The position numbers and the translations under genes are program-made. 64,000 nucleotides of DNA, from NCBI GenBank assembly GCA_922989275.2, contig OV277870.1:59917079-59981078 (forward strand). The letters are read 5' to 3'. Positions 1 to 64,000 of this stretch are shown here, piece after piece (within the stretch, counting starts at the first letter, position 1; every line of letters starts with the position of its first letter). The notes under the pieces were generated by a model. It made no database searches. It saw nothing but the letters and a program-made list of their open reading frames with translations, and was not told the origin of the DNA. This DNA comes from Gari tellinella (taxonomy: Eukaryota; Mollusca; Bivalvia; Cardiida; Psammobiidae).

Positions 1-182
1 TACACTGTGTATGGATGCCAGTTTTATCACATAAGAGAGGTTCCATTAATAGACATCATTGATTTCACCTTTTTTCCCCCAAGCGTGCAGGTTAATATTG
101 CAGAATCACACAGTTCTTCTGTTCAGAAACTTGTTTCTTTTTGTGGACATGCAGAGATAAAGCTTGTATTTCAAAACAGTCA

Positions 183-390
183 ATAACGCTTTGGATGCTG
201 GGTAATTTTTACTTCTGCAACAATTGTCGTCTTCTAGATCTACTGTTCTAAAAATAGAATTTTCTAAATGTCTTTTCAAAGCAGGATCACAATATCAAAC
301 AGTTTGGTTTCTAATGAGAATTATGCAACATCTCATCAGGATCGAAGCTGTTTGCATTGGTTATCATGGTTTCACCACTAGCGTGCTTAA
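183..390. mobile_element. Family A hairpin element, decayed copy
   Basis: Old palindromic element. The left arm starts AAACAGTTTGG near 297 and the right arm ends GAAGCTGTTT near 355; the tip has decayed. The upstream part has the TTGTCGTCT motif common to family A. Its right end is the TTAA at 387-390, shared with the next copy. Confidence 0.6.
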
Positions 391-600
391 CCCTTAGCCC
401 GCCAAATAAATTGTCGTCTGCTATATTTCTCGTCTGCTTCAAGTTTCAAAGTGCTTCAAAGTTGCTCAAAATTGCTGAAAATGTTGTCCGAGTGTCAAAC
501 AGCTTGGATCCGGATGAGACGCCGAGTTACTCGGCGTCTCATCCGGATCGAAGCTGTTTGCATATGGAGCTATAGTTGTGAGTGGCAGGCTAAGGGTTAA
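387..600. mobile_element. Family A TTAA-bounded hairpin MITE, complete
   Basis: Ends are CCCTTAGCCCGCCA and TGGCAGGCTAAGGG, inverted with one mismatch, each next to TTAA. The central hairpin spans 497-559 with arms AAACAGCTTGGATCC and GGATCGAAGCTGTTT and tip GACGCCGAG/CTCGGCGTC. TTAA duplication and CCC-type ends suggest a piggyBac-like non-autonomous element (inference). Both TTAA sites are shared with neighbours. Confidence 0.8.
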
Positions 601-848
601 CCCTTTCCCCAATAGCCTATTTCTAATATTGAAGATAGTAGACCACTTAAAGCAGGTTGAAAGTAAAGCAGAATGCGCCTTAAGGCGCATTCTGCTTTAC
701 TTTCAGCCTGCTTTAAGCTACTATCTACTAGAAAATAGAAAATATTTCTCATGATAAATATTTATAATTTTATAATTTGGAACTATTTTCTTCAGTAGAG
801 GAATAAATTAGAGGCGTAAAAAATTGTATTTATGGGGGAATGGGTTAA
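597..848. mobile_element. Family B TTAA-bounded hairpin MITE, complete
   Basis: Ends CCCTTTCCCCAATA and TATGGGGGAATGGG lie between TTAA sites at 597-600 and 845-848. A near-perfect 74-bp hairpin occupies 645-718 (stem GCTTAAAGCAGG..CTGCTTTAAGC, apex CCTTAAGG at 679-684). The left TTAA is also the right TTAA of the A copy, so the two abut exactly. Confidence 0.85.
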
Positions 849-1348
849 GAGATAATATTGGCACTTGTACTAAATGTAGGCAGAGTGTAACTGTGTAACA
901 ACTACATAACAGGTTTGCACAATCACTTATTATTACAAATGAAACAAAATCTATAAGTTATCAAATTGAATTGACTTCTGGGGGTCTTCCTCCACCTGTA
1001 ATTAGCTGGACGTCGCGATATGACTGAAATACTGTTGAAAGCGACGTAAAATCAAAACAAATCAAATCAAATCAAATTTATAATTCAGTAGATTCCAGTT
1101 GTTGTTTATTTTCATGTTAATGTGTTGCTTTTTATTTTCGAAGAGCAATATTGGTAAGAGAATCTGGCTTTTGTAATAGTATAAAAACAAAATCTTCATA
1201 TCAAAAGAATATTCCATAATTGAAGCAGACACGTTTGATTAAATTGAGTAGCTGTAGCTGGAATATGTTCCAGAGTTCCACATTACTTTGATTGTCATCG
1301 TCCAGATTTGATCATGTTCTGTAGAACTGTTTTGGGTAAAAAAAGCCT
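849..1348. other. AT-rich stretch, no gene or known repeat seen
   Basis: No frame of note on either strand. A short AATCA-type run occurs at about 1050-1078. Nothing else recognised. Confidence 0.5.
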
Positions 1349-1353
1349 CTAGA

Positions 1354-1823
1354 GGGCATGGTACACCAAAACGGCTCTCCTATATAACTTATATAAAATG
1401 CGTCATTTCCAAGGTCCAAAAAATACAATTTTTATTCCAACCACAGGTGCTACCCTATATTTCCTACAAAGATACACCCTTGCACAAGTGAAAAGTGCAG
1501 AGAAAACAGGGGGTCATGTGGCATATGAGAAAAATCTCTTGGCTTCAGTGGCATGACCCCTGTTTTGCTACATTTTGAAATAGGCACCGGCTAAAACAGG
1601 GACATGTCACTTCAGCTCAAATAATTTCTCCAAAAACCCATCTATTATGACAGAATGTCTTTGTATCTATTCTCTAGCACCCATGTATTAAATAAAAAGC
1701 TCAAAATAGTAAATATTTCTTGACAAAAAGCTATTCTGAGGCAAAAAGTTTGGCACTATTTCTTTGCCGGACTTCTTTCGACTACACCATGAAGCACTTC
1801 CGGTCTATTTGGTGGCCCTATAC
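1354..1823 (+). repeat. 470-bp direct repeat O, copy 1
   Basis: Begins GGGCATGGTACACCAAA and ends TTTGGTGGCCCTATAC, which are imperfect inverted ends. Only three differences from copy 2 were found by eye. No coding potential seen. Confidence 0.85.
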
Positions 1824-2152
1824 CTAAGAGAGACATTTTTTTCCTCTAATTTGCCTACATTTACTCTTATATCCTAGCTATAGGTATTAAGAAACAACAC
1901 ACAAGCTGACAGATGTCAGGTTCCACCACATTTAGTATTTTAGACTGTTTTTGAAAAAAATTCAAGCCACAAAATTGGCAGAATTTCAGCCTTTTGCAGT
2001 AAATTCAACGCGACTACTAAATCTTTGTTTTCGCAACATCTAGACTTATTCAAACACTTTTAATTTATCTGAAAGTGTGCGGATAACCCTTTTTAGCTCA
2101 CCTGAGCCGAAGGCTCAAGGTGAGCTATTGTGACCGCTCATTGTCCGTAGTA

Positions 2153-2211
2153 CGTCTGTCCGTCTGTCCGTCTGTCCGTCTGTCCGTCTGTCCGTCTGTC
2201 CGTCTGTCCGT
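2153..2211 (+). repeat. CGTCTGTC microsatellite near G1 5' end
   Basis: About seven tandem copies of an 8-bp unit directly after the 5' hairpin. The same position is microsatellite-like in the G2, G3, H and I elements. Confidence 0.9.
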
Positions 2212-2611
2212 TCACTTTTACTTCAAACGACATCTCCTCTGAACCCGGGGATTGTAGGGCGGATTCAAACTGCTCATGATGTTCCTTGGATGCTTCTCTA
2301 CAGAAATTGTTAAAATGAAACTTTCAAGTGGACTACTTATTGTAATTTATTTAAAAAAGTGAAAAACTTTAAACAATCTTCTTGTAAAAAACTGCTAGGC
2401 CCACAGCTTTGATATTTGTTTTTTAGTATCTCCTGGTGATTCTCTCTCAAAATTGTTAATATCAAAACTAAAACTGACCATAGGGATTCACCATAGGGAT
2501 TTTTTCATTGCCGCTTTATGCAGGATTCATTGCCGCTATATTCAGGTTATACTGTTTTACTGAAGGTTTAAGCAGGGTTTCAAGCACCCTTATACTAAAT
2601 CACCTATATTT

Positions 2612-2678
2612 GCAAACAGTTTGGATCCAGGTCAGATGCCACATAATGCAGCATCTAATCTGGATCTAAACTATTTGC
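2612..2678. mobile_element. Family A hairpin inside G1
   Basis: Arms GCAAACAGTTTGGATCC and GGATCTAAACTATTTGC around an ATGCCACATAATG tip. The hairpin and its right flank (to about 2720) recur at 2986-3085. Confidence 0.7.
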
Positions 2679-2985
2679 CACTCATTTACATATTTTCTTA
2701 TATTTAGAAAATATAAGTTATTATTTTTTACATATTTCACATACAAACATTTGGAGCAGACAACAGTTCAGCATGATAATAGTCAGTTCTCCCTGAGACG
2801 GTCTCTTATTGCATAACTGACCCAAAGCTAGCTCTGAACTCAGGTCACTGAGATACATAGCAGAAATTATGATGTCTGCTATTTTATGCTCAAGCACAAC
2901 TTAGTTCAAGGCATATTACTTTTGGTCTGTCTGTTTGTTTGTTTGTTTATCTTTCTGTCTATCAGTCCACAATTAATTCTTGGCC

Positions 2986-3085
2986 ATAAACAGTATGGAT
3001 CCAGGTCAGATGCCACATAATGCTGCATCTAATCTGGATCCAAATTTGCCACTCATTTACATATAGTTTCCTATATTTAGAAAAT
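2986..3085. repeat. Second copy of the G1-internal A hairpin plus flank
   Basis: Repeats 2612-2720 (same tip, same ACTCATTTACATAT flank) with the right arm partly lost. This suggests a local segmental duplication about 370 bp apart. Confidence 0.65.
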
Positions 3086-3102
3086 GTAAATAATGATATT
3101 TA

Positions 3103-3190
3103 TTAACCTATTAACGCATACATATTCCTTTTTATGTCTTTAATTTATTCTTCCACAGAAGAAAATAATTTCACTTTATACAGTCATTGT
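3103..3190. mobile_element. Family B fragment inside G1
   Basis: Matches the left portion of B (TTTTTATG..TTTAATTTATTC..CAGAAGAAAATA..TACAGTCAT). No hairpin remains. Confidence 0.5.
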
Positions 3191-3990
3191 TGTCTTTAAC
3201 AATTGCTTCAAATGACATCTCCTCATATATTGCTGAAAAGATTTCAACCATGTTCCTTGGGTCAAGTTGTTTCAAAATTGTTCAAAGAATTAAAAACAAT
3301 GTAGAACTCTGGTTGCCATGGCAACCAAGTGAAAAAATAAGGAAATCTTAAAAAATCTTCTTGTCTGAAACTACAAGGGCCAGATCTTAGACATTTGTCA
3401 CATAGCATCATCTACAGGTCCTCTATCAAGTTTGTACAAACTATGCCCCTGGGGTCAAAATTGGCCCCGCCCCGGGGGTCACAGTTTTACATAGAGTTAT
3501 ATAGTGAAATTTTCCAACGTCTTCTCCTCTGAAAATAATATGGCCAGAGCTTTGATATCTGGCATGGTGACACTTTTATTTAGTTATTTCCCTTTGTCAT
3601 ATTTTCTTGTCAAGAAGACAACTCCAGTTCTACTGATGCTATTGTAATGAAATTTTATGTATGGAAAGAAACTGATGAGAGAAAATGCCATGCATAAGGG
3701 TAGCAATATTTTGTTTTCCCCTTTGTCATATTTTATTGTCAGGAAAATAACTCCAGTTCTGCTGACGCTAGTGAAATAATTATCATTTACCGGAAATGGA
3801 AATAGCTTGATAAGAGGATGTGTCATGGATAAGGGTCATAAGCTTGGCAACAAAATTCACTTTTGTCATGTTTTCTTGTCCGGAAGATAACTCCATTTAT
3901 AGCTATATTAAAATGTTGTCTTGCCCAGTCAACTTAGGTACAAACTTCAATGTCCTCAGGTGAGCGAATTTAGGGCCATGGCCCTCTTGT

Positions 3991-4626
3991 TTAAATAAAA
4001 ACAGCCTTTTCCTGTAGGAAAAATATTGAAACAGCAAAAATTACCCTTGACGTCTGTCCATGGCGGTAGTTGTTCTCAACGAAAAAAATGCATTTCTGGC
4101 CATTTTCACCCCAAACAGGCTTTTTTTCTCCTAAAAGAGCTTTAAAACAAAGATGACAAGCTCTGAATAGCATAGAATACATGCATTTGCATTGAAAAAT
4201 TAATGAAAAAATATGTTTAGGACAGGTTTTAAGGAAAAGTGACAACCCATTGGTCTTGGACCTGGGTCGCCAATGACAAGGGCGGGCCATCACTGACCCC
4301 CTTTTTTTCTCAGGAAAAACAAGAAATCAACATAGTGTGGACCAAAACCTGCAAACCTAGTGACATTCAGCTTAAACATACCTTCAAAGTGTTCACTAGA
4401 CCAGTATGGGGCTTTTCAACAGCATTTATGCGAAAAAGTGTACATCGGCCGCATGCTCAATCCGCGGCCGACATAATTTCAAGCAAAAAAACACTTTTCT
4501 AGCCAAAATAATTACCTGATGTAGTCTAAAACACTTTTTCAACCATCATGTATTCATAAAATCCCCCAAATAGCACTCTATTATCAAAACAAACTGTGAC
4601 GTCATTTTCCGGGAATATCTCTCTTA
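3991..4626. other. Right part of the O interior
   Basis: Unique-looking DNA between G1 and the second 470-bp repeat. It holds a TGACGTCA palindrome at 4597-4604 and ends in AATATCTCTCTTA, inverted to the interior start at 1824. The 100-residue minus-strand frame has no recognisable features. Confidence 0.45.
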
Positions 4627-5096
4627 GGGCATGGTACACCAAAACGGCTCTCCTATATAACTTATATAAAATGCGTCATTTCCAAGGTCCAAAAAATACA
4701 ATTTTTATTCCGACCACAGGTGCTACCCTATATTTCCTACAAAGATACACCCTTGCACAAGTGAAAAGTGCAGAGAAAACAGGGGGTCATGTGGCATATA
4801 AGAAAAATCTCTTGGCTTCAGTGGCATGACCCCTGTTTTGCTACATTTTGAAATAGGCACCGGCTAAAACAGGGACATGTCACTTCAGCTCAAATAATTT
4901 CTCCAAAAACCCATCTATTATGACAGAATGTCTTTGTATCTATTCTCTAGCACCCATGTATTAAATAAAAAGCTCAAAATAGTAAATATTTCTTGACAAA
5001 AAGCTATTCTGAGGCAAAAAGTTTGGCACTATTTCTTTGCCGGACTTCTTTCGACTACACCATGAAGCACTTCCGGTCTATTTGGTGGCCCTTTAC
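4627..5096 (+). repeat. 470-bp direct repeat O, copy 2
   Basis: Same length as copy 1 and nearly identical. It is followed by CTAGA at 5097-5101, which also precedes copy 1. Confidence 0.85.
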
Positions 5097-5164
5097 CTAG
5101 ATGAAGTCTTGATGAAGTCTCAATAGAGCTGACCCTGTCACTGAAATTGACATAACAAGAGAGT

Positions 5165-5390
5165 CAGGGCTGCCATAAGTTAACAAAAAATCCTAAGATT
5201 TCCAAATTTGCATTTTTCAAGTGCGATTTTACAAATCGTACCTTTACCCGATTGTCTGTTTCTAGTTTTGTTGACATGTGGCTGCTTAAAGCAGACTGGA
5301 AGTAAAGCAGAATGCACCTTAAGGCGCATTCTGCTTTACTTTCAGCCTGCTTTAAGCTACCATGTACAAGAAAAGGAGGGTGTGACAGTC
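5165..5390. mobile_element. Family F element, right end lost
   Basis: Left end CAGGGCTGCCATAAGTT. The body carries the B-type hairpin at 5284-5357 (GCTTAAAGCAGACTGG..CAGCCTGCTTTAAGC). The right CAGGG end expected from F2 and F3 is absent. Confidence 0.7.
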
Positions 5391-5422
5391 TGGTAAGCCG
5401 GAGCTTATTAGACAAGGGCCTT

Positions 5423-5666
5423 TTAACTCTTTCAACACAATGGACCTGTTTAAAATATACTCGTTAAATTTGCAAACAGTGTAGACCCAGATCAGAGGGC
5501 TCCTTTAGGAGCCCTCTGATCAGGGTGTACACTGTTTGCAATTTAATAGCAGTATTTATCAAACTTGTAACCAAGAATTTCAAGTAGACTGGTTCATGTT
5601 TTGGTAACTAAAAAGATCCACAAGGGAATATGATAACCCACAATAGTTACTTAGTGTTGAAAGAGA
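5423..5666. mobile_element. Family C hairpin MITE, complete
   Basis: Ends CTCTTTCAACAC and GTGTTGAAAGAG, left TTAA intact, right one mutated. Hairpin 5472-5540: GCAAACAGTGTAGACCC, tip GGGCTCCTTTAGGAGCCC, then the complementary arm. The GACTGGTTCATGTTTTGG segment is typical of this subfamily. Confidence 0.8.
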
Positions 5667-6233
5667 TACCCTTACTACATGTATGCAGGAAACCAATATA
5701 TACATCAGTAATTTAACAGACAATGTAGACACTGATGCACCTGAAGGAGCATTTTTGATCAGAGTCTGTGTGCTACCAGTGGATGGGGAAGGTTTTATTT
5801 AATGGCCACATCGTAAACTTTAACAATCTTCTTGTCAATACTTGATGATTCTTGAGTGACTTTCTTCTAAATCTTCCAAATAATTTTCCTTAAATTAGAA
5901 AAAATAACTTCTGGTGGATAGGGAAGATTTCCTTTAATGGCTCTAATATGATACTTTCTTGTTTCAAACTGAATGGCCTGTTTGGAAAATATTCTTACAT
6001 AGGTGATCCTTGGGATACCACATACCAGATTTGTTCAGTTCATTTTCTTAGCTAAAACATGGATTGAAGTGGGTGGGGCATTGTTTCGTTTTATGCTCAT
6101 TAGTTAAGTGAAAACCTTAGACTTTTTCTCATATGAAACTTCTGGCCCAGTTTGAAAACAGTTTTACTCAATGAGTTTAGGGTGACTTGTGTGTTTACCA
6201 AATAGTTTAATACAGTTCTACTAGCAGGAAATA
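5667..6233. other. No gene seen; weak internal duplication
   Basis: Two stretches near 5785 and 5920 share GGTGGAT/GGGAAG..TTTAATGGC and may be an old duplication. No coding region recognised. Confidence 0.4.
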
Positions 6234-6497
6234 TACTGTAAAACAGGTATTTTTTGCTTCATGAATATTTCGTGAAATGCGATTTTGTCTTAATTTGCGA
6301 CATCATGCAATATTTGTAGCAGGTGGTAGCTTAAAGCAGGCTGAAAGTAAAGCAGAATGTGCCTTAAGGCACATTCTGCTTTACTTTCAACCTACTGTAA
6401 GAAGTCACCTATTTCCAAAACTATAGAGATGTGAGGCTACATATTCGGGAATTAACGCGTAAATTATATTCACGCAAATAAAACCTGTTTTACAGTA
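6234..6497. mobile_element. P1: TA-flanked element carrying the B hairpin
   Basis: Ends ACTGTAAAACAGG and CCTGTTTTACAGT next to TA, a Tc1/mariner-like arrangement. Inside, at 6330-6402, is the same hairpin as in B (AAAGCAGGCTGAAAGTAAAG, tip GTGCCTTAAGGCAC). The termini are unrelated to those of B. Confidence 0.75.
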
Positions 6498-6713
6498 TGC
6501 CACCAGAAGGTTAAATAGAGAAAGCTTAGCTATATTATTTTCCAGTCTGAAATTTCTGGTCTGAGTTTAAATTATTTTGATACAATTTATTGGGACCAGG
6601 TGAGCAATTCAAGACCATCATGGACTATAGCCACCTCACTGTATTGACATCATCAATTTTAAACAAAATTTTAATTTTTAGGTATTTTGACTTGAAAAAT
6701 ATTGAAATGAGTA

Positions 6714-6782
6714 CCAAACAGTTTGGATATCCTAACCAGATGCTATGTTACAGAGTATCTGATCAGGATCCAAACTGTTTGC
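6714..6782. mobile_element. Family A hairpin
   Basis: Arms CAAACAGTTTGGATAT and GGATCCAAACTGTTTGC around a diverged tip. Element ends are not clear. Confidence 0.6.
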
Positions 6783-6941
6783 AAATAATTATTGTACTTA
6801 GGGTAAGGCAATGAGATTGCTATAGTACACAGGCTTGACTGTATATTATTAATCTCCAAACAAGAAGTAGTTTTCTCAAAGTAGCTGTAATTAACATCTC
6901 TTAACTCTACCCTTAACTCATGTGCCACAGTGATTACCTTT

Positions 6942-7007
6942 GCAAACAGTTTTGATCCTGATGTGACGCCGCATAATGCGGCGTCTCATCAGGATTCAAA
7001 CTGTTTG
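6942..7007. mobile_element. Family A hairpin, well conserved
   Basis: GCAAACAGTTTTGATCC arm, tip GACGCCGCATAATGCGGCGTC, complementary arm ending CTGTTTG. The downstream GCAGACGACAATTG motif is typical of A. Confidence 0.75.
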
Positions 7008-7171
7008 ACACTCGGACCCTGTTTTGAAAAGAAATTTAGAAAATTATATTGTTAGAACAGAAGCAGACGACAATTGTTTGCAGACGAAAAAATTACAGAA
7101 CATGCAAACATGTACTGTTACATCTGTGTAAACTCTACACTTAAATGAGTCCATTATCAGTTTGTAATTTG

Positions 7172-7262
7172 GTAGAAGCTTAATGCAGGACAAAAGTAAT
7201 TTGCAGAAAACTCTCTTTGGAAGCTTTCTGCATTACTTTTATTGTGCCTGAAGTTGCTACCT
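7172..7262. mobile_element. Solo hairpin of the TTAATGCAGGACAAAAGTAA type
   Basis: Imperfect palindrome AGCTTAATGCAGGACAAAAG..TGCATTACTTTTATTGTGCC with tip AAGCTTTCTGC. It belongs to the hairpins found in V1 and W. Confidence 0.55.
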
Positions 7263-7377
7263 TTCTTTAAAGTTCACAATTCATCAATAGATTTTGTCTT
7301 TATTACAGAGGTTTTATGGTTATGGTATGGAAGAATGCTCATAAACCCTTATACTAAGCATGACTTGCCTAACATTT

Positions 7378-7439
7378 ACAGTTTGAATCCAGATCAAAGG
7401 CCGCATCACGTGGTGTCCGATCTGGATCCTAACTGTTTA
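7378..7439. mobile_element. Family A hairpin, diverged
   Basis: ACAGTTTGAATCCAGATC and GATCTGGATCCTAACTGTTT arms with a decayed tip. Confidence 0.6.
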
Positions 7440-7800
7440 TCACCTGTATTCAACTTTTCTTCTGTATCAAACGCATGAAAACTAAGTTTTAGGGTTTTTA
7501 ACAGACGATGCATCTGAAGTAGATGACAATTCAGCAAGAATTCTCATTATAACTTAAGGCAATTACTGAAAATGTGCTTTTTAGCAAGTTTTAAATGAAT
7601 TGTGTAGTGAATATTTAGGGCAGTTCTATATCACTGCCGATTTTAAACAGTTTAATGGTTTCATTAACATACAATTATCCCAGTTTAATTATCAGTTTTA
7701 AGTAGGAATGTTTGTGTTTTGTTTCATATTTATATTACGGGTAAATCTGGGTTGAAAGATGGGTTTATATTTAGAATAAGATATTGAAACCTATATGTCA
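7440..7800. other. No feature recognised
   Basis: AT-rich sequence without notable frames, palindromes or tandem repeats. Confidence 0.4.
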
Positions 7801-7985
7801 TTTATATGGTCGAAACAGTAGAGTAGTGTTTTACTGAGTATGGCCGTGGGTTCGATTCCAAGCGGCGGACGATTTTTATTTTATTTTTGATGTATAAGAG
7901 TCTGCAAGAAGGAGAGGCAGATTTAATTGAAAGTCCTTTTGGATCTGATCCCATATAACTTAAATTAAAGATATTGAACCCTAGC
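7800..7985 (+). other. Possible tRNA-derived SINE fragment
   Basis: GGTTCGATTCC (7849-7859) is a perfect B-box-like T-arm, but the upstream A-box region is weak and no cloverleaf could be drawn. Possibly a SINE remnant. Confidence 0.3.
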
Positions 7986-8113
7986 GACGAGTAAACTTGT
8001 CATTTCCAAAGAGCTTACCTATACACGTATCCCATGCAAACAGTGAATACACATGTACCAAGATCAGATGGTTCCTTAAGGAGCCCTCTGATCATGTATA
8101 CATACACTGTTTG
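7974..8113. mobile_element. Family C element, partial
   Basis: GAACCCTAGCGACGAGTAAA resembles the start of C8 and C9. Hairpin 8036-8113: GCAAACAGTG..GATCAGATGGTTCC, tip TTAA, GGAGCCCTCTGATC..CACTGTTTG. The right part was not recognised. Confidence 0.6.
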
Positions 8114-8279
8114 TCGTTTTGCTGAGCTTGTCATACATGGACTATACTAAGTTTACAAAGCGTAACGTTTAGGTTATCTATGACACATTTTACATTATAG
8201 AGATCTCTATGTTGAACAATATAAGTAAACTATCCGTTTGAAAAATAATGAGACAAATAAAATTGTAATAAAAAAAGGA

Positions 8280-8362
8280 ATGAACCTAACGGGGATCGAA
8301 CCCACAACCTCTTATCCTTTTACAAGTGTCCTTACACGCTACCAATTACTCTAACTCGATTA
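8280..8362 (-). other. tRNA-like sequence, SINE head or pseudogene
   Basis: On the minus strand, TTAGAGTAATTGGTAGCG resembles an A box and GGTTCGATCCC a B box, with tRNA-like spacing. The acceptor stem does not pair well, so a functional tRNA is unlikely. Confidence 0.4.
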
Positions 8363-8606
8363 TTGATTTAAATTCGACACAGAATGCACAGTATCCTTGT
8401 ATTTCTTTCCGTAAATCAAAACGAAAAGTATCGACTTTTATACCGAAGCTATATATATCCTTTCAGTGACGTATGAATATTCAATTTTTGACAGGTCAAT
8501 AAAACCAAACAATACTAGCTCATAAGATTCACATTTGTTATTCAGTCTGTAATTGCAAATTACAGGATAAAATATTACAGAAAGGTGACTAAGTTCCTTA
8601 GTGAGA

Positions 8607-8880
8607 TTTTAGCTCACCAGAGCACTTTGTGCTCAAGGTGAGCCATTGTTCATTGTCCATCCGTCCGTCTGTCTGTCTGTCTGTCTGTCAACAATTGCAA
8701 ACCTGTTCTTCTCTAAAACCAATGAACCCAGTGTTACCAAAGTTGGTCATATTCTTGCTGTTGGCATAAGCTTCAAAAGTTGTTAAAAAGTGGGTGGGGC
8801 CAATGGTCTTGTTGCCATGGCAACCATGCACAATATCTAAAAAATTCTTTGTTGAGACTACAGGTCTGATTTCAATTTGG
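8607..8880 (+). mobile_element. G2, 5' part of a Helentron-like element
   Basis: TTTTAGCTCACCAGAGCAC, hairpin, then a GTCTGTCTGTC run and GTTGCCATGGCAACC, as in other G copies. The 3' hairpin end is missing. Confidence 0.6.
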
Positions 8881-9109
8881 TTTTGTGAATATGGGTTACA
8901 TAAGATAAATATGTAGGTCAGTACGTCGTCAAAATATAGAAAAAGCTTCTAAACACTGTTGAAGCCATATTTTTCTATGGTAGAAAAGGCTTGAACTGGA
9001 GACAACCATATGTTGTTTCTAATTTCTGTGTTGAGTACATCAGGGCCTCGTTCATTGCCCTCATGTTCTAATGTGGAATAGTCTAATGAATCGTTCAGCC
9101 TCAAAAGGG

Positions 9110-9344
9110 TTAACTCTTTCAACACCATGGACCTGTTTAAAATATACACTTGATCATTACATCTACAAACAGTGCAGACCCTGAACAGAGCGCTGATCAG
9201 GGTCTACACTGTTTGCTAATTTTAGAGCATTATTTATTAAACTATCCAGAACTCTAAGTAGACTGGTTCATGTTTTGGTAACTGAAAACATCCACAAGTG
9301 AATCTAATAACCCACAAGAGTTATACTTATATTGGAAGGGTTAA
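9110..9344. mobile_element. Family C MITE with shortened tip
   Basis: TTAACTCTTTCAACACC start and TTGGAAGGGTTAA end. Hairpin 9165-9216 keeps the arms CAAACAGTGCAGACCCTG and CAGGGTCTACACTGTTTG but the tip has collapsed to GAGCGCT. The right TTAA (9341-9344) is also the left TTAA of B2. Confidence 0.75.
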
Positions 9345-9600
9345 CCCTTTCCCCTATAGAAGCGCCTTTTAGCGAATATGATTCATTCCTCCGCTGAAGA
9401 AAATAGTTCCAATTTAATCAGTCATGAATATATATTAAAGATATATTTTGTTTTATTCTAGCACATGATAGCTTAAGGTAGCATTTACCGAAATAAATGG
9501 TAAAATAGTCGTTTTATACTTTTTAGCTCACCTGGCACGTAGTGCCAAGGTGAGCTTTTAGGATCGCTGGATGTCCGTTGTCTGTCTGTCTGTCTGTCCG

Positions 9601-9747
9601 AGCGCACGAAAGGTCCTTTGTTGGGTAGGGAGAACAATAGATTCCATTCATTCCGTGATTGCCCTATTGTTATTGTTGGGTATTTTGTGTACTGTTGGGT
9701 ACTTTTAAACAAAAAAAATACCCAACAAATGTCCAACTATGAGAACG
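9601..9747 (+). mobile_element. J1: 147-bp module inside a microsatellite
   Basis: Sequence from GAGCGCACGAAAGG to GAGAACG interrupts the GTCTGTC/GTCCGTC run of G3. A near-identical copy interrupts the GTCCGTC run of H2 (34131-34278). Inside are TTTGTTGGGTA and TACCCAACAAA, inverted. No coding capacity. Confidence 0.75.
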
Positions 9748-9775
9748 TCCGTCCGTCAGTTCACAATTGTTCGTT

Positions 9776-10640
9776 AACACTCTAGCAGGTTCAAATCTCA
9801 TTGGATCATGATGAAACTTGGTCAGAATGTTTGCCTCAATAAAATCTAGGTCAAGTTCGAATGTGGGTCATGTCCGGTCAAAAACTAGGTCACTAGGTCA
9901 AATTATCGAAAAACCTTGTTAACACTCTAGAGGCTACAAATTTCATTGGATCTTCATGAAACTTCATCAATATGATTGCCTCAATGAAATCTAGGCCAAG
10001 TTCGAATGTGGGTCATGTCCGGTCAAAAACTAGGTCACTAGGTCAAATCTTCGAAAAACCTTGTTAACACTCTAGAGACTACAAATTTCATTGGATCTTC
10101 ATGAAACTTCATCAAAATGTTTGCCTTAATGAAATCTAGCTCAAGTTCGAATGTGGGTCATGTCCGGTCAAAAACTAGGTCACTGGGTCAAATTATCGAA
10201 AAACCTTGTATACACTCTAGAGGCTACAAATTTCATTGGATCTTCATAAAACTTCATCAATATGATTGCCTCAATGAAATCTAGGCCAAGTTCGAATGTG
10301 GGTCATGTCCGGTCAAAAACTAGGTCACTAGGTCAAATCTTCGAAAAACCTTGTTTACACTCTAGAGACTACAAATTTCATTTGATCTTCATAAAACTTG
10401 ATGAAAAGGTTTGCCTCAATGAAATATAGGTCAAGTACAAATGTGGCTTATGTCTTGTCAAAAACTAGGTCACTAGGTCAAATCATCCAAAAACCTCGTT
10501 AACACTCTAGAGACTACAAAGTTCATTGAATGTATATCATGAAACTTGAACAAAATGTTTGTCTCATTGAAATCGAGGACAAGTTAGAATGAGGGTCATG
10601 CCCGGTTAAAAACTAGGTCACACGGTGTACATGGTTACAT
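9776..10640 (+). repeat. 145-bp tandem array, about six units
   Basis: The A/TACACTCTAG marker recurs at 9776, 9921, 10066, 10211, 10356 and 10501, exactly 145 bp apart. Units carry GGTCACTAGGTCAAA. This is the internal tandem domain of G3. Confidence 0.9.
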
Positions 10641-11548
10641 GGTTACCAGGTGAGCGATTTAGGGCCATAGTGGCCCTTGTTTACAAATCCGGATAGATAA
10701 AGGTATTTTCTACAAGTTACCAAATTCTCTCTTGCTTTCTCGGTCATTTAACCTGTAAATCACGCGTCATAATCCCCGCTGGGTGCCTCAATTGCGTAGA
10801 TTACGTGACTAGATAGGTGGTTTATTCCGAAGCTGTCAGAGGTGATTTACAACTTTTACCGTATTAAAATCGTTATTTTATTATGATTGGCTTTGTTAAT
10901 TTGGGGCGGAGTTTAACGAAATGGTTGATCATAAGCTGGGTCATGTTATTTGTTGAAAAAGAAGGTCTTAGTTGAATATTGGGCGGTCACGAGAGCCTAA
11001 TTGACACATCAGTCAGTTAATTGGAGTTTCCGGCATTACATAATTTGAAGCAAGCGGCATTTTTGAACTCCCCTAACTTTCGCTGTGGGGGTTCAATTTT
11101 CGTGCGGTTTGAAGCAGATGAAAGGGTATTATCTCCCCGAGGGAACCGTGTCTCAGAAATTGTATAAGTAGCTCCAGTGGTCCGTTATATAGCGTTACGT
11201 AATAGTGGTCGACTTTAAACCGTAAAAAATCTTTGATGTTACATAACAAAGGTTTGAAGCGGTATTTTAAAAATCTGAGACACGGATCCCTAGATATGTT
11301 TATAAAGAGTATTTTGGGCAATTTTAATCATGTTACAAATAAAGATGGCTTTGATATCGTTGTTTGAATTTTTTTTTAAATGTTCTTATAAAATCGTAAA
11401 AAATTAAAATATTTTTTGTAAATTGGCATATTCTGATGGGATGTGTACCATTTTCATCGTCAGCTATAAAATTGGGGGGAAAATCATCAATCACGACAAT
11501 AAATTAGAAAAATCCGCTTGCAGTATTGATCGTCAACAGCTACCTTAA

Positions 11549-12337
11549 GGATGTCGGCCTGTCTTTTTGAGCATTATGAAATTTCCGAAAAAATTAAGTT
11601 TTATGTCCTATTCGTAGTTTACAGCATACACCGTTTTCATAGGTAGGTTGCATTTTGTTACATCAAATTTCATTTCAATTTCTCAGAATATAAACATGAA
11701 ATTTTCATGGTAGTACAGTTTCAGTATAAATTATGGATAATTCAATAGATCAAATGATATTTTTTTGAAAAAAAATTTTTTTGGTAAAAATACACCAAAA
11801 AGTGAAAAAATGAGAAAAAAATGGATTTTTTAATAAAATGGTATATATCTTTTTTAAAAGATCATTATTTGATATTTCACTAACACTTTATGTTTACAAG
11901 GCTAAAATCAACAAACAAAAAATTTGGTAATTAGTTTTCTACAATTTGTAGGGCAATTTTCACTGTGCCTTATTCTCCCATTATAAAAAAGTGGGTGGGG
12001 TAAAATTTACTCCTTTCCGGTGAAATCAAACATTTTTATTTTGGATCTTGACAAAACATTATTTTCAGGGTTTATTCTTACTATGGTAATATAAATTAGG
12101 ATACTTTTTGTACAAATAGTTTGTTTAAATAAAGATTGAAAAACCGTAGTACAAAAAAGTAGGAGTTTTAGAGAAGCTTCAATTTTAGGGGGGTAGCCTT
12201 GAAAAATCTCAAATTGTGAAAAAGAAAGGTCTGGTACCCCCATTTTTTCACCAGTTTTGTCATAGAAACTGATTTTACTGTCTGTATGCAAAGTTTGAAG
12301 AATTTGGTAATTACTTTCCAAAGGTGCACCTACCCCC
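11549..12337. mobile_element. TE2: second TTAA-flanked insert in B2
   Basis: Lies between TTAA sites 11545-11548 and 12338-12341. Ends GGATGTCGGCC and GTGCACCTACCCCC are only weakly inverted. It shares AAGTGGGTGGGGTAAA with element K. The 124-residue minus-strand frame crosses into the hairpin and is not credible. Confidence 0.45.
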
Positions 12338-12450
12338 TTAAAGAAGGCTGAAAGTAAAGCAGAATACGCCCTAAGGCGCATTTACTTTCAACTTCTTTAA
12401 GAAGTCAATTATCTTCAATACTAGAAATAGACTATCAGGTAAAGGGTTAA

Positions 12451-12766
12451 TGCACGTTAATTTCAAATCATTGACTGTATTTGTATGTACCTGATGGTAT
12501 GTTTGTATTTCATGGCATTTGTTCAATTTGTAATCTTCTCTTATCACAAACTGCACAATTTCCAAATTGTTGCAGGTTTCCCTAATTCCCATTGTTTAGT
12601 CGGAATGCTGATTGAAGTGGGATTTTTTGTTGATTCTGTTTAGAATCTGAAATCTCGGTACACTTGTTCTTTTGTTTCTAAAACCAGCTAGAAGTGATTA
12701 ATGTAAGTTAGTCTAGATACTTCTAGCTGTTAGTTAGATTATACTTATTTTAGTTTGCCTATAATA
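12451..12766. other. No feature recognised
   Basis: AT-rich DNA after the B2 right TTAA; no repeat or gene identified. Confidence 0.4.
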
Positions 12767-12966
12767 AACCCTTTACTCACTAGAGTGTTTCTAGTTTTGA
12801 AAACATTTATTCACTAAAAGGAGATTGAAAGGCATATTAAGGCACATTTTGCCTTTACTCTCAGCCTGAATTTAGCTACCATGTGTTAGAATAAAGAAAA
12901 CATTTCTTATAATTTATATTCATGATTGTTTTCATTGGAACTATTTTGTCTGTTGTATTATCTTGG
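12767..12966. mobile_element. Family B copy, decayed, cut by G4
   Basis: AAACCCTTTACTCAC start, CTAGTTTTGAAAAC, a much-mutated hairpin (12833-12880) and the GGAACTATTTTG tract. The right end is not found beyond G4. Confidence 0.5.
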
Positions 12967-13364
12967 TTTTTAGCTCACCTGAGCTAGCTCAGGGTGAGCT
13001 TTTGCAATCCTTGAATGTCCGGCGTCCGTCGTGCGTCGTGCGGCGTCAACAATTTTAGTGTTTACACTCTAGAGGCCACAATATTTATTCAATCTTTCTC
13101 AAACTTGCTCAGATGGTATATTGCCATAAGAGTTCGGATGAGTTCGATTATGGCTGAAATCTGACAATTAGGTCATGAGTTATCAACCTTTGAATTGCTG
13201 AAAATGCCATATTTATCAGTGTTTACACTCTAGAGGCCACAATATTTACCCAATCTTTCTAAACTTGAATGGATTTAGAATAAAAATGGTGAAATTCAAA
13301 GGTAAAGCTATCAGGCTTCATTACAAATGGTGAGCGATATCAGGGCCTTCAGGCCCTCTTGTAT
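12967..13364 (+). mobile_element. G4, short Helentron-like element
   Basis: TTTTTAGCTCACCTGAGC start and GGTGAGCGATATC, hairpin AGGGCCTTCAGGCCCT, CTTGT end. Two internal units begin GTGTTTACACTCTAGAGGCC at 13059 and 13219 (about 160 bp apart). The compact size makes it a useful type copy. Confidence 0.75.
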
Positions 13365-13589
13365 TATTAGTGTTTTCTCCTGACCTGTCAGAGCTTTTTT
13401 AGATTGGAACATTCTAAAATTTAAAAGGGATGATCACCGTACTCGTTGATTTCCGTACAGTCAGACAAGGATAGGGAAAGCTGTATTTATTGTGCGTAAT
13501 GTACAGTAGAGAAGACATTATTTCCCGAATAAACGCAAACACAATGCACTAAACTGTAGAAAATTAATTTTATCTTTTTAATCTGAGTG

Positions 13590-13656
13590 GCAAACAGATT
13601 GGAGCCTGATCAGACGCCGGGTTACCCGGCGTCTGATCTGGCTCCAACCTGTTTGC
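13590..13656. mobile_element. Family A hairpin, near-perfect
   Basis: GGCAAACAGATTGGAGCC arm, tip CAGACGCCGGGTTACCCGGCGTCTG, complementary arm. The loop is essentially GTTA. Confidence 0.75.
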
Positions 13657-14001
13657 AATGGACATAATAGTTTTTAGCATAAACATGTTTATTGAGAATG
13701 AATAACATATCAGTAAAACTAAGCGCTGCTGTCTCGTGCTGCACAAGGATCGTGCTTATCTCAAGTAGGAAAGTGTACGACTATATAGATCCGATGTTAC
13801 CTTGCTTACCTATTTACCATTATTAACTATTCTGTTCTAAAAAAAATAACTATGACAGGTCAGAAAAATCGGACAATATATGCCCAATATTCAACACCTT
13901 CTGTATACAATTAATCTGTGCACAGTGCAGTGAGCATCAATGAGGTAGTTATATAGAGGATATTCAATTCCTTTGGATTGATATGAAAAATATATCACGA
14001 G

Positions 14002-14072
14002 AATGGGTTGTTTGTTATCTGGTTAAAAAACGAGTCCCCAGGATGAGTTTTTAACCAGATAACAACCCATTT
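14002..14072. repeat. 28-bp-arm palindrome of another type
   Basis: Arms AATGGGTTGTTTGTTATCTG.. and ..CAGATAACAACCCATT enclose GAGTCCCCAGGATGA. One bulged base. Not related to the A-E hairpins. Confidence 0.75.
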
Positions 14073-14139
14073 GAGCGTTTCGAGCGTTACTATAAATAAA
14101 CGGGATTTCCCATACGTCACACTTCAGGGAATGGCGCGT

Positions 14140-14324
14140 GAAAGTAAATACTCGCTATAACGACCATGCTAATTGATTAAATAATAGAGAGGTGACAGCT
14201 TAAAGCAAGGTGCTTTCTAAAGGAGCTTTCTGTTTCACTGTCACCTTGCTTTAAGCGGTCACCTACCGTAAACACCCTAATACTAAACATAATTTAGTGG
14301 TCGTAATAGAGAGGTTTTACTGTA
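14140..14324. mobile_element. Family E TA-flanked MITE with decayed left end
   Basis: Right end GTGGTCGTAATAGAGAGG then TTTTACTGTA. The left end survives as CTCGCTATAACGACCA. Hairpin 14197-14270 (GCTTAAAGCAAGG..CACCTTGCTTTAAGC) has lost part of its left arm. Pogo/mariner-like termini (inference). Confidence 0.7.
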
Positions 14325-14470
14325 GTTCCGAACTTCCGACTACACAGTAAACGTTCTTTTCCCATTACACAAGGTACATGGGTAATACGGAATTTTCAAT
14401 CCGTCAAGGTGTATTTGTTCGATAAAATACAGAAATATTTCGGTCAGAACAGTGGTAGGTATATAATAAA

Positions 14471-14830
14471 TAGTGATCTCTGGAAGGAATGCTGACTGTT
14501 AACTGACCTAGTGTTTAAATAATACTCATCACATTTGCAAACAGTGTAGACCATGATCAGAGGGCTCCTATAGAGGTAGCTATAGTGATCTCTGGAAGGA
14601 AAGATGGCTGTTAACTGACCTAGAGTTTAAATAATACTCATTACATTTGCAAACAGTGTAGACCATGATAAGAGGGCTCCTATAGGAGCCCTCTGATCAG
14701 GGTCTACACTGTTTGCTAATTTAGACGACTATTTATTAAACTACCCATAATTCCAAGTAGACTGGTTCATGTATTGGTTACTAAAATTATCCACAAGGGA
14801 ACATAATATCCCAAAAGAGTTCAATGTTTA
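14471..14830. mobile_element. Family C element with 112-bp duplication at the hairpin tip
   Basis: TAGTGATCTCTGGAAGG..GCAAACAGTGTAGACC occurs at 14471 and again at 14583. The first copy stops at the hairpin apex (CTCCTATAG, 14573); the second has the full hairpin (14649-14715). The body with GACTGGTTCATG follows. Confidence 0.75.
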
Positions 14831-15256
14831 ATACAAGATTGACTGTATTTCCATGTACTGAGTCTGTTCAGTGACAGTTAGATGAAGTAGTGTGAAGATC
14901 TCAATACACAGAGGACGGCTCAGGCCAGAAAACAATAGCTGGCAGTACTGTCATAAAAACCTAAGAGTTCTTACCATGTAAAGTATTATGGTTATAGAAG
15001 ACTTTTAGAAGGTAGACAAAACAGTCATGATATAGGCAGGTGTTAGATCCTTCACTACATTGCATATTTCTAGTTTTGAAGAGAGATAACCACATAATGC
15101 AGGTTAAACATAAAGCAGAATGCGCCTTAAGGTGGTTCGACAGCGGGCGGGCCGCATTTCGAGTTCCGGAAATGCTGATGACTTTCACCTGATCTTTGCG
15201 GCACGTGCTTATAGTAGAAAATGTAGATAAAGAAAAGTTTGAACTGCTTCAGTGTC

Positions 15257-15330
15257 TTCTCTGTTAGCTCAGTTGATACGGTGATTGACTTGCAATCCAA
15301 ATGTTCTAGGTTCGATTCCCATTCGCTTCA
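15257..15330 (+). other. tRNA-Ala-like module inside L1
   Basis: A-box-like TTAGCTCAGTTGATACGG (15264-15281), anticodon-loop-like CTTGCAA (anticodon TGC) and a perfect B box GGTTCGATTCC (15309-15319). The acceptor stem pairs poorly. Likely a pol III promoter module or SINE head, not a functional tRNA. Confidence 0.5.
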
Positions 15331-15561
15331 AAACTTTTTTAGCTCACCTGAGCACCAAGTGCTCAAGGTGAGCTTTTGTGGTCGGTCTTTGTCCGGCGTC
15401 GTGCGTCATTCGTCGTGTGTCAACAATTTCTTCAAACATCTTCTTCTTAAAAACTACTGGTCTGATTGCAACCGAACTTCATAGAAATGTTCCTTGGGTC
15501 AAGCTCTTTCAAAGTTGTTCAAAGAATTTGAAACAATGCAGAACTCTGGTTGCCATGGCAA

Positions 15562-16517
15562 CCAAAGTGAAAAAATAAGGAAATCTTAAAAAATCTTCTT
15601 GTCTGAAACCACAAGAGCCAGAGCTTAGATATTTGGCACATAGCATCATCTATAGGTCCTCTATCAAAGTTGTTCAAATTTTGCCCCTGGGGTTAAAATT
15701 GGCCCCGCCCCGGGGGTCACCATTTTACATAGAGTTATATAGTGAAATGTTCAAACATCTTTTTCTCTGAAACCAATATGACCAGAGCTTTGATATTTGG
15801 CATGGTATAACTTCTAGAGGTATTTGACATATATTGTTGAATTGGTTCCGGTCCGTTGCATATCTGGGTCACCGGAGCTAAAAATAGATTTTTTTACCAT
15901 GAGAACTTAAAAAATCTTCTTGTCTGAAACCATAGTACACTAAGCTTAGATATTTTGCACATAGCATCGTCTACAGATCCTCTATCAAATTTGTTCAAAT
16001 TTTGTCCCTGGGGTCAAAATTGGCCCACCCCGGGGATCACAGTTTTACATAGAGTTATTTAGTGAAATGTTCAAACATCTTTTTCTCTGGAACCAATATG
16101 ACCAGAGCTTTGATATTTGGCATGGTATAACTTCTAGAAGTCCTTCACATATATTGTTGAATTGGTTCCGGTCCGTTGCATATCTGGGTCACCGGAGCTA
16201 AAAATAGATTTTTTCAATGAAAACTTAAAAAATCTTCTTGTCTGAAACCATAGTACACTGAGTTTAGATATTTTGCACATAGCATATTCTACAGGCCCTC
16301 TATCAAAGTTGTTCAAATTTTGTCCCTGGGGTCAAAATTGGCCCCGCCCCGGAGGTCACCGTTTTACATAGAGTTACATAGGGAAATGGTCAAACATCTT
16401 TTACTCAGAAACCAATATGGCCAGAGCTTTGATATTTGGCATGATGTAACTTTTAGAGGTCCTTCACATATATTGATGAATTGGTTCTGGTCTGTTGCAT
16501 ATCTGGGTCACCGAAGC
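15562..16517 (+). repeat. About 320-bp tandem units of G5
   Basis: The AAAAATAGATTTTTT marker occurs near 15880 and 16200, and resumes after K at 17465. Each unit has GGGGTCAAAATTGGCCC and ATCTGGGTCACCGGAGC. Confidence 0.8.
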
Positions 16518-16521
16518 TTAA

Positions 16522-17463
16522 GGGTGTATCAATGTCATGAGCCTTTTTTTCAAAGTATTAAACTTTTTTTCTATCATTGGTTTTTTGGAAGAGCTATTTG
16601 TGATGAATGAAAAAATGAAAAAAAATATATATGGTGGTGTCCTTTTTTTTGAGCTACAGCGATTTGAAAAAGGTATGTCAAATTTGGAATTTTTTCTTCA
16701 AATTTTACCCATTCAGAGTACAAGCTTCAGTAAAATCTATTTCAAAACAAAACAAAAATGTTAATTTGGGTTTTCTTTATTTATTTCATGTCCATGGTGG
16801 TATTTTCACATATGTAAACTAAATTTAGACAAAACAGGCACCAGGTTTGAACAATATGGATCCTTGAATATCAAAAGTATGCTTTATATAGGGCATGATT
16901 TTATTAGATTTTTTATTTTATGAAAAAAAAGTAGAAAAGTTTGAAAATGAAATAGTTCTAGTATTAAACTTTTTCCTATATTCTACCAGATGATAGCCCA
17001 TACTAAGGCAGTTCAAAATATGAAAAGAAATTGAAAGGTCAGTGTTGAAAATTTTGAGTTATTAAAGTAAAAAGAGTTATCGTCCCTTACAAAATTTACA
17101 AAAAAGTACCATATCGATGCTATTTAGAGCTTTATAAATCTCACATTTGGTGCCTTTTTTATCTTAAATTAGATTTTGTATGAAGAAATACTACCATAGA
17201 TAGGAAATAAATAACACAAAACCAAATTATCATATTTGTTTTCATTTAAAATGGGTTTTATTGAAGAGGGCTGTTTGAAAAGGACAAAATAAGAGGAAGT
17301 GGGTGGGGTAAATTTTAAATGGCCGTAGAGCCAACTGTTGTTCACCAAAATGTACACTTTTTCTATTTTTTCATTCATCTTAAATAGCTCTTCAATACAA
17401 AACCATCATAGAGTGTTTTCAATTACTTTGAAATGTTCCCAAATTCATGACATTGAAACACCC
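16522..17463. mobile_element. K: 942-bp fold-back element in G5
   Basis: TTAA flanks at 16518-16521 and 17464-17467. Ends GGGTGTATCAATGTCATGA and TCATGACATTGAAACACCC. The two halves are imperfect inverted copies throughout (GAAGAGCTATTT..ATGAATGAAAAAAT near both ends; the TTATTTATTTC..CCATGGTGGTAT block further in). TTAA with GGG ends fits Kolobok-like elements (inference). Confidence 0.7.
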
Positions 17464-17992
17464 TTAAAATAGATTTTTTCCAATGAAAACTTCAAAAATC
17501 TTTTTGTCTGAAACCATAGTACACTGAGTTTAGATATTTTTCACATATCATCGTCTACAGGTCCTCTATCTTAGTTGTTCAAATTTTGCCCCTAGGGTCA
17601 AAATTCGCCCCGCCCTGGGGGTCACCTTTTACAAATCTTCTTTTCTGAAATCACGCAACCCATCCTAGTGTCACCATGGTCAGGTGAGCGATCAAGGGCC
17701 ATTCTGGCCCTCTTGTTTTTAACAAATCGTCCGATTTTAGTGACTAGTCAATCCATAACGCAGTGATCAAAGGACAGGCTATGTTTAGTCACGTAATAAT
17801 GAATAATATCAGATGCGAGTATAGTCATGTGACAGCTAAATTTGTGAGGATTATAGCCTATATGACAGATGGCAGCTTAACAAAGGACAACACACCCTGT
17901 CGACTTATTAGGCAGCTCTTTTAGAGCTACTACGATTTAGATGAGAGGCCATTTCCGGGCGTTGATAGAGGCCACAAAAAACATGGCAGAAC

Positions 17993-18047
17993 GGTGAGTC
18001 AGGTTTCGATTTTGCTTCAAAACAGTATTTTTTCTGCTTTTTTCTAG
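17993..18047 (+). other. Candidate 55-bp intron in the N left arm
   Basis: GTGAGT donor after ATGGCAGAACG, polypyrimidine tract TTTTTTCTGCTTTTTT, CTAG acceptor. It reads inward. Mirrored in the right arm at 20509-20562 on the minus strand. Confidence 0.4.
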
Positions 18048-18475
18048 AAATCGGGGAATGTAGTTCCACGTAAAAATGTCCACTTGATGAATCAGTTATC
18101 ATCGTATGCTCCATTATTGCGATGTGGCGCCCCAATTTCATTCGGCGCAAACGTAACACGATCATTTTCAAACCGAAAGTGGTCAAAACATCAACATTTA
18201 TGTACAAAATGTGCAATGCACGAATTTATTCTGCATCTAACGCAGCTTTAAGATGCACACAGAAATCGGGGAATGTAGTTCCACGTAAAAATGTCCACTT
18301 GATGAATCAGTTATCATCGTATGCTCCATTATTGCGATGTGGCGCCCCAATTTCATTCGGCGCAAACGTAACACGATCATTTTCAAACCGAAAGTGGTCA
18401 AAACATCAACATTTATGTACAAAATGTGCAATGCACGAATTTATTCTGCATCTAACGCAGCTTTAAGATGCACAC
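18046..18475 (+). repeat. Exact 215-bp tandem duplication in the N left arm
   Basis: Units 18046-18260 and 18261-18475 appear identical. The right arm has a single copy, so the duplication is recent. It begins at the candidate splice acceptor AG. Confidence 0.9.
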
Positions 18476-19352
18476 GAACACTATTGGCTGTTTGGTATAC
18501 TTTATGTGAATCGGAACACGCAACATTGAATATTATGGGCTAATTTTCTAAAAGAGGTGTCTTCGAGGCTATTAGGTGCCTGATAGGAGCCGAGCAACCT
18601 ACTAAGAGGAGGGTTACTGTTGAACAGATTTAGGACTGATATTGTCAAAAATTGCTATATTTCATCGAAATGATTTGAAGTGAGGTGCCAATGAATAATA
18701 CGGCTTTATATAATCTTAATTCAAACTTTAAATGCAATGAAACGGATATAAAGAGGTCTGATTGTTAGCAAATTGGAACATGAACAATTTTCTGATTAGC
18801 AAAATGAAACTTTTACACAAAAAATAGAATCAACAACCCTTCCACGGCTCAAAAATCAAGCACTTAAAACGTTACATATAGTTATTATAGCTTACGTCAA
18901 GAGGAAGGGACTTTTGTCGCAACGAGTTGTATTTGGGAGGTTAACAAACCACGGAATTTCACGGACTCACGTATCTCGGAAATCTAAATAAAACATGAAA
19001 AAAAACACAACCGGAAATCTATTTTTAGAATTAACAAACCACGGAAATATGTTCGGAAATTTAAAAAATAAAACACCTGGAAATCTGATCGGAAATTGAC
19101 GTCGCGTTATTATGACAATCGCCTCTATCGATACCAGACGTTGATCATTTATTTTTAAACCACCAATGTAACAAGGTGGTACCTTTTGAAAGCGTGATCA
19201 CCTATGTCATGTATTCAAAATCAGTATATGACGTAGTTTCCGCATTCTAGAGTGAAAAGGTATCCGCCTTATACACAAACCCACATCATCGGACTGATTT
19301 TACATGCAGAATGTAGGTTGCGGTTTAGATTAGCGTAATGCCTTGTTAAGCT

Positions 19353-19577
19353 TTAATAAATGTCAATATTTAAAATGTCTTTGTATTCTGTTCGAAAACT
19401 ATCATCTGAGCTATCGTTCATATCTATGTCACAAAATGAGTCCTCAGAATACAGATATGTGTCACCGTCTAAACAAGTTGGAAGTGTTTGTTTCTCTGGA
19501 ATCGCCGTTAGGTGACTGTTTGTTGGTATGTCTGCAGTCTTGTCAAATAACATTCTTCTTGTTTTTGAGTTATTTGT
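19353..19577 (-). pseudogene. Acidic frame inside N, possible transposase remnant
   Basis: A minus-strand frame, open upstream of its ATG to about 19577, rich in D, E and S (YSEDSFCDIDMNDSSDD). No domain recognised. It could be a downstream exon of the candidate gene at 19641-19825, but the splice phase I tried does not fit. Confidence 0.2.
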
Positions 19578-19640
19578 GCTGGAATCAATTTAGATATTTG
19601 GGACAAAAATCGAACACTCTTTCAATCTGGTGAGTATTTA

Positions 19641-19825
19641 CTGGCACTTCTGATATCTTGAATTGTCCTTTTAATCTTCGCTGCTGGGGTACTACTTAGT
19701 GGAATATTTGATTTAGAATATGAGTATTTGATTTGAGCGTTGTAGCTGTGTCTATGATGTGCATATCCATGTTTCTTCTTCGCCAGGAACAGGCATTTTC
19801 TTCTAATACCACGAAACACACCCAT
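19641..19825 (-). pseudogene. Candidate basic N-terminal exon inside N
   Basis: On the minus strand a strong acceptor (TTTTCCTTTCGTTTCAG) directly precedes ATG; the frame begins MGVFRGIRRKCLFLAKKKHG and is K/R-rich, like a nuclear-localising N terminus. A GTAAAT donor lies at about 19640. Catalytic parts are absent, so N seems a deletion derivative. Function not established. Confidence 0.3.
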
Positions 19826-20508
19826 CTGAAACGAAAGGAAAATGAAAGTGGTCTACTGCGTCTATGACATTTTTCATGGATTGTTAGTCATTTATGTATT
19901 TGAGAAGTTGTTGAATCCCACTTGTGTACAAAAAAGTACATATTTAAAGTATAGTTTCCATCTATTTGCTAATTAGAAAATTGTTCATGTTTAAATTTTC
20001 TAACAATCATACCTCTTTATATCCGTTTCATTGCATTTAAAGCTTGATATAAGATTATATAAAGCCGTATTATTCCTTGGAACCTCACTTGAAATCATGT
20101 CAGGTCATGATTTCGATGAAATATAGCAAGTTTTGACAATATCAGTCCTAAATCTGTTCAACAGAAACCCTCCTCTTAGTAGGTTGCTCGGCTCCTATCA
20201 GGCACCTCATAGCCTCGAAGGCACCTCTTTTAGAAAATTAGCCCATAATATTCAATGTTGCGTGTTCCGATTCACATAAAGTATACCAAACAGTCAATAG
20301 TGTTCGTGTCTGCGTTAGATACATGATAAATTCGTGCATTGCACTTTTATGTACCTAAATGTTGGTGTTTTGACCACTTTCGGTTTGAAAATGATCGTGT
20401 TACGTTTGCGCCGAATGAAATTGGGGCGCCACATCGCAATAATGGAGCATACGATGATAACTAATTCATCAAGTCGACATTTTTACGTGGAACTACATTC
20501 CCCGATTT

Positions 20509-20562
20509 CTAGAAAAAAGCAGAAAAAATACTGTTTTGAAGCAAAATCGAAACTTGACTCAC
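20509..20562 (-). other. Candidate intron in the N right arm
   Basis: Mirror of 17993-18047: GTGAGT donor after ATGGCAGAAAG and a CTAG acceptor on the minus strand. Conserved in both arms. Confidence 0.4.
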
Positions 20563-20950
20563 CTTTCTGCCATGTTTTTTGTGGCCTCTATCAACGCCCG
20601 GAAATGGCCTCTCAACTAAATCGTAGTAGCTCTAAAAGAGCTGCCTAATAAGTCGACAGGGTGTGACAAAGGTAATGCTAAAAGATAGATCCTAAAGGAG
20701 CTTTTATGCATTACTTTTGTTATGCATTAAACAGCCACTTGCCTTTAAAGATCTACAGGCTACCGTATTCAATGGTCCCTTATTACAGGTTTGACTTAAG
20801 GTATCATTTAGAGCTGACGGCATTTTAAAGTTGAACTCAAGGGAGGTTACTCGTTTTGTGTTAACATTTTGCCAGAATTTCAGGAAATCATGTATAAAAT
20901 GCAAATTCCACTGTAGATTTTCATTAAATTTTTGTGACTAGTAGAAATAA

Positions 20951-21180
20951 ACAGAAGATCAAGCCTGTTTCTAAAATGAAGGAACAATTCTAAAGAAGAG
21001 TTGGTCCAGAAATCTACTTATAAATATACAGAGAAATAAGAAGATTTGAGAAGCAACTAGAAGAGGTCTAAACAGAAGATCAAGCCTGTTTCTAAAATGA
21101 AGGAACAATTCTAAAGAAGATTTGGTCCACAAATCTACTTATAAATATACAGAGAAACAAGAAGATTTGAGAAGCAACTC
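20951..21180 (+). repeat. 121-bp tandem pair in the ribozyme element
   Basis: ACAGAAGATCAAGCCTG begins at 20951 and again at 21072; about 110 bp match closely (GGAACAATTCTAAAGAAGA, ATACAGAGAAA). Confidence 0.9.
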
Positions 21181-21266
21181 CAGTCAAGGTCAATTGCTAA
21201 GTATGGATAAGATAGGACATGCTTAGGACTGCAAAACAGCAGCCATAGCAACAGATGACATCATGA

Positions 21267-21274
21267 TGACGTCA
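21267..21274. promoter_or_regulatory. CRE-like site TGACGTCA
   Basis: Perfect cAMP-response-element palindrome, 27 bp before a second one, in a run of GATGACATCA-like repeats upstream of the TATA box. Confidence 0.55.
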
Positions 21275-21293
21275 TGACATCAACTCGACGTTG

Positions 21294-21301
21294 TGACGTC
21301 A
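21294..21301. promoter_or_regulatory. Second CRE-like site TGACGTCA
   Basis: Perfect palindrome 122 bp upstream of the TATA box. Pairing with the first site suggests a bZIP-responsive element promoter (inference). Confidence 0.55.
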
Positions 21302-21422
21302 TGATGTTGAAACCACATCAACCGATGACATCATAATGACTGTCATCATCAAAAGCTGTGTAAATAACACATGCTTAGAAACCATGATGCCAAACAAAGG
21401 TCACATGGTAGCAACCCTCAGG

Positions 21423-21430
21423 TATAAAAG
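21423..21430 (+). promoter_or_regulatory. TATA box TATAAAAG
   Basis: Canonical TATA element; initiation 25-30 bp downstream would fall just before or at the hammerhead 5' strand (21448). Confidence 0.55.
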
Positions 21431-21447
21431 TGAGATGCCACAATGGG

Positions 21448-21502
21448 ACATCTCATTCATTCTGATGAGTCCAAACAAGGACGAAACTAGTCAATGATAT
21501 GT
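21448..21502 (+). ncRNA. Type I hammerhead ribozyme, minimal stem III
   Basis: Core CTGATGA (21462-21468), stem II GTCC/GGAC (21469-21472 with 21479-21482, loop AAACAA), GAAA (21483-21486), stem III AC-TA-GT (21486-21491), cleavage C at 21492. Stem I pairs TCATT (21457-21461) with AATGA (21493-21497), then an asymmetric internal loop and ACAT/ATGT (21448-21451 with 21499-21502). All conserved core bases are present. Confidence 0.85.
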
Positions 21503-21571
21503 GACACCAAAGTAACATTCCAGCTGGGTTTTCTCTTGTCAGTCTTCTATATTTTTGTATAGTAGAAATAA

Positions 21572-21952
21572 GTTATATCTATCTAATAAGAGTAAAATTA
21601 GTGTATGTTAAACAGCTAGATTTTTTGTAATTTGAGATTTTCAGAATTTGACTTTTTTAAAATATTGATATTTCCAGAAAATATGTTATGAAATACTTTT
21701 GTTTGCCCACTATCTTATAGTCTATGTACAGTTTACTTGAATGTACAGAAATTATTGAGTTATATCATTTTATAAAGAAATTATTCCTGTTTATTAAAAA
21801 AGGAGCTTTTCTCGACAAAAGGTCCTCTCAGAAAAAAATGGCACTGTAACTTTTTTTTATATTAACGATATTTCACTCTCCATATGGTATATTTCAATTT
21901 AATCAAGGTTTCAAAGAATTCTGACACAGAATAAGCTGACCCGCGAACCACC
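21572..21952. other. Right end of L1
   Basis: AT-rich DNA from the retroelement to the L1 terminus CCCGCGAACCACC. No gene seen. Confidence 0.5.
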
Positions 21953-22129
21953 TTAAATTGTATATTGTTTTTCTTTTAGCTTGCTTTAAGTTATCATCTG
22001 CTAGGATATAGAAACTATTTCTTATGGTGCATATTCATTACTGTATAGAGTGGACCTATTTTCTTCAGTGAAGAAATAAATTGAATGCGTAAAAATGTGC
22101 ATCTATGGAGTAATGGGTTATGGATAGGT

Positions 22130-22200
22130 GGCTGTTAATTAAATCATATAAAGCAGACGGGAGCTTTCTACCTTTCTTTAAGTCTGTTTATATTATAGCA
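22130..22200. mobile_element. Decayed solo hairpin
   Basis: GATAGGTGGCTGTTAATT..AAAGCAGACGGGAGCTTTCTACC..TTTAAG; traces of the AAAGCAG-type cassette. Confidence 0.35.
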
Positions 22201-22536
22201 CCATTGGAAATTAAGAAAAGAAGCAATACAACTCAAGTTATGTATGGAAGAAAGGGTAAATTTGAGTTGTTTTATGAAAAATGAAACTGTCAATAATTAG
22301 GGGAATATATTAAGAAAAATTAAGGTAAATAACTACTTTTAAAATAGGGGAAGTGAGCCAAATTTTAGTCCAAAGAATACATCCAAAAACAGGAAACTTA
22401 ATATATCATTATTTGAATGTTCTATCAGCGCAAGTTCCATTGGAATATTTTCATTTCCTGTTTCTTGTTAGATTTTGTTATAAGATTGATGTTTTCATTG
22501 AAAATCAGAAAAATTGCATGTAGCCTCTGCATAAAA
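22201..22536. other. No feature recognised
   Basis: AT-rich sequence with no frame or repeat of note. Confidence 0.4.
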
Positions 22537-22726
22537 CAGGGTTCCAGATAAGGGGAGTATTTAAAAAAAACTAAAATCTTTATTTCTACTTTAAACCCTA
22601 TAGTGTCACTACTCGTTAGAACCGTCTCGAAGAGACGATTCCAATGAGTAGTAACACCATAGGATTTGGTGCTGAAATGAGTGCGAAAATGTTGGATTTG
22701 TTGAGTTTATCTGCATGAAGCCTCTG
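22537..22726. mobile_element. Family D palindromic element, right end altered
   Basis: CAGGGTTCCAGATAAGGGG start. Central arms AAACCCTATAGTGTCACTAC and GTAGTAACACCATAGGATTT around CGTCTCGAAGAGACG. The right terminus is replaced by TGCATGAAGCCTCTG, which matches the left flank TGCATGTAGCCTCTG (22517-22531). Confidence 0.75.
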
Positions 22727-22950
22727 TATGAAAGATAGCAGACATTCTTGTTATCAGTAATTTGTTGTTGTCACACATTTTGTCAATAAATTGTGATATA
22801 GTCGTATTGACTGACAGTAAAGTGATGGATAACGCTGCAGAAAAGAACACAAATGGATTTTTTATTGAAACTGTATTGATTATGAGCTACAGATGGAAAC
22901 ACTGCACGGCTCATGAGACGGTATTACCTCCCTTTGGTGACATACAAAAT

Positions 22951-23163
22951 AAACCTTTTACACCATGAAAACGCTTTTTTACGTCATTAATTTATTCCTC
23001 CACTGAAGAAAGTAGTTCCACTTTATACAGCAAGGGATATGCTATATTATAAATAGTTTATATATCCTAGCAGAATGCTAGCTTAAAGCAGGCTGAAAGT
23101 AAAGCCTGCTTAAAGTTGTCACATGTCTTCAAAATTTGAAACAAGCTATGGAGTAAAGGATTA
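22951..23163. mobile_element. Family B copy lacking its hairpin tip
   Basis: B body in the orientation ACGC..TTTAATTTATTCC..; the hairpin reads GCAGGCTGAAAGTAAAGCCTGCTTAAAG, with the apex and most of the right arm deleted. It abuts the next B copy. Confidence 0.7.
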
Positions 23164-23406
23164 CCCCATTACCCCATAGCCTGTTTCTAGTATTGAATAT
23201 AGGTGTCCACTTAAAGCAGGTTGAAAGTAAAGCAGAATGCGCCCTACGGGGGCATTCTGCTTTACTTTCAACCTGCTTTAAGCTTCCATCTTCTAGAAAA
23301 TAGAATTTATTTCCTATGATATATGTTCATAACTGTATGAATTAGAACTATTATCTTCAGTACAGAAATAAATTAATGGTGTAAAAATGCGCATTTATGG
23401 GGTTAA
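23161..23406. mobile_element. Family B MITE, complete
   Basis: TTACCCCATTACCCCATAG start; right end TTTATGGGGTTAA. Hairpin 23211-23284 with tip GCGCCCTACGGGGGC, in which the apex TTAA is lost. Confidence 0.8.
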
Positions 23407-23422
23407 AGCTCAGGCCATGGTT

Positions 23423-23584
23423 TTAACTCTTGAATGCTGGGTAATTGTCTGCAACATTTGTTGTCTGCTACTGGCCTAAAAATAGAATGTTCAAAACAGC
23501 ATCAGAGTTGCAATCAGTTTAGATCCTGATCTGGGTCCAAACAGTTTTCTAAGGTTATTATGGGTTCCCAGCTAGCATTTTAAG
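23423..23584. mobile_element. Family A copy with deleted tip
   Basis: TTAACTCTTGAATGCTGGG..GCTAGCATTTTAAGAG ends. Hairpin shortened to AGTTTAGATCCTGATCTGGG with the outer arms only. Confidence 0.65.
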
Positions 23585-23587
23585 AGT

Positions 23588-23661
23588 CAGATGGCATTCT
23601 CATGTAGGATAGAAGTATCACAGAAAGTTTTAGGAGCTTTCTGTATAACATTTCTCCTGTA
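23588..23661. mobile_element. Solo hairpin cassette, diverged
   Basis: TGTAGGATAGAAGTATCACAGAAAG..GCTTTCTG..CTCCTGTA; related to the AAAGTAATGCAGAAAGCTCC cassette. Confidence 0.4.
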
Positions 23662-24053
23662 ATTTTTTCGTCTGCAAAATATTGTCGTCTGCTAGTGTTC
23701 TAAAATTAGATTATTCAAAATTTCCTTTCAAAACAGGATCACAATATCAAACAGTTTGGATCCTGATGAGACGCTACATTATGCGGTGGCTCATCATGAT
23801 CCAAATTGTTTACACCAGAGCTCCAGATAAGGGGAGTATTTCAAAATCTAAAATCTTTATTTCTGCTTTAAACCATATGGTGTCACTACTCATTAGAATC
23901 GTCTCGAAGAGACGATTCTAACGAGTAGTAACACCATAGGATTTCGTGCTGAAATGAGTGAGAAAACTTTGGATTTGTTCAGTTTACCCCCTCTTATCTG
24001 GAACCCTGTTACACTGATATTCAAGATTCCGCCGCTAGTGTGTAAAGAATTAA
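23662..24053. mobile_element. Family A element interrupted by D2
   Basis: GTCGTCTGCTAGTGTTC body, hairpin 23749-23811 (tip ACGCTACATTATGCGGTGG), then D2, then the right arm TTACACTGATATTC..GCTAGTGTGTAAAGAATTAA. Confidence 0.65.
23816..24008. mobile_element. Family D element with 6-bp duplication TTACAC
   Basis: CAGAGCTCCAGATAAGGGG start, CCTCTTATCTGGAACCCTG end. TTACAC flanks both sides (23810-23815, 24009-24014). The near-perfect central palindrome contains CGTCTCGAAGAGACG. CAGGG-type ends are hAT-like, though 6 bp is shorter than the usual 8. Confidence 0.85.
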
Positions 24054-24170
24054 CACGTGTAATACAGGTTTCTCTGTACTGTTTTATCGTTAAGCAATCA
24101 TTTTTTCGATATGACTGCTGCTATAAATAAATAATTAAGTTTTGCCCACATGAAATGAATTAATCATAAG

Positions 24171-24381
24171 TTAACCCTGTTACTACCTTAATGCCGTCTG
24201 CTTAATAAAATGTTGTCTGATCTTCTTTCTCAATATGAGATTTTAGACATATTGACCAAAACAGCATCAACATGTCAAAATAGTTCAGATCCTGATCAGA
24301 AGTAAGGTAACTTGGTGCTGATCTGGAGCCAATCTGTTTGAAATTTCGAGTACAAATGGGGCTTGTCATTGGTGAGGTTAA
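24171..24381. mobile_element. Family A MITE, complete
   Basis: TTAACCCTGTTACTACC to GGTGAGGTTAA. Hairpin 24277-24341 is diverged (GTTCAGATCCTGATCAGA..TCTGGAGCCAATCTGTTTG). Confidence 0.65.
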
Positions 24382-24407
24382 TTATCAAAAGAAAAACATC
24401 CTGGTAG

Positions 24408-24619
24408 TAACCCTTATCATGATGAATTGTCGTCTTGCTTTAAATATGTTGTTTGCGATAAAAATCAAAATCAGTCTAAATGATTTTTAAACTAAAGTAA
24501 AATTGAATGTGAGGTTGAAAAGTTTAAGTCCAGATCAGATGCAGCATGAAGCGGCATCTGATCTGGATTTAAACTGTTGCAAATATTAACCAAGTCATGC
24601 TTAATTTGCTGAGGGTTAA
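24408..24619. mobile_element. Family A MITE
   Basis: TAACCCTTATCATG to GAGGGTTAA. Hairpin 24517-24580: TTTAAGTCCAGATCAGATGC..GCATCTGATCTGGATTTAAA, a clean stem. Confidence 0.7.
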
Positions 24620-24786
24620 ATTAGGAGACTACGATGTGAGTCATTAACAGTGAGAGAACTTGCAGAGGGTGACTAGCAATCACAAACAGTACCCTTCCAG
24701 ATTAAACATCAAATATTTGGACATAATCATGTTCAGGATCATAACTCATTTGAAATGTGTGTTTTGTAAAAATGTAAAGGAAGACG

Positions 24787-25424
24787 TTTTTTATGTCCCC
24801 GGCATCGACAGATGCAGGAGCATATAGTAATCGTCCTGTCCGTCCGTCCGTTCGTAACCAGGTTAAGTAGATTTTACCGTTTCGTCTAGCATCAACACCG
24901 CTTATTCAAATGCTTGGATACTTATACAGTTGTTGCCTTGGACCATTCCCTATCCACCAATATCACCGAACTCTGATTTTGACCTTGACCTTGACCTAAT
25001 TTGGACTTAGAATATTTTGAATGGGCTATTTCTTGGTTAACTAGATTTTACCGTTTCGTCTAGCATCAACACCGCTTACTCCAATACTTGGATACTTATA
25101 CAGTTGTTGCCTTGGACCATTCCCTATCCACCAATATCACCAAACTCTGACCTTGACCTTGACCTTGACCTAATTTGGACTTAGAATATTTTGAATGGGC
25201 TATTTCTTGGTTAACTAGATTTTACAGTTTCGTCTAGCATCAAAACACTACTCACTACAATGCTTCTATACGTATACAGTTATTGCCTTGGACCATTACC
25301 AACCCACCAGTAATACCCAAGCTCAGTTTGACCTTGACCTTGACTTATTTAGACTTAGAAAAGATTCAGAATATATTGTAAAGGATGCCACCGGGGGCAT
25401 AAGCGTTTATTGAACGCAGTCTTG
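24787..25424 (+). mobile_element. H1, second Helentron-like family
   Basis: TTTTTTATGTCCCCGGCATC start with hairpin GCATCGACAGATGC, GTCCGTCC microsatellite, three 174-bp repeats, then GATGCCACCGGGGGCATAA (inverted to the start), hairpin CGTTTATTGAACG and CAGTCTTGTT. Same plan as G with unrelated sequence. It joins G6 directly. Confidence 0.65.
24871..25380 (+). repeat. 174-bp tandem units of H1
   Basis: ATTTTACCGTTTCGTCTAGC at 24871 and 25045, and a variant at 25219. TTGACCTTGACCTTGACC runs occur in each unit. Confidence 0.9.
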
Positions 25425-26859
25425 TTTTTAGCTCATCTGAGCACAAAGTGCTCAAGGTGAGCTTTTGTGGTCAGTTAATGTCCGTCGTCGTGCGTTGTGC
25501 GTCGTGCGTCAACAATTTCTTCAAACATCTTCTTCTCCAAAACCACTTGCCTGATTGCAACCAAACTTCACAGGAATGTTCCTTGGGTCAAGCTCTTTCA
25601 AAGTTGTTCAAAGAATTTGAAACCATGCAGAACTCTGGTTGCTATGGCAACCAAAGTGAAAAAATAAGGAAATTTTAAAAAATCTTCTTGTCACAAACCA
25701 CAAGAGCCAGAGCTTAGATATTTGGCACATGTCATTACCTATAGGTCTTCTATCAAAGTTGTTCAAATTTTGCCCCTGGGGTCAAAATTGGCCCCGCCCC
25801 GGGGGTCAACGTTTTACATAGAGTTATATAGTGAAATGTTCAAACATCTTTTTCTCTGAAACCAATATGTCCAGAGCTTTGATATTTAGCATGGTATAAC
25901 TTCTAGAAGTCCTTCACACATATTGTTGAATTGGTTCGGGTCCGTTGCATATCTGGGTCACCGGAGCTAAAAATAGATTTTTTTCCATGAGAACTTAAAA
26001 AATCTTCTTGTCTGAAACCATAGTACACTGAGCTTAGATATTTTGCACATAGCATCGTCTACAGGTCCTCTATCTTAGTTGTTCAAATTTTGCCCCTGGG
26101 GTCAAAATTGGCCCCGCCCCGGGGATCACAGTTTTACATAGAGTTATATAGTGAAATGTTCAAACATCTTTTTCTCTGGAACCAATATGACCAGAGCTTT
26201 GATATTTGACATGGTATAACTTCTAGAAGTCCTTCACACATATTGTTGAATTGGTTATGGTCTGTTGCATATCTGGGTCACAGGAGCTAAAAATAGATTT
26301 TTTCAATGAAAACTTCAAAAATCTTCTTTTCTGAAACCATAGTACACTGAGTTTAGATATTTTGTACATAGCATCGTCTACAGGCCCTCTATCAAAGTTG
26401 TTCAAATTTTGTCCCTGGGGTCAAAATTGGTCCCGCCCCGGAGGTCACCGTTTTACGTAGGGTTACATAGGAAAATGTTCAAACATCTTTTACTCAGAAA
26501 CCAATATGGCCAGAGCTTTGATATTTGGCATGATGTAACTGTTAGAGGTCTTTCACATATATGGATGAATTGGTATTGGTCTGTTGCATATCTGGGTCAC
26601 CGGAGGTAAAAATAGATTTTTTCAATGAAAACTTCAAAAATCTTCTTGTCTGAAACCATAGTACACTGAGTTTAGATATTTTGCACATATCATCGTTTAC
26701 AGGTCCTCTATCTTAGTTGTTCAAATTTTGCCCCTGGGGTCAAAATTGGCCCCGCCCTGGGGGTCACCTTTTACAAATCTTCTTTTCTGAAATCACGTGA
26801 CCCATCCTAGTGTCACCATGGTCAGGTGAGCGATCAAGGGCCATTCTGGCCCTCTTGTT
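25425..26859 (+). mobile_element. G6, Helentron-like element
   Basis: TTTTTAGCTCATCTGAGCAC start and GGTCAGGTGAGCGATCAA, hairpin GGGCCATTCTGGCCC, TCTTGTTT end. It contains the same roughly 320-bp units as G5 but without K, which confirms K as an insertion there. Confidence 0.75.
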
Positions 26860-27119
26860 TTAGAATCTCAGCAAACAACATTGAACATTGTTGAAAGAGA
26901 TGACATATTTAGTATGCAAAGATATGATTATGATACTCATGTTTTGAAAGGATATCATTAATTGGCTGTTTTAATAATATTTTGTATGCCATGTTGTTGA
27001 TCATTGTCAGCTGTGACCATTTTGTATATTAAATGTAGAACAGGTGATTTGGCACTATCAAATTATGAATACGACTTGAGATCTCTAAAGACAGGTAATT
27101 GCTATAAATGAAGTATTGA
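26860..27119. other. No feature recognised
   Basis: AT-rich spacer with no repeat or gene identified. Confidence 0.4.
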
Positions 27120-27336
27120 TGGCATATGCTTGCTTAAAGCAGGCTGAAAGTGAAGCAGAATGATCCTTAAGGAGCATTCTACTTTCCTTTCATCCTGCTT
27201 TAAGCTTCAATCTGCTAGGTTATAGAAAACATTTCTAACATTTCATATTCATGACTGTAATAAAGTGGAACTATTTTCTCTAGTGAAAGAATAAATTAAA
27301 GGAGTAAAAAGGCATATATATTTGTTAAAGGATTAA
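27120..27336. mobile_element. Family B copy, left end eroded
   Basis: Hairpin 27133-27206 with tip ATGATCCTTAAGGAGCAT; B tail GGAACTATTTTCTC..AGGATTAA. Confidence 0.65.
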
Positions 27337-27390
27337 ACTGCAACCTTTCTAGAAAGACCAACTATGTAGCTTCCGTTGCCCCACATATGT

Positions 27391-27626
27391 TTAACCCATT
27401 ACTCCATATATACACATTTTTATGCATTTAATTTATACAGTCATGAATATGCATCATAAGAAACATTTTCTATATGCTAGCAGATGGTTACATAAAGAAG
27501 GCTGTAAGTAAAGCAGTATGCGACTGAAGGCACATTCTGCTTTACTTTCAACCTGCTTTAAATCAAATTACGTTAAGTGATCACTTGCCCTCAAAACTAG
27601 AAACAGGTTATGGAGTAATGGGTTAA
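27391..27626. mobile_element. Family B MITE, complete
   Basis: TTAACCCATTACTCCATA to TATGGAGTAATGGGTTAA. Hairpin 27492-27564; the right arm has a small insertion (AAATCAAATTACGTTAAG). Confidence 0.8.
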
Positions 27627-28090
27627 CTGGAGATGGATCATATACTGTGTACAGACTAAATTGTTTGTATATGTAATGTTAGCCACTGTGAACATCTCTG
27701 TATGTATTAAGTATAGTTTACTTTCCACTTTCAAACGTATTTGGTTACCTAAGTATGATCTTAAACTTCCATAAAAGTTTAGTACTGAGTCCAGTCAGTT
27801 GAACAATGATAAATTGATAATTGACCAATCAACACAACTGGTATTGAAGACTCTAATGTTGGTTTACAAATAGTAAAACATGTGGTAAGCAACCATTATC
27901 AAAAAGACTGAAAACTATGGTGTACTTGCAGAAAAAAAATTCAAATGAAAGCAAGTTTTTGGCATGATAGTGTATCTGGCATGAAACAAATATGATCGGT
28001 ATAAACATCTGAAAAAATCAGTGAATACATCTTAGTTTTAAGATTTTTCCAATAGCTTATTCCTAGATCTTTGTTTTATACTTCTCTACA
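27627..28090. other. No feature recognised
   Basis: AT-rich DNA between a B and an E element; no frame or repeat of note. Confidence 0.4.
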
Positions 28091-28299
28091 TACAGTAGAA
28101 CCTCTCTATTACGACCACTAAGTTGTGTCAGATATTAATCGTTTAAGACAGGTGACTGCTTAAAGCAATGCGAAAGTGAAACAGAAAGCTCCTACAGGAG
28201 CTTTCTGTTTCACTTTCACATTGCTTTAAGCTGTCAACTGTCCTTTATACGGACAATTAGCCTTCTATTTAGTGGTCGTAATAGAAGGGTTCTACTGTA
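28091..28299. mobile_element. Family E TA-flanked MITE, complete
   Basis: TACAGTAGAACCTCTCTATT and AATAGAAGGGTTCTACTGTA inverted ends; CGACCACTAA/TTAGTGGTCG follow. Hairpin 28158-28232: GCTTAAAGCAATGCGAAAGT, tip AAAGCTCCTACAGGAGCTTT. Mariner/pogo-like ends with a cassette related to that of B. Confidence 0.85.
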
Positions 28300-28356
28300 C
28301 AACTCAAATATACTAAGGATGACATAGACAGTCAGTTTATAATGCCTCTGTGGTTG

Positions 28357-28416
28357 AGGTAGCTAATTTATAAAGCGTATAGGCGCTAAACTCGTGCCTA
28401 CGCTTTAGCTACAATT
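28357..28416. repeat. Hairpin GTAGCTAA..TTAGCTAC
   Basis: Arms GTAGCTAA, AAAGCGTATAGGC and GCCTACGCTTTAGCTAC. Not a member of the main families; function unknown. Confidence 0.45.
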
Positions 28417-28572
28417 TTAGTGAATATCTTATTCCGACTTCTTTACATCGGTTTGATTCGACCCCAAGCATATTTTTAACATAAATCTTTACGAAACTAA
28501 TATTTACGTAATTGTATAGGTGCATGGCAAATTGCGTTTACTGTCTCTTAAATGAAGAAGCAGGGATTATAG

Positions 28573-28662
28573 ACAGGTGACTTGTAACTTAATGTAGGAC
28601 AAAAGTAATTAAAAAGGCTCTCATTATTTTTATCCTGTATTAAGTCGCAACCTATCTTACAG
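28573..28662. mobile_element. Solo hairpin cassette, decayed
   Basis: GACAGGTGACTTG..TTAATGTAGGACAAAAGTAA and ..TTATCCTGTATTAAGTCGC. Outer GACAGGTGAC motif as in E. Confidence 0.5.
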
Positions 28663-28935
28663 ACAGATAAAGAAGCTTTCTGCATTATCTCTAAGATGAG
28701 TAGCTAAAGTTAGTCATTTTGGTTTTACTGTGCATGTATGCATGGAATATGAACTTATTTGACATGTTATTCAAGATAGCACATTGCTCATACATACTGT
28801 TGAGATTTCACAGGTATTATACTTTTGTCTTTTCAGTGATACACCTTAAATTGATAACATTTTTGACAAGATTTCACAACTTGATAAACGGACTTGACAC
28901 ATTTCGTTTTAATGATTTTATCTCAAAGCTAATAC

Positions 28936-29106
28936 ACTGAAACCTGTTTGAGGTGGCCAACAAATGAAGAAGTATGGAATCTCTTAATATATGTGCCTGC
29001 TTAATCAAGAACAAAAGTAATGCAGAAAGCTCCTTTAGGAGCTTTCTGCATTACTTTTGTCCTGTATTAAGCTGCCATCTTTTCTTAAAACAAACAGGTT
29101 TAACAG
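28936..29106. mobile_element. V1: TIR element with the AAAGTAATGCAG hairpin
   Basis: CACTGAAACCTGTTTG start and CAAACAGGTTTAACAG end, inverted. Hairpin 28999-29073: AACAAAAGTAATGCAGAAAG, tip CTCCTTTAGGAG, complementary arm. Another termini/hairpin combination. Confidence 0.65.
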
Positions 29107-29109
29107 AAG

Positions 29110-29604
29110 ATACAAAGGTTTTTACCTGTTTTATCATTAAGGAAGATCATAACCGCGTAACCAATATGTGATCAGATTATTTTCTGCGCTCAAGTTGTCT
29201 TGTAAAGTAGTTAAGAATTTATCAGTTGACAATTTCCTCACAGATTGTTAGTCTCTTAATGGATGGAGGGTTAAATTTCACCTGTTCTTTTCATACGTGT
29301 AGTAAGCCTTAATTGCTAACAAAAGTCCCTTCCTAATGATCGCATTGACCCCACTAATATGATACTCTTTACACAAGAATGGGCTTTTCAAAACTTGTTA
29401 CTAAATTAGTTACTGTTGCAATTTTCAACCGAAGAAAATTATATTTCCTCTAACCTGAACATGTCTTACAACAAAGTCAACAAATATTTATTGTAAACTT
29501 GATTAGAGCACCTGGGCAAATCCATATCATATGTTAGAGGAATGGGTTTTTCAAATATTGTCACTAAATTAGTTACTGTTGCAATTTTCAACACTAAATG
29601 TCCT
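29110..29604 (+). repeat. Diverged local duplication, no gene
   Basis: CTAAATTAGTTACTGTTGCA occurs at 29401 and 29564, with similar flanks (GAATGGG..TTTTCAA). An old 163-bp tandem duplication in otherwise plain DNA. Confidence 0.6.
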
Positions 29605-29835
29605 TTAACCCATTACCCCATAGCCTGTTTCTAGTATTGAAAACAATTTGCTTCTTAAAGCAGGTTGAAAGTAAAGCAGAATGCGCCTTAAGGCACATTC
29701 TGCTTTACTTTCAGTCTGCTTAAAGCTACTATCTGCTAGAATACAGAAACTATTGTATGATATGTAACTATTTTCCTTGGAGGATGTATAAATTAAAGGA
29801 ATAAAAGGCATATTTATGGGGTATTAATGGGTCTT
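29605..29835. mobile_element. Family B MITE
   Basis: TTAACCCATTACCCCATAGC start, hairpin 29651-29724, ending at ATTTATGGGGTATTAATGGG without a clean right TTAA. The next B copy is fused here. Confidence 0.75.
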
Positions 29836-29981
29836 TCCTATATTCTAACAGATGATAACTTAAAACAGGCTGAAAGTAAAGCAGAATGTGCTTTAATGCG
29901 CATTCTGCTTCACTTTCAACCTGCTTTAAGTGGTCACCTATATTCCAAGACATAGAAACAGGCTATGCAGTAAAAGGATAA
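29823..29981. mobile_element. Family B copy, left end truncated
   Basis: Starts inside the B body (TTTCCTATATTCTAACAGATG); hairpin 29860-29930; ends GGCTATGCAGTAAAAGGATAA. Confidence 0.65.
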
Positions 29982-30017
29982 ATATATGGACAAATTTGAT
30001 TTAGTGATGTTCTGGAT

Positions 30018-30169
30018 CAGAGCTCCACATAAAGGGAGTATTTAAAAAACTAAAACCTTTATTTCTGCATTAAACCCTATGGTGTCGCTACTCATTAGAA
30101 TCGTCTCGAAGAAATGAGGGAGAAAATGTTGGATTTGTGACAGTGTACTCCCTCTTATCTGGAGCCCTG
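30018..30169. mobile_element. Family D element with duplication CTGGAT
   Basis: CAGAGCTCCACATAAAGGG start and CTTATCTGGAGCCCTG end; CTGGAT at 30012-30017 and 30170-30175. The right half of the central palindrome is deleted after CGTCTCGAAG. Confidence 0.8.
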
Positions 30170-30346
30170 CTGGATTAAATAGATTGTCATCTGTATGTGA
30201 CAGACCTATCAACATGAAATGATTACAAATCCTTTAAACTCTCTTTGTGCTGATTTAAAAAAATAAGGAAATGAAAAAAAAAAAACTGGTTTATGTTGGT
30301 TTTGAAAGCTGTTTTCATAAAATGTTTGAGAAAATAAATAATAAAT

Positions 30347-30414
30347 CAAACAATGCAGTCCCTGATCAGAGAATCCTGTAGAAACCTCTGATTCAGGGTC
30401 TTTTCTATTTGTTA
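30347..30414. mobile_element. Family C hairpin, decayed
   Basis: CAAACAATGCAGTCCCTGATCAGAG..CTCTGATTCAGGGTC..CTATTTG arms. Confidence 0.45.
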
Positions 30415-30478
30415 ACTAAACAATTATACTGTTTGCCATCAGAGAAATGGCTGATGTATTTCCATCAAGATCTGAATC

Positions 30479-30610
30479 AGGGCTGCGGATAAGGGGGAAA
30501 AAACCAATGTAATTTCTGCATTATACTCTATGGTGTCACTACTCTTCAAGACAATTCTAATGAGTATTTTTAGTCACACCATTGGATTTGGTGCTGAAAT
30601 TATGCAACTG
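30479..30610. mobile_element. Family D copy, partial
   Basis: CAGGGCTGCGGATAAGGGGG start, TCTATGGTGTCACTACTC and GTCACACCATTGGATTTGG arms; right end lost. Confidence 0.6.
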
Positions 30611-31140
30611 ATAAGAAGGTTATGCAAACTGGTAGAAAATGCTGGAACAGGTTTTAAGGTGTGAATGAAGGGATAACAGTATAAGATCTGATAACATGTA
30701 ATTGATTGGTTCACTATTGTTTTTACTGTAAACGTGTTAGATGCAGTTTAGTCTTTAAACTGAGCATGCCCTTTCCTAACTCTTTCTCCTTAATGAGCTA
30801 AGAGAAATAAAGAAATTATAAATCTGCAAACTGGAAAAGTCATAGAACATGGGTTTGAGGTGTTATTGATAGGAAGAGTAGGTAAGATTTGATTAATTGA
30901 TTTGTTCGCCATTGTTTTAAAATCAATTGTACTTGTGATTTACAGGTTAGAATTAGAGATAAAGTACACGAATAATCAATTTCTACTTTCACTTTCAAAG
31001 TTTATTTGACACTGAAAATATCGCTCTCTAGATGTGTAAGAATGACTAGAAAGAATGAAAGATGAAAAAGAAAGGAACTGAGTGTGAAAGAAAGGGTTTC
31101 TCTTATTAATGATAGTAGGGGTTCTTCTAACTATATGGCC
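30611..31140. repeat. Old roughly 200-bp duplication, no gene
   Basis: TGCAAACTGG..AACAGGTTTTAAGGTG near 30622 resembles TGCAAACTGG..AACATGGGTTTGAGGTG near 30823, followed by similar TGATTAATTGATT stretches. Confidence 0.45.
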
Positions 31141-31149
31141 TATGAAACT

Positions 31150-31227
31150 CGATAATAAGACCACCCCGCTATTAAGACCACTTTTGTCCGGTCCCATGGG
31201 CGGTCTTAATAGCGGGGTTTTACTGTA
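31150..31227. mobile_element. R1: minimal pogo-like MITE
   Basis: CCCGCTATTAAGACCAC and GCGGTCTTAATAGCGGGG form a hairpin; right end GTTTTACTGTA as in family E. The left outer end is decayed (GATAATAAGACCAC). Confidence 0.55.
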
Positions 31228-31237
31228 CACAAAGGTT

Positions 31238-31262
31238 TTGAAAGATCTCAAGATCTTTCAAG
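31238..31262. repeat. Short palindrome TTGAAAGATCT
   Basis: TTGAAAGATCT and AGATCTTTCAA separated by CA. May be incidental. Confidence 0.5.
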
Positions 31263-31263
31263 G

Positions 31264-31548
31264 TTGAAACAATTTGCCTATCCCAGTGATAGGCTAACTG
31301 AATATGGGTAAATCCCATAGTTTAAATAGTTTACCAGGAACCTACTCATCTTTTCTTGTTGGTAACTTTGACATAAATGATGCCGACCCTGGACAGAGTG
31401 ACGTGTATAGACACAACATAATGTTCTTTGTGCTGAAATACAAACGTATGTGGTAAGACCATGCCCGGTGCTGATAACAAATCTGTTACAATCAAACTGT
31501 TATTAGGCAACAAATGGTGGATTATCAGTCTTCACATGTTGCATTTAA
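31264..31548. other. No feature recognised
   Basis: No gene, repeat or palindrome identified. Confidence 0.4.
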
Positions 31549-31612
31549 TGCAGGAGAAAAGTAAAGCATAAAGCTCCTTTAGGAGCTTTCTGCTTTACTT
31601 TTGTCCTGCATT
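31549..31612. mobile_element. W: solo hairpin cassette
   Basis: GCAGGAGAAAAGTAAAGC..AAAGCTCCTTTAGGAGCTTT..GCTTTACTTTTGTCCTGC, a well-kept stem without obvious TIRs. It mixes the B motif AAAGTAAAGC with the E tip. Confidence 0.65.
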
Positions 31613-31798
31613 GTTGCTTTACTTGTTACCCTTTATCAAGAATTGGTCTATTGTTAAAAGAACTCCATTCATATTCACAGAACGGTTGTTTATATATGTT
31701 TGATTGTGTTTGTGTGAATATTATTCATTAGGGTATCTTGGACCAAAGTTCTGATAACATGAATGAGAATTACAAACGTATTTGTCATAGGCTTTTCT

Positions 31799-33455
31799 CT
31801 TGTTGGCAAGATTTGCGTTTTAGTGTCTCCAGTACTTGTTGGCAAGATTTGTGTTTTAGTGTCTCCAGTACAGTCAAACCTGTCTTATGTGACCTTCAAG
31901 GGGAAAAACACAATAAGGTCACATAAGACAGGTAGTCACATAAGTCAGGTTATCAGTTTTCAAGGGTGAATTAGTATACAAGTGAACACCATTATGTGTG
32001 TTTCTCTGAATAAACTTATATATTAACCCTTTCTTCCAAAAGCAATAATTAAGATCATTTTCTATATTTTCAGACAAAATTATTAATTGCTAGTATGACA
32101 AGTACTTACATAACGTGTTGACTATTCATCCCCAAATGATCAAATACTATAAAAGATCCAATCAATCACCTGAAATATTTGCGGTCTTGTGTTTTTACAG
32201 ATTTTATTCCGTAACAGGTTCGACGAAAAAGTTCAATTTTTTTCATCAATTCCGTTGTATCTGATAAACATGTGTCCAATTTAGGATCGCTTTCTATTCA
32301 GAATCACGTCTTATGGAGTAAGAATTTGATCCCGGCGTGTATTAGCTGTTTTTTGTCTTTGTTGTCTCTCTCACACGTAAATCTTTCCTGAAATGTCCAC
32401 GTTTAGTGTCGCATCTATAATGTTCACCATTTTATCGCGCCGCCATTTTGTCAATTTCAAAATATGACAGCGCTATTTTTAACGCCGTTTTATTTGTGAA
32501 TATCTCCTATTAAAAACAGTCTTACAAAGTAGAAAAAGAAAAAAAACTTTGTAAAACCGACGAAAGAAAAGACGCTTAAAAACCATCTTTTTTACTTGTT
32601 CCACACGTAATACACATATGCCAAAACCCGAGTTTTCGCAACGGCATATAGGAATGTGCATAGAAATTCTGCTTCGCAGTTTCGGCATATCGCTTTGTTT
32701 TCTAATGGGATTTTTCATAATGTGTCGTTGGAGAATCAATTCAAGAAGTGAAATGTCGGTTTACATTCATATAAAATGTTCATTACACGGGTATTTTCGC
32801 AGAAAGTTACGATTATAATACGCCTGAGTTTATACGACATAATTTCCCCCACCCGTTCTTTCGTAATGGAGTGTTGGATTGGGAACGACTTTTTATCAGT
32901 AAATCATCACCGGAATAGCTATTTTCGGGGTAAGAAAAACATTATTAGTCGTGTTATAATAATACTTTTTATATTTAATTGCTTTTTGGTAGCTCAATTC
33001 TCCAAATTCATTCCCGATCGCCGTTGAACCATTTACCACAATTGTCTACTCACAAATTATAACATGCAGTTTTGAAACGTGAATTACATCTGTTCTGTTC
33101 TGTTAAAGTAAGTGTAACTCTTTTTTTTGCCGAAATTTTGATCTTACATACAAACAAAGGAATATTCGCCTCCCGGAAATGAAAACTGAAAAATCGATAA
33201 TGACCGGCAATTATCGAGTCGCTGCAAACAGGTGCGTTTAATAGCGACATGGGACTTTGGGAGCGGCATATTACGGTCGTTAGTCACGTAACACAGGTTT
33301 GTCGGTATACACAGTCTGAACATAGAGGAAAATGTGTTGGGAGGAATTTTTACGGTCGCATAAGACAAAAAGTCGTTATATAGGGACGGTCGCTATGGCA
33401 GGTTTGACTGTACTTGTTGCCGTTGTTGGCAAGATTTGCTTTTAAGTGTCTCCAG
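31799..33455 (+). repeat. 36-bp minisatellite split by element Q
   Basis: CTTGTTGGCAAGATTTG..GTGTCTCCAGTA at 31799-31834 and 31835-31870; a third, diverged unit follows Q (33411-33455). Confidence 0.8.
31871..33410. mobile_element. Q: 1.54-kb TA-flanked pogo-like element
   Basis: CAGTCAAACCTGTCTTATG start and ATGGCAGGTTTGACTG end, with TA duplicated at 31869-31870 and 33411-33412. Internal GACCG/CGGTCG repeats lie near the ends. Frames inside are short and overlapping; no DDE transposase seen. TIR style resembles Tigger/Jerky relatives (inference). Confidence 0.75.
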
Positions 33456-33479
33456 TACTTTAATTGAAGTCAAAGAGAT

Positions 33480-33640
33480 ATTTAGACCTTTGTACTAAGT
33501 TTGGATCCAAATCAAATTCAATGTAAATTCGAGTGAGAAACAGTTGGGATTTGGAGCAGATCAATGCCGAACAGCTTGGATTTTATTGAGATGACGAGTT
33601 TAATTTGGTACCAATTAAGGTTCTAAATTGTTTATTACAC
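33480..33640. mobile_element. Family A remnant
   Basis: GGATCC..GAACAGCTTGGATTTTATTG..GTTCTAAATTGTTT; two decayed arms. Confidence 0.3.
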
Positions 33641-33680
33641 TGATTGTTTAAGTGTATAGCAGAATGAGTCAATATTAGAA

Positions 33681-33957
33681 ACCGGCGGACGTAGTCACGG
33701 GGTAAAGTGCTCGATGACGACGTCAGGGGTCGTGTCAGTTCGATTACCCGCCGGACCAAGTCCTTCGGATGAGACTTTATAAACCGAGGTCCGATGTATC
33801 AGTGCTTTACACTGGGCATCTAAAAGAACCAGAGAACTCTGTCGATAACAAGAGTAGGTCCTCGCCCCCGGTTTCTCTGTATCCGCTCCCCTCTCTCTGA
33901 GGCATCCAATTAGCCCATAGATAGCAGAAACGGACGTTAACAAACAAAACAAACAAT
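33681..33957 (+). mobile_element. tRNA-derived SINE
   Basis: The head 33681-33756 folds tRNA-like: acceptor strands CCGGCGG and CCGCCGG pair, with B-box-like AGTTCGATTAC (33738-33748). The body TTCGGATGAGAC..ACCGAGGTCCG resembles a conserved SINE domain (recollection, unchecked). The tail is AACAAACAAAACAAAC. No reading frame expected; the frame on the minus strand is incidental. Confidence 0.6.
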
Positions 33958-34062
33958 CTTAGGATCCAATGAAGTAGGCAACGTTTTATGATAGGCAATG
34001 GTGGTCATACTTTGTTACAATAAAACTAAGTTTGGGCCATTGTCATGCTGCTCCAGTGAATC

Positions 34063-34708
34063 CTTTTTATGCCCCCGGCATCTATAGATGCGGAGGCATA
34101 TAGTAATCGTCCTGTCCGTCCGTCCGTCCGAGCGCACGAAAGGTCCTTTGTTGGGTAGGGAGAACAATAGATTCCATTCATTCCGTGATTGCCCTATTGT
34201 TATTGTTGGGTATTTTAGTGTACTGTTGGGTACTTTTAAACAAAAAATATACCCAACAAATGTCTAACTGTGAGAACGTCCGTCCGTCCGTGCATCCGTC
34301 CGTAACAGGTTAAGTAGATTTTACCGCTTCGTCTAGTATCAACACCGCTTACTCAAATGCTTGGATACTTATACAGTTGTTGCCTTGGACCATTCCCTAT
34401 CCACCAATATCACACAACCTTGATTTTGATTTTGACCTTGACCTTGACCTAATTTGGACTTAGAATATTTTAAATGGGCTATTTCTTGGTTAACTAGATT
34501 TTACCGTTTCGTCTAGCATCAGCATAGCTGACTACAATGCTTTGATACTTATACAGTTGTTGCCTTGGACCATTACCAATCCAACCATATTACCCAACCT
34601 TGATTTTGACCTTGACCTTGACCTAATTTGGACTTAGAAAAAATTCAGAATATATTGTCAAGGATGCCACCGGGGGCATAAGTGTTTATTGAACGAGCAT
34701 TCTTGTTG
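34063..34708 (+). mobile_element. H2, Helentron-like element carrying J2
   Basis: TTTTTATGCCCCCGGCATC start, hairpin, GTCCGTCC microsatellite interrupted by J2, two 180-bp-spaced units (34318, 34498), GATGCCACCGGGGGCATAA, TATTGAACG, GCATTCTTGTT. Homologous to H1. Confidence 0.7.
34131..34278 (+). mobile_element. J2: module inside the H2 microsatellite
   Basis: Same sequence as J1 (9601-9747) with a few differences, flanked on both sides by GTCCGTCC. The host element is of a different family from that of J1. Confidence 0.75.
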
Positions 34709-34720
34709 TGCACTGGTATA

Positions 34721-34972
34721 TTAACCCATTACCCCATAAATACTCCTTTTTACGCCTTTAAATTATTCCTCCACTGAAGAAAATAGTTCCAATTTATACA
34801 GCCATGAATATATATTATAAGGAGAAGTTTCTACATGCTACTAGATAATATTTTAAAGCAGGTTGAAAGTAAAGCAGAATGCGCCTTAAGGCGCATTCTG
34901 CTTTACTTTCAACCTGCTTTAAGTGGTCACATGTCTTCAAAACTAGAAACGGTCTATAGGGTAAGGGGTTAA
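34721..34972. mobile_element. Family B MITE, complete
   Basis: TTAACCCATTACCCCATAAA to GGGTAAGGGGTTAA. Hairpin 34853-34924 is near-perfect with apex GCGCCTTAAGGCGC. Confidence 0.85.
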
Positions 34973-34999
34973 TCCTTATGCTATTAGTGTACATTTTTG

Positions 35000-35066
35000 G
35001 ACACAGTGTAGACCCAGATCAGAAAACACCTAAATGAGCTATCTGATCTGGGTTTGCACTGTTTTC
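35000..35066. mobile_element. Family C hairpin
   Basis: ACAGTGTAGACCCAGATCAG and CTGATCTGGGTTTGCACTGT arms; tip decayed. Outer ends unclear. Confidence 0.6.
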
Positions 35067-35340
35067 TTAAACAATCTGTCTGACAGGAGTCTGCACTTGG
35101 GGAAATTATTTTTTCTTATCTTATTAGACATTGTAATGTTAATTCACTGCTCCCAAACTGTTAGGTTTAACTTTCAGATTGTTGAATAAATACATCAATT
35201 GTAATTGTTTACTTCTAAAATATCTGATGAAATTCTAAATTTGATTTTGTTTATTTGTATCTTTCAGTTTGAGAACTTACTTGGACTGTTAACTGTTAAT
35301 TAAATGCTTTAAATTTAACACAGAAAACATTTTTACTTTT

Positions 35341-36229
35341 CTTTTTAACTAACCTGAGCCAAAGCCCATGATTAGCGTTTGTAATACTTGAATGTCTGGC
35401 GTTCATGGTCATCAATTTTAGTGTGTTTTATCCAATCTTTCAGGTTTTTTTTCATACCTCCATGAATACAATAAATGTTCCGAATTATTCCTTATAATTC
35501 AATATCACTAGTGAATTTAAGAAAGTAGTTAAAAAGAGAATCTGACACGAGTGTTCATTATTTAACACTTTTAAAACGTAGGTTGTAGTCCCTCCGCCAT
35601 ATATATTTTCCGCCAAAACGCGACGTTTTGTAGAAACGTCGTCGTCATTGAGGTCATTTGGCGTCCTGCTTCATGTAGCGCTTGTGGAGAGCAGTTGGAC
35701 TAAGAGAAAGTAGTTCCGACAAGGCGTGGCCTAATTTAGTTTTTTTCATGGGGTTATGAAAATAAAATTACAGCCAATCACAGCTAACCAAAAGTGATGA
35801 AAACAAATAATATTAAATTATTCCTCAGTGTCTACAAGTTTGACTCGATTTTGATAAAACTTTGTTAAACTATAAATGGCTATCATTTCTCTAAGGAGTT
35901 TGATTATATATATTATCTGCTCTTGATGGCTGAAAATGTTTACACTCTAACAACTAGAGTTTTGAATGGATTTTGATATCACTTGCACACAATGTACATT
36001 AATATTATGTTCTTAGAAAGGATACAATTTAGGTAAAATCAGATGATTGTGTTTAGAGTTATCTGACCTTGATGTACTCAGCTATACTAGAATATGTCAT
36101 ATTTCAATATAGAAATTGTTTGAAATAATTTGAATGAATTTAGATTAAACTTGTTTTGATTATGAGTGAAACTCAAAGGTAAAATACAACAAGTGAGTGT
36201 GATCAGGGCCTCACTTAGGCCCTCTTGTC
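35341..36229 (+). mobile_element. G7, old Helentron-like element
   Basis: TTTTTAACTAACCTGAGCC start and AAGTGAGTGTGATC, hairpin AGGGCCTCACTTAGGCCCT, CTTGT end. The interior has diverged and includes TTTACACTCTA..CTAGAG-like units. GACGTTT..AAACGTC at 35622-35641 is a small internal palindrome. Confidence 0.55.
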
Positions 36230-36378
36230 AAAAGTTATGATAGCAGATTTGATCAAGAACAACTTCTTGAGTATAGACATCAAATTCTAAGCTCTCATTA
36301 ATTCTAACCCTTTCCCGCATAATAAAAATACATTTTCACACTTTATCACTCATAAGTTTTCCTTATTTAAGTGTGCAT

Positions 36379-36634
36379 CAGGGCTGCCATAAGTTGATAA
36401 AAAAAATCCTAAGATTTCAAAATTTTCAATTTTTCAAGCTCGATCTTCCGAATTATACCTTTTACCCCTAGTGTGTTTCTAGTTTTAAAGACTCGTGATG
36501 CTTAAAGCAGGTTGAAAGTAAAGCAGAATGCACCTTAAGGCGCATTCTGCTTTACTTTCAGCCTGCTTTAAGCTTCCATCCGTTGGAATAAAAATCCGAA
36601 GATTTCGGAAAAATCTGGAGAAATGGCAGCCCTG
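36379..36634. mobile_element. Family F element with duplication GTGCAT
   Basis: CAGGGCTGCCATAAGTTG start and GAAATGGCAGCCCTG end; GTGCAT at 36373-36378 and 36635-36640. Inverted AATCCTAAGATTTC/ ATCCGAAGATTTCGG segments, and the B-type hairpin at 36500-36573. hAT-like ends around a B cassette. Confidence 0.85.
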
Positions 36635-36729
36635 GTGCATCCTAATGTCAGACAAATCCTATAAGAAAACAGTGGCATCATGAGCTGTCTGATTGGGGTC
36701 TGCATTGTTATAAAAAAGCATCAAAGTAC

Positions 36730-36918
36730 CAGGGCTGCCATAAGTTGATCATGAAAAATCCTAAGATTTCCAAATTTTCATTCACGATTACTTAAAGTAG
36801 GTTGAAAGTAAAGTAGAATTAAGATGCATTCTGCTTTACTTTCATACTGCTTTAAGCTACCATCTGCTAGGACAAAAATCAGAAGATTTTGGGAAAATCT
36901 GGAGAAATGGCAGCCCTG
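36730..36918. mobile_element. Family F element, shorter copy
   Basis: CAGGGCTGCCATAAGTTG to AAATGGCAGCCCTG, with a B-type hairpin at 36789-36856. Flanks AAGTAC and AAGTGT may be a mutated 6-bp duplication. Confidence 0.8.
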
Positions 36919-37095
36919 AAGTGTGCTAACAGCAGTAGAAGGGTTAAAGAGGAACATAATCATTTCTCCACCTACATAAACCTTATCTCTGTCTTATCAA
37001 ATAGTTTTCATAATTATCGTTGTTAACAAAAAATGTGTTTAAGATTTTAATATGTTGTCTATTTTCACTCAAGTTACCTCAGAATGAGTCGCAGC

Positions 37096-37346
37096 TTAAC
37101 CCATTACCCCATTGCTTGTTTCTAGTTTCGAAGATATGTGGCCACTTAAAGCAGGTTGAAAGTAAAGCAGAATGCGCCTTAAGGCGCATTCTGCTTTACT
37201 TTCAGCCTGCTTTAAGCTATTATCCGCTAGAATATAAAAAACATTTATTAAGATTTTTATTTGTGATAGTATAAATTGGAAATATTTTGTTCATTAGAGG
37301 AATAAATTAAAGGCGTAAAAATGCGTATTTATGGGGTAATGGGTTA
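37096..37346. mobile_element. Family B MITE, complete and well conserved
   Basis: TTAACCCATTACCCCATTGC to TATGGGGTAATGGGTTAA; hairpin 37145-37217. Good representative for a consensus. Confidence 0.85.
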
Positions 37347-37440
37347 ATACTCAGCTTCTAATTCTTATTCAGAGTGAAAGTTTCAGACATTATTTGTTTT
37401 CAAATGACAATACATGAAGGTACATAAAGCAGAAAGAGGT

Positions 37441-37725
37441 TTAACCCTTCACTCCATAGATAATTATGCATATTTATGCATTTAAATTTTTCATACCCTG
37501 ATGATAATACATTAAAATGAAAGGTAGGATGCGAATAATTACTATGATGAGAATAGTTCCAATTTTTACAATCATAAGCGTGTACCATGAGAAATAGTTT
37601 CTATATCCAGATGGTAGCCTTAAGTAGGCTGAAAGTAAAGTAGAATGTGCCTTAAGGCATGTTCTGCTTTATTTTCAACCTGCTTTAAGTGATCACCTGC
37701 CTTCAGAATTAGAAACAGGCTGTAC
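37441..37725. mobile_element. Family B copy with an inserted tract
   Basis: TTAACCCTTCACTCCATAG start; extra AT-rich sequence near 37490-37545 separates the usual TTTAAATTTTTC and GAATAGTTCC blocks. Hairpin 37614-37690. Right terminus replaced by the X element. Confidence 0.7.
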
Positions 37726-37731
37726 CTTTAG

Positions 37732-37910
37732 GCAAACCGTTTTGATCTCAGATCAGGCCCCACAGTGGGGCCTGATCTGAGATCAAAACTGTTTGCAGCT
37801 AAGTCAATACTCTATCAGAAAATGCTAAAATATTTTGCAAATTATACCTGCTGCAGACGACATTTTAAAATGGCCGCCAAATATTACCCAGCATACAATG
37901 GGTTAATGAT
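37732..37910. mobile_element. X1: perfect hairpin with GGCCCCA tip
   Basis: Hairpin 37732-37796: GCAAACCGTTTTGATCTCAG, ATCAGGCCCCACAGTGGGGC, complementary arm; one mismatch over 65 bp. Downstream GCAGACGACATTTT and CCAGCATACAATGGGTTAA match the family A right end. Confidence 0.8.
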
Positions 37911-38063
37911 GGAGCTGTGTGATCAATTGTCTGACATGAGTCTGCACTGTTTCCTGGAGAAAAGTTGCCTTTTTGATCAGCCAATGTAATGGTTCATATA
38001 TGATGATAAACATGCATAGTTGGCGGAGTTTTATTCAATCATCAAATTTCAGCAGGGTAAATA

Positions 38064-38575
38064 TTAATCCATTACCCTATGGACAGTTTCTAGTATTGAA
38101 GATCATGACCACTTAACCCATTATCCCATAAATATGCCTTTTTACGCCTCTAATTTATTCGTCTACGGAAGAAAATAGTTCCAAGTTATTAAGTTATAAT
38201 TGTGTATTTTTAGAGAAAAATCTTCATCCTAGTAAATGATAGCTTAAAGTAGGCTGAAAGTAAAGCAGAATGCGCCTCAATGTGCATTCTGCTTTACTTT
38301 CAACCTGCTTTAAGGAGTAAACTATTTTCAAAACTAGAAACAGGCTATGGGGTAATGGGTTTAAGCAGGTTGAAAGTAAAGCAGGATGTGCCTTAAGGCG
38401 CATTCTGCTATACTTTCAGCCTGCTTTAAGCTACCATCTGCAAAGATACTGAAGCAATTTGTTATAATTAGCATAATCGTAACTATATAAATTGGAACAG
38501 GTTTTGTCAGTGGAGGAATAAATTTAAGGGGTAAAAAGGTGTATTTATGAGGTGATGGGTGAAGACGTGATTTGT
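38064..38575. mobile_element. Family B outer copy containing another B
   Basis: Left part TTAATCCATTACCC..GACCAC (38064-38112) continues after the nested copy as GCAGGTTGAAAGTAAAGCAG, apex, stem, and GAGGTGATGGGT. The break is at the TTAA of the hairpin base. Confidence 0.75.
38113..38364. mobile_element. Family B copy nested in the hairpin base of another B
   Basis: TTAACCCATTATCCCATAAA to TATGGGGTAATGGG plus TTAA (38361-38364). Its own hairpin lies at 38239-38315. Opposite orientation to its host. Confidence 0.8.
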
Positions 38576-38669
38576 TCTTAATATTCTTAACACTAATCTT
38601 GTAGATTTTTTGCTCAAATTTAGTTGAAATTAATTTGTAGCTGAATATTTCTTCATGAGATTGTCAGAT

Positions 38670-38737
38670 AGTTCAGATCCTGATCAGAATGCAGATGTTG
38701 TGTTACTTGGCTTCTGATCTGGATCCAAACTTTTTAC
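38670..38737. mobile_element. Family A hairpin, diverged
   Basis: AGTTCAGATCCTGATCAGAA and TTCTGATCTGGATCCAAACT arms with a decayed tip. Confidence 0.55.
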
Positions 38738-39017
38738 GATTATGCAATACACATCAGGCTTTGTATGATATGTTGAGTCACTACAGAAAATAAAAGTGCA
38801 TGCACGCTCCTCAGATTTTAAATTGTTTTCTGCCATTTTTTTTATGGAAGTTGAGTTTTGCCAAGAGGGAAGCCACAAGTACCCATGGTACAGGAAAAAA
38901 CTTCAGTTCCCAGGAAAGATTTATTGAGTGTTCTTCCCAATCTGTTCAACAGCAACTTCCTCTTCACCTTGTCAAGACTGTTTGTTGAGACACATGACAT
39001 GTTCCAAGACATTATCC

Positions 39018-39700
39018 CTGGCTCAAATTACTTGCCCTGACTGATACTACTTGCACTGACTCAATGGATTAAAGAGTTGCTTGCCCTGTCTCAAGTTACT
39101 TGTCCCAGACTGATAATACTTGCCCTGACTCAAGAAATTAAAGAGTTACTTGCCCAGTCTCAAATTACTTGCCTTGACTGAAACTACTTGCACTGACTCA
39201 ATAAAGTAAAGAGTTACTTGCCCAGTCTCAAGTTACTTGCCCAATTAAGGAGTTACTTGCCCAGTCTCAAGTCACTTGCTCTGACTGATACTACTTGCCC
39301 TGACTCAATGAATTAAATAGTTACTTGCCCTGTCTCAAGTTACTTGTCCCAGACTGATACTACTTGCCCTGACTCAATAAATTAAAGAGTTACTTGCCCA
39401 GTCTCAAGTTACTTGCCCTGACTGAAACTACTTGCCATGACTCAATAAATTAAAGAGTTACTTGCCCAGTATCAAGTTACTTGCCCTGACTGATACTACT
39501 TGCCCTGACTCAATGAATTAAAGAGTTGCTTGCCCTGTCTCAAGTTACTTGTCCCAGACTGAAACTACTTGCCCTGACTCAATAAATTAAAGAGTAACTT
39601 GCCCAGTCTCAAGTTACTTGCCCTGACTGATACTACTTGCCCTGACTCAATAAATTAAAGAGGTGCTTGCCCAGTCTCAAGTTACCTGTACCAGACAGTA
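39018..39700 (+). repeat. 68-bp minisatellite, about ten units
   Basis: Unit of the form GAGTTACTTGCCCAGTCTCA..GACTGATACTACTTGCC..GACTCAATAAATTAAA, 68-69 bp, with TACTTGCC sub-repeats. One unit near 39240 is shortened. Non-coding. Confidence 0.9.
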
Positions 39701-39907
39701 TGATGAATATTAATGTTAAACCTTAGAATTTGAGGTTGTTGATTTTCTGAAATAAGTAAGCAAACTGTAGACACAACTGCACAAAATGATGTCTCAAAGA
39801 TTGGTTCTGTTCTTATCTTGTTTATATTTGTGCACTGAATAAAATTGCTGCAAACATGTGAATATGAACCATCAAAAATATGCTCTATATCCCTAATAAA
39901 CAACTGA

Positions 39908-39976
39908 TAGCTTAAAGCAGTCTGAAAGTAAAACAGAATGCTCCTAAGGAGCACTCTGCTTTACTGTCATCCAGCT
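39908..39976. mobile_element. Solo B-type hairpin
   Basis: GCTTAAAGCAGTCTGAAAGT..ATGCTCCTAAGGAGCACT..ACTGTCATCCAGC; the element around it is missing and a B copy follows immediately. Confidence 0.6.
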
Positions 39977-40226
39977 ATAACCCTTTCCCCCATAGAAGCG
40001 CCTTTTAGCGCATTCAGTTTATTCTTGCCCTGAAGAAAATAGTTCCAATTTATACATTCATAAATGTGTATAATACAAAACATTTTCTATATTCTAGCAG
40101 GTGATAGCTTAAAGCAGGCTGAAAGTAAAGCAGAATGCGCTTAAAGCGCATTCTGCTTTACTTTCAGCCTGCTTTAAGTGAACACCTATATTCAATACTA
40201 GAGATATGCTATGTGGGAAAGGGTTA
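39977..40226. mobile_element. Family B MITE, complete
   Basis: ATAACCCTTTCCCCCATAG to TGTGGGAAAGGGTTAA; hairpin 40107-40179, apex GCGCTTAAAGCGC. Confidence 0.8.
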
Positions 40227-40683
40227 AGCAGGGGGTTTAAATGACAGGGATATTCCTTGCAGGTTGAATTTAAGCCATTAATTGCCTTTACCGTAAAAAC
40301 AGAACACTGGCATTCTTTCATACCACGGCTTTTACCATTAATATTCTTGTTGGGGAATACTTTGAATTAATGAGTTAATTAAAATTTATAGCTGTAGATT
40401 TTCACTCAATTGGGTTTAATACAGTTAGTTTAGTGAAGATTCTAATTGTCTGTCTGCCATCTGCAATCAAAGTGGCGGAGGACTGTTCAAATTCATTCTT
40501 TTATGTATATAGTTTTCAACATGTGACTTGAAATTTTTTATGACAAGTCATTAATTGCCATGTCAATTATCTGGGGGTCGATTTTCAGAAGTAAAAGTAA
40601 TAAGAATTAGTGGTTGTCTGGCACAATTAGTGTTTCTATTCCTCGCACGTGACAATTACAGTGAAACTTGGTACCAACTAACA
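40227..40683. other. No feature recognised
   Basis: AT-rich DNA, no repeat or gene identified. Confidence 0.4.
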
Positions 40684-40893
40684 TACAGTAAAACCTCTCT
40701 ATTACGACCACTAAATTATGTTAATTATTAGGGTGTTTACGATAGGTGAGCGCTTAAAGCAAGGTGACAGTGAAACAGAAAGCTCCTTTAGGAGCTTTCT
40801 GTTTCACTGTCACCTTGCTTTAAGCTGCCACCTGTCTATTAAACAATCAATTAGCCTTCATTTTAGTGGTCGTAATAGCGAGGTTTTACTGTA
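40684..40893. mobile_element. Family E TA-flanked MITE, best copy
   Basis: TACAGTAAAACCTCTCTATT and AATAGCGAGGTTTTACTGTA ends. Hairpin 40752-40825: GCTTAAAGCAAGGTGACAGT, tip AAAGCTCCTTTAGGAGCTTT, fully complementary. Confidence 0.88.
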
Positions 40894-40912
40894 TGTTCAT
40901 TGAAGGGGTTAA

Positions 40913-41001
40913 AGACAGGTAACTGCTTAAAGCAGGATTAGAGTAAAGTAGAAAGCTCTGTATAAGTATACTTTCATCCTGCTTTAAGCAGTCAGATGTC
41001 T
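40913..41001. mobile_element. Solo hairpin cassette without outer TIRs
   Basis: AAGACAGGTAACTGCTTAAAGC..GCTTTAAGCAGTCAGATGTCTT minus a few mismatches, with only the cassette present. It marks the likely outer border of the cassette. Confidence 0.6.
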
Positions 41002-41055
41002 TTAATACTGAAAACAAGCATTGTCTAGTGATGTTGTTATACTGATGAGTTACAG

Positions 41056-41261
41056 TACAGTGCTCACTCTATTACAACCACTAAAAAGAAGGCTAATTGA
41101 TTGTATGAAAGACAGGTGACAGCTTAAAGCAGGTGACAGTAAAACAGAAAGCTTCTAAAGGAGCTTTCTGTTTAACTGTCACCTTGCTTTAAGCAGTTGC
41201 CTGTCGTAAACACCAAATATTTAACACAATTAAGTGGTCGGAATAGGGAGGTTTTACTGTA
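41056..41261. mobile_element. Family E MITE, diverged left end
   Basis: TACAGTGCTCACTCTATTAC and GAATAGGGAGGTTTTACTGT ends; hairpin 41122-41197 with tip AGCTTCTAAAGGAGCTTT. Confidence 0.8.
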
Positions 41262-41368
41262 TATTTATTTTGTAGTTTGAGACAAGACCACCTTCTCATT
41301 AAGATATTATGAATTCAGATTGTTATTAAAATGAAGCACAGTGTGGTATTCAAGTGACAAGTTGTCAC

Positions 41369-41620
41369 TTAACCCATTACTCCATAAATATGCCTTTTTA
41401 TGCCTTTGATTTATTCCTCTACTTAAGAAAGTTTAATAGTTCTTATTTATACAGTCAAGAATATGAATCATCAGAAATAATTTCTATCTTTTGGCAGATG
41501 GTAGCTTAAAGCAGACTGAAATAAAGCAGAAAAAACTTTAAGGTGAATTCTGCTCTACTTTCAACCTGCTATAAGTTGTCATCTATCTAAATAATGAGAA
41601 ACAGGCTATTGAGTAAAAGT
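41369..41620. mobile_element. Family B copy fused to the next
   Basis: TTAACCCATTACTCCATAAA start, hairpin 41500-41572 with a damaged tip; right end GCTATTGAGTAAAA runs into the next B. Confidence 0.65.
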
Positions 41621-41846
41621 TTCTAGTTTTGAAGACAGATGATCACTTAGAACAGGTTGAAAGTAAAGCAGAATGTACGTTAGGCATCTTCTGCTTTACT
41701 TTCAGCCAGCTTTGTTTCCCAATATGCTGGGATAATTTATTAGATAATATTTCTTAGGGTGATATTCATTGACTTTATAAAATATTTTCTGCAATGGGGG
41801 AATAAATTAAAGGTGTAAAAAGGTGTATTTATGGGGTAATGGGTTA
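41617..41846. mobile_element. Family B copy, left terminus lost
   Basis: Starts TTTCTAGTTTTGAAGAC; hairpin 41646-41711 (ATGTACGTTAGGCATC tip); ends TATGGGGTAATGGGTTAA at 41846. Confidence 0.65.
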
Positions 41847-41922
41847 AGGCACATTCTGCTTTACTTTCAATATGCTTTAAGTGGTTACCTGTCTTAAATA
41901 CTAGAAATAGGTAAAGGGTTAA
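41843..41922. mobile_element. Half of a B element, from apex TTAA to terminal TTAA
   Basis: TTAAGGCACATTCTGC.. runs from the hairpin apex through the right arm to GGTAAAGGGTTAA. It has the same structure as the 83-bp units at 52212. Confidence 0.7.
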
Positions 41923-42445
41923 CAAAGGGTTGATGGTATATATTTGATGCTTGCAGCCTGCAATACTGAAGTATCTTAGATATAGATAAACATGATAGTT
42001 AGTGCAGTCTTGTATACAAACCTTGATAGAGGAGTATAGCTTCTGAATTAAATTCATTTTGATTAATCTCATAATCACGTCCAAATCAGTTTGTCAACTT
42101 ATTGAGATAAATCTGCATTTACACATGGCGGACAATCGTCTTCTTTTCAAAACCGTGAATAGGATGGACAACAAAAGAGATGGGAAAAGATTCTATCCAA
42201 ATTAACGAGATTGGTTTTGAATGAATTCAATGAGAGAGTGGTAAGTGCAAGTGAAATACTAGAGATATTGGCTTGAAAAGCAGCATACTTGAAAGGGAAT
42301 TGAAAGTAAACAGCAAATCTTGTGGGGGCTGTCCTCAGACCTTTCAGTGTACTATGTAGTCATTACCTGAACAAATTGGTCAACTCCAGCAACACTTAAA
42401 CATGGCTTTATCTGCATGTTCCTTCAGCAATAGCTTTAGAGTGTC
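41923..42445. other. No feature recognised
   Basis: No gene or repeat identified; the TATA and frame content is unremarkable. Confidence 0.4.
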
Positions 42446-42511
42446 AAACAGTTTGGTTCCAGATGAGAAGTCCGGCTACTCGCTGTTTAATCTGGATCTG
42501 AACTGTCAACA
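42446..42511. mobile_element. Family A hairpin, diverged
   Basis: TCAAACAGTTTGGTTCCAGA and AATCTGGATCTGAACTGT arms. Confidence 0.55.
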
Positions 42512-42689
42512 TTAGTTGTCACTTATTCACACCTAGCTTAATGAAGGTTCTGAGATTCCAGAGTGTGCCCTCGGTTGTTCAGTATAGAAGGACAAGTCCT
42601 ATTTACTGTCAGCGATAGTTTGATATGATAGTAATTCAGGTGATTTTCACTTTTTGAGATATGCCGAGTGGTTTATCTTTACTGCACAG

Positions 42690-42765
42690 TTAACTCTTAG
42701 CACGCTAGTCGTGAAATCTTGATCCTGATGAGACGCCGGGTAAAATTGTTTGCACCCACACTCTG
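42690..42765. mobile_element. Family A fragment
   Basis: TTAACTCTTAGCACGCTAG start, GATCCTGATGAGACGCCGGG left arm; right arm reduced to TTGTTTGCACC. Confidence 0.5.
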
Positions 42766-42799
42766 TTTTAATTTTATTTTTTTAAATTCTATTTTATTT

Positions 42800-43030
42800 T
42801 TAACCATTTATTCCATAGTCTGCTTCTAGTTTTGACATGTGACCGCTTAAAGCAGGTTTAAAGTGAACCAGAATGCATCTTCAGGTGTATTCTGCTTTAC
42901 TTTCAGCATGCTTTGAGCTACCATCTACTAGTACATAACAGATATTTCTTAGGTTGCTCATTTATTAGTGTATAAATTGGAACTATTTTCTTCAGTGAAG
43001 GAATAAATTAAAGGTGGTAAAATGTGTAAA
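42800..43030. mobile_element. Family B copy
   Basis: TTAACCATTTATTCCATAG start; hairpin 42845-42916 with tip GCATCTTCAGGTGT; tail GAACTATTTTCTTCAG; right end decayed. Confidence 0.65.
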
Positions 43031-43099
43031 AGTTATAGTTGCCTAGCGCAGTACAAAAATTATAACAGCTTTCTGCATTAAGCTGTTTAAAGCCGAAAA

Positions 43100-43390
43100 A
43101 AAATAAAGCAGTAATAAAGAGTGGTATGAAAGTAAAGCAAACATAAAGAATATAGAGTAGTATGAAAATAAAGCAGTAAGAAAGTAATATAGAGCTGTAT
43201 GAAAGTAAAGCATACATATAGCAATACAGAGTAGTATGAAAGTAAAGCAGATCGACATATAGCAATATATATATATATATAGAGAGTAGTATGAAAATAA
43301 AGCAGTAAGAAAGTCATATAGAGCTGTATGAAAGTAAAGCAAAAATACAGCAATATAGAGCAGTATGAAAGTAAAGCAGTAAGACAGTAA
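43100..43390 (+). repeat. Minisatellite built from a hairpin-stem motif
   Basis: At least seven units contain GTATGAAAGTAAAGCA with AATATAGAG spacers, 40-60 bp apart, plus an AT microsatellite at about 43268. The core AAAGTAAAGCAG equals the B hairpin stem. The long minus-strand frames here are low-complexity by-products. Confidence 0.75.
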
Positions 43391-43640
43391 TAGAACAGAA
43401 CAGAACAGAACATACTTTATTCAACTTGTACACAATCAGGTACCTCGTTACATAACATACAATCATACAATACAAAACATACATACATGGTCAATGTGGA
43501 AACAGTATAGGTCTTCTAACAAAATTTACTTAGAAAGTACATAGTAAGCATTGTAGAATGCACTGCACTGTAGGGGGCACTGTGCATCCTGCTGGTACTT
43601 TAGCAGGATAATATGGCTTTATATGGCAGTATAAAAGTAA
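43391..43640 (-). mobile_element. Possible LINE 3' end with TTCTG tail
   Basis: On the minus strand the sequence ends AATAAAGTATG followed by four TTCTG repeats, like the 3' tail of a non-LTR element; the rest (to about 43640) is non-coding. 5'-truncated if so. Confidence 0.4.
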
Positions 43641-43806
43641 AGTGAAAATGAAAGTTACAATATAAAGCAGGATGAAACTAAAGCAAAAATTTGCAATTTA
43701 CAGAATGAAGGTAAAACAGAGGAGCTTTCTGATTTACTTTAATCTTACTTTAAGCACATAAAATCCAGTTCTATTTAGAGCGGTCAATTGGTTTCATCTT
43801 TATTTA

Positions 43807-44308
43807 GCCTTTACCCCATGAATATGCATTTTAATGCATTTAATTTATTCCTCCTCTTAAAGATAATTGTTCCAATTTGTACAGTAATGAATATGCATCA
43901 AAAGAAATATTTTTTTATATTCTAGCATATGATAGCTTGTATAACAAGCTAAAAGTAATGCCGAATATGCCTTAACTCTTTGAACCCTAGTCACGAATAA
44001 ATGCATTATTTGCAAACAGTGTACCTGTGAGGAGTACACTTGTCCTATACAAACAGTGTTGACCCTGATCAGAGGGCTCCTTAAGGAGCCCTCTGATCAG
44101 GGTCTACACTGTTTGTCATTTTGACATGTTTGTAAAAATTAACCCTTAAAAGTAAAGAATGGACAAGACTTAATTGAAAACTAGAATTGTCCATTTGAGG
44201 TTTCAGGGAGAAAAGGGTTAAAGCACATTCTGCTATACATTAAACCTGCTTTAAGTCAGATCACCTTTCTTAGATACTAGAAGCAGGCTGTGTAGGGGGA
44301 AAGGGTTA
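43807..44308. mobile_element. Family B copy split at its apex by a C element
   Basis: CTTTACCCCATGAATATGC..CCGAATATGCC (to 43971) and AGCACATTCTGC..GGGAAAGGGTTA (44222-44308) are the two halves. The inserted C lies at TTAA 43972-43975/44218-44221. Confidence 0.75.
43972..44221. mobile_element. Family C MITE inside a B apex
   Basis: TTAACTCTTTGAACCCTAGT to GGGAGAAAAGGGTTAA. Hairpin 44049-44115 with tip GGGCTCCTTAAGGAGCCC, itself carrying TTAA. Confidence 0.85.
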
Positions 44309-44354
44309 CAGCAGCCGCTTGCAATAAGCACAAACAAGATGGAAGCCTTAATTC

Positions 44355-44606
44355 TTAACTCTTTACCCCATAGCCTGTTTCCAGTTTTGAAGACAGGTGA
44401 CCACTTAAAGCAGGTTGAAAGTAAAGCAGAATGTGCCTTAAGGCACATTCTGCTTTACTTTCAGCCTGCTTTAAGCTTCCATCTGCTAGAATATGGAAAC
44501 TATTTCTTATAATACATAATTCTGACTGATTAAATTGGAACTATTTTCTTAAGTGGAGGAATAAATTAAATATGCTAAAAGGCGCTTCTATGGGGTAAAG
44601 GGTTAA
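44355..44606. mobile_element. Family B MITE, complete
   Basis: TTAACTCTTTACCCCATAG to TATGGGGTAAAGGGTTAA; hairpin 44405-44477, apex GTGCCTTAAGGCAC. Confidence 0.85.
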
Positions 44607-44843
44607 AGAAGTCATAAAAGTTAGGTTTTGCTATACTGTGAAGCAAAATACCATGTCTGAAAGAACATGCAATAATTTTAGGGCTACAGATAAGAAGGAG
44701 TTAACTTGAACAAATCCAACAATGTCTCACTCATTTCTCACTCCAATTCTCACTCATTTCAGCACCAAATCCCATGGTGTAACTCCTCGTTAGAATCCTC
44801 TCAAAGAGACAATTCTAATGAGTAATAACACCATAGGGTTTAA

Positions 44844-45887
44844 GGCCTTTCGCTACCGGAAGTCGGTCTTGCGGGCGAGCGGATATGCGTCTGGACGACA
44901 CAGACTTTTTTCGTACGTGTTTATACTAGAAAATTTATATAAAGGAAATGTTGACATAAATTAGTATAATCCTTCATTGCGCAGTTAGTATAGTGGTTGA
45001 CTATAGTGGTTGACTAGCAATTCAAAGGTCATAGGTTCGAGACCCATCCGATCCAAATATTTTTTTTTAGTGTCCGATTTATTGACTTGTCAATCCATAA
45101 CGCAGTAATCAAAAGACATGTTATGTTTAGTCTTCGTTGATTAGTACTAGTGATGTTTACGGTCCAAGTATATGTCCACTTACCTGTACGTTTTAGTTTA
45201 ATGTATGTCAATTAAATCGGTATACATGTAAACGATTTGATCGAACTATAAAGCCACACCTTTAAGCTTATCAATACGCTAACCTTTTCAAGATCGATAT
45301 TGCCCATTATAATTATGTTCAAACAATATAATAAACCTTGTATGCAAGTCCATGAATAAATAATAATGCATTTTAATGACAAAGTTTTAATTCTAAGGTA
45401 GGTAACTGTATCTAAACAACAAATATCCCACATTTTAATAAGAAAATATGTTATTACAACAAATCCTGACTGTAATATTTTCTAAATTTTTCAGACTGAC
45501 TAGTTCATCAACCATATATTTGAATAAAATGAAAACAAATATACATTGAATGAGTCAGTTTTTTGTAATTCAATTTTTTAGCATTTTGCAAAATTTAAAT
45601 AGCTGATAACATCTTTCTGAACACCTTTATTCAAAATGTTTTTAGCTTTTCTTGTAATGAATGTTGTGGACTACTTATTGGGTGAGAATTATAGTCATTA
45701 GCTTTATTCATTTTTAAGAAAAATAAAATCATCAAAATTCTAGGTTTTTGTTAGAAAAAAGACCTTAAAGACAAACCACACGATAAATTTTGCCTATATT
45801 TACACACATTGTTTCTTAGGCTATTATCATTCTTCATGACAATTTTCATAACAATCGTATGGAAACTACGCGCACATGCGAAGTACC
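44844..45887. mobile_element. L2: TTAA-flanked element inside D5
   Basis: TTAA at 44840-44843 and 45888-45891. Ends GGCCTTTCGC and GCGAAGTACC are imperfectly inverted. Shares the tRNA-like module and TTGTCAATCCATAACGCAGT with L1. No ribozyme region, so the retroelement of L1 is a separate insertion. Confidence 0.65.
44973..45054 (+). other. tRNA-Ala-like module in L2
   Basis: A-box-like GCAGTTAGTATAGTGG, a local TATAGTGGTTGAC duplication, CTAGCAA loop (anticodon AGC) and a perfect B box GGTTCGAGACC (45034-45044). The duplication would disrupt the cloverleaf. Confidence 0.5.
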
Positions 45888-46002
45888 TTAATGCAGAAAT
45901 AAAGATTTTAGTTTTTGAAATACTCCACTTATCAGGAGCCCTGGTTGGGTTTTGCTATATATATACTGCAAACAAAATACCATGTCCAAAATAACATGCC
46001 AT

Positions 46003-46386
46003 AAAACAGTGAAGAATTCTTAGTCATATCATCCCACATAGCAACGAAGCCCTCACAATACTAGACTCCTATGTTTTATTCTCAATATCTTCTGCACTTA
46101 AATTTGACCTCTAGGACAAACATATCATCATTTCTATTATAAGAACGTAGAGAACATATTTCAACCCCCAAATTAACGATTAGGACTGTCAGCATAATTA
46201 CTGGTAAAAGCGAACAAAATACCAAATCACTTCATACGCATAAATATCTTGTAAACTGCTTTATGCCGAAATAACTGGTCATGAACCCTTGTAGTGACTG
46301 GGAATCCATGACCTTTGTTGACACTTGACAGTTTAGATTCGGATCATGCACATGCAAAAAAAGTAATTCTGCACTTGATCAGGATC
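46003..46386. other. Plain DNA with a decayed A hairpin at its end
   Basis: No gene. A-like arms AGATTCGGATC and GATCAGGATCT occur at about 46333-46387. Confidence 0.4.
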
Positions 46387-46593
46387 TTAACCATTACCCC
46401 ATAGCCTGTTTCTAGTATTAAAGATAGTGACCACATAAAACAGGTTGAAATTACTTTCAGCCTTCTTTAAGTTTAGAATACAGAAAATATTTCATATGAT
46501 GCATGTTCATGACTGTATAAATTGAAACTATTTTCTTATTTGGAGTAATGAATGAAAGGCGTCAAAAGGTGTATTTATGGGGGTAATGGGTTT
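46387..46593. mobile_element. Family B copy with tip deleted
   Basis: TTAACCATTACCCCATAGCC to TATGGGGGTAATGGGTTT; hairpin reduced to ACAGGTTGAAATTACTTTCAGCC.. with the inner stem and apex gone. Confidence 0.7.
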
Positions 46594-46654
46594 GTCAAAT
46601 TGGCTTGAATACATGAAGAGAAAAAGAGGAAACATTCAGAATTGACAGCACTTT

Positions 46655-46834
46655 TTAACTCTTTGCACTATAGCAGCGGAATCCACGGTGATTCTACATT
46701 CTGCTATAATATAGAAAATATTTCTTATGATACACAGTCATGGCTGTATAAATTGGAACTATTTTCTTTAGGGTATGAATAAATTAAATTTGTAAATACA
46801 TATATGCGTATGATTATGTGGAGTAAAGGGTTAA
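46655..46834. mobile_element. Family B copy without hairpin
   Basis: TTAACTCTTTGCACTATAGC to GTGGAGTAAAGGGTTAA; nearly the entire palindrome is missing while termini and body remain. Confidence 0.65.
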
Positions 46835-46922
46835 GATGCTTTAATATCAATATTTTCAATCAGTCTATTCTTAATTTCTTTGATGTGACAAAAATTTGAT
46901 TTCTATTTGAAAGGTTGAACAC

Positions 46923-47164
46923 TTAACCTTTTCAACACTATTAACTCTAGTGGGATATTTAAGGTTACCTTGTGGATCATTTTAGTTACCAAAACATGAA
47001 CCAGTCTACTTGCAATTCTGGTTAGTTTAATAAATATTGGTCTAAATTAGCAAATAGTGTACACCCAGATCAGAGGGCTCCTAAAGGAGCCCTCTGATCT
47101 AGGTCTACACTGTTAGAAAATGTATTGAATATATTTTAAACAGGTCCATGGTGTTAAAAGAGTT
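46923..47164. mobile_element. Family C MITE, complete
   Basis: TTAACCTTTTCAACACTATT to GGTGTTAAAAGAGTT; hairpin 47049-47115, tip GGGCTCCTAAAGGAGCCC. Reverse orientation to C1. Confidence 0.8.
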
Positions 47165-47274
47165 GACCTGCCATGATTTTGCCTGCTTCAAAAATGTGTG
47201 TAGATAGGTTTAAACAATTAGTTACATTTTAGGTGTTTTCATTATAGAAACATCCAATAATTAAAATATTAGTG

Positions 47275-47341
47275 ACAAACAGTTGGGATCCTGATCAGTT
47301 GTTTAGATATTCTGCCTGTGATCTGGCTACAAGCTGTGTGC
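47275..47341. mobile_element. Family A hairpin, diverged
   Basis: CAAACAGTTGGGATCCTGATC and GATCTGGCTACAAGCTGTGTG arms. Confidence 0.5.
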
Positions 47342-47505
47342 GGATGTGGGTGTAGAAAAACGAGGTTGTGAAGGGGTTAATTTTAGGTTTGGTTAGACAT
47401 GAATAGAATGTTTGTGATTCTCTGTCAGAAATCAGTCTTATAGTTTGAAGAAACAGTTTGATTTACTTAGTTGACTTTACCTGTACAATGAAACCATGTG
47501 CTGAA

Positions 47506-47752
47506 TTAACCCCAATATATACACCTTTTTACACCTTGAATGTATTCCTAAACTGAGGAAAACAGTTCTACTTTATACAGTCAAGAATATGTATCACAAT
47601 GAAATGTTTTCTATATTCTAGCAGATTGTTGCTTAAAGCATGCTGAAAGTAAAGCAGACTGTGTGTTAAGGCTTATTTTGCATTACTTTCAACCTGCTTT
47701 AAGTGGTCACTTGTCTTCAAAACTAGAAACAGGCTATGGCGTAAAGGGTGAG
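47506..47752. mobile_element. Family B MITE
   Basis: TTAACCCCAATATATACACC to TATGGCGTAAAGGGTGA; hairpin 47631-47704 with a mutated tip (TGTGTTAAGGCTTATT). Confidence 0.75.
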
Positions 47753-47837
47753 CAAGAATCCATTATTGTGTCTAGAATCTCAGTGTTTAAGTTAGATGTA
47801 TTTTAATGCAGGTTTTGCTATATGGTAGCTTAACCCA

Positions 47838-48068
47838 TTAACCCTTTCCCCCATAGAAGCGACTTTTAGCGTATTCAATTTATTGCTCCGCTGAAGAAAA
47901 TAGTTCCAGTTTATACCCTCATGAACAATTACCATTACAAATATTTTATATAGCCTAGCAGATTTTAGCTTAAATCAGGCTGAAAGTAAAGCAGAATGTG
48001 CCTTTCAACCTGCTTTAAGTGGTCACCTATTTTCACAACTAGAAACAGGCTATTGGGTTAGGGGTTAA
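47838..48068. mobile_element. Family B copy with half-deleted hairpin
   Basis: TTAACCCTTTCCCCCATAG to TTGGGTTAGGGGTTAA. Hairpin GCAGAATGTGCCTTTCAACC: inner right arm removed from the apex. Right TTAA shared with the next B. Confidence 0.75.
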
Positions 48069-48275
48069 CCCATAGTAGTCTGATTCTAGTATGGAAGATA
48101 GCTGACCACTTAAAGCAGCTTGAAAGTAAAGCAGAATACGCGTTAAGGCACATTCTGTTTTACTTTCAGTATGCTTTAAGTCATTATCTGCTAAAATGTA
48201 TAAAGTGGAACTATTTTCTTAAGTGAAGGAAAAAATCATACGTAAAGAGCCATATTTATGGTGTAATGAGTTATA
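48065..48275. mobile_element. Family B copy
   Basis: TTAACCCATAGTAGTCTGAT start; hairpin 48110-48182 (ATACGCGTTAAGGCACAT tip); end GTGTAATGAGTTA. Confidence 0.75.
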
Positions 48276-48510
48276 ATAAAGAAGGATTGGAAACAGGACC
48301 GAAGTTTTTGTCCGGTTTAGAGAGGATTCTGGTCTTAAGATGTTCCGGTTTGGAGTGGTTCCACTGTATTTCTCTATAGATGATTTTTCAATGTATGGTA
48401 GGTATTGTTGTAACTGGAGTGTTTTCTGATACAGTAGCATTAGAGCCTGCACAAAACTGAAACCACAAGCCTGTAGTACTTTCAGTACTTTGATTTTACT
48501 GTATGGTAGC
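48276..48510. other. Pogo-like end and a dispersed 80-bp repeat
   Basis: CCGGTTTGGAGTGG..TTCCACTGTA (to 48370) resembles the right end of a TA-flanked element. TATTTCTCTATAGATGATTT.. (48370-48450) recurs at 48797-48876 on the far side of the next B copy. Confidence 0.5.
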
Positions 48511-48763
48511 TTAACCCATTACCCCATAGTCTGATTCTTGTTTTGAAAATAGGTGATCACTTGGAGCAGGTTGAAAGTAAAGCAGAATGCGCCTTAAGGC
48601 GCATTCTGCTTTACTTTCAGCCTGCTTTAAGCTATCATCTTCCAGGATATAGAAACTATTTTTTTATGGGTCATATTCATAACCATATAAATTTGAACTA
48701 TTTTCTTTAGTGCAGGAATAATTTGAAGGCATGAAAAGGTGTTTTTATGAGGTAATGGGTTAA
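48511..48763. mobile_element. Family B MITE, complete
   Basis: TTAACCCATTACCCCATAGT to GAGGTAATGGGTTAA; hairpin 48563-48633 with a perfect GCGCCTTAAGGCGC tip. Confidence 0.85.
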
Positions 48764-49016
48764 TGCAGAGTGTACTGTCATTAAATGTAGGTATTTCTCT
48801 ATAGATGATTTCTCAATGTATGGTAGGTATTGTTGTAACTCAAGTATAATACGGTATCTGATACAGTAGCATTAGAGTTATACAGGGTGGGTCTTGTTAT
48901 TAGGGCTGTAATATAACTTTGTGTCAACATTTGTATAGTGATGAGTTGCGAATCTGTTTCTATAGTTCAATACTGTGTCCTTAGATCTCATGTCTATATT
49001 GATTTCTTATTGATAT
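48764..49016. other. Second copy of an 80-bp repeat; otherwise plain
   Basis: 48797-48876 repeats 48370-48450 (AATGTATGGTAGGTATTGTT). No gene recognised. Confidence 0.45.
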
Positions 49017-49274
49017 TTAATCTGTTACCACACAGGAATGTTTCTAGTTTTGAAGATAGCTGAACATAAAAATTATAAAGCAGATTGAAAGAAAAGCAGA
49101 ATGGGCCTTAAGGCACATTCTGCTTTACATTCAGTCTGCTTTAAGCTACCATCTGCTAGGATATAGAAAAGTTTCTTATGGTACATATTCATGCTCGTAT
49201 AAAATGGAAGTATTCTCTTTAGTGGAGGAATATATCTAAGGTGTAAAAGGATGTATTTATGGAGTAAGGGTTAT
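49017..49274. mobile_element. Family B MITE
   Basis: TTAATCTGTTACCACACAGG to TATGGAGTAAGGGTTA; hairpin 49074-49145 (GGGCCTTAAGGCAC tip). Confidence 0.75.
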
Positions 49275-49282
49275 ATATTAAA

Positions 49283-49474
49283 CAGGGCACCAGATAAGGG
49301 TAGTTTTTCCAAAAATAAAATCTTTATTTCTGAATTAAACCCTATGGTGTCATTACTCATTAGAATCGTCTCGAAGAGACGATTCTAATGAGTAGTAACA
49401 CCATAGGATTTGGTGCTGAATAAGTGAGAAAATGTTTGATTTGTTGAAATAACTACCTCTTATCTGGAGCCCTG
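49283..49474. mobile_element. Family D element
   Basis: CAGGGCACCAGATAAGGG start, CTTATCTGGAGCCCTG end, TTAAA on both sides. Central CGTCTCGAAGAGACG palindrome intact. Confidence 0.82.
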
Positions 49475-49540
49475 TTAAAGTTCCACTATTATAATACGAC
49501 TCAAATGGAAGGTTGTATTGAGTGTTGGATCAAGGCACAT

Positions 49541-49634
49541 TGCTGCTAAAAGCAAGATGAAAGTAAAACAGAAAGCTCCTGTAGGCTCCTACAGGAGCTT
49601 TCTGCTTAATTTTCATCTTGCTTTAAGTTGCTAC
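49541..49634. mobile_element. Solo hairpin cassette, E-type tip
   Basis: AAAGCAAGATGAAAGTAAAA, then GAAAGCTCCTGTAGGCTCCT (tip partly duplicated), then AGGAGCTTTC and the complementary arm ATCTTGCTTT. Confidence 0.6.
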
Positions 49635-49657
49635 ATGTATTTGACAACATCAATTAG

Positions 49658-49846
49658 CAGAGCTCTAGATAAGGTGAGTATTTCAAAAACTAAAATCTTT
49701 ATTTCTGCTTTAAACCCTATGGTGTTACTATTCATTAGAATTGTCTCTTCAAGACGAATTGGTAGTGACACCATAGGATTTGTTGCTGAAATGAGTAAGA
49801 AAATGTTGGGATTTGTTCATTTAACTCCCTCTTATCTGAAGCCCTG
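49658..49846. mobile_element. Family D element with duplication AATTAG
   Basis: CAGAGCTCTAGATAAGGTG start, CTTATCTGAAGCCCTG end; AATTAG at 49652-49657 and 49847-49852. Tip altered. Confidence 0.85.
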
Positions 49847-50021
49847 AATTAGCCAAGGTTTGAGTGGCAGTTATATACTCATAAGTGTTTAGTGTATTGC
49901 AAACATTTGTTTTTTGGTGTCATGTTTGGAGAATGTTTATGAATTTAAATATAATTATGATAAAGTAAACAGTTAATTTGTGAACCCTGAACATGTGAAG
50001 TGAGACTTAACTGCAATCTAC

Positions 50022-50080
50022 AGACAGGTTTGATCGAGATCAGACACTAATTCAGCAAATGATCTGGAGCCAAGCTGTTT
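50022..50080. mobile_element. Family A hairpin, decayed
   Basis: ACAGGTTTGATCGAGATCAG and TGATCTGGAGCCAAGCTGTT arms. Confidence 0.45.
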
Positions 50081-50240
50081 AACACATGTTTGATGTCTCT
50101 TAACTAAACCATTGAGGAGGAGGTGAAATTTTGGATTTTGGGATATTTAAACTATTATAATATATTATTATATACCATGTAAGTGTTGATGGAAAGCTAA
50201 TCTACAATCACATGTAGATTTAACACTGGAAACACAATGT

Positions 50241-50496
50241 TTATCCCATTACTCCATAGCCTGTTTCTAGTTTTGAAGATAGCTGGCCATATGCACTTAA
50301 AGCAAGTTGAAAGTAAAGCAGAATGTGCCTTAAGCACATTCTGCTTTACTTTCAGCCTGCTTTAAGCTACTATCTGCTAGGATACAGAAAATATTTCTTA
50401 TGATATAATATTCATGACTGTATAAAGTGGAACTATTTTCTTCAATGGAGGGATGAATTAGAGGTGTAAAAAGGTGTTTTTTTGGTTAATGGGTTA
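50241..50496. mobile_element. Family B MITE
   Basis: TTATCCCATTACTCCATAG to TTGGTTAATGGGTTAA; hairpin 50297-50367 with shortened apex GTGCCTTAAGCAC. Confidence 0.8.
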
Positions 50497-50988
50497 AATT
50501 GCCCATTTCAAGAAGTCACAGAAATTATCCCTTCCTGTTAAAATAAAAAGAACAATAAAAGAAATTAAATGTATAAAATGAAATAAAATTTAAATTAAAT
50601 ATTAAAGCAGATTTAAAAGGAGAACTATCAGTTGATCAGGTAGCAACCAGATGCAGGAAATAGAAATTACAGAAACATTATTCCTCTTCATTCATTCATG
50701 ATATCCACGGTGATATTGCCACCATCCAGGAAACAGAACACTGAACTCAATATTTTATCATGATAGCAATATGCTGTTTCCTGAAACATTTTTAAAATTG
50801 AATGATGATGGTCGTTATCATACCAGAACCTCTATTTTATTTTCATAGCTTGGCTAAGACTATAAACCGTTATACCCTTTCTCAGTTCTGTAATCTCAAT
50901 ACTCGCTCCCTGCTCAGCTATGGAAAGGAATTATTTTCAAAACAAATGAATATTTCACAATCATGTAGACAGAAAAACAATCCATATC
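50497..50988. other. No gene; A-rich low-complexity patch
   Basis: 50540-50605 is dominated by AAATAAAAT-like sequence. The remainder has no recognised feature. Confidence 0.4.
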
Positions 50989-51050
50989 AAACAGTTTTGA
51001 CCCAGATCAGGTCCCACTAATGTGGGACCTGATCTGGATCCAAACTGTTT
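50989..51050. mobile_element. X2 hairpin with GGTCCCA tip
   Basis: AAACAGTTTTGACCCAGATC, AGGTCCCACTAATGTGGGAC, complementary arm GATCCAAACTGTTT. Same type as X1. Confidence 0.7.
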
Positions 51051-51354
51051 TTTGAAAAGTCTTTGGGATCTGTTTCCTGGTAGCAATTGGTTAATAGCCT
51101 CTTAGAGTGGGTTTGTAATTGTTCTTACATACTTGAAACCTCATGTGACTGTCAAACTTGTCTCCAGCAGCCGCTCAAAATACGACTAATTAGCAGCCTT
51201 TATTGGCAGGTGGCAGCTTAGTACATGTCAAAAGAACTGTTCCAAGCTGCTACATGATCTTCCAGCATTACTTTTGGTCTGCAATTAACAGTCACATGTT
51301 TATTAAATTATATGGTTCTTGGAATATTGGTGGCTTACTGACACCCTGTGACTG

Positions 51355-51540
51355 CAGGGCTCCAGATTAGAGGGAGTAAACTGAACAAATCCAAACATTT
51401 TCGCACTCATTTCAGCACCAAATCCTATGGTGTTACTACTTCGTCTCAAAGTGACGATTTTAATGAGTAGTGACACCATAGGGTTTAATGCAGAAATAAA
51501 GATTTTAGTTTTTGAAATACTCCCCTTATCTGGAGCTCTG
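51355..51540. mobile_element. Family D element
   Basis: CAGGGCTCCAGATTAGAGGG start and CTTATCTGGAGCTCTG end; no clear 6-bp duplication. Confidence 0.8.
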
Positions 51541-51800
51541 TTAAACTGTGTACATAAAGCCCAAGGAATTTAGATAACACAGCATGCCCTCTCATATGTT
51601 TCATCAAGCCTGAAAAATAGAATATTTCTCCCTCCGTCAGTCACCTGGAAACCGTATTGGTCTACTCTGGGTCCTTAATCGTAATAAAGTGAGCATTAAA
51701 TTCTCCCCCAACATACAGTATAGACCACTGTGATACTATAGAAGACTATCAGGACCACCCTGATGATGTTGTCATTGCTTGTATAACTCGTTTTCACTAT
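51541..51800. other. No feature recognised
   Basis: No gene or repeat identified. Confidence 0.4.
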
Positions 51801-51801
51801 T

Positions 51802-51870
51802 TCAGACAGGTCACATGTGTCTTACAATAGGCTGAACGTAAAGCAGAAATCTCCCAAAGCTCAGTCTGCT
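51802..51870. mobile_element. Hairpin fragment used as an insertion site
   Basis: AGACAGGTCACATGTG..AGGCTGAACGTAAAGCAG..CTCAGTCTGCT stops at TTAA 51871, where a B copy begins. Confidence 0.45.
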
Positions 51871-52627
51871 TTAACCCATTACCCAATAAATAGGCAATTG
51901 TATGCCTTTCATTTGTACCTCCTTCGAAGAAATTAGTTCTACTTTATACAAAAATGAAAAATTATGCAGCTAAGAAATATTTGTATATCTTAGCAGATGG
52001 TAGCAACAAGCTTAAAGCAGGCTGAAAATAAAGCAGAATGTGCCTTAACCCATTAACCCATAAATACGCTTTTTAACGCCTTTAACTTATTCCTCCATTG
52101 TCTAAGAAAACAGTTCAAATTTATACAACCATGAATATCTATCATGAAATATTTGTTTAAGTTCTAGCAGATGATAGCCTAAAGCAGGCTAAAAGTAAAG
52201 CAGAATGTGCCTTAAGGCACATTCTTCTTTACTTTCAATCTGCTTTAAGTGGTCGCATATCTTCAAACTATAAATATGCTATAGGGTAATGGGTTAAGGC
52301 ACATTCTTCTTTACTTTCAATCTGCTTTAAGTGGTCACATATCTTCAAAACTAGAAACATGCTATAGGGTAATGGGTTAAGGCACATTCTGCTTTACTTT
52401 CAATCTGCTTTAAGTGGTCACATATCTTAAAAACTAGAAACATGCTATGGGGTAATGGGTTAAGGCACATTCTGCTTTACTTTCAATCTGCTTTAAGTGG
52501 TCACATATCTTCAAAACTAGAAACTAGCTATGGGGTAATGGGTTAAGGCACATTCTGCTTTACTTTCAACCTGTTTTAACGTGGTTACCTGTCTTCAAAA
52601 CTAGAAACTAGCTATGGGAGAATGGGT
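51871..52627. mobile_element. Nested B elements with repeated right halves
   Basis: Left half 51871-52044 ends GAATGTGCC at TTAA 52045, where a second B left half starts (TTAACCCATTAACCCATAAA). That reaches its own apex TTAA at 52212, then five right halves follow. Two left halves and five right halves are visible. Confidence 0.75.
52212..52627 (+). repeat. 83-bp TTAA-bounded array of half B elements
   Basis: Units begin TTAAGGCACATTC at 52212, 52294, 52377, 52460 and 52543 (82-83 bp). Each runs from the hairpin apex through CTGCTTTAAGTGGTCACAT and CAAAACTAGAAAC to GGGGTAATGGG, then the next TTAA. Confidence 0.9.
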
Positions 52628-52772
52628 GAAGCATCCACCAGTGGGAAATATCCATTTACTTCATTATAAGATTTCAAAACAGACTTAAAGCATGAACAGG
52701 ACTTGGTATATGGAATATGTAAAGGCATGAAATTAGTATTTCTAGTAGGTCTCTGCTTTACTATATCCTTCT

Positions 52773-53023
52773 TTAACCCTTTGAACCCTAGTCCCGCATA
52801 TAGGCGTCCTTTTCAAACAGTGTACATGTGAATAGTACCCCTGTCCTATGCAAACAGTGAAGACCCAGATCAGAGGGCTCCGAAAGGAGCCCTCTGATCA
52901 GGGTCTTCACTGTTTGTCATAATGCCAAACATTGACAAAAACAACCCTTAAAAGTCAGAAATGGACTAGACAAAAATGGAAACTGGAATTGTCCATTTAA
53001 AGTTTCAGGGAGGAAAGAGTTAA
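52773..53023. mobile_element. Family C MITE inserted in a B hairpin base
   Basis: TTAACCCTTTGAACCCTAGT to GGAGGAAAGAGTTAA; hairpin 52850-52917 with tip GGGCTCCGAAAGGAGCCC. Flanks CTTTACTATATCCTTCT and GCTTCCACTTGTC are remnants of a B stem. Confidence 0.82.
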
Positions 53024-53154
53024 GCTTCCACTTGTCTGAAACATCATCAATAAGTCTTGTTTTGTCATAATTTTATCACTTACAGTTGTGCAAGATTTTG
53101 TTTAGCAGTTGCAAACAATATGGGCTGTGTCATGAGAAAACCTGCCTTCTTGCA

Positions 53155-53212
53155 TTGCGAACAGTGTAGATCAAGGCCAGCCGCCACATCAAAGACACTG
53201 TCTACACTGTTT
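53155..53212. mobile_element. C-like hairpin with unrelated tip
   Basis: GCGAACAGTGTAGATC and GTCTACACTGTTTGC arms; the 27-bp centre does not pair. Confidence 0.5.
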
Positions 53213-53467
53213 GCAACCACCATCTAAAGCATGGCAGCGTAGCTTGGTCGGTACAATGCTGCAATGCAATAAGGCTGGTTTTCTGCATGGCACGGCTCAT
53301 TTCTAATCAGACTTCTATGAATTCGATACTCTTGATATGATGAAAAAAAAATTCATTTGATTGAACACTTTTGAAAATATTAGCAGATGTTGTTTTGATG
53401 CGAAGAAATCATTAGGTAATTATTGTGGTATCACTACCTCTGTACATAGAGGTATTTGTTTTGTCAG

Positions 53468-53511
53468 AGATACCCGGGCTCAGCCCCAGCCCCAGACCCA
53501 GACCCACCGCC
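53468..53511 (+). repeat. CCCAGA/CCCAGC short tandem repeat
   Basis: CAGCCCCAGCCCCAGACCCA-type run. Confidence 0.75.
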
Positions 53512-53594
53512 CCATTGATAACAATAGAGCAGAACGCCTGATTGCAGTCTGTTTATTTTTCATTACAACCATGGCTGTATTTAGATTAGAATAA

Positions 53595-53822
53595 ATTAAC
53601 CCTTTCTAGACTGAATCTCTCATATGGACAAATCCACTTTTATAAATTGATCAGTTCAATATGTCAATTTTAAGGGCCATTCTTAGAAAGTATTTCAGAA
53701 AAAATAAAGTAAAACAAAAAGTGGAGACCCTGATCAGAGCGCTCCTTAAAGGAGCCCTCTGATCAGGGTCTACACTGTTTGCAAAATATACATAAACTGT
53801 TGTCCAACATTTAAAGGGTTAA
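53595..53822. mobile_element. Family C MITE
   Basis: TTAACCCTTTCTAGACTGAA to CATTTAAAGGGTTAA; hairpin 53712-53782, left outer arm mutated (AAAAAGTGGAGACCC), tip GCGCTCCTTAAAGGAGCC. Confidence 0.75.
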
Positions 53823-54516
53823 AGTGAATGTGAGGAAATCAAATGAAATGAAAAGACAACAGAGCTCTCTCTACAAAGGCTGTTCAGTGCCAATAGCAGT
53901 TCATTCATTAAAGTTTTGTAAGTGTTTGTTTGTATTTTCAGCTGACTGGGCTGTCTTAGCCAATGAGAATCTCTGTTATACAGACATTGAACATAATGAG
54001 GTGGGTCATAATGAGGTAACTGACCAATCAGACGACCTGTAGTATTGACAACCGTGAAATGTGGGCATGCTCTTACTGTGAAGGTATGTGTAGCAAGTAG
54101 TCCCAATTGATTTTTGTCATAACTGTGTCAACCGTTCCTCTGGGTTGAGCAAGGGGAGATATATAGATATAGACTGTGCAGTTGTAAATAAAAGCAGGCC
54201 GATATCGGCAACACTTCTGGAGCCTAGTATAATCTTTGTGAACGTTTGTATAGGATTGACAGTTGGGTTATAATCTGATTCATGTGTTTGTGTGACATAT
54301 ATGTATAATACGAGATTTTAAAGGGAACTAGTCGCTTGCAGTTTGCAGGATTTAATATCGGGATTAAACACGAAATCCCGAATGTCTGGGCTTTAAAGTG
54401 ATATTCGGTACACTCTACAGGTACGAGAAACTCGTTTTATATTTCCCACGTTGATTCAGTTTCACTTCTTTCTATTTAATCCCTTATTTTGTAATTGCCT
54501 GACCCCCCAATTGCAC
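53823..54516. other. No gene recognised
   Basis: Longest gap in the right half without a clear element. ATAATGAGGTGGGTCATAAT is a local repeat, and CGGGATT..AATCCCG a small palindrome near 54359-54381. The overlapping 95- and 72-residue frames on opposite strands have no recognisable features. Confidence 0.45.
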
Positions 54517-54636
54517 TTAACCTATTACCCCATAGCATGTTCCTCGTTTTGAAGACAGATCACCACTTAAAGCAGGTTGAAATTAAAGCAGAATGTGCCT
54601 TAAGGGGCATACTGCTTTACTTTCAGCCTGCTTTAA
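54517..54636. mobile_element. Family B copy cut at its hairpin base
   Basis: TTAACCTATTACCCCATAGC start and hairpin to CAGCCTGCTTTAA; the rest is absent. The next B begins at this TTAA. Confidence 0.65.
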
Positions 54637-54866
54637 CCCTTTAATCAATAGCCTGTTTCTAGTTTTGAAAATAGGTGACTACTTAAAGCAGGTTGAAAGA
54701 AAAGCGGAATGCGCCTTTACTTTCAACCTGCTTTAAGCTTGCATCTACTAGGATATAGAAAATATTTCTTATGGTACATATTCATGACTATAAATTGGAA
54801 TTATTTTCTTCAGTGGATGAATAAATTAAAGGCGTAAAGTGGCATATTTATGGGTAAATGGGTTAA
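54633..54866. mobile_element. Family B copy with tip deleted
   Basis: TTAACCCTTTAATCAATAGC to TATGGGTAAATGGGTTAA; hairpin GCGGAATGCGCCTTTACTTT lacks the inner right arm. Confidence 0.75.
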
Positions 54867-55056
54867 AGTAGCAAACAGTTCAGTTCTAGATCCAGATCAG
54901 TCATCACATTACTCTTGATGTGATCAGGATACACACTGGATGATATAGATTTACATTTATTTGTTTTGTCGGTCAAAATGCTTTAAATCCAAATTTGAGT
55001 ATTAAAAGCAGACACCTTTTTTTAAGCAGATGATATCATGGCAGGCGTATGGGTTA
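54863..55056. mobile_element. Family A element between two B copies
   Basis: Hairpin 54871-54938 decayed (AGCAAACAGTTCAG..GTGATCAGGATACACACTGG); GGCAGGCGTATGGGTTAA end. TTAA at each end is shared with neighbours. Confidence 0.55.
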
Positions 55057-55304
55057 AACCCTTGACTTTATAGCCTGTTCCTAGTTTTGAAGACAGGTGA
55101 CCACTTAAAGCAGGTTGAAAATAAAGCAGAATGTGCCTTAAGGCACATTCTGCTTTACTTTCAGCTTGCTTTAAGCTACCATCTGCTAGGATATAGAAAT
55201 TAATTATGGTAGATATTCATGACTGTATTAAATGGAACTATTTTCTTCAGTGGAGAAATAAATTGAATGCACTTAAAGGCCCTTCTTCGGGGGGAAAAGG
55301 TTAA
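55053..55304. mobile_element. Family B MITE
   Basis: TTAAACCCTTGACTTTATAG to GGGGGGAAAAGGTTAA; hairpin 55104-55176 with apex GTGCCTTAAGGCAC. Confidence 0.82.
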
Positions 55305-55342
55305 AGTGTTCAACACAGTAAGCATGCATTTATTGAAGACAT

Positions 55343-55639
55343 TTGCAAATAGTTTTGATCCGGATCAGCAGGGCGTCAGATAAGAGGGAGTAACTTAAAT
55401 CCAACATTTTCTTACTCATTTCAGCACCAAATCCTATGATGTAACTAATTATTAGATTTGTCTTGAAGAGACAATTCTAATGAATTGTAACACTATAGGG
55501 TTAAATGCAGAAACTAAGATTTTAGTTTTAGAAACTCCCCTTATCTGGAGCCCTGGAAATCATGATCAGGCCCCACTAAATGTAAAGCCTGATCAGGTCC
55601 CACTATACATAAGTCTTGATCAAGATCCAAACTGTTTGT
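55343..55639. mobile_element. X3 hairpin element interrupted by D9
   Basis: TTGCAAATAGTTTTGATCCG before and ATGATCAGGCCCCACTAAAT..GATCCAAACTGTTTG after the D element. The right part repeats CCTGATCAGG..CCCACTA. Confidence 0.55.
55369..55555. mobile_element. Family D element
   Basis: CAGGGCGTCAGATAAGAGGG start, CTTATCTGGAGCCCTG end. GATCAG occurs directly left and again 8 bp past the right end. Confidence 0.8.
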
Positions 55640-55823
55640 TGCTATGATTTTGTTTCTATTGTTATATTAAGCATACTGAACCATTTTCAGAAATTTTGAA
55701 GACAACTTATTGAGAGAATTACTCAATATTGAAAGGGTTGCAATGATTCTTTAAATGCTAAATTCCATCCATGTGCTGAAATTCAAACGTTACATGCTTC
55801 CTCTGTATATATTTACAAAATGA

Positions 55824-56065
55824 CAATAACATTACCCAATAAATATGCCTTTTATGCCTTTAATTTATTCCTCCACTGAAGAAAACAATTCCGTTTGATA
55901 CAGTTATGAATATGTACCAAATATTTGTCATACCCTAGCAGATGGTAGCTTAAAGCAGACTGAAAGTAAAGCAGAATGCGCCTTAACTATCAACTTTTAC
56001 TATCAACCTGCTTTAAGTGATCACATGTCTTCAAAACTGGAAACAGGCTATGGGGTAATGGGTGA
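55824..56065. mobile_element. Family B copy
   Basis: AACATTACCCAATAAATATG to TATGGGGTAATGGGTGA; hairpin right arm partly replaced (GCGCCTTAACTATCAACTTT). Confidence 0.7.
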
Positions 56066-56345
56066 AACCAGAGTTACTCTACATCTCCTCTTGGTCTATA
56101 CTGTATGTACATGCCTGTTACAAATGTATGTCCCAGATTAGCATAGTTAAAACCCACACATAAGCTCTTTGCTTTGTTATTGGTCGGTTCGATATAAGAG
56201 AAGAAATTGTGTTTGTGGGTTATAGCGGAAATAAATCAGTGATTTCTAGTTTGATAACGGCAGAACTTGTGCCGATCTATGCATCAGTGTTGATATCAAT
56301 ATCGACTATGGTAAGACGGTGTCTGTATAATATAGACTACAATAG
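56066..56345. other. No gene; possible TIR pair
   Basis: AACCCACACATAAGC near 56152 and TTGTGTTTGTGGGTT near 56207 are loosely inverted. Nothing firmer. Confidence 0.35.
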
Positions 56346-56688
56346 CACATGGTTAGTCTGGCACAGTTAACATCCAGCATTTTCTCCAAAATCCTATGGT
56401 GTTACTACTCATTAGAATCGTCTCTTCGAGACGGTTTTAATCTTTCTTTCTTTCTTTCTCTATATACTGCTACACGCCCCTTTCGGGTATTACGAGCAGG
56501 GGTACTTTTTAGGTGCACCAATGGGACTGTACCCGGCCGGTCACTTTATCCTGACACCGACGAACCAGTTGTAATGCTAACCCGAAATCCTGAGCGCCAA
56601 GGAGGGAAGCCATTACTACCAATTTTTAGCTCGACTTTTTCGAAAAGTCGAGCTATTGTCGTCACCCTGTCGTCTGCGTCTGCGTCAG

Positions 56689-56699
56689 CGTCTGCGTCA

Positions 56700-56738
<39 letters not shown>
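56689..56738 (+). repeat. GTCTGC microsatellite
   Basis: Six-base CGTCTG/CGTCAG run after the 5' hairpin of I; it creates a spurious SASA-repeat frame. Confidence 0.9.
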
Positions 56739-56741
<3 letters not shown>

Positions 56742-56781
56742 GTTAAGTTTTTTGCTTAAGGTTTTTGTAAGAGTTGATTTC

Positions 56782-57840
56782 TCAATAACTATCAAAGGTA
56801 TCCATTTGAAACTTGGAATAGTTGTTCAGTATCAAAAGGGCAATTCATTACAACAAGGCAGGTAACCCTGGGATTTGTCATTTCAGAGTTATTGCCCTTG
56901 TTTTATTTACTTAAAAATTATAAATTAACATATCTCAATAACTAGCAAAGGTATCCATTTGAAACTTGGAATAGTTGTTCAGTATCAAAAGGGCAACTCA
57001 TTACAACAAGGCAGGTAACCCTGGGATTTGTCATTTCAGAGTTATTGCCCTTGTTTTATTTACTTAAAAATTATAAATTAACATATCTCAATAACTATAA
57101 AAGATATCCATTTGAAACTTTGAATACTTGTTCAGTATCAAAAGGGCAACTCATTACAATAAGGCAGGTAACCCTGGGAGTTGTCATTTCAGAGTTATTG
57201 CCCTTGTTTTATTTACTTAAAAATTGTAAATTAACATATCTAAATAGCTATGAAAGATATTAACTTGAAACTGGGAATAGTTATTGAGTATCAAAAGGGC
57301 AACTAATTACATTAAGGCAGGTAACTCTGGGATTTGTCAGTTCAGAGTTATTGCCCTTTTTTATTTACTTCAAAATTGTAAATTAACATATCTAAATAAC
57401 TATGAAAGATATTAACTTGAAACTTTAAATAGTTATTCAGTATCAGAAGGGCAACTCATTACAACAAGACAGGTAACCCTGAGGTTTGTGTATCCAGAGT
57501 TATTGCCCTTGTTTTATTTACTTAAAAGTTATAAATTAACATATCTAAATAGCTATGGAAGATATTAACTTGAAACTTTGAATACTTGTTAAGTATCAAA
57601 AGGACAAGTCATTACAACAAGGTAGGTTACTCTATGATTTTTTAATTCCAGAGTAATTGCCCTTGATTTATTTACTTAAAACTTGTAAATTAAAATATCT
57701 TAATAACGCTCAAAGGTATTAACTTGAAACTTTAAATACTTGTGTTATATCAAAAGGGCAACTCATTCAAACAAGAAAGGTGATTCGGATGTGCCGTTCC
57801 AGAGTTACTGTCCTTGTTTTGACTCATAGTTTACTTTAAA
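56782..57840 (+). repeat. 153-bp tandem units of element I
   Basis: Markers at 56782, 56935, 57088, 57241, 57393, 57546 and 57700. Each unit has GTATCAAAAGGGCAACTCAT and AGAGTTATTGCCCTTG. Confidence 0.9.
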
Positions 57841-58183
57841 TGGAATGTAGATTGTCCAAGTATGTTTGAGTTGTTGTTGCTTACACATTTCTATGATCAA
57901 TAGGGCATTAAACACCCATACACATTTGAGTTGTTGTTGCTTACAAATTTCTATGATCAATAGGGCATTAAACACCCATACACATTCTTAAGTTTGAAAA
58001 ATGTAGCCGTCTCAAGTATATGAAAGTCGAGCGTCCAGCACCCGTTTGCGGTGCTCTCGTTAAGTCTTTGGTTTGACCCGGCCGGGGTAATTACTACTAA
58101 TGAGTAGTAACACCATAGGGTTTAATGCAGAAACAAAGATTTTATGTTTTGAAATAATTCTCTCATCTGGGGCCTTGTAACCC

Positions 58184-58385
58184 TAATACCACATTGCCTG
58201 TTTATAGTTTTGAAGACAGGGGTGACAGCTTAAAGCAGGTTGATAGTAAAATAGAATGCTCCCAACAGATACAGCATTTTACAACCTAAATTTATACCTG
58301 AACTGAAGCAAATAGCTCCACTTCATACAGTCATGAATATGTACCATATGAAATATGCTCTATCTCTTAGGAGATGCTAGATTAA
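58184..58385. mobile_element. Two family B fragments
   Basis: CCCTAATACCACATTGCCTG plus a decayed hairpin (58230-58290), then a B body fragment ending AGGAGATGCTAGATTAA, where the next copy begins. Confidence 0.5.
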
Positions 58386-58657
58386 CCCATTACCCCATAA
58401 ATATGCCTTTTATGCCTACCACATACATATGCCTGTTTATGCCTTTAATTTATTACTCCACCATAGAAAATAGTTCCACTGTATTCAGTTATGAATATGT
58501 ACCATAAGAAATATTTGCTATACCTTAGCAGATGATAGCTTAAAGCAGGCTGAAAGTAAAGAAGAATACACATTGAGGCATATTCTGCTTTACATTCAAC
58601 CTACTTTCAATGATCGCATGATTTCAAAACTGGTAAAAGGTTATGGGGTAATGGTAA
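58382..58657. mobile_element. Family B copy with local duplication
   Basis: TTAACCCATTACCCCATAAA start; ATATGCCTTTTATGCC is repeated as ATATGCCTGTTTATGCC. Hairpin 58537-58612; ends TTATGGGGTAATGG. Confidence 0.75.
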
Positions 58658-59139
58658 TTCCTCATGCTGTGTGTATTTTGTAGCAAAATAAGGACCGAGT
58701 TTGAAGAATCCATGCAAAAAGATAACTTAATCTTTATCATGCTGAATTGTCCTATATGCTCCAAATATATCGTCTGCCAAAAACCTTACAGTTTAAAGTA
58801 GCTGAGCATTATGTTACAAAACCTAAGGGACAAATTCATGTGCAGCATGAGATTCCTCATGCCTTGTGTTATACATGTATAAGGACTGAGTGTTGGTAGG
58901 GTCCATGCTTTAGACCATTTCTGACTGACACAGCACCAGTTGTTTCTAAGAAGGATTTATGACATTTAGTGAAAGTATATATAGATACCAACCAACCAGC
59001 CTCCAATGATATTATAAGGACTGCATGAGTGTTTGTTGACATTTAGTGGTAGTATTAATAAATACTTAGAAGCCAACCAACTAACCTCAAATACTCAGGA
59101 TAGCCAAAGGTAACTGTTATCTAAATGTCACAAGGCACC
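58658..59139. other. No gene; old duplication
   Basis: ATTCCTCATGCTGTGTGT..AAGGACCGAG near 58665 resembles ATTCCTCATGCCTTGTGT..AAGGACTGAG near 58852. Confidence 0.4.
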
Positions 59140-59213
59140 TGTCTCTCTCTTTCTCTCTTTCTATATCTCTGTCTGTATGTCCCTAGCTGTCTCTCTCTCT
59201 CTCTCTCTCTCTT
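59140..59213 (+). repeat. CT-rich microsatellite
   Basis: CTCTCT and TTTCTC runs, ending in a pure CT tract at 59191-59212. Confidence 0.85.
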
Positions 59214-59251
59214 GCCATCTCCTTCACTACTGTCAAATAGATGTTTATTAT

Positions 59252-59477
59252 TTAACTCTTTGCATGCCGGGTAATATATTTTCGTCTGCAACATTTGTCT
59301 TCTGCTACTGTTCTAAAATTAGCATTTTCAAAATTTCTTTTAAATTTAGGGTCAGAATGGCAAACTGTTTGGATCCTGATGAGACGCCACGTTTACGGGC
59401 GTCTCATCTGGATCCAAACTGTTTGCAAAGGCAATCATTGTGGTGGATATATCCGCCACAAGCATGCAAAGAGTTAA
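59252..59477. mobile_element. Family A MITE, complete reference copy
   Basis: TTAACTCTTTGCATGCCGGG and AAGCATGCAAAGAGTTAA ends. Hairpin 59360-59426: GGCAAACTGTTTGGATCC, tip GAGACGCCACGTTTACGGGC, complementary arm. All family A parts are present. Confidence 0.85.
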
Positions 59478-59670
59478 GTTTTCTTGTTGCCTACTTTAAT
59501 CAGAAGATCCTGGGGTAACAATTTTAAACCATATCTGACTGACATTACACAAGTTGTTTCTAGATGTCTCTAAGAAAGTAATGAAATTATCAGCTTCCGA
59601 AGTTTTGCCTTCTAGATTGTTGTTGTCAAAATTGTTGCCTTCGAAGTTCCTGTTTCCTAATGTCTGCCTT

Positions 59671-60090
59671 TTAACCCATTACCCCATTACCAGTGTTTCT
59701 AGTTTTGAAGACATGTGATCATCTAAAACAGATTGAAATTAAGTAGATTGTATTCTGGTTTACTTTCAGCCTTCTTTAACTCTTTGCTCCCTGAAACTTT
59801 AAATGGACAATTCCAGTTTCCATTTAAGTCTAGTCCATTTTTGACTTTTAAGGGTTGTTTTTGTCAATGACTGGCATTATGACAAACAGTGAAGACCCTG
59901 ATCAGAGGGCTCCTTTCGGAGCCCTCTGATCTGGGTCTTCACTGTTTGCACAGGACAAGTGTACTATTCACATGTACACTGTTTGAAATGACGCCTATAT
60001 GCGGGACTAGGGTTCAAAGGGTTAAACTACTTTCTGCTATTTCTTAAGGAACGTATTCACTATTGTTTCATGAGGAATGGATGAACTCTT
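59671..60090. mobile_element. Family B copy split by a C element
   Basis: TTAACCCATTACCCCATTAC..CTTTCAGCCTTC (to 59775) and ACTACTTTCTGCTATTTCTT.. (from 60026). Hairpin tip lost. Confidence 0.65.
59776..60025. mobile_element. Family C MITE at a B hairpin base
   Basis: TTAACTCTTTGCTCCCTGAA to CTAGGGTTCAAAGGGTTAA; hairpin 59885-59950 with tip GGGCTCCTTTCGGAGCCC. Inverted relative to C8 and C9. Confidence 0.85.
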
Positions 60091-60115
60091 TTTCTGCCAT
60101 GTGTTATCGTCTGCT

Positions 60116-60326
60116 TTAACCCTCTTACCACCAAAATATTGTCTGCATGGGTAGAGTCGTCTGCAATATTTTTAAAGTCAGATTTAGGGTTGTTTTGACT
60201 GAAGAAATGTCGATATGAGTGTCAAACGGTTTGAATCCTGATCAGACACTGCGTTATTCAGCGTCTTTTCTGGATCCAAACTGATTGCAAAGCACTTTTT
60301 GGCGCCGTTGGCAGTGACATAGTTAA
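60116..60326. mobile_element. Family A MITE
   Basis: TTAACCCTCTTACCACCAAA to GTTGGCAGTGACATAGTTAA; hairpin 60222-60289, tip CACTGCGTTATTCAGCG. Confidence 0.72.
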
Positions 60327-60469
60327 TCCCTTCAAAATTACAGACAAATATTGAAGATCTTTACTAACCATGTGGATCCAGACCAGGCCCCATATCATAT
60401 ATGTCATTAGAATCCTGTTTCTGTAAATATAAAACAAAACCCGAAGCAAGTTCAAAAATAGCAGACAAC

Positions 60470-60722
60470 AGTCATGTTTAGCAGAAATCTCAGTATTGTA
60501 AGAGTGTCTATCCCTGTCAATACTGTGTAACTGTCGTCTGCTAGAAATACTGTCGTCTGCTCAACTTCTGAAATCGATTTTATCGGCTTGATATTTACAG
60601 AAATACCTTTCAAGTGAAAAACAGTTTGTATCGTGATCTGTAGCCGCACATCAAGCTTGGTCTGATCTTGATTCAAACTGTTATATTTGAAGCAGACGAC
60701 AATTCTGCATGATACGGGTTAA
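60470..60722. mobile_element. Family A element, diverged
   Basis: GTCGTCTGCTAGAAATACTG body, hairpin 60622-60681 decayed, GCAGACGACAATTCTGCATG..ACGGGTTAA end. Confidence 0.55.
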
Positions 60723-60862
60723 AGAGAGTCGCAGGTGTTTTAAGTAAAATTTAAATGTCATCTTGTAGATAGTTTCCAATAATTGTGAACATATCTAGGA
60801 CACCACCACAGCACTTAATTGGCCTTGGAAAAATACCAATGAATTTACAGAAAACTTACCCA

Positions 60863-60995
60863 CCAGGTATTTAAAAAAATAAAATCTTTATTTCTGCTTT
60901 AAACCCTATGGTGTAAGTACTCATTAGAATCGTATAAAAGAGACGATTCTAATGAGTAGTAACACCATAGAATTTGATTCTGAAATGAGTGAGAC
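60863..60995. mobile_element. Family D core between long direct repeats
   Basis: AAACCCTATGGTGTAAGTAC and TAGTAACACCATAGAATTTG arms; terminal CAGGG ends absent. Flanked by AGGACACCACCACAGCACTT (60797) and AGGACACCAGCACAACACTT (61008) repeats. Confidence 0.7.
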
Positions 60996-61089
60996 ACTTT
61001 ACCCAATAGGACACCAGCACAACACTTGGCCCTGGAAAAAATACAAGTACAGTACATTGTACCAGTATCAATGAATTTACAGGCAACTA

Positions 61090-61300
61090 ACCTACCCTTT
61101 TCCCCCATAGAAACGCTTTTTAGCGCATTTAATTTATTGCTCCACTGAAGAAAATAGTTCCATGTCATACAGTCTTAAACATGTACCATAAGAAATATTA
61201 CCTACATACTAGAAGATGAAAGCTTAACTAAAGTACGTGTAGGTTGAAGGTAAAGCAGAATGTGCCTTATCTTAGACACATTCTGCTTTACTTTCAACCA
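61090..61300. mobile_element. Family B copy
   Basis: ACCCTTTTCCCCCATAGAAA start, hairpin 61211-61299 with an enlarged tip (TGCCTTATCTTAGACA); right end lost at the next copy. Confidence 0.65.
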
Positions 61301-61498
61301 TTAAATCATTCCTCCACTAAGAAAAATATTTCAAATTTATAAATTCATGGGCTGTATATATATATCATAAGAAATATTTCTAAATTCTTGTAATGATAGC
61401 TTAAAGCAGACTGAAAGTAAAGCATTCTGTTTTACGTTCAGCCTGCTTAAGTAGTCGCCAGCGTTTGAATTTACAACCGGCTAATTGGGGCAACGGCT
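61301..61498. mobile_element. Family B copy, left end lost
   Basis: TAAATCATTCCTCCACTAAG body; hairpin 61401-61456 lacks its tip (AAAGTAAAGCATTCTG); ends GGCTAATTGGGGCAACGG. Confidence 0.6.
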
Positions 61499-61619
61499 AA
61501 AACCTTCAGTTTATATGCAAGAGATGAGTTGCAGCAATGATTGTCTAGATACATGTAATATCTCAGACATCATGAGTCTGTCTGCATTCAGGAATGTACA
61601 ACCCTTGAACATTTCACGG

Positions 61620-61762
61620 ACCAGATTCTTTATTTCTGCATTAAACCCTTTGGTGTCACTACTTATTAGAATCGTCTCTTTGAGACGATTCTAATGAGTA
61701 GTGACACTATAGGGTTTAATGCAGAAATAGAGATTTTATATTTTGAAATACTCTCCTTATCT
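61620..61762. mobile_element. Family D core between 60-bp direct repeats
   Basis: AAACCCTTTGGTGTCACTAC..CGTCTCTTTGAGACG..GTAGTGACACTATAGGGTTT. Flanks 61557-61617 and 61764-61823 are about 80 percent identical (AATATCTCAGACATCATGAG / AATATCTCAGACTTCATGGG). Confidence 0.75.
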
Positions 61763-61852
61763 TCAATATCTCAGACTTCATGGGTTTGTCTGCACTCAGG
61801 GCCTCACAGCCTTGATCATTTCACTATTCTGAACAATTGCATGTGTTTTAAA

Positions 61853-62075
61853 TTAACCCATACCCTGCTTCAATAAATACTAAAGCTAACATTCCCTAAT
61901 AGTTTGTATCGCAATTAGAAGCTGGGTAATGTGGCATCTCGTCAGGATCAAACCTGTTTGGAAATGTTATTCAACATTTATCTCCGCTTAAAAGAAAATG
62001 AAAATTATGCTTTTTTGAAGTACTTAAAGACAAATTTTAAGTAGCAGACAACGCTTCTGCAGGATAAGAGTTTGA
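61853..62075. mobile_element. Family A element, diverged
   Basis: TTAACCCATACCCTGC start; arms AGTTTGTATCGC and CAGGATCAAACCTGTTTG; GCAGACAACGCTTCTGCAGG end region. Confidence 0.55.
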
Positions 62076-62212
62076 AAACAGACAGGAAAACAGCTGGTAA
62101 GATTGAATCAATAGCCGTGGCTGCCAGTCCATGGAGCTCTGTATTGTTTTAACCCCATCTCTTCATAACTATCAGTGCTAATCTCTGTTACCCAAATCAG
62201 CATTATATGTCT

Positions 62213-62394
62213 CAGGGCTTCAGATATGGGGAGTTTTTCAAAAACTTAATCTTTATCTACTTTAAACCCTATGGTGTCAATGCTCATTAGAATCGTCTCA
62301 AATGAGTAGTAACACCATAGGATTTGGTGCTATTTTAAAATAAGTGAGAATATGTTGGATTTGTGCAGTTTACTCTGTCTTATCTAGAGCCATG
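62213..62394. mobile_element. Family D element
   Basis: CAGGGCTTCAGATATGGGG start, CTTATCTAGAGCCATG end. CAGCATTATATGTC lies just left (62198) and 13 bp right (62408) of it. Tip partly deleted. Confidence 0.78.
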
Positions 62395-62463
62395 CTGTCT
62401 GCGTTTACAGCATTATATGTCGTATTTTGTTTATCCAAATTATTATGTCAATCAGTCCATCTA

Positions 62464-62579
62464 GTTAACCCATTTAAGCCTAGTATCTACTACAGGGGAC
62501 ATTGGCAAACAGTGTAGACCCTGATGAGATGCCACATTATTACGCTGCGTCTCATTGAGTCTAATTAGGAAAGTGTTAA
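62464..62579. mobile_element. Chimeric C/A hairpin element
   Basis: TTAACCCATTTAAGCCTAG to GAAAGTGTTAA. Left arm GCAAACAGTGTAGACCC is C-type; the tip ATGCCACATTATTACGCTGC and CGTCTCAT are A-type. Right outer arm missing. Confidence 0.6.
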
Positions 62580-62826
62580 CCCTTTCCCACATAGCATATC
62601 TCTAGTATTGAATATAGGTGTCCACTTAAAGCAGGTTGAAAGTAAAGCAGAATGCGCTTTAAGCGCATTCTGCTTTACTTTCAACCTGCTTTAAGCTATC
62701 ATCTGCTAGAATATAGAAAATATTTTGTATTATACATATTTATGAATGTATAAATTGGAACTATTTTCTTCAGGGCAAGAATAAACTGAATGCGCTAAAA
62801 AGTGCTTCTATGGGGGAAAGTGTTAA
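62576..62826. mobile_element. Family B MITE, complete
   Basis: TTAACCCTTTCCCACATAGC to TATGGGGGAAAGTGTTAA; hairpin 62624-62694 with apex GCGCTTTAAGCGC. Confidence 0.85.
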
Positions 62827-63130
62827 GCAGCCTCCTGTCTCTTCAACTCCATCAATAAGCCCTGTCTCTGAGGCTCAAACTTTGAGCTGTGATGGTAGCT
62901 ATGTTTTACCACTGACATTGTTTGAACTATATTTTCCTATGCATACCATGTCTATGTTAGTTACATGTTGTCACCGAGGTGTGAGACATAAACATCCTTT
63001 AGGATGAGTGCGGAGAATGATCAAGGTGGACTTGAAAGTAGCGTAAGCCACAAAAATTCATTAGATTTTTCTCCACCTATGAATTAAACATGGGATGTAG
63101 GAAGTGAACGTGAATAAAAGATATTAAACC
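62827..63130. other. No feature recognised
   Basis: No repeat or gene identified. Confidence 0.4.
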
Positions 63131-63179
63131 CTTTTAATGCAGAAAACCTGTATGGAAAACCTTGATCCAGCTTAGGCTG

Positions 63180-63327
63180 CACCCTAGTGGGCCAGATCTA
63201 GATCCAAACTGTTGTTCACCCTAGTGGGCCAGATCTAGATCCAAACTGTTTGTCACCCTAGTGGGCCAGATCTAGATCCAAACATTTTGTCACCCTAGTG
63301 GGACCAGATCTAGATCCAAACTGTTTG
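63180..63327 (+). repeat. 37-bp tandem array of half an A hairpin
   Basis: CACCCTAGTGGGCCAGATCT..GATCCAAACTGTTTGT at 63180, 63217, 63254 and 63291. The unit corresponds to one hairpin arm from tip to base. A decayed left arm (CTTGATCCAG) precedes it. Confidence 0.85.
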
Positions 63328-63347
63328 TTACTCAGATTCTGTTTCTT

Positions 63348-63598
63348 TTAACCCTTTCCCCTATAGAAACGACTTCTAGCGTATTTAATTTATTCCTCCG
63401 CTGAAAAAAATAGATCCAGTTTATACCCTCATGAACAATTACCATTACAATATTTTATATAGCCTAGCAGATTTTAGCTTAAAGCAGGCTGAAAGTAAAG
63501 CAGAATGTGCCTTAAGGCACATTCTGCTTTACTTTCAACCTGCTTTAAGGTGCCACCTGTCTTCAAACCTAGAAACAGGCTTTGAGGTAAAGGGTTAA
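63348..63598. mobile_element. Family B MITE, complete
   Basis: TTAACCCTTTCCCCTATAG to GAGGTAAAGGGTTAA; hairpin 63476-63549, apex GTGCCTTAAGGCAC. Its left body closely matches that of the copy at 47838. Confidence 0.85.
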
Positions 63599-63769
63599 TG
63601 ATAAAGAACACTGAAATAGTGTCAATATTAAGCAGATGGCATGTTAAGCCAAAGACAGTGACAGTTGAACTTCATGTTGAAGGGGTTAAATATATTTTCA
63701 TTAGTGTCTCATGTGATTGATGGTTAATACAGTGAAGCCAGCAGTGTTTATAGCAACCCTTTGACCCAC

Positions 63770-63929
63770 TACCCAATTATTCCTCCACTGGAGAAAATAG
63801 TTCCACTTGATGAATATGCACCACAAGAAAATAGTTCTATATCCTAACTGATGGAATCTTAAAAGCGGGCTAAAAGTACGGGGGAGTTCTCCTTGAGGAG
63901 CATTCTGCTTTACATTCAGCCTGCTTTAA
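63770..63929. mobile_element. Family B copy, cut at its hairpin base
   Basis: ACCCACTACCCAATTATTCC start; stem GCGGGCTAAAAGTACGGG.., tip CTCCTTGAGGAG; ends at GCCTGCTTTAA where another B begins. Confidence 0.65.
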
Positions 63930-64000
63930 CCCCTTCCCACATAGCATGTCTCTAGTATTGAATATAGGTGTCCACTTAAAGCAGGTTGAAAGTAAAGCAG
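63926..64000. mobile_element. Family B copy, cut by the window edge
   Basis: TTAACCCCTTCCCACATAGC start and hairpin left arm to GTAAAGCAG at 64000. Very similar to the copy at 62576. Confidence 0.75.

Follow-up and report, generated by a model that had tools for sequence, protein, structure and literature searches.

The window, by which we mean the whole 64-kb stretch of DNA analyzed, carries on its forward strand a 609-bp insert bounded on both sides by exact copies of TAGTAGAAATAA (Table 1). Direct reading confirmed each feature that a first-pass annotation had placed there, namely the 12-bp repeats, the 121-bp tandem pair, two CREs, a TATA box, and a complete type I hammerhead core with its stem I pairing. 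The insert has a G+C content of 37%, and the longest open stretch touching it is 66 codons; coding sequence of a Penelope-like element (PLE) is absent.

Table 1. Features of the 609-bp insert and its boundaries, in window coordinates
Feature	Position	Strand	Basis or remark
Left 12-bp direct repeat TAGTAGAAATAA	20939..20950	.	Likely target-site duplication; read directly, control placements run
Insertion, 609 bp, likely solo pLTR-type unit	20951..21559	+	Direct-repeat boundaries
Tandem pair, unit 1 (121 bp)	20951..21071	+	Self-comparison
Tandem pair, unit 2	21072..21179	+	Identity stops at 21179
Five TGACRTCA sites	21256..21333	+	At 21256, 21267, 21275, 21294, and 21326
TATA box TATAAAAG	21423..21430	+	Motif scan, direct read
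Initiator-like TCATTC	21453..21458	+	Predicted start A21455, 32 bases after the first T of TATA
Minimal type I hammerhead	21457..21497	+	Rfam match, strict motif scan, direct read
Hammerhead stem I	21457-21461/21493-21497	+	TCATT/AATGA
Hammerhead core CTGATGA	21462-21468	+
Hammerhead stem II	21469-21472/21479-21482	+	GTCC/GGAC
GAAAC	21483-21487	+	GAA of the core at 21483-21485
ACTAGT palindrome (stem III)	21486..21491	+	6-bp duplex between two RNA copies in the two-strand minimum-energy structure
GTC of the cleavage site	ends at 21492	+	Predicted cut after C21492
67-base 3′ tail past the cut	21493..21559	+	Likely reverse-transcription start site, by comparison with PMC11167929 and PMC3846280
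Right 12-bp direct repeat TAGTAGAAATAA	21560..21571	.	Read directly

The 5′ end of the element is also the start of the 121-bp repeat unit. The two units of the tandem pair are spaced 121 bp apart and are 97% identical across 111 bp, and this identity runs three bases (TAA) into the flanking repeat, an overrun that fits microhomology at a truncated 5′ end. Twelve-base identity at the same geometry arose in 19 of 2,000 Markov pairs, as opposed to 174 of 2,000 placements within this repeat-rich window; given that so many placements reach 12 bases, the flanking repeat alone is modest evidence of insertion. No second copy of the element was found within the 64-kb window by blastn. Use of the 66-codon frame, which runs through the promoter and ribozyme, as a protein query for mispredicted proteins of other copies returned no candidate. 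Several alternative views of the boundaries and repeats were ruled out. The 121-bp pair does not carry the ribozyme, as motif and Rfam scans yielded no second hammerhead motif; the left flank is not the terminus of a tandem copy lying upstream, with just 26 bases aligning at 85%; and the element ends do not contain a circle-derived overlap, as no 11-mer is common to 20951-21242 and 21455-21571.

Promoter motifs ahead of a minimal hammerhead

Five of the seven forward-strand TGACRTCA sites in the window cluster in a 78-bp stretch upstream of the TATA box. Two of them, at 21267 and 21294, are the palindromic CRE TGACGTCA, and the cluster is one that we take to be a predicted CREB/ATF-type enhancer. 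The TATA box is separated by 22 bp from the TCATTC at 21453, presumably an initiator of the TCAKTY type. An overlapping second TCATTC at 21457 would move the start to 21459 and lengthen the spacing to 36, and the stricter initiator form YYANWYY fits this second copy only. With the start at A21455, transcription would begin two bases ahead of the first strand of stem I, and the initiator overlaps the stem by two bases. Promoter pairs were defined for scanning as TATA[AT]AA[GA] plus TCA[GT]T[CT], with the A of the latter 28-35 bases downstream of the first T in the former. Under this definition the window contains one pair on the forward strand, described here, and one on the reverse strand (TATA at 53644), with 0.47 expected across both strands; by these counts, the pairing of TATA with TCAKTY proves little when taken alone.

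The hammerhead possesses the invariant core, stems I and II, and the NUH cut site of the type I fold, from which self-cleavage is predicted. In the covariance search that had been proposed as a check, Rfam Hammerhead_1 scored 30.7 bits at 21456-21498 (E = 2.3e-5 when 1.1 kb was searched and 0.0013 for all 64 kb). The match falls under the family gathering score of 34, which is why a default Rfam scan of the whole window lists nothing. In the whole-window scan, hairpin repeats outscored the hammerhead in E-value against miRNA families, all of them under the cutoffs of those families; this result advises some caution on E-values in the window. A strict hammerhead motif has its sole locus here on either strand of the window and arose by chance at one locus in 1,000 second-order Markov windows. 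A laxer motif occurred at five loci in 60 first-order Markov windows, three of which had at least 12 paired positions, as seen here. Among viral contigs, the exact 26-base hammerhead core CTGATGAGTCCAAACAAGGACGAAAC was present at a single locus, on the minus strand of a 40.8-kb contig of the viral collection (L001, 5938-5963), where the match comprises the 26-base core only. The same core was absent from the genome contigs of the prokaryote collection, and no viral contig carried the core together with an ACTAGT stem III.

Pol II-type core promoter motifs do lie directly ahead of the hammerhead, in agreement with the first-pass annotation. Its further proposal that this promoter drives its own element is not supported. 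A transcript from 21455 would contain 105 element bases. With 504 of the 609 bases lying upstream of the predicted start, the promoter is unable to transcribe the element in which it sits; a solo copy would yield approximately 105 bases of its own, followed by flanking sequence.

Stem III and predicted pairing between RNA copies

Folding models do not allow a loop as short as 2 nt. In cis, stem III of this hammerhead could amount to at most 2 bp over such a loop, and as it consists of just the palindromic ACTAGT, the ribozyme likely needs two RNAs to act. The two-strand minimum-energy structure includes a 6-bp ACUAGU duplex and both copies of stem II, at -26.0 kcal/mol versus -22.6 kcal/mol for two separate monomers (2 x -11.3). 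The exact double-hammerhead conformation, at -17.6 kcal/mol, is less stable than both that minimum and the monomer pair. Dimer action is therefore inferred not on energetic grounds but because stem III is missing and other hammerheads are known to work as dimers. Passages of two reviews (PMC7761336, PMC6155905) describe PLE and amphibian hammerheads as dimer-acting, with helix III weak or missing, and assign minimal type I hammerheads without helix III to PLEs. Newt satellite and other dimer-acting hammerheads likewise combine a weak helix III with dimer action, the latter only predicted here; those of the newt sit in satellite arrays, whereas the present hammerhead sits in a solo insertion.

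Folded alone, the region 21440-21510 is no more stable than its shuffles (z = -0.38). In the minimum-energy fold of the predicted 105-nt transcript, which overall is no better than its shuffles (z = 0.07), the tail pairs with the ribozyme core, and this pairing may represent a blocked state of the ribozyme. In that fold, tail positions 21536-21542 pair with the whole of CUGAUGA. The tail itself folds no better than its shuffles (z = 0.64), and nothing in its predicted fold could be equated with the AC-rich stem-loop of the anole PLE. The tail also contains a weak open frame of 22 codons, which opens with an ATG at 21494, on the second base after the predicted cut, and runs precisely to the element end at 21559. 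The Pen2a pLTR of A. vaga plus its tail also holds 22 codons, an agreement that is likely due to chance.

Assignment among hammerhead-bearing retroelements

We judge it on balance probable that the insert is a stranded, 5′-truncated solo pLTR of a PLE, with transcripts predicted to begin at the edge of the ribozyme. A promoter located near the 3′ end would not serve a short element standing alone; it is expected of a tandem PLE array, where one unit would serve both as the RNA start of one element and as the 3′ end of the preceding one. Layout, rather than sequence homology, makes the PLE assignment the most likely one. In such an array, the CRE cluster is predicted to boost transcription from a start near A21455. 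Two of the resulting RNAs would pair via the ACTAGT palindrome and likely be cut after C21492, which would remove the cap and the first 38 nt. The PLE reverse transcriptase may then recognize the RNA past the hammerhead, start approximately 67 nt beyond the cut, and copy back through the ribozyme, promoter, and repeats. An early stop would leave a truncated copy between duplicated target bases. Once isolated, the unit would drive transcripts of flanking DNA instead of its own.

The connection to PLEs drawn by the first-pass annotation is borne out in layout, as published PLE pLTRs are similarly arranged and end shortly past the hammerhead, according to passages of PMC3846280 and PMC11167929. 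PLE pLTRs with minimal type I hammerheads, compared here through A. vaga Pen2a and the anole PLE (PAc), have in common with the insert a TATA box and initiator, a minimal hammerhead, and short terminal direct repeats; 5′ truncation and solo copies, as proposed here, are also known for them. Passages of PMC8969392 describe PLEs as becoming 5′-truncated upon insertion. Of the traits of a pLTR, a minimal type I hammerhead with a weak or missing helix III is present (ACTAGT, at most 2 bp in cis), and the TATA and initiator motifs lie at a spacing of 32 to A+1 in what is a predicted promoter. The 3′ end follows the hammerhead shortly, 91 nt on from where stem II starts. Where a short target-site duplication would lie there is an exact 12-bp repeat, but this length is also reached in the 174 of 2,000 window placements noted above. 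An autonomous PLE is defined by a single open reading frame encoding a telomerase-like reverse transcriptase and a GIY-YIG endonuclease; with 66 codons as the maximum here, this copy is not classed as one.

The details of these systems agree with the insert to differing degrees. In the Pen2a pLTR, as given in parts of PMC3846280, a putative TATA box precedes the initiator TCACT by 20 bp (22 bp here), the first 12 codons of the open reading frame are included (22 with the tail), and a tail of 31 bp may be present. A. vaga insertions have target-site duplications of 8, 9, or 10 bp, with some having none (the repeat here is 12 bp), and solo pLTRs occur, several of them lacking such duplications. 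The A. vaga pLTRs are quoted there at 181-218 bp, and the present insert, at 609 bp, is longer. PMC3846280 makes no mention of hammerhead ribozymes; a review, in the portion concerned, states that all available PLE sequences show them (PMC6155905). The open reading frame of PAc begins at stem II of the hammerhead, and reverse transcription starts 111-118 nt into it (PMC11167929). Genomic copies of the anole PLE end at the reverse-transcription start sites; in the present element the interval between the stem II start and the element end, 91 nt, comes near that distance but does not equal it. In the same study, hammerhead cleavage was dispensable for in vitro insertion and required an added protein (PMC11167929). 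The insert departs from both pLTRs in lacking an open reading frame, in its longer upstream part with the 121-bp pair and five TGACRTCA sites, and in having an initiator that overlaps stem I. Counted against the pLTR assignment are the missing coding sequence, the unusual pLTR length, the lack of a convincing tail stem-loop, the core-tail pairing, and the double-hammerhead conformation being the less stable one. On the same side stand the two TATA/TCAKTY pairs of the window, the frequency of 12-bp repeats among window placements, the A. vaga insertions and solo pLTRs lacking target-site duplications, and the dispensability of the anole hammerhead for insertion in vitro.

The main rival to the PLE pLTR is a dedicated short non-autonomous family, in which a 609-bp unit with fixed ends would use the PLE machinery and spread via tandem or read-through transcripts. 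Fixed ends would suit the exact 12-bp repeats at either boundary and the coincidence of the 5′ end with the start of the 121-bp unit, and passages of PMC3846280 hold that A. vaga pLTR sequences suffice to integrate unrelated DNA in trans. However, such a family has no second representative in the window by blastn, and its promoter, near the 3′ end, would be unable to transcribe the unit; we regard it as unlikely, though deserving of serious attention. Metazoan retrozymes offer a different origin. Passages of PMC7229834 describe them as type I hammerhead repeats in tandem units of 150-450 bp that yield circular RNA, and the insert might be a monomer remnant that passed through a circular RNA from such an array. 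The metazoan non-LTR retrozymes of mussel, coral, and axolotl share with the insert a type I hammerhead, short non-coding AT-rich DNA, and repeats resembling target-site duplications, and the 37% G+C and a flanking repeat of more than 4 bp are compatible with this origin. The Mediterranean mussel has about 5,000 type I hammerheads, usually in 350-390-bp repeats (PMC7229834, in part), and a weak helix III is common among the type I hammerheads that retrozymes carry (PMC7761336, in part). Against these similarities, the element and the entire window contain one hammerhead, the tandem pair contains none, and the 11-mer that a circle-derived overlap might leave is missing. The palindromic stem III and promoter motifs are further differences from these retrozymes, which seem to lack promoters according to the pertinent part of a review that also describes most invertebrate hammerheads as capable of a stable helix III (PMC7761336). 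We consider a retrozyme remnant distinctly improbable.

That a hammerhead-like sequence arose by chance in AT-rich repetitive DNA, alongside a chance direct repeat, is in our estimate highly improbable. The Rfam score below the cutoff, the native fold that is not stable, and the frequency of 12-bp repeats with the same geometry in the window (174 of 2,000) would all be in keeping with coincidence, but the strict motif appeared in just one of 1,000 simulated windows, and the hammerhead has a TATA box and five TGACRTCA sites ahead of it, spaced as in a promoter.

The initiator-ribozyme overlap and the surrounding DNA

A promoter joined to a hammerhead is no novelty as such: the combination is known in a plant retrozyme (PMC12029980, in part), and two separate papers imply it for the pLTRs of PLEs. 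Its description as unusual in the first-pass annotation is weakened by the putative TATA box and initiator of the A. vaga pLTR, the hammerheads reported for all available PLE sequences, and the plant retrozyme NbRZ1 (passages of PMC3846280, PMC6155905, and PMC12029980). The start site of NbRZ1 has been mapped, and its promoter, upstream of the hammerhead, is thought to be of the Pol II type; cleavage removes the 5′ portion of its RNA, which can then no longer be translated, as recounted in sections of PMC12029980. NbRZ1 shares with the insert the order of promoter and hammerhead, whereas removal of the 5′ part of the RNA is only predicted here and NbRZ1 is a plant LTR element. Plant retrozymes carry type III hammerheads and 4-bp target-site duplications (PMC7229834, in part). 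In keyword searches of an open-access library, we came upon no description of an initiator overlapping stem I combined with a ribozyme likely acting only as a pair.

The in vivo activity and role of minimal PLE hammerheads are called a mystery in a passage of one review (PMC7761336). A predicted start two bases ahead of stem I suggests a dose-dependent role at the 5′ end, either cap removal or provision of a defined 5′ end. A bolder proposal, and in our estimation a long shot, is that of a self-decapping promoter in a cAMP-responsive retroelement. As the initiator overlaps stem I, every transcript would be born with a 5′-terminal hammerhead, and as stem III forms solely between copies, the cap would be cut only when the RNAs are abundant or in tandem. 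If this is true, an RNA under the control of a CRE cluster would switch from capped messenger to uncapped template through its own concentration.

The surrounding window is rich in other repeats. Just left of the element, inverted repeats with 97% complementary arms (17891-18209/20347-20665 and 18472-18674/20107-20309) enclose approximately 2.8 kb, and by appearance the region 17891-20665 is a foldback-type transposon. A hairpin repeat, CTTAAAGCAGG...GCATTCTGCTTTACTTTC, is very abundant from about 640 to 63600, with as many as 41 copies to a family, and its copies overlap weak miRNA-family matches in Rfam. Satellite-like tandem arrays are located at 9773-10621 (145-bp period), 15580-16518 (320), 25678-26775 (319), 39022-39685 (68/137), and 56780-57775 (153). 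Pfam returned nothing for the six listed open reading frames of the window with at least 120 amino acids. One repeat-derived open reading frame of the window makes a bivalve host likely: it had 14 protein matches, two of which carry an organism name, in both cases Dreissena polymorpha, with 54% and 60% identity over at most half of the query.
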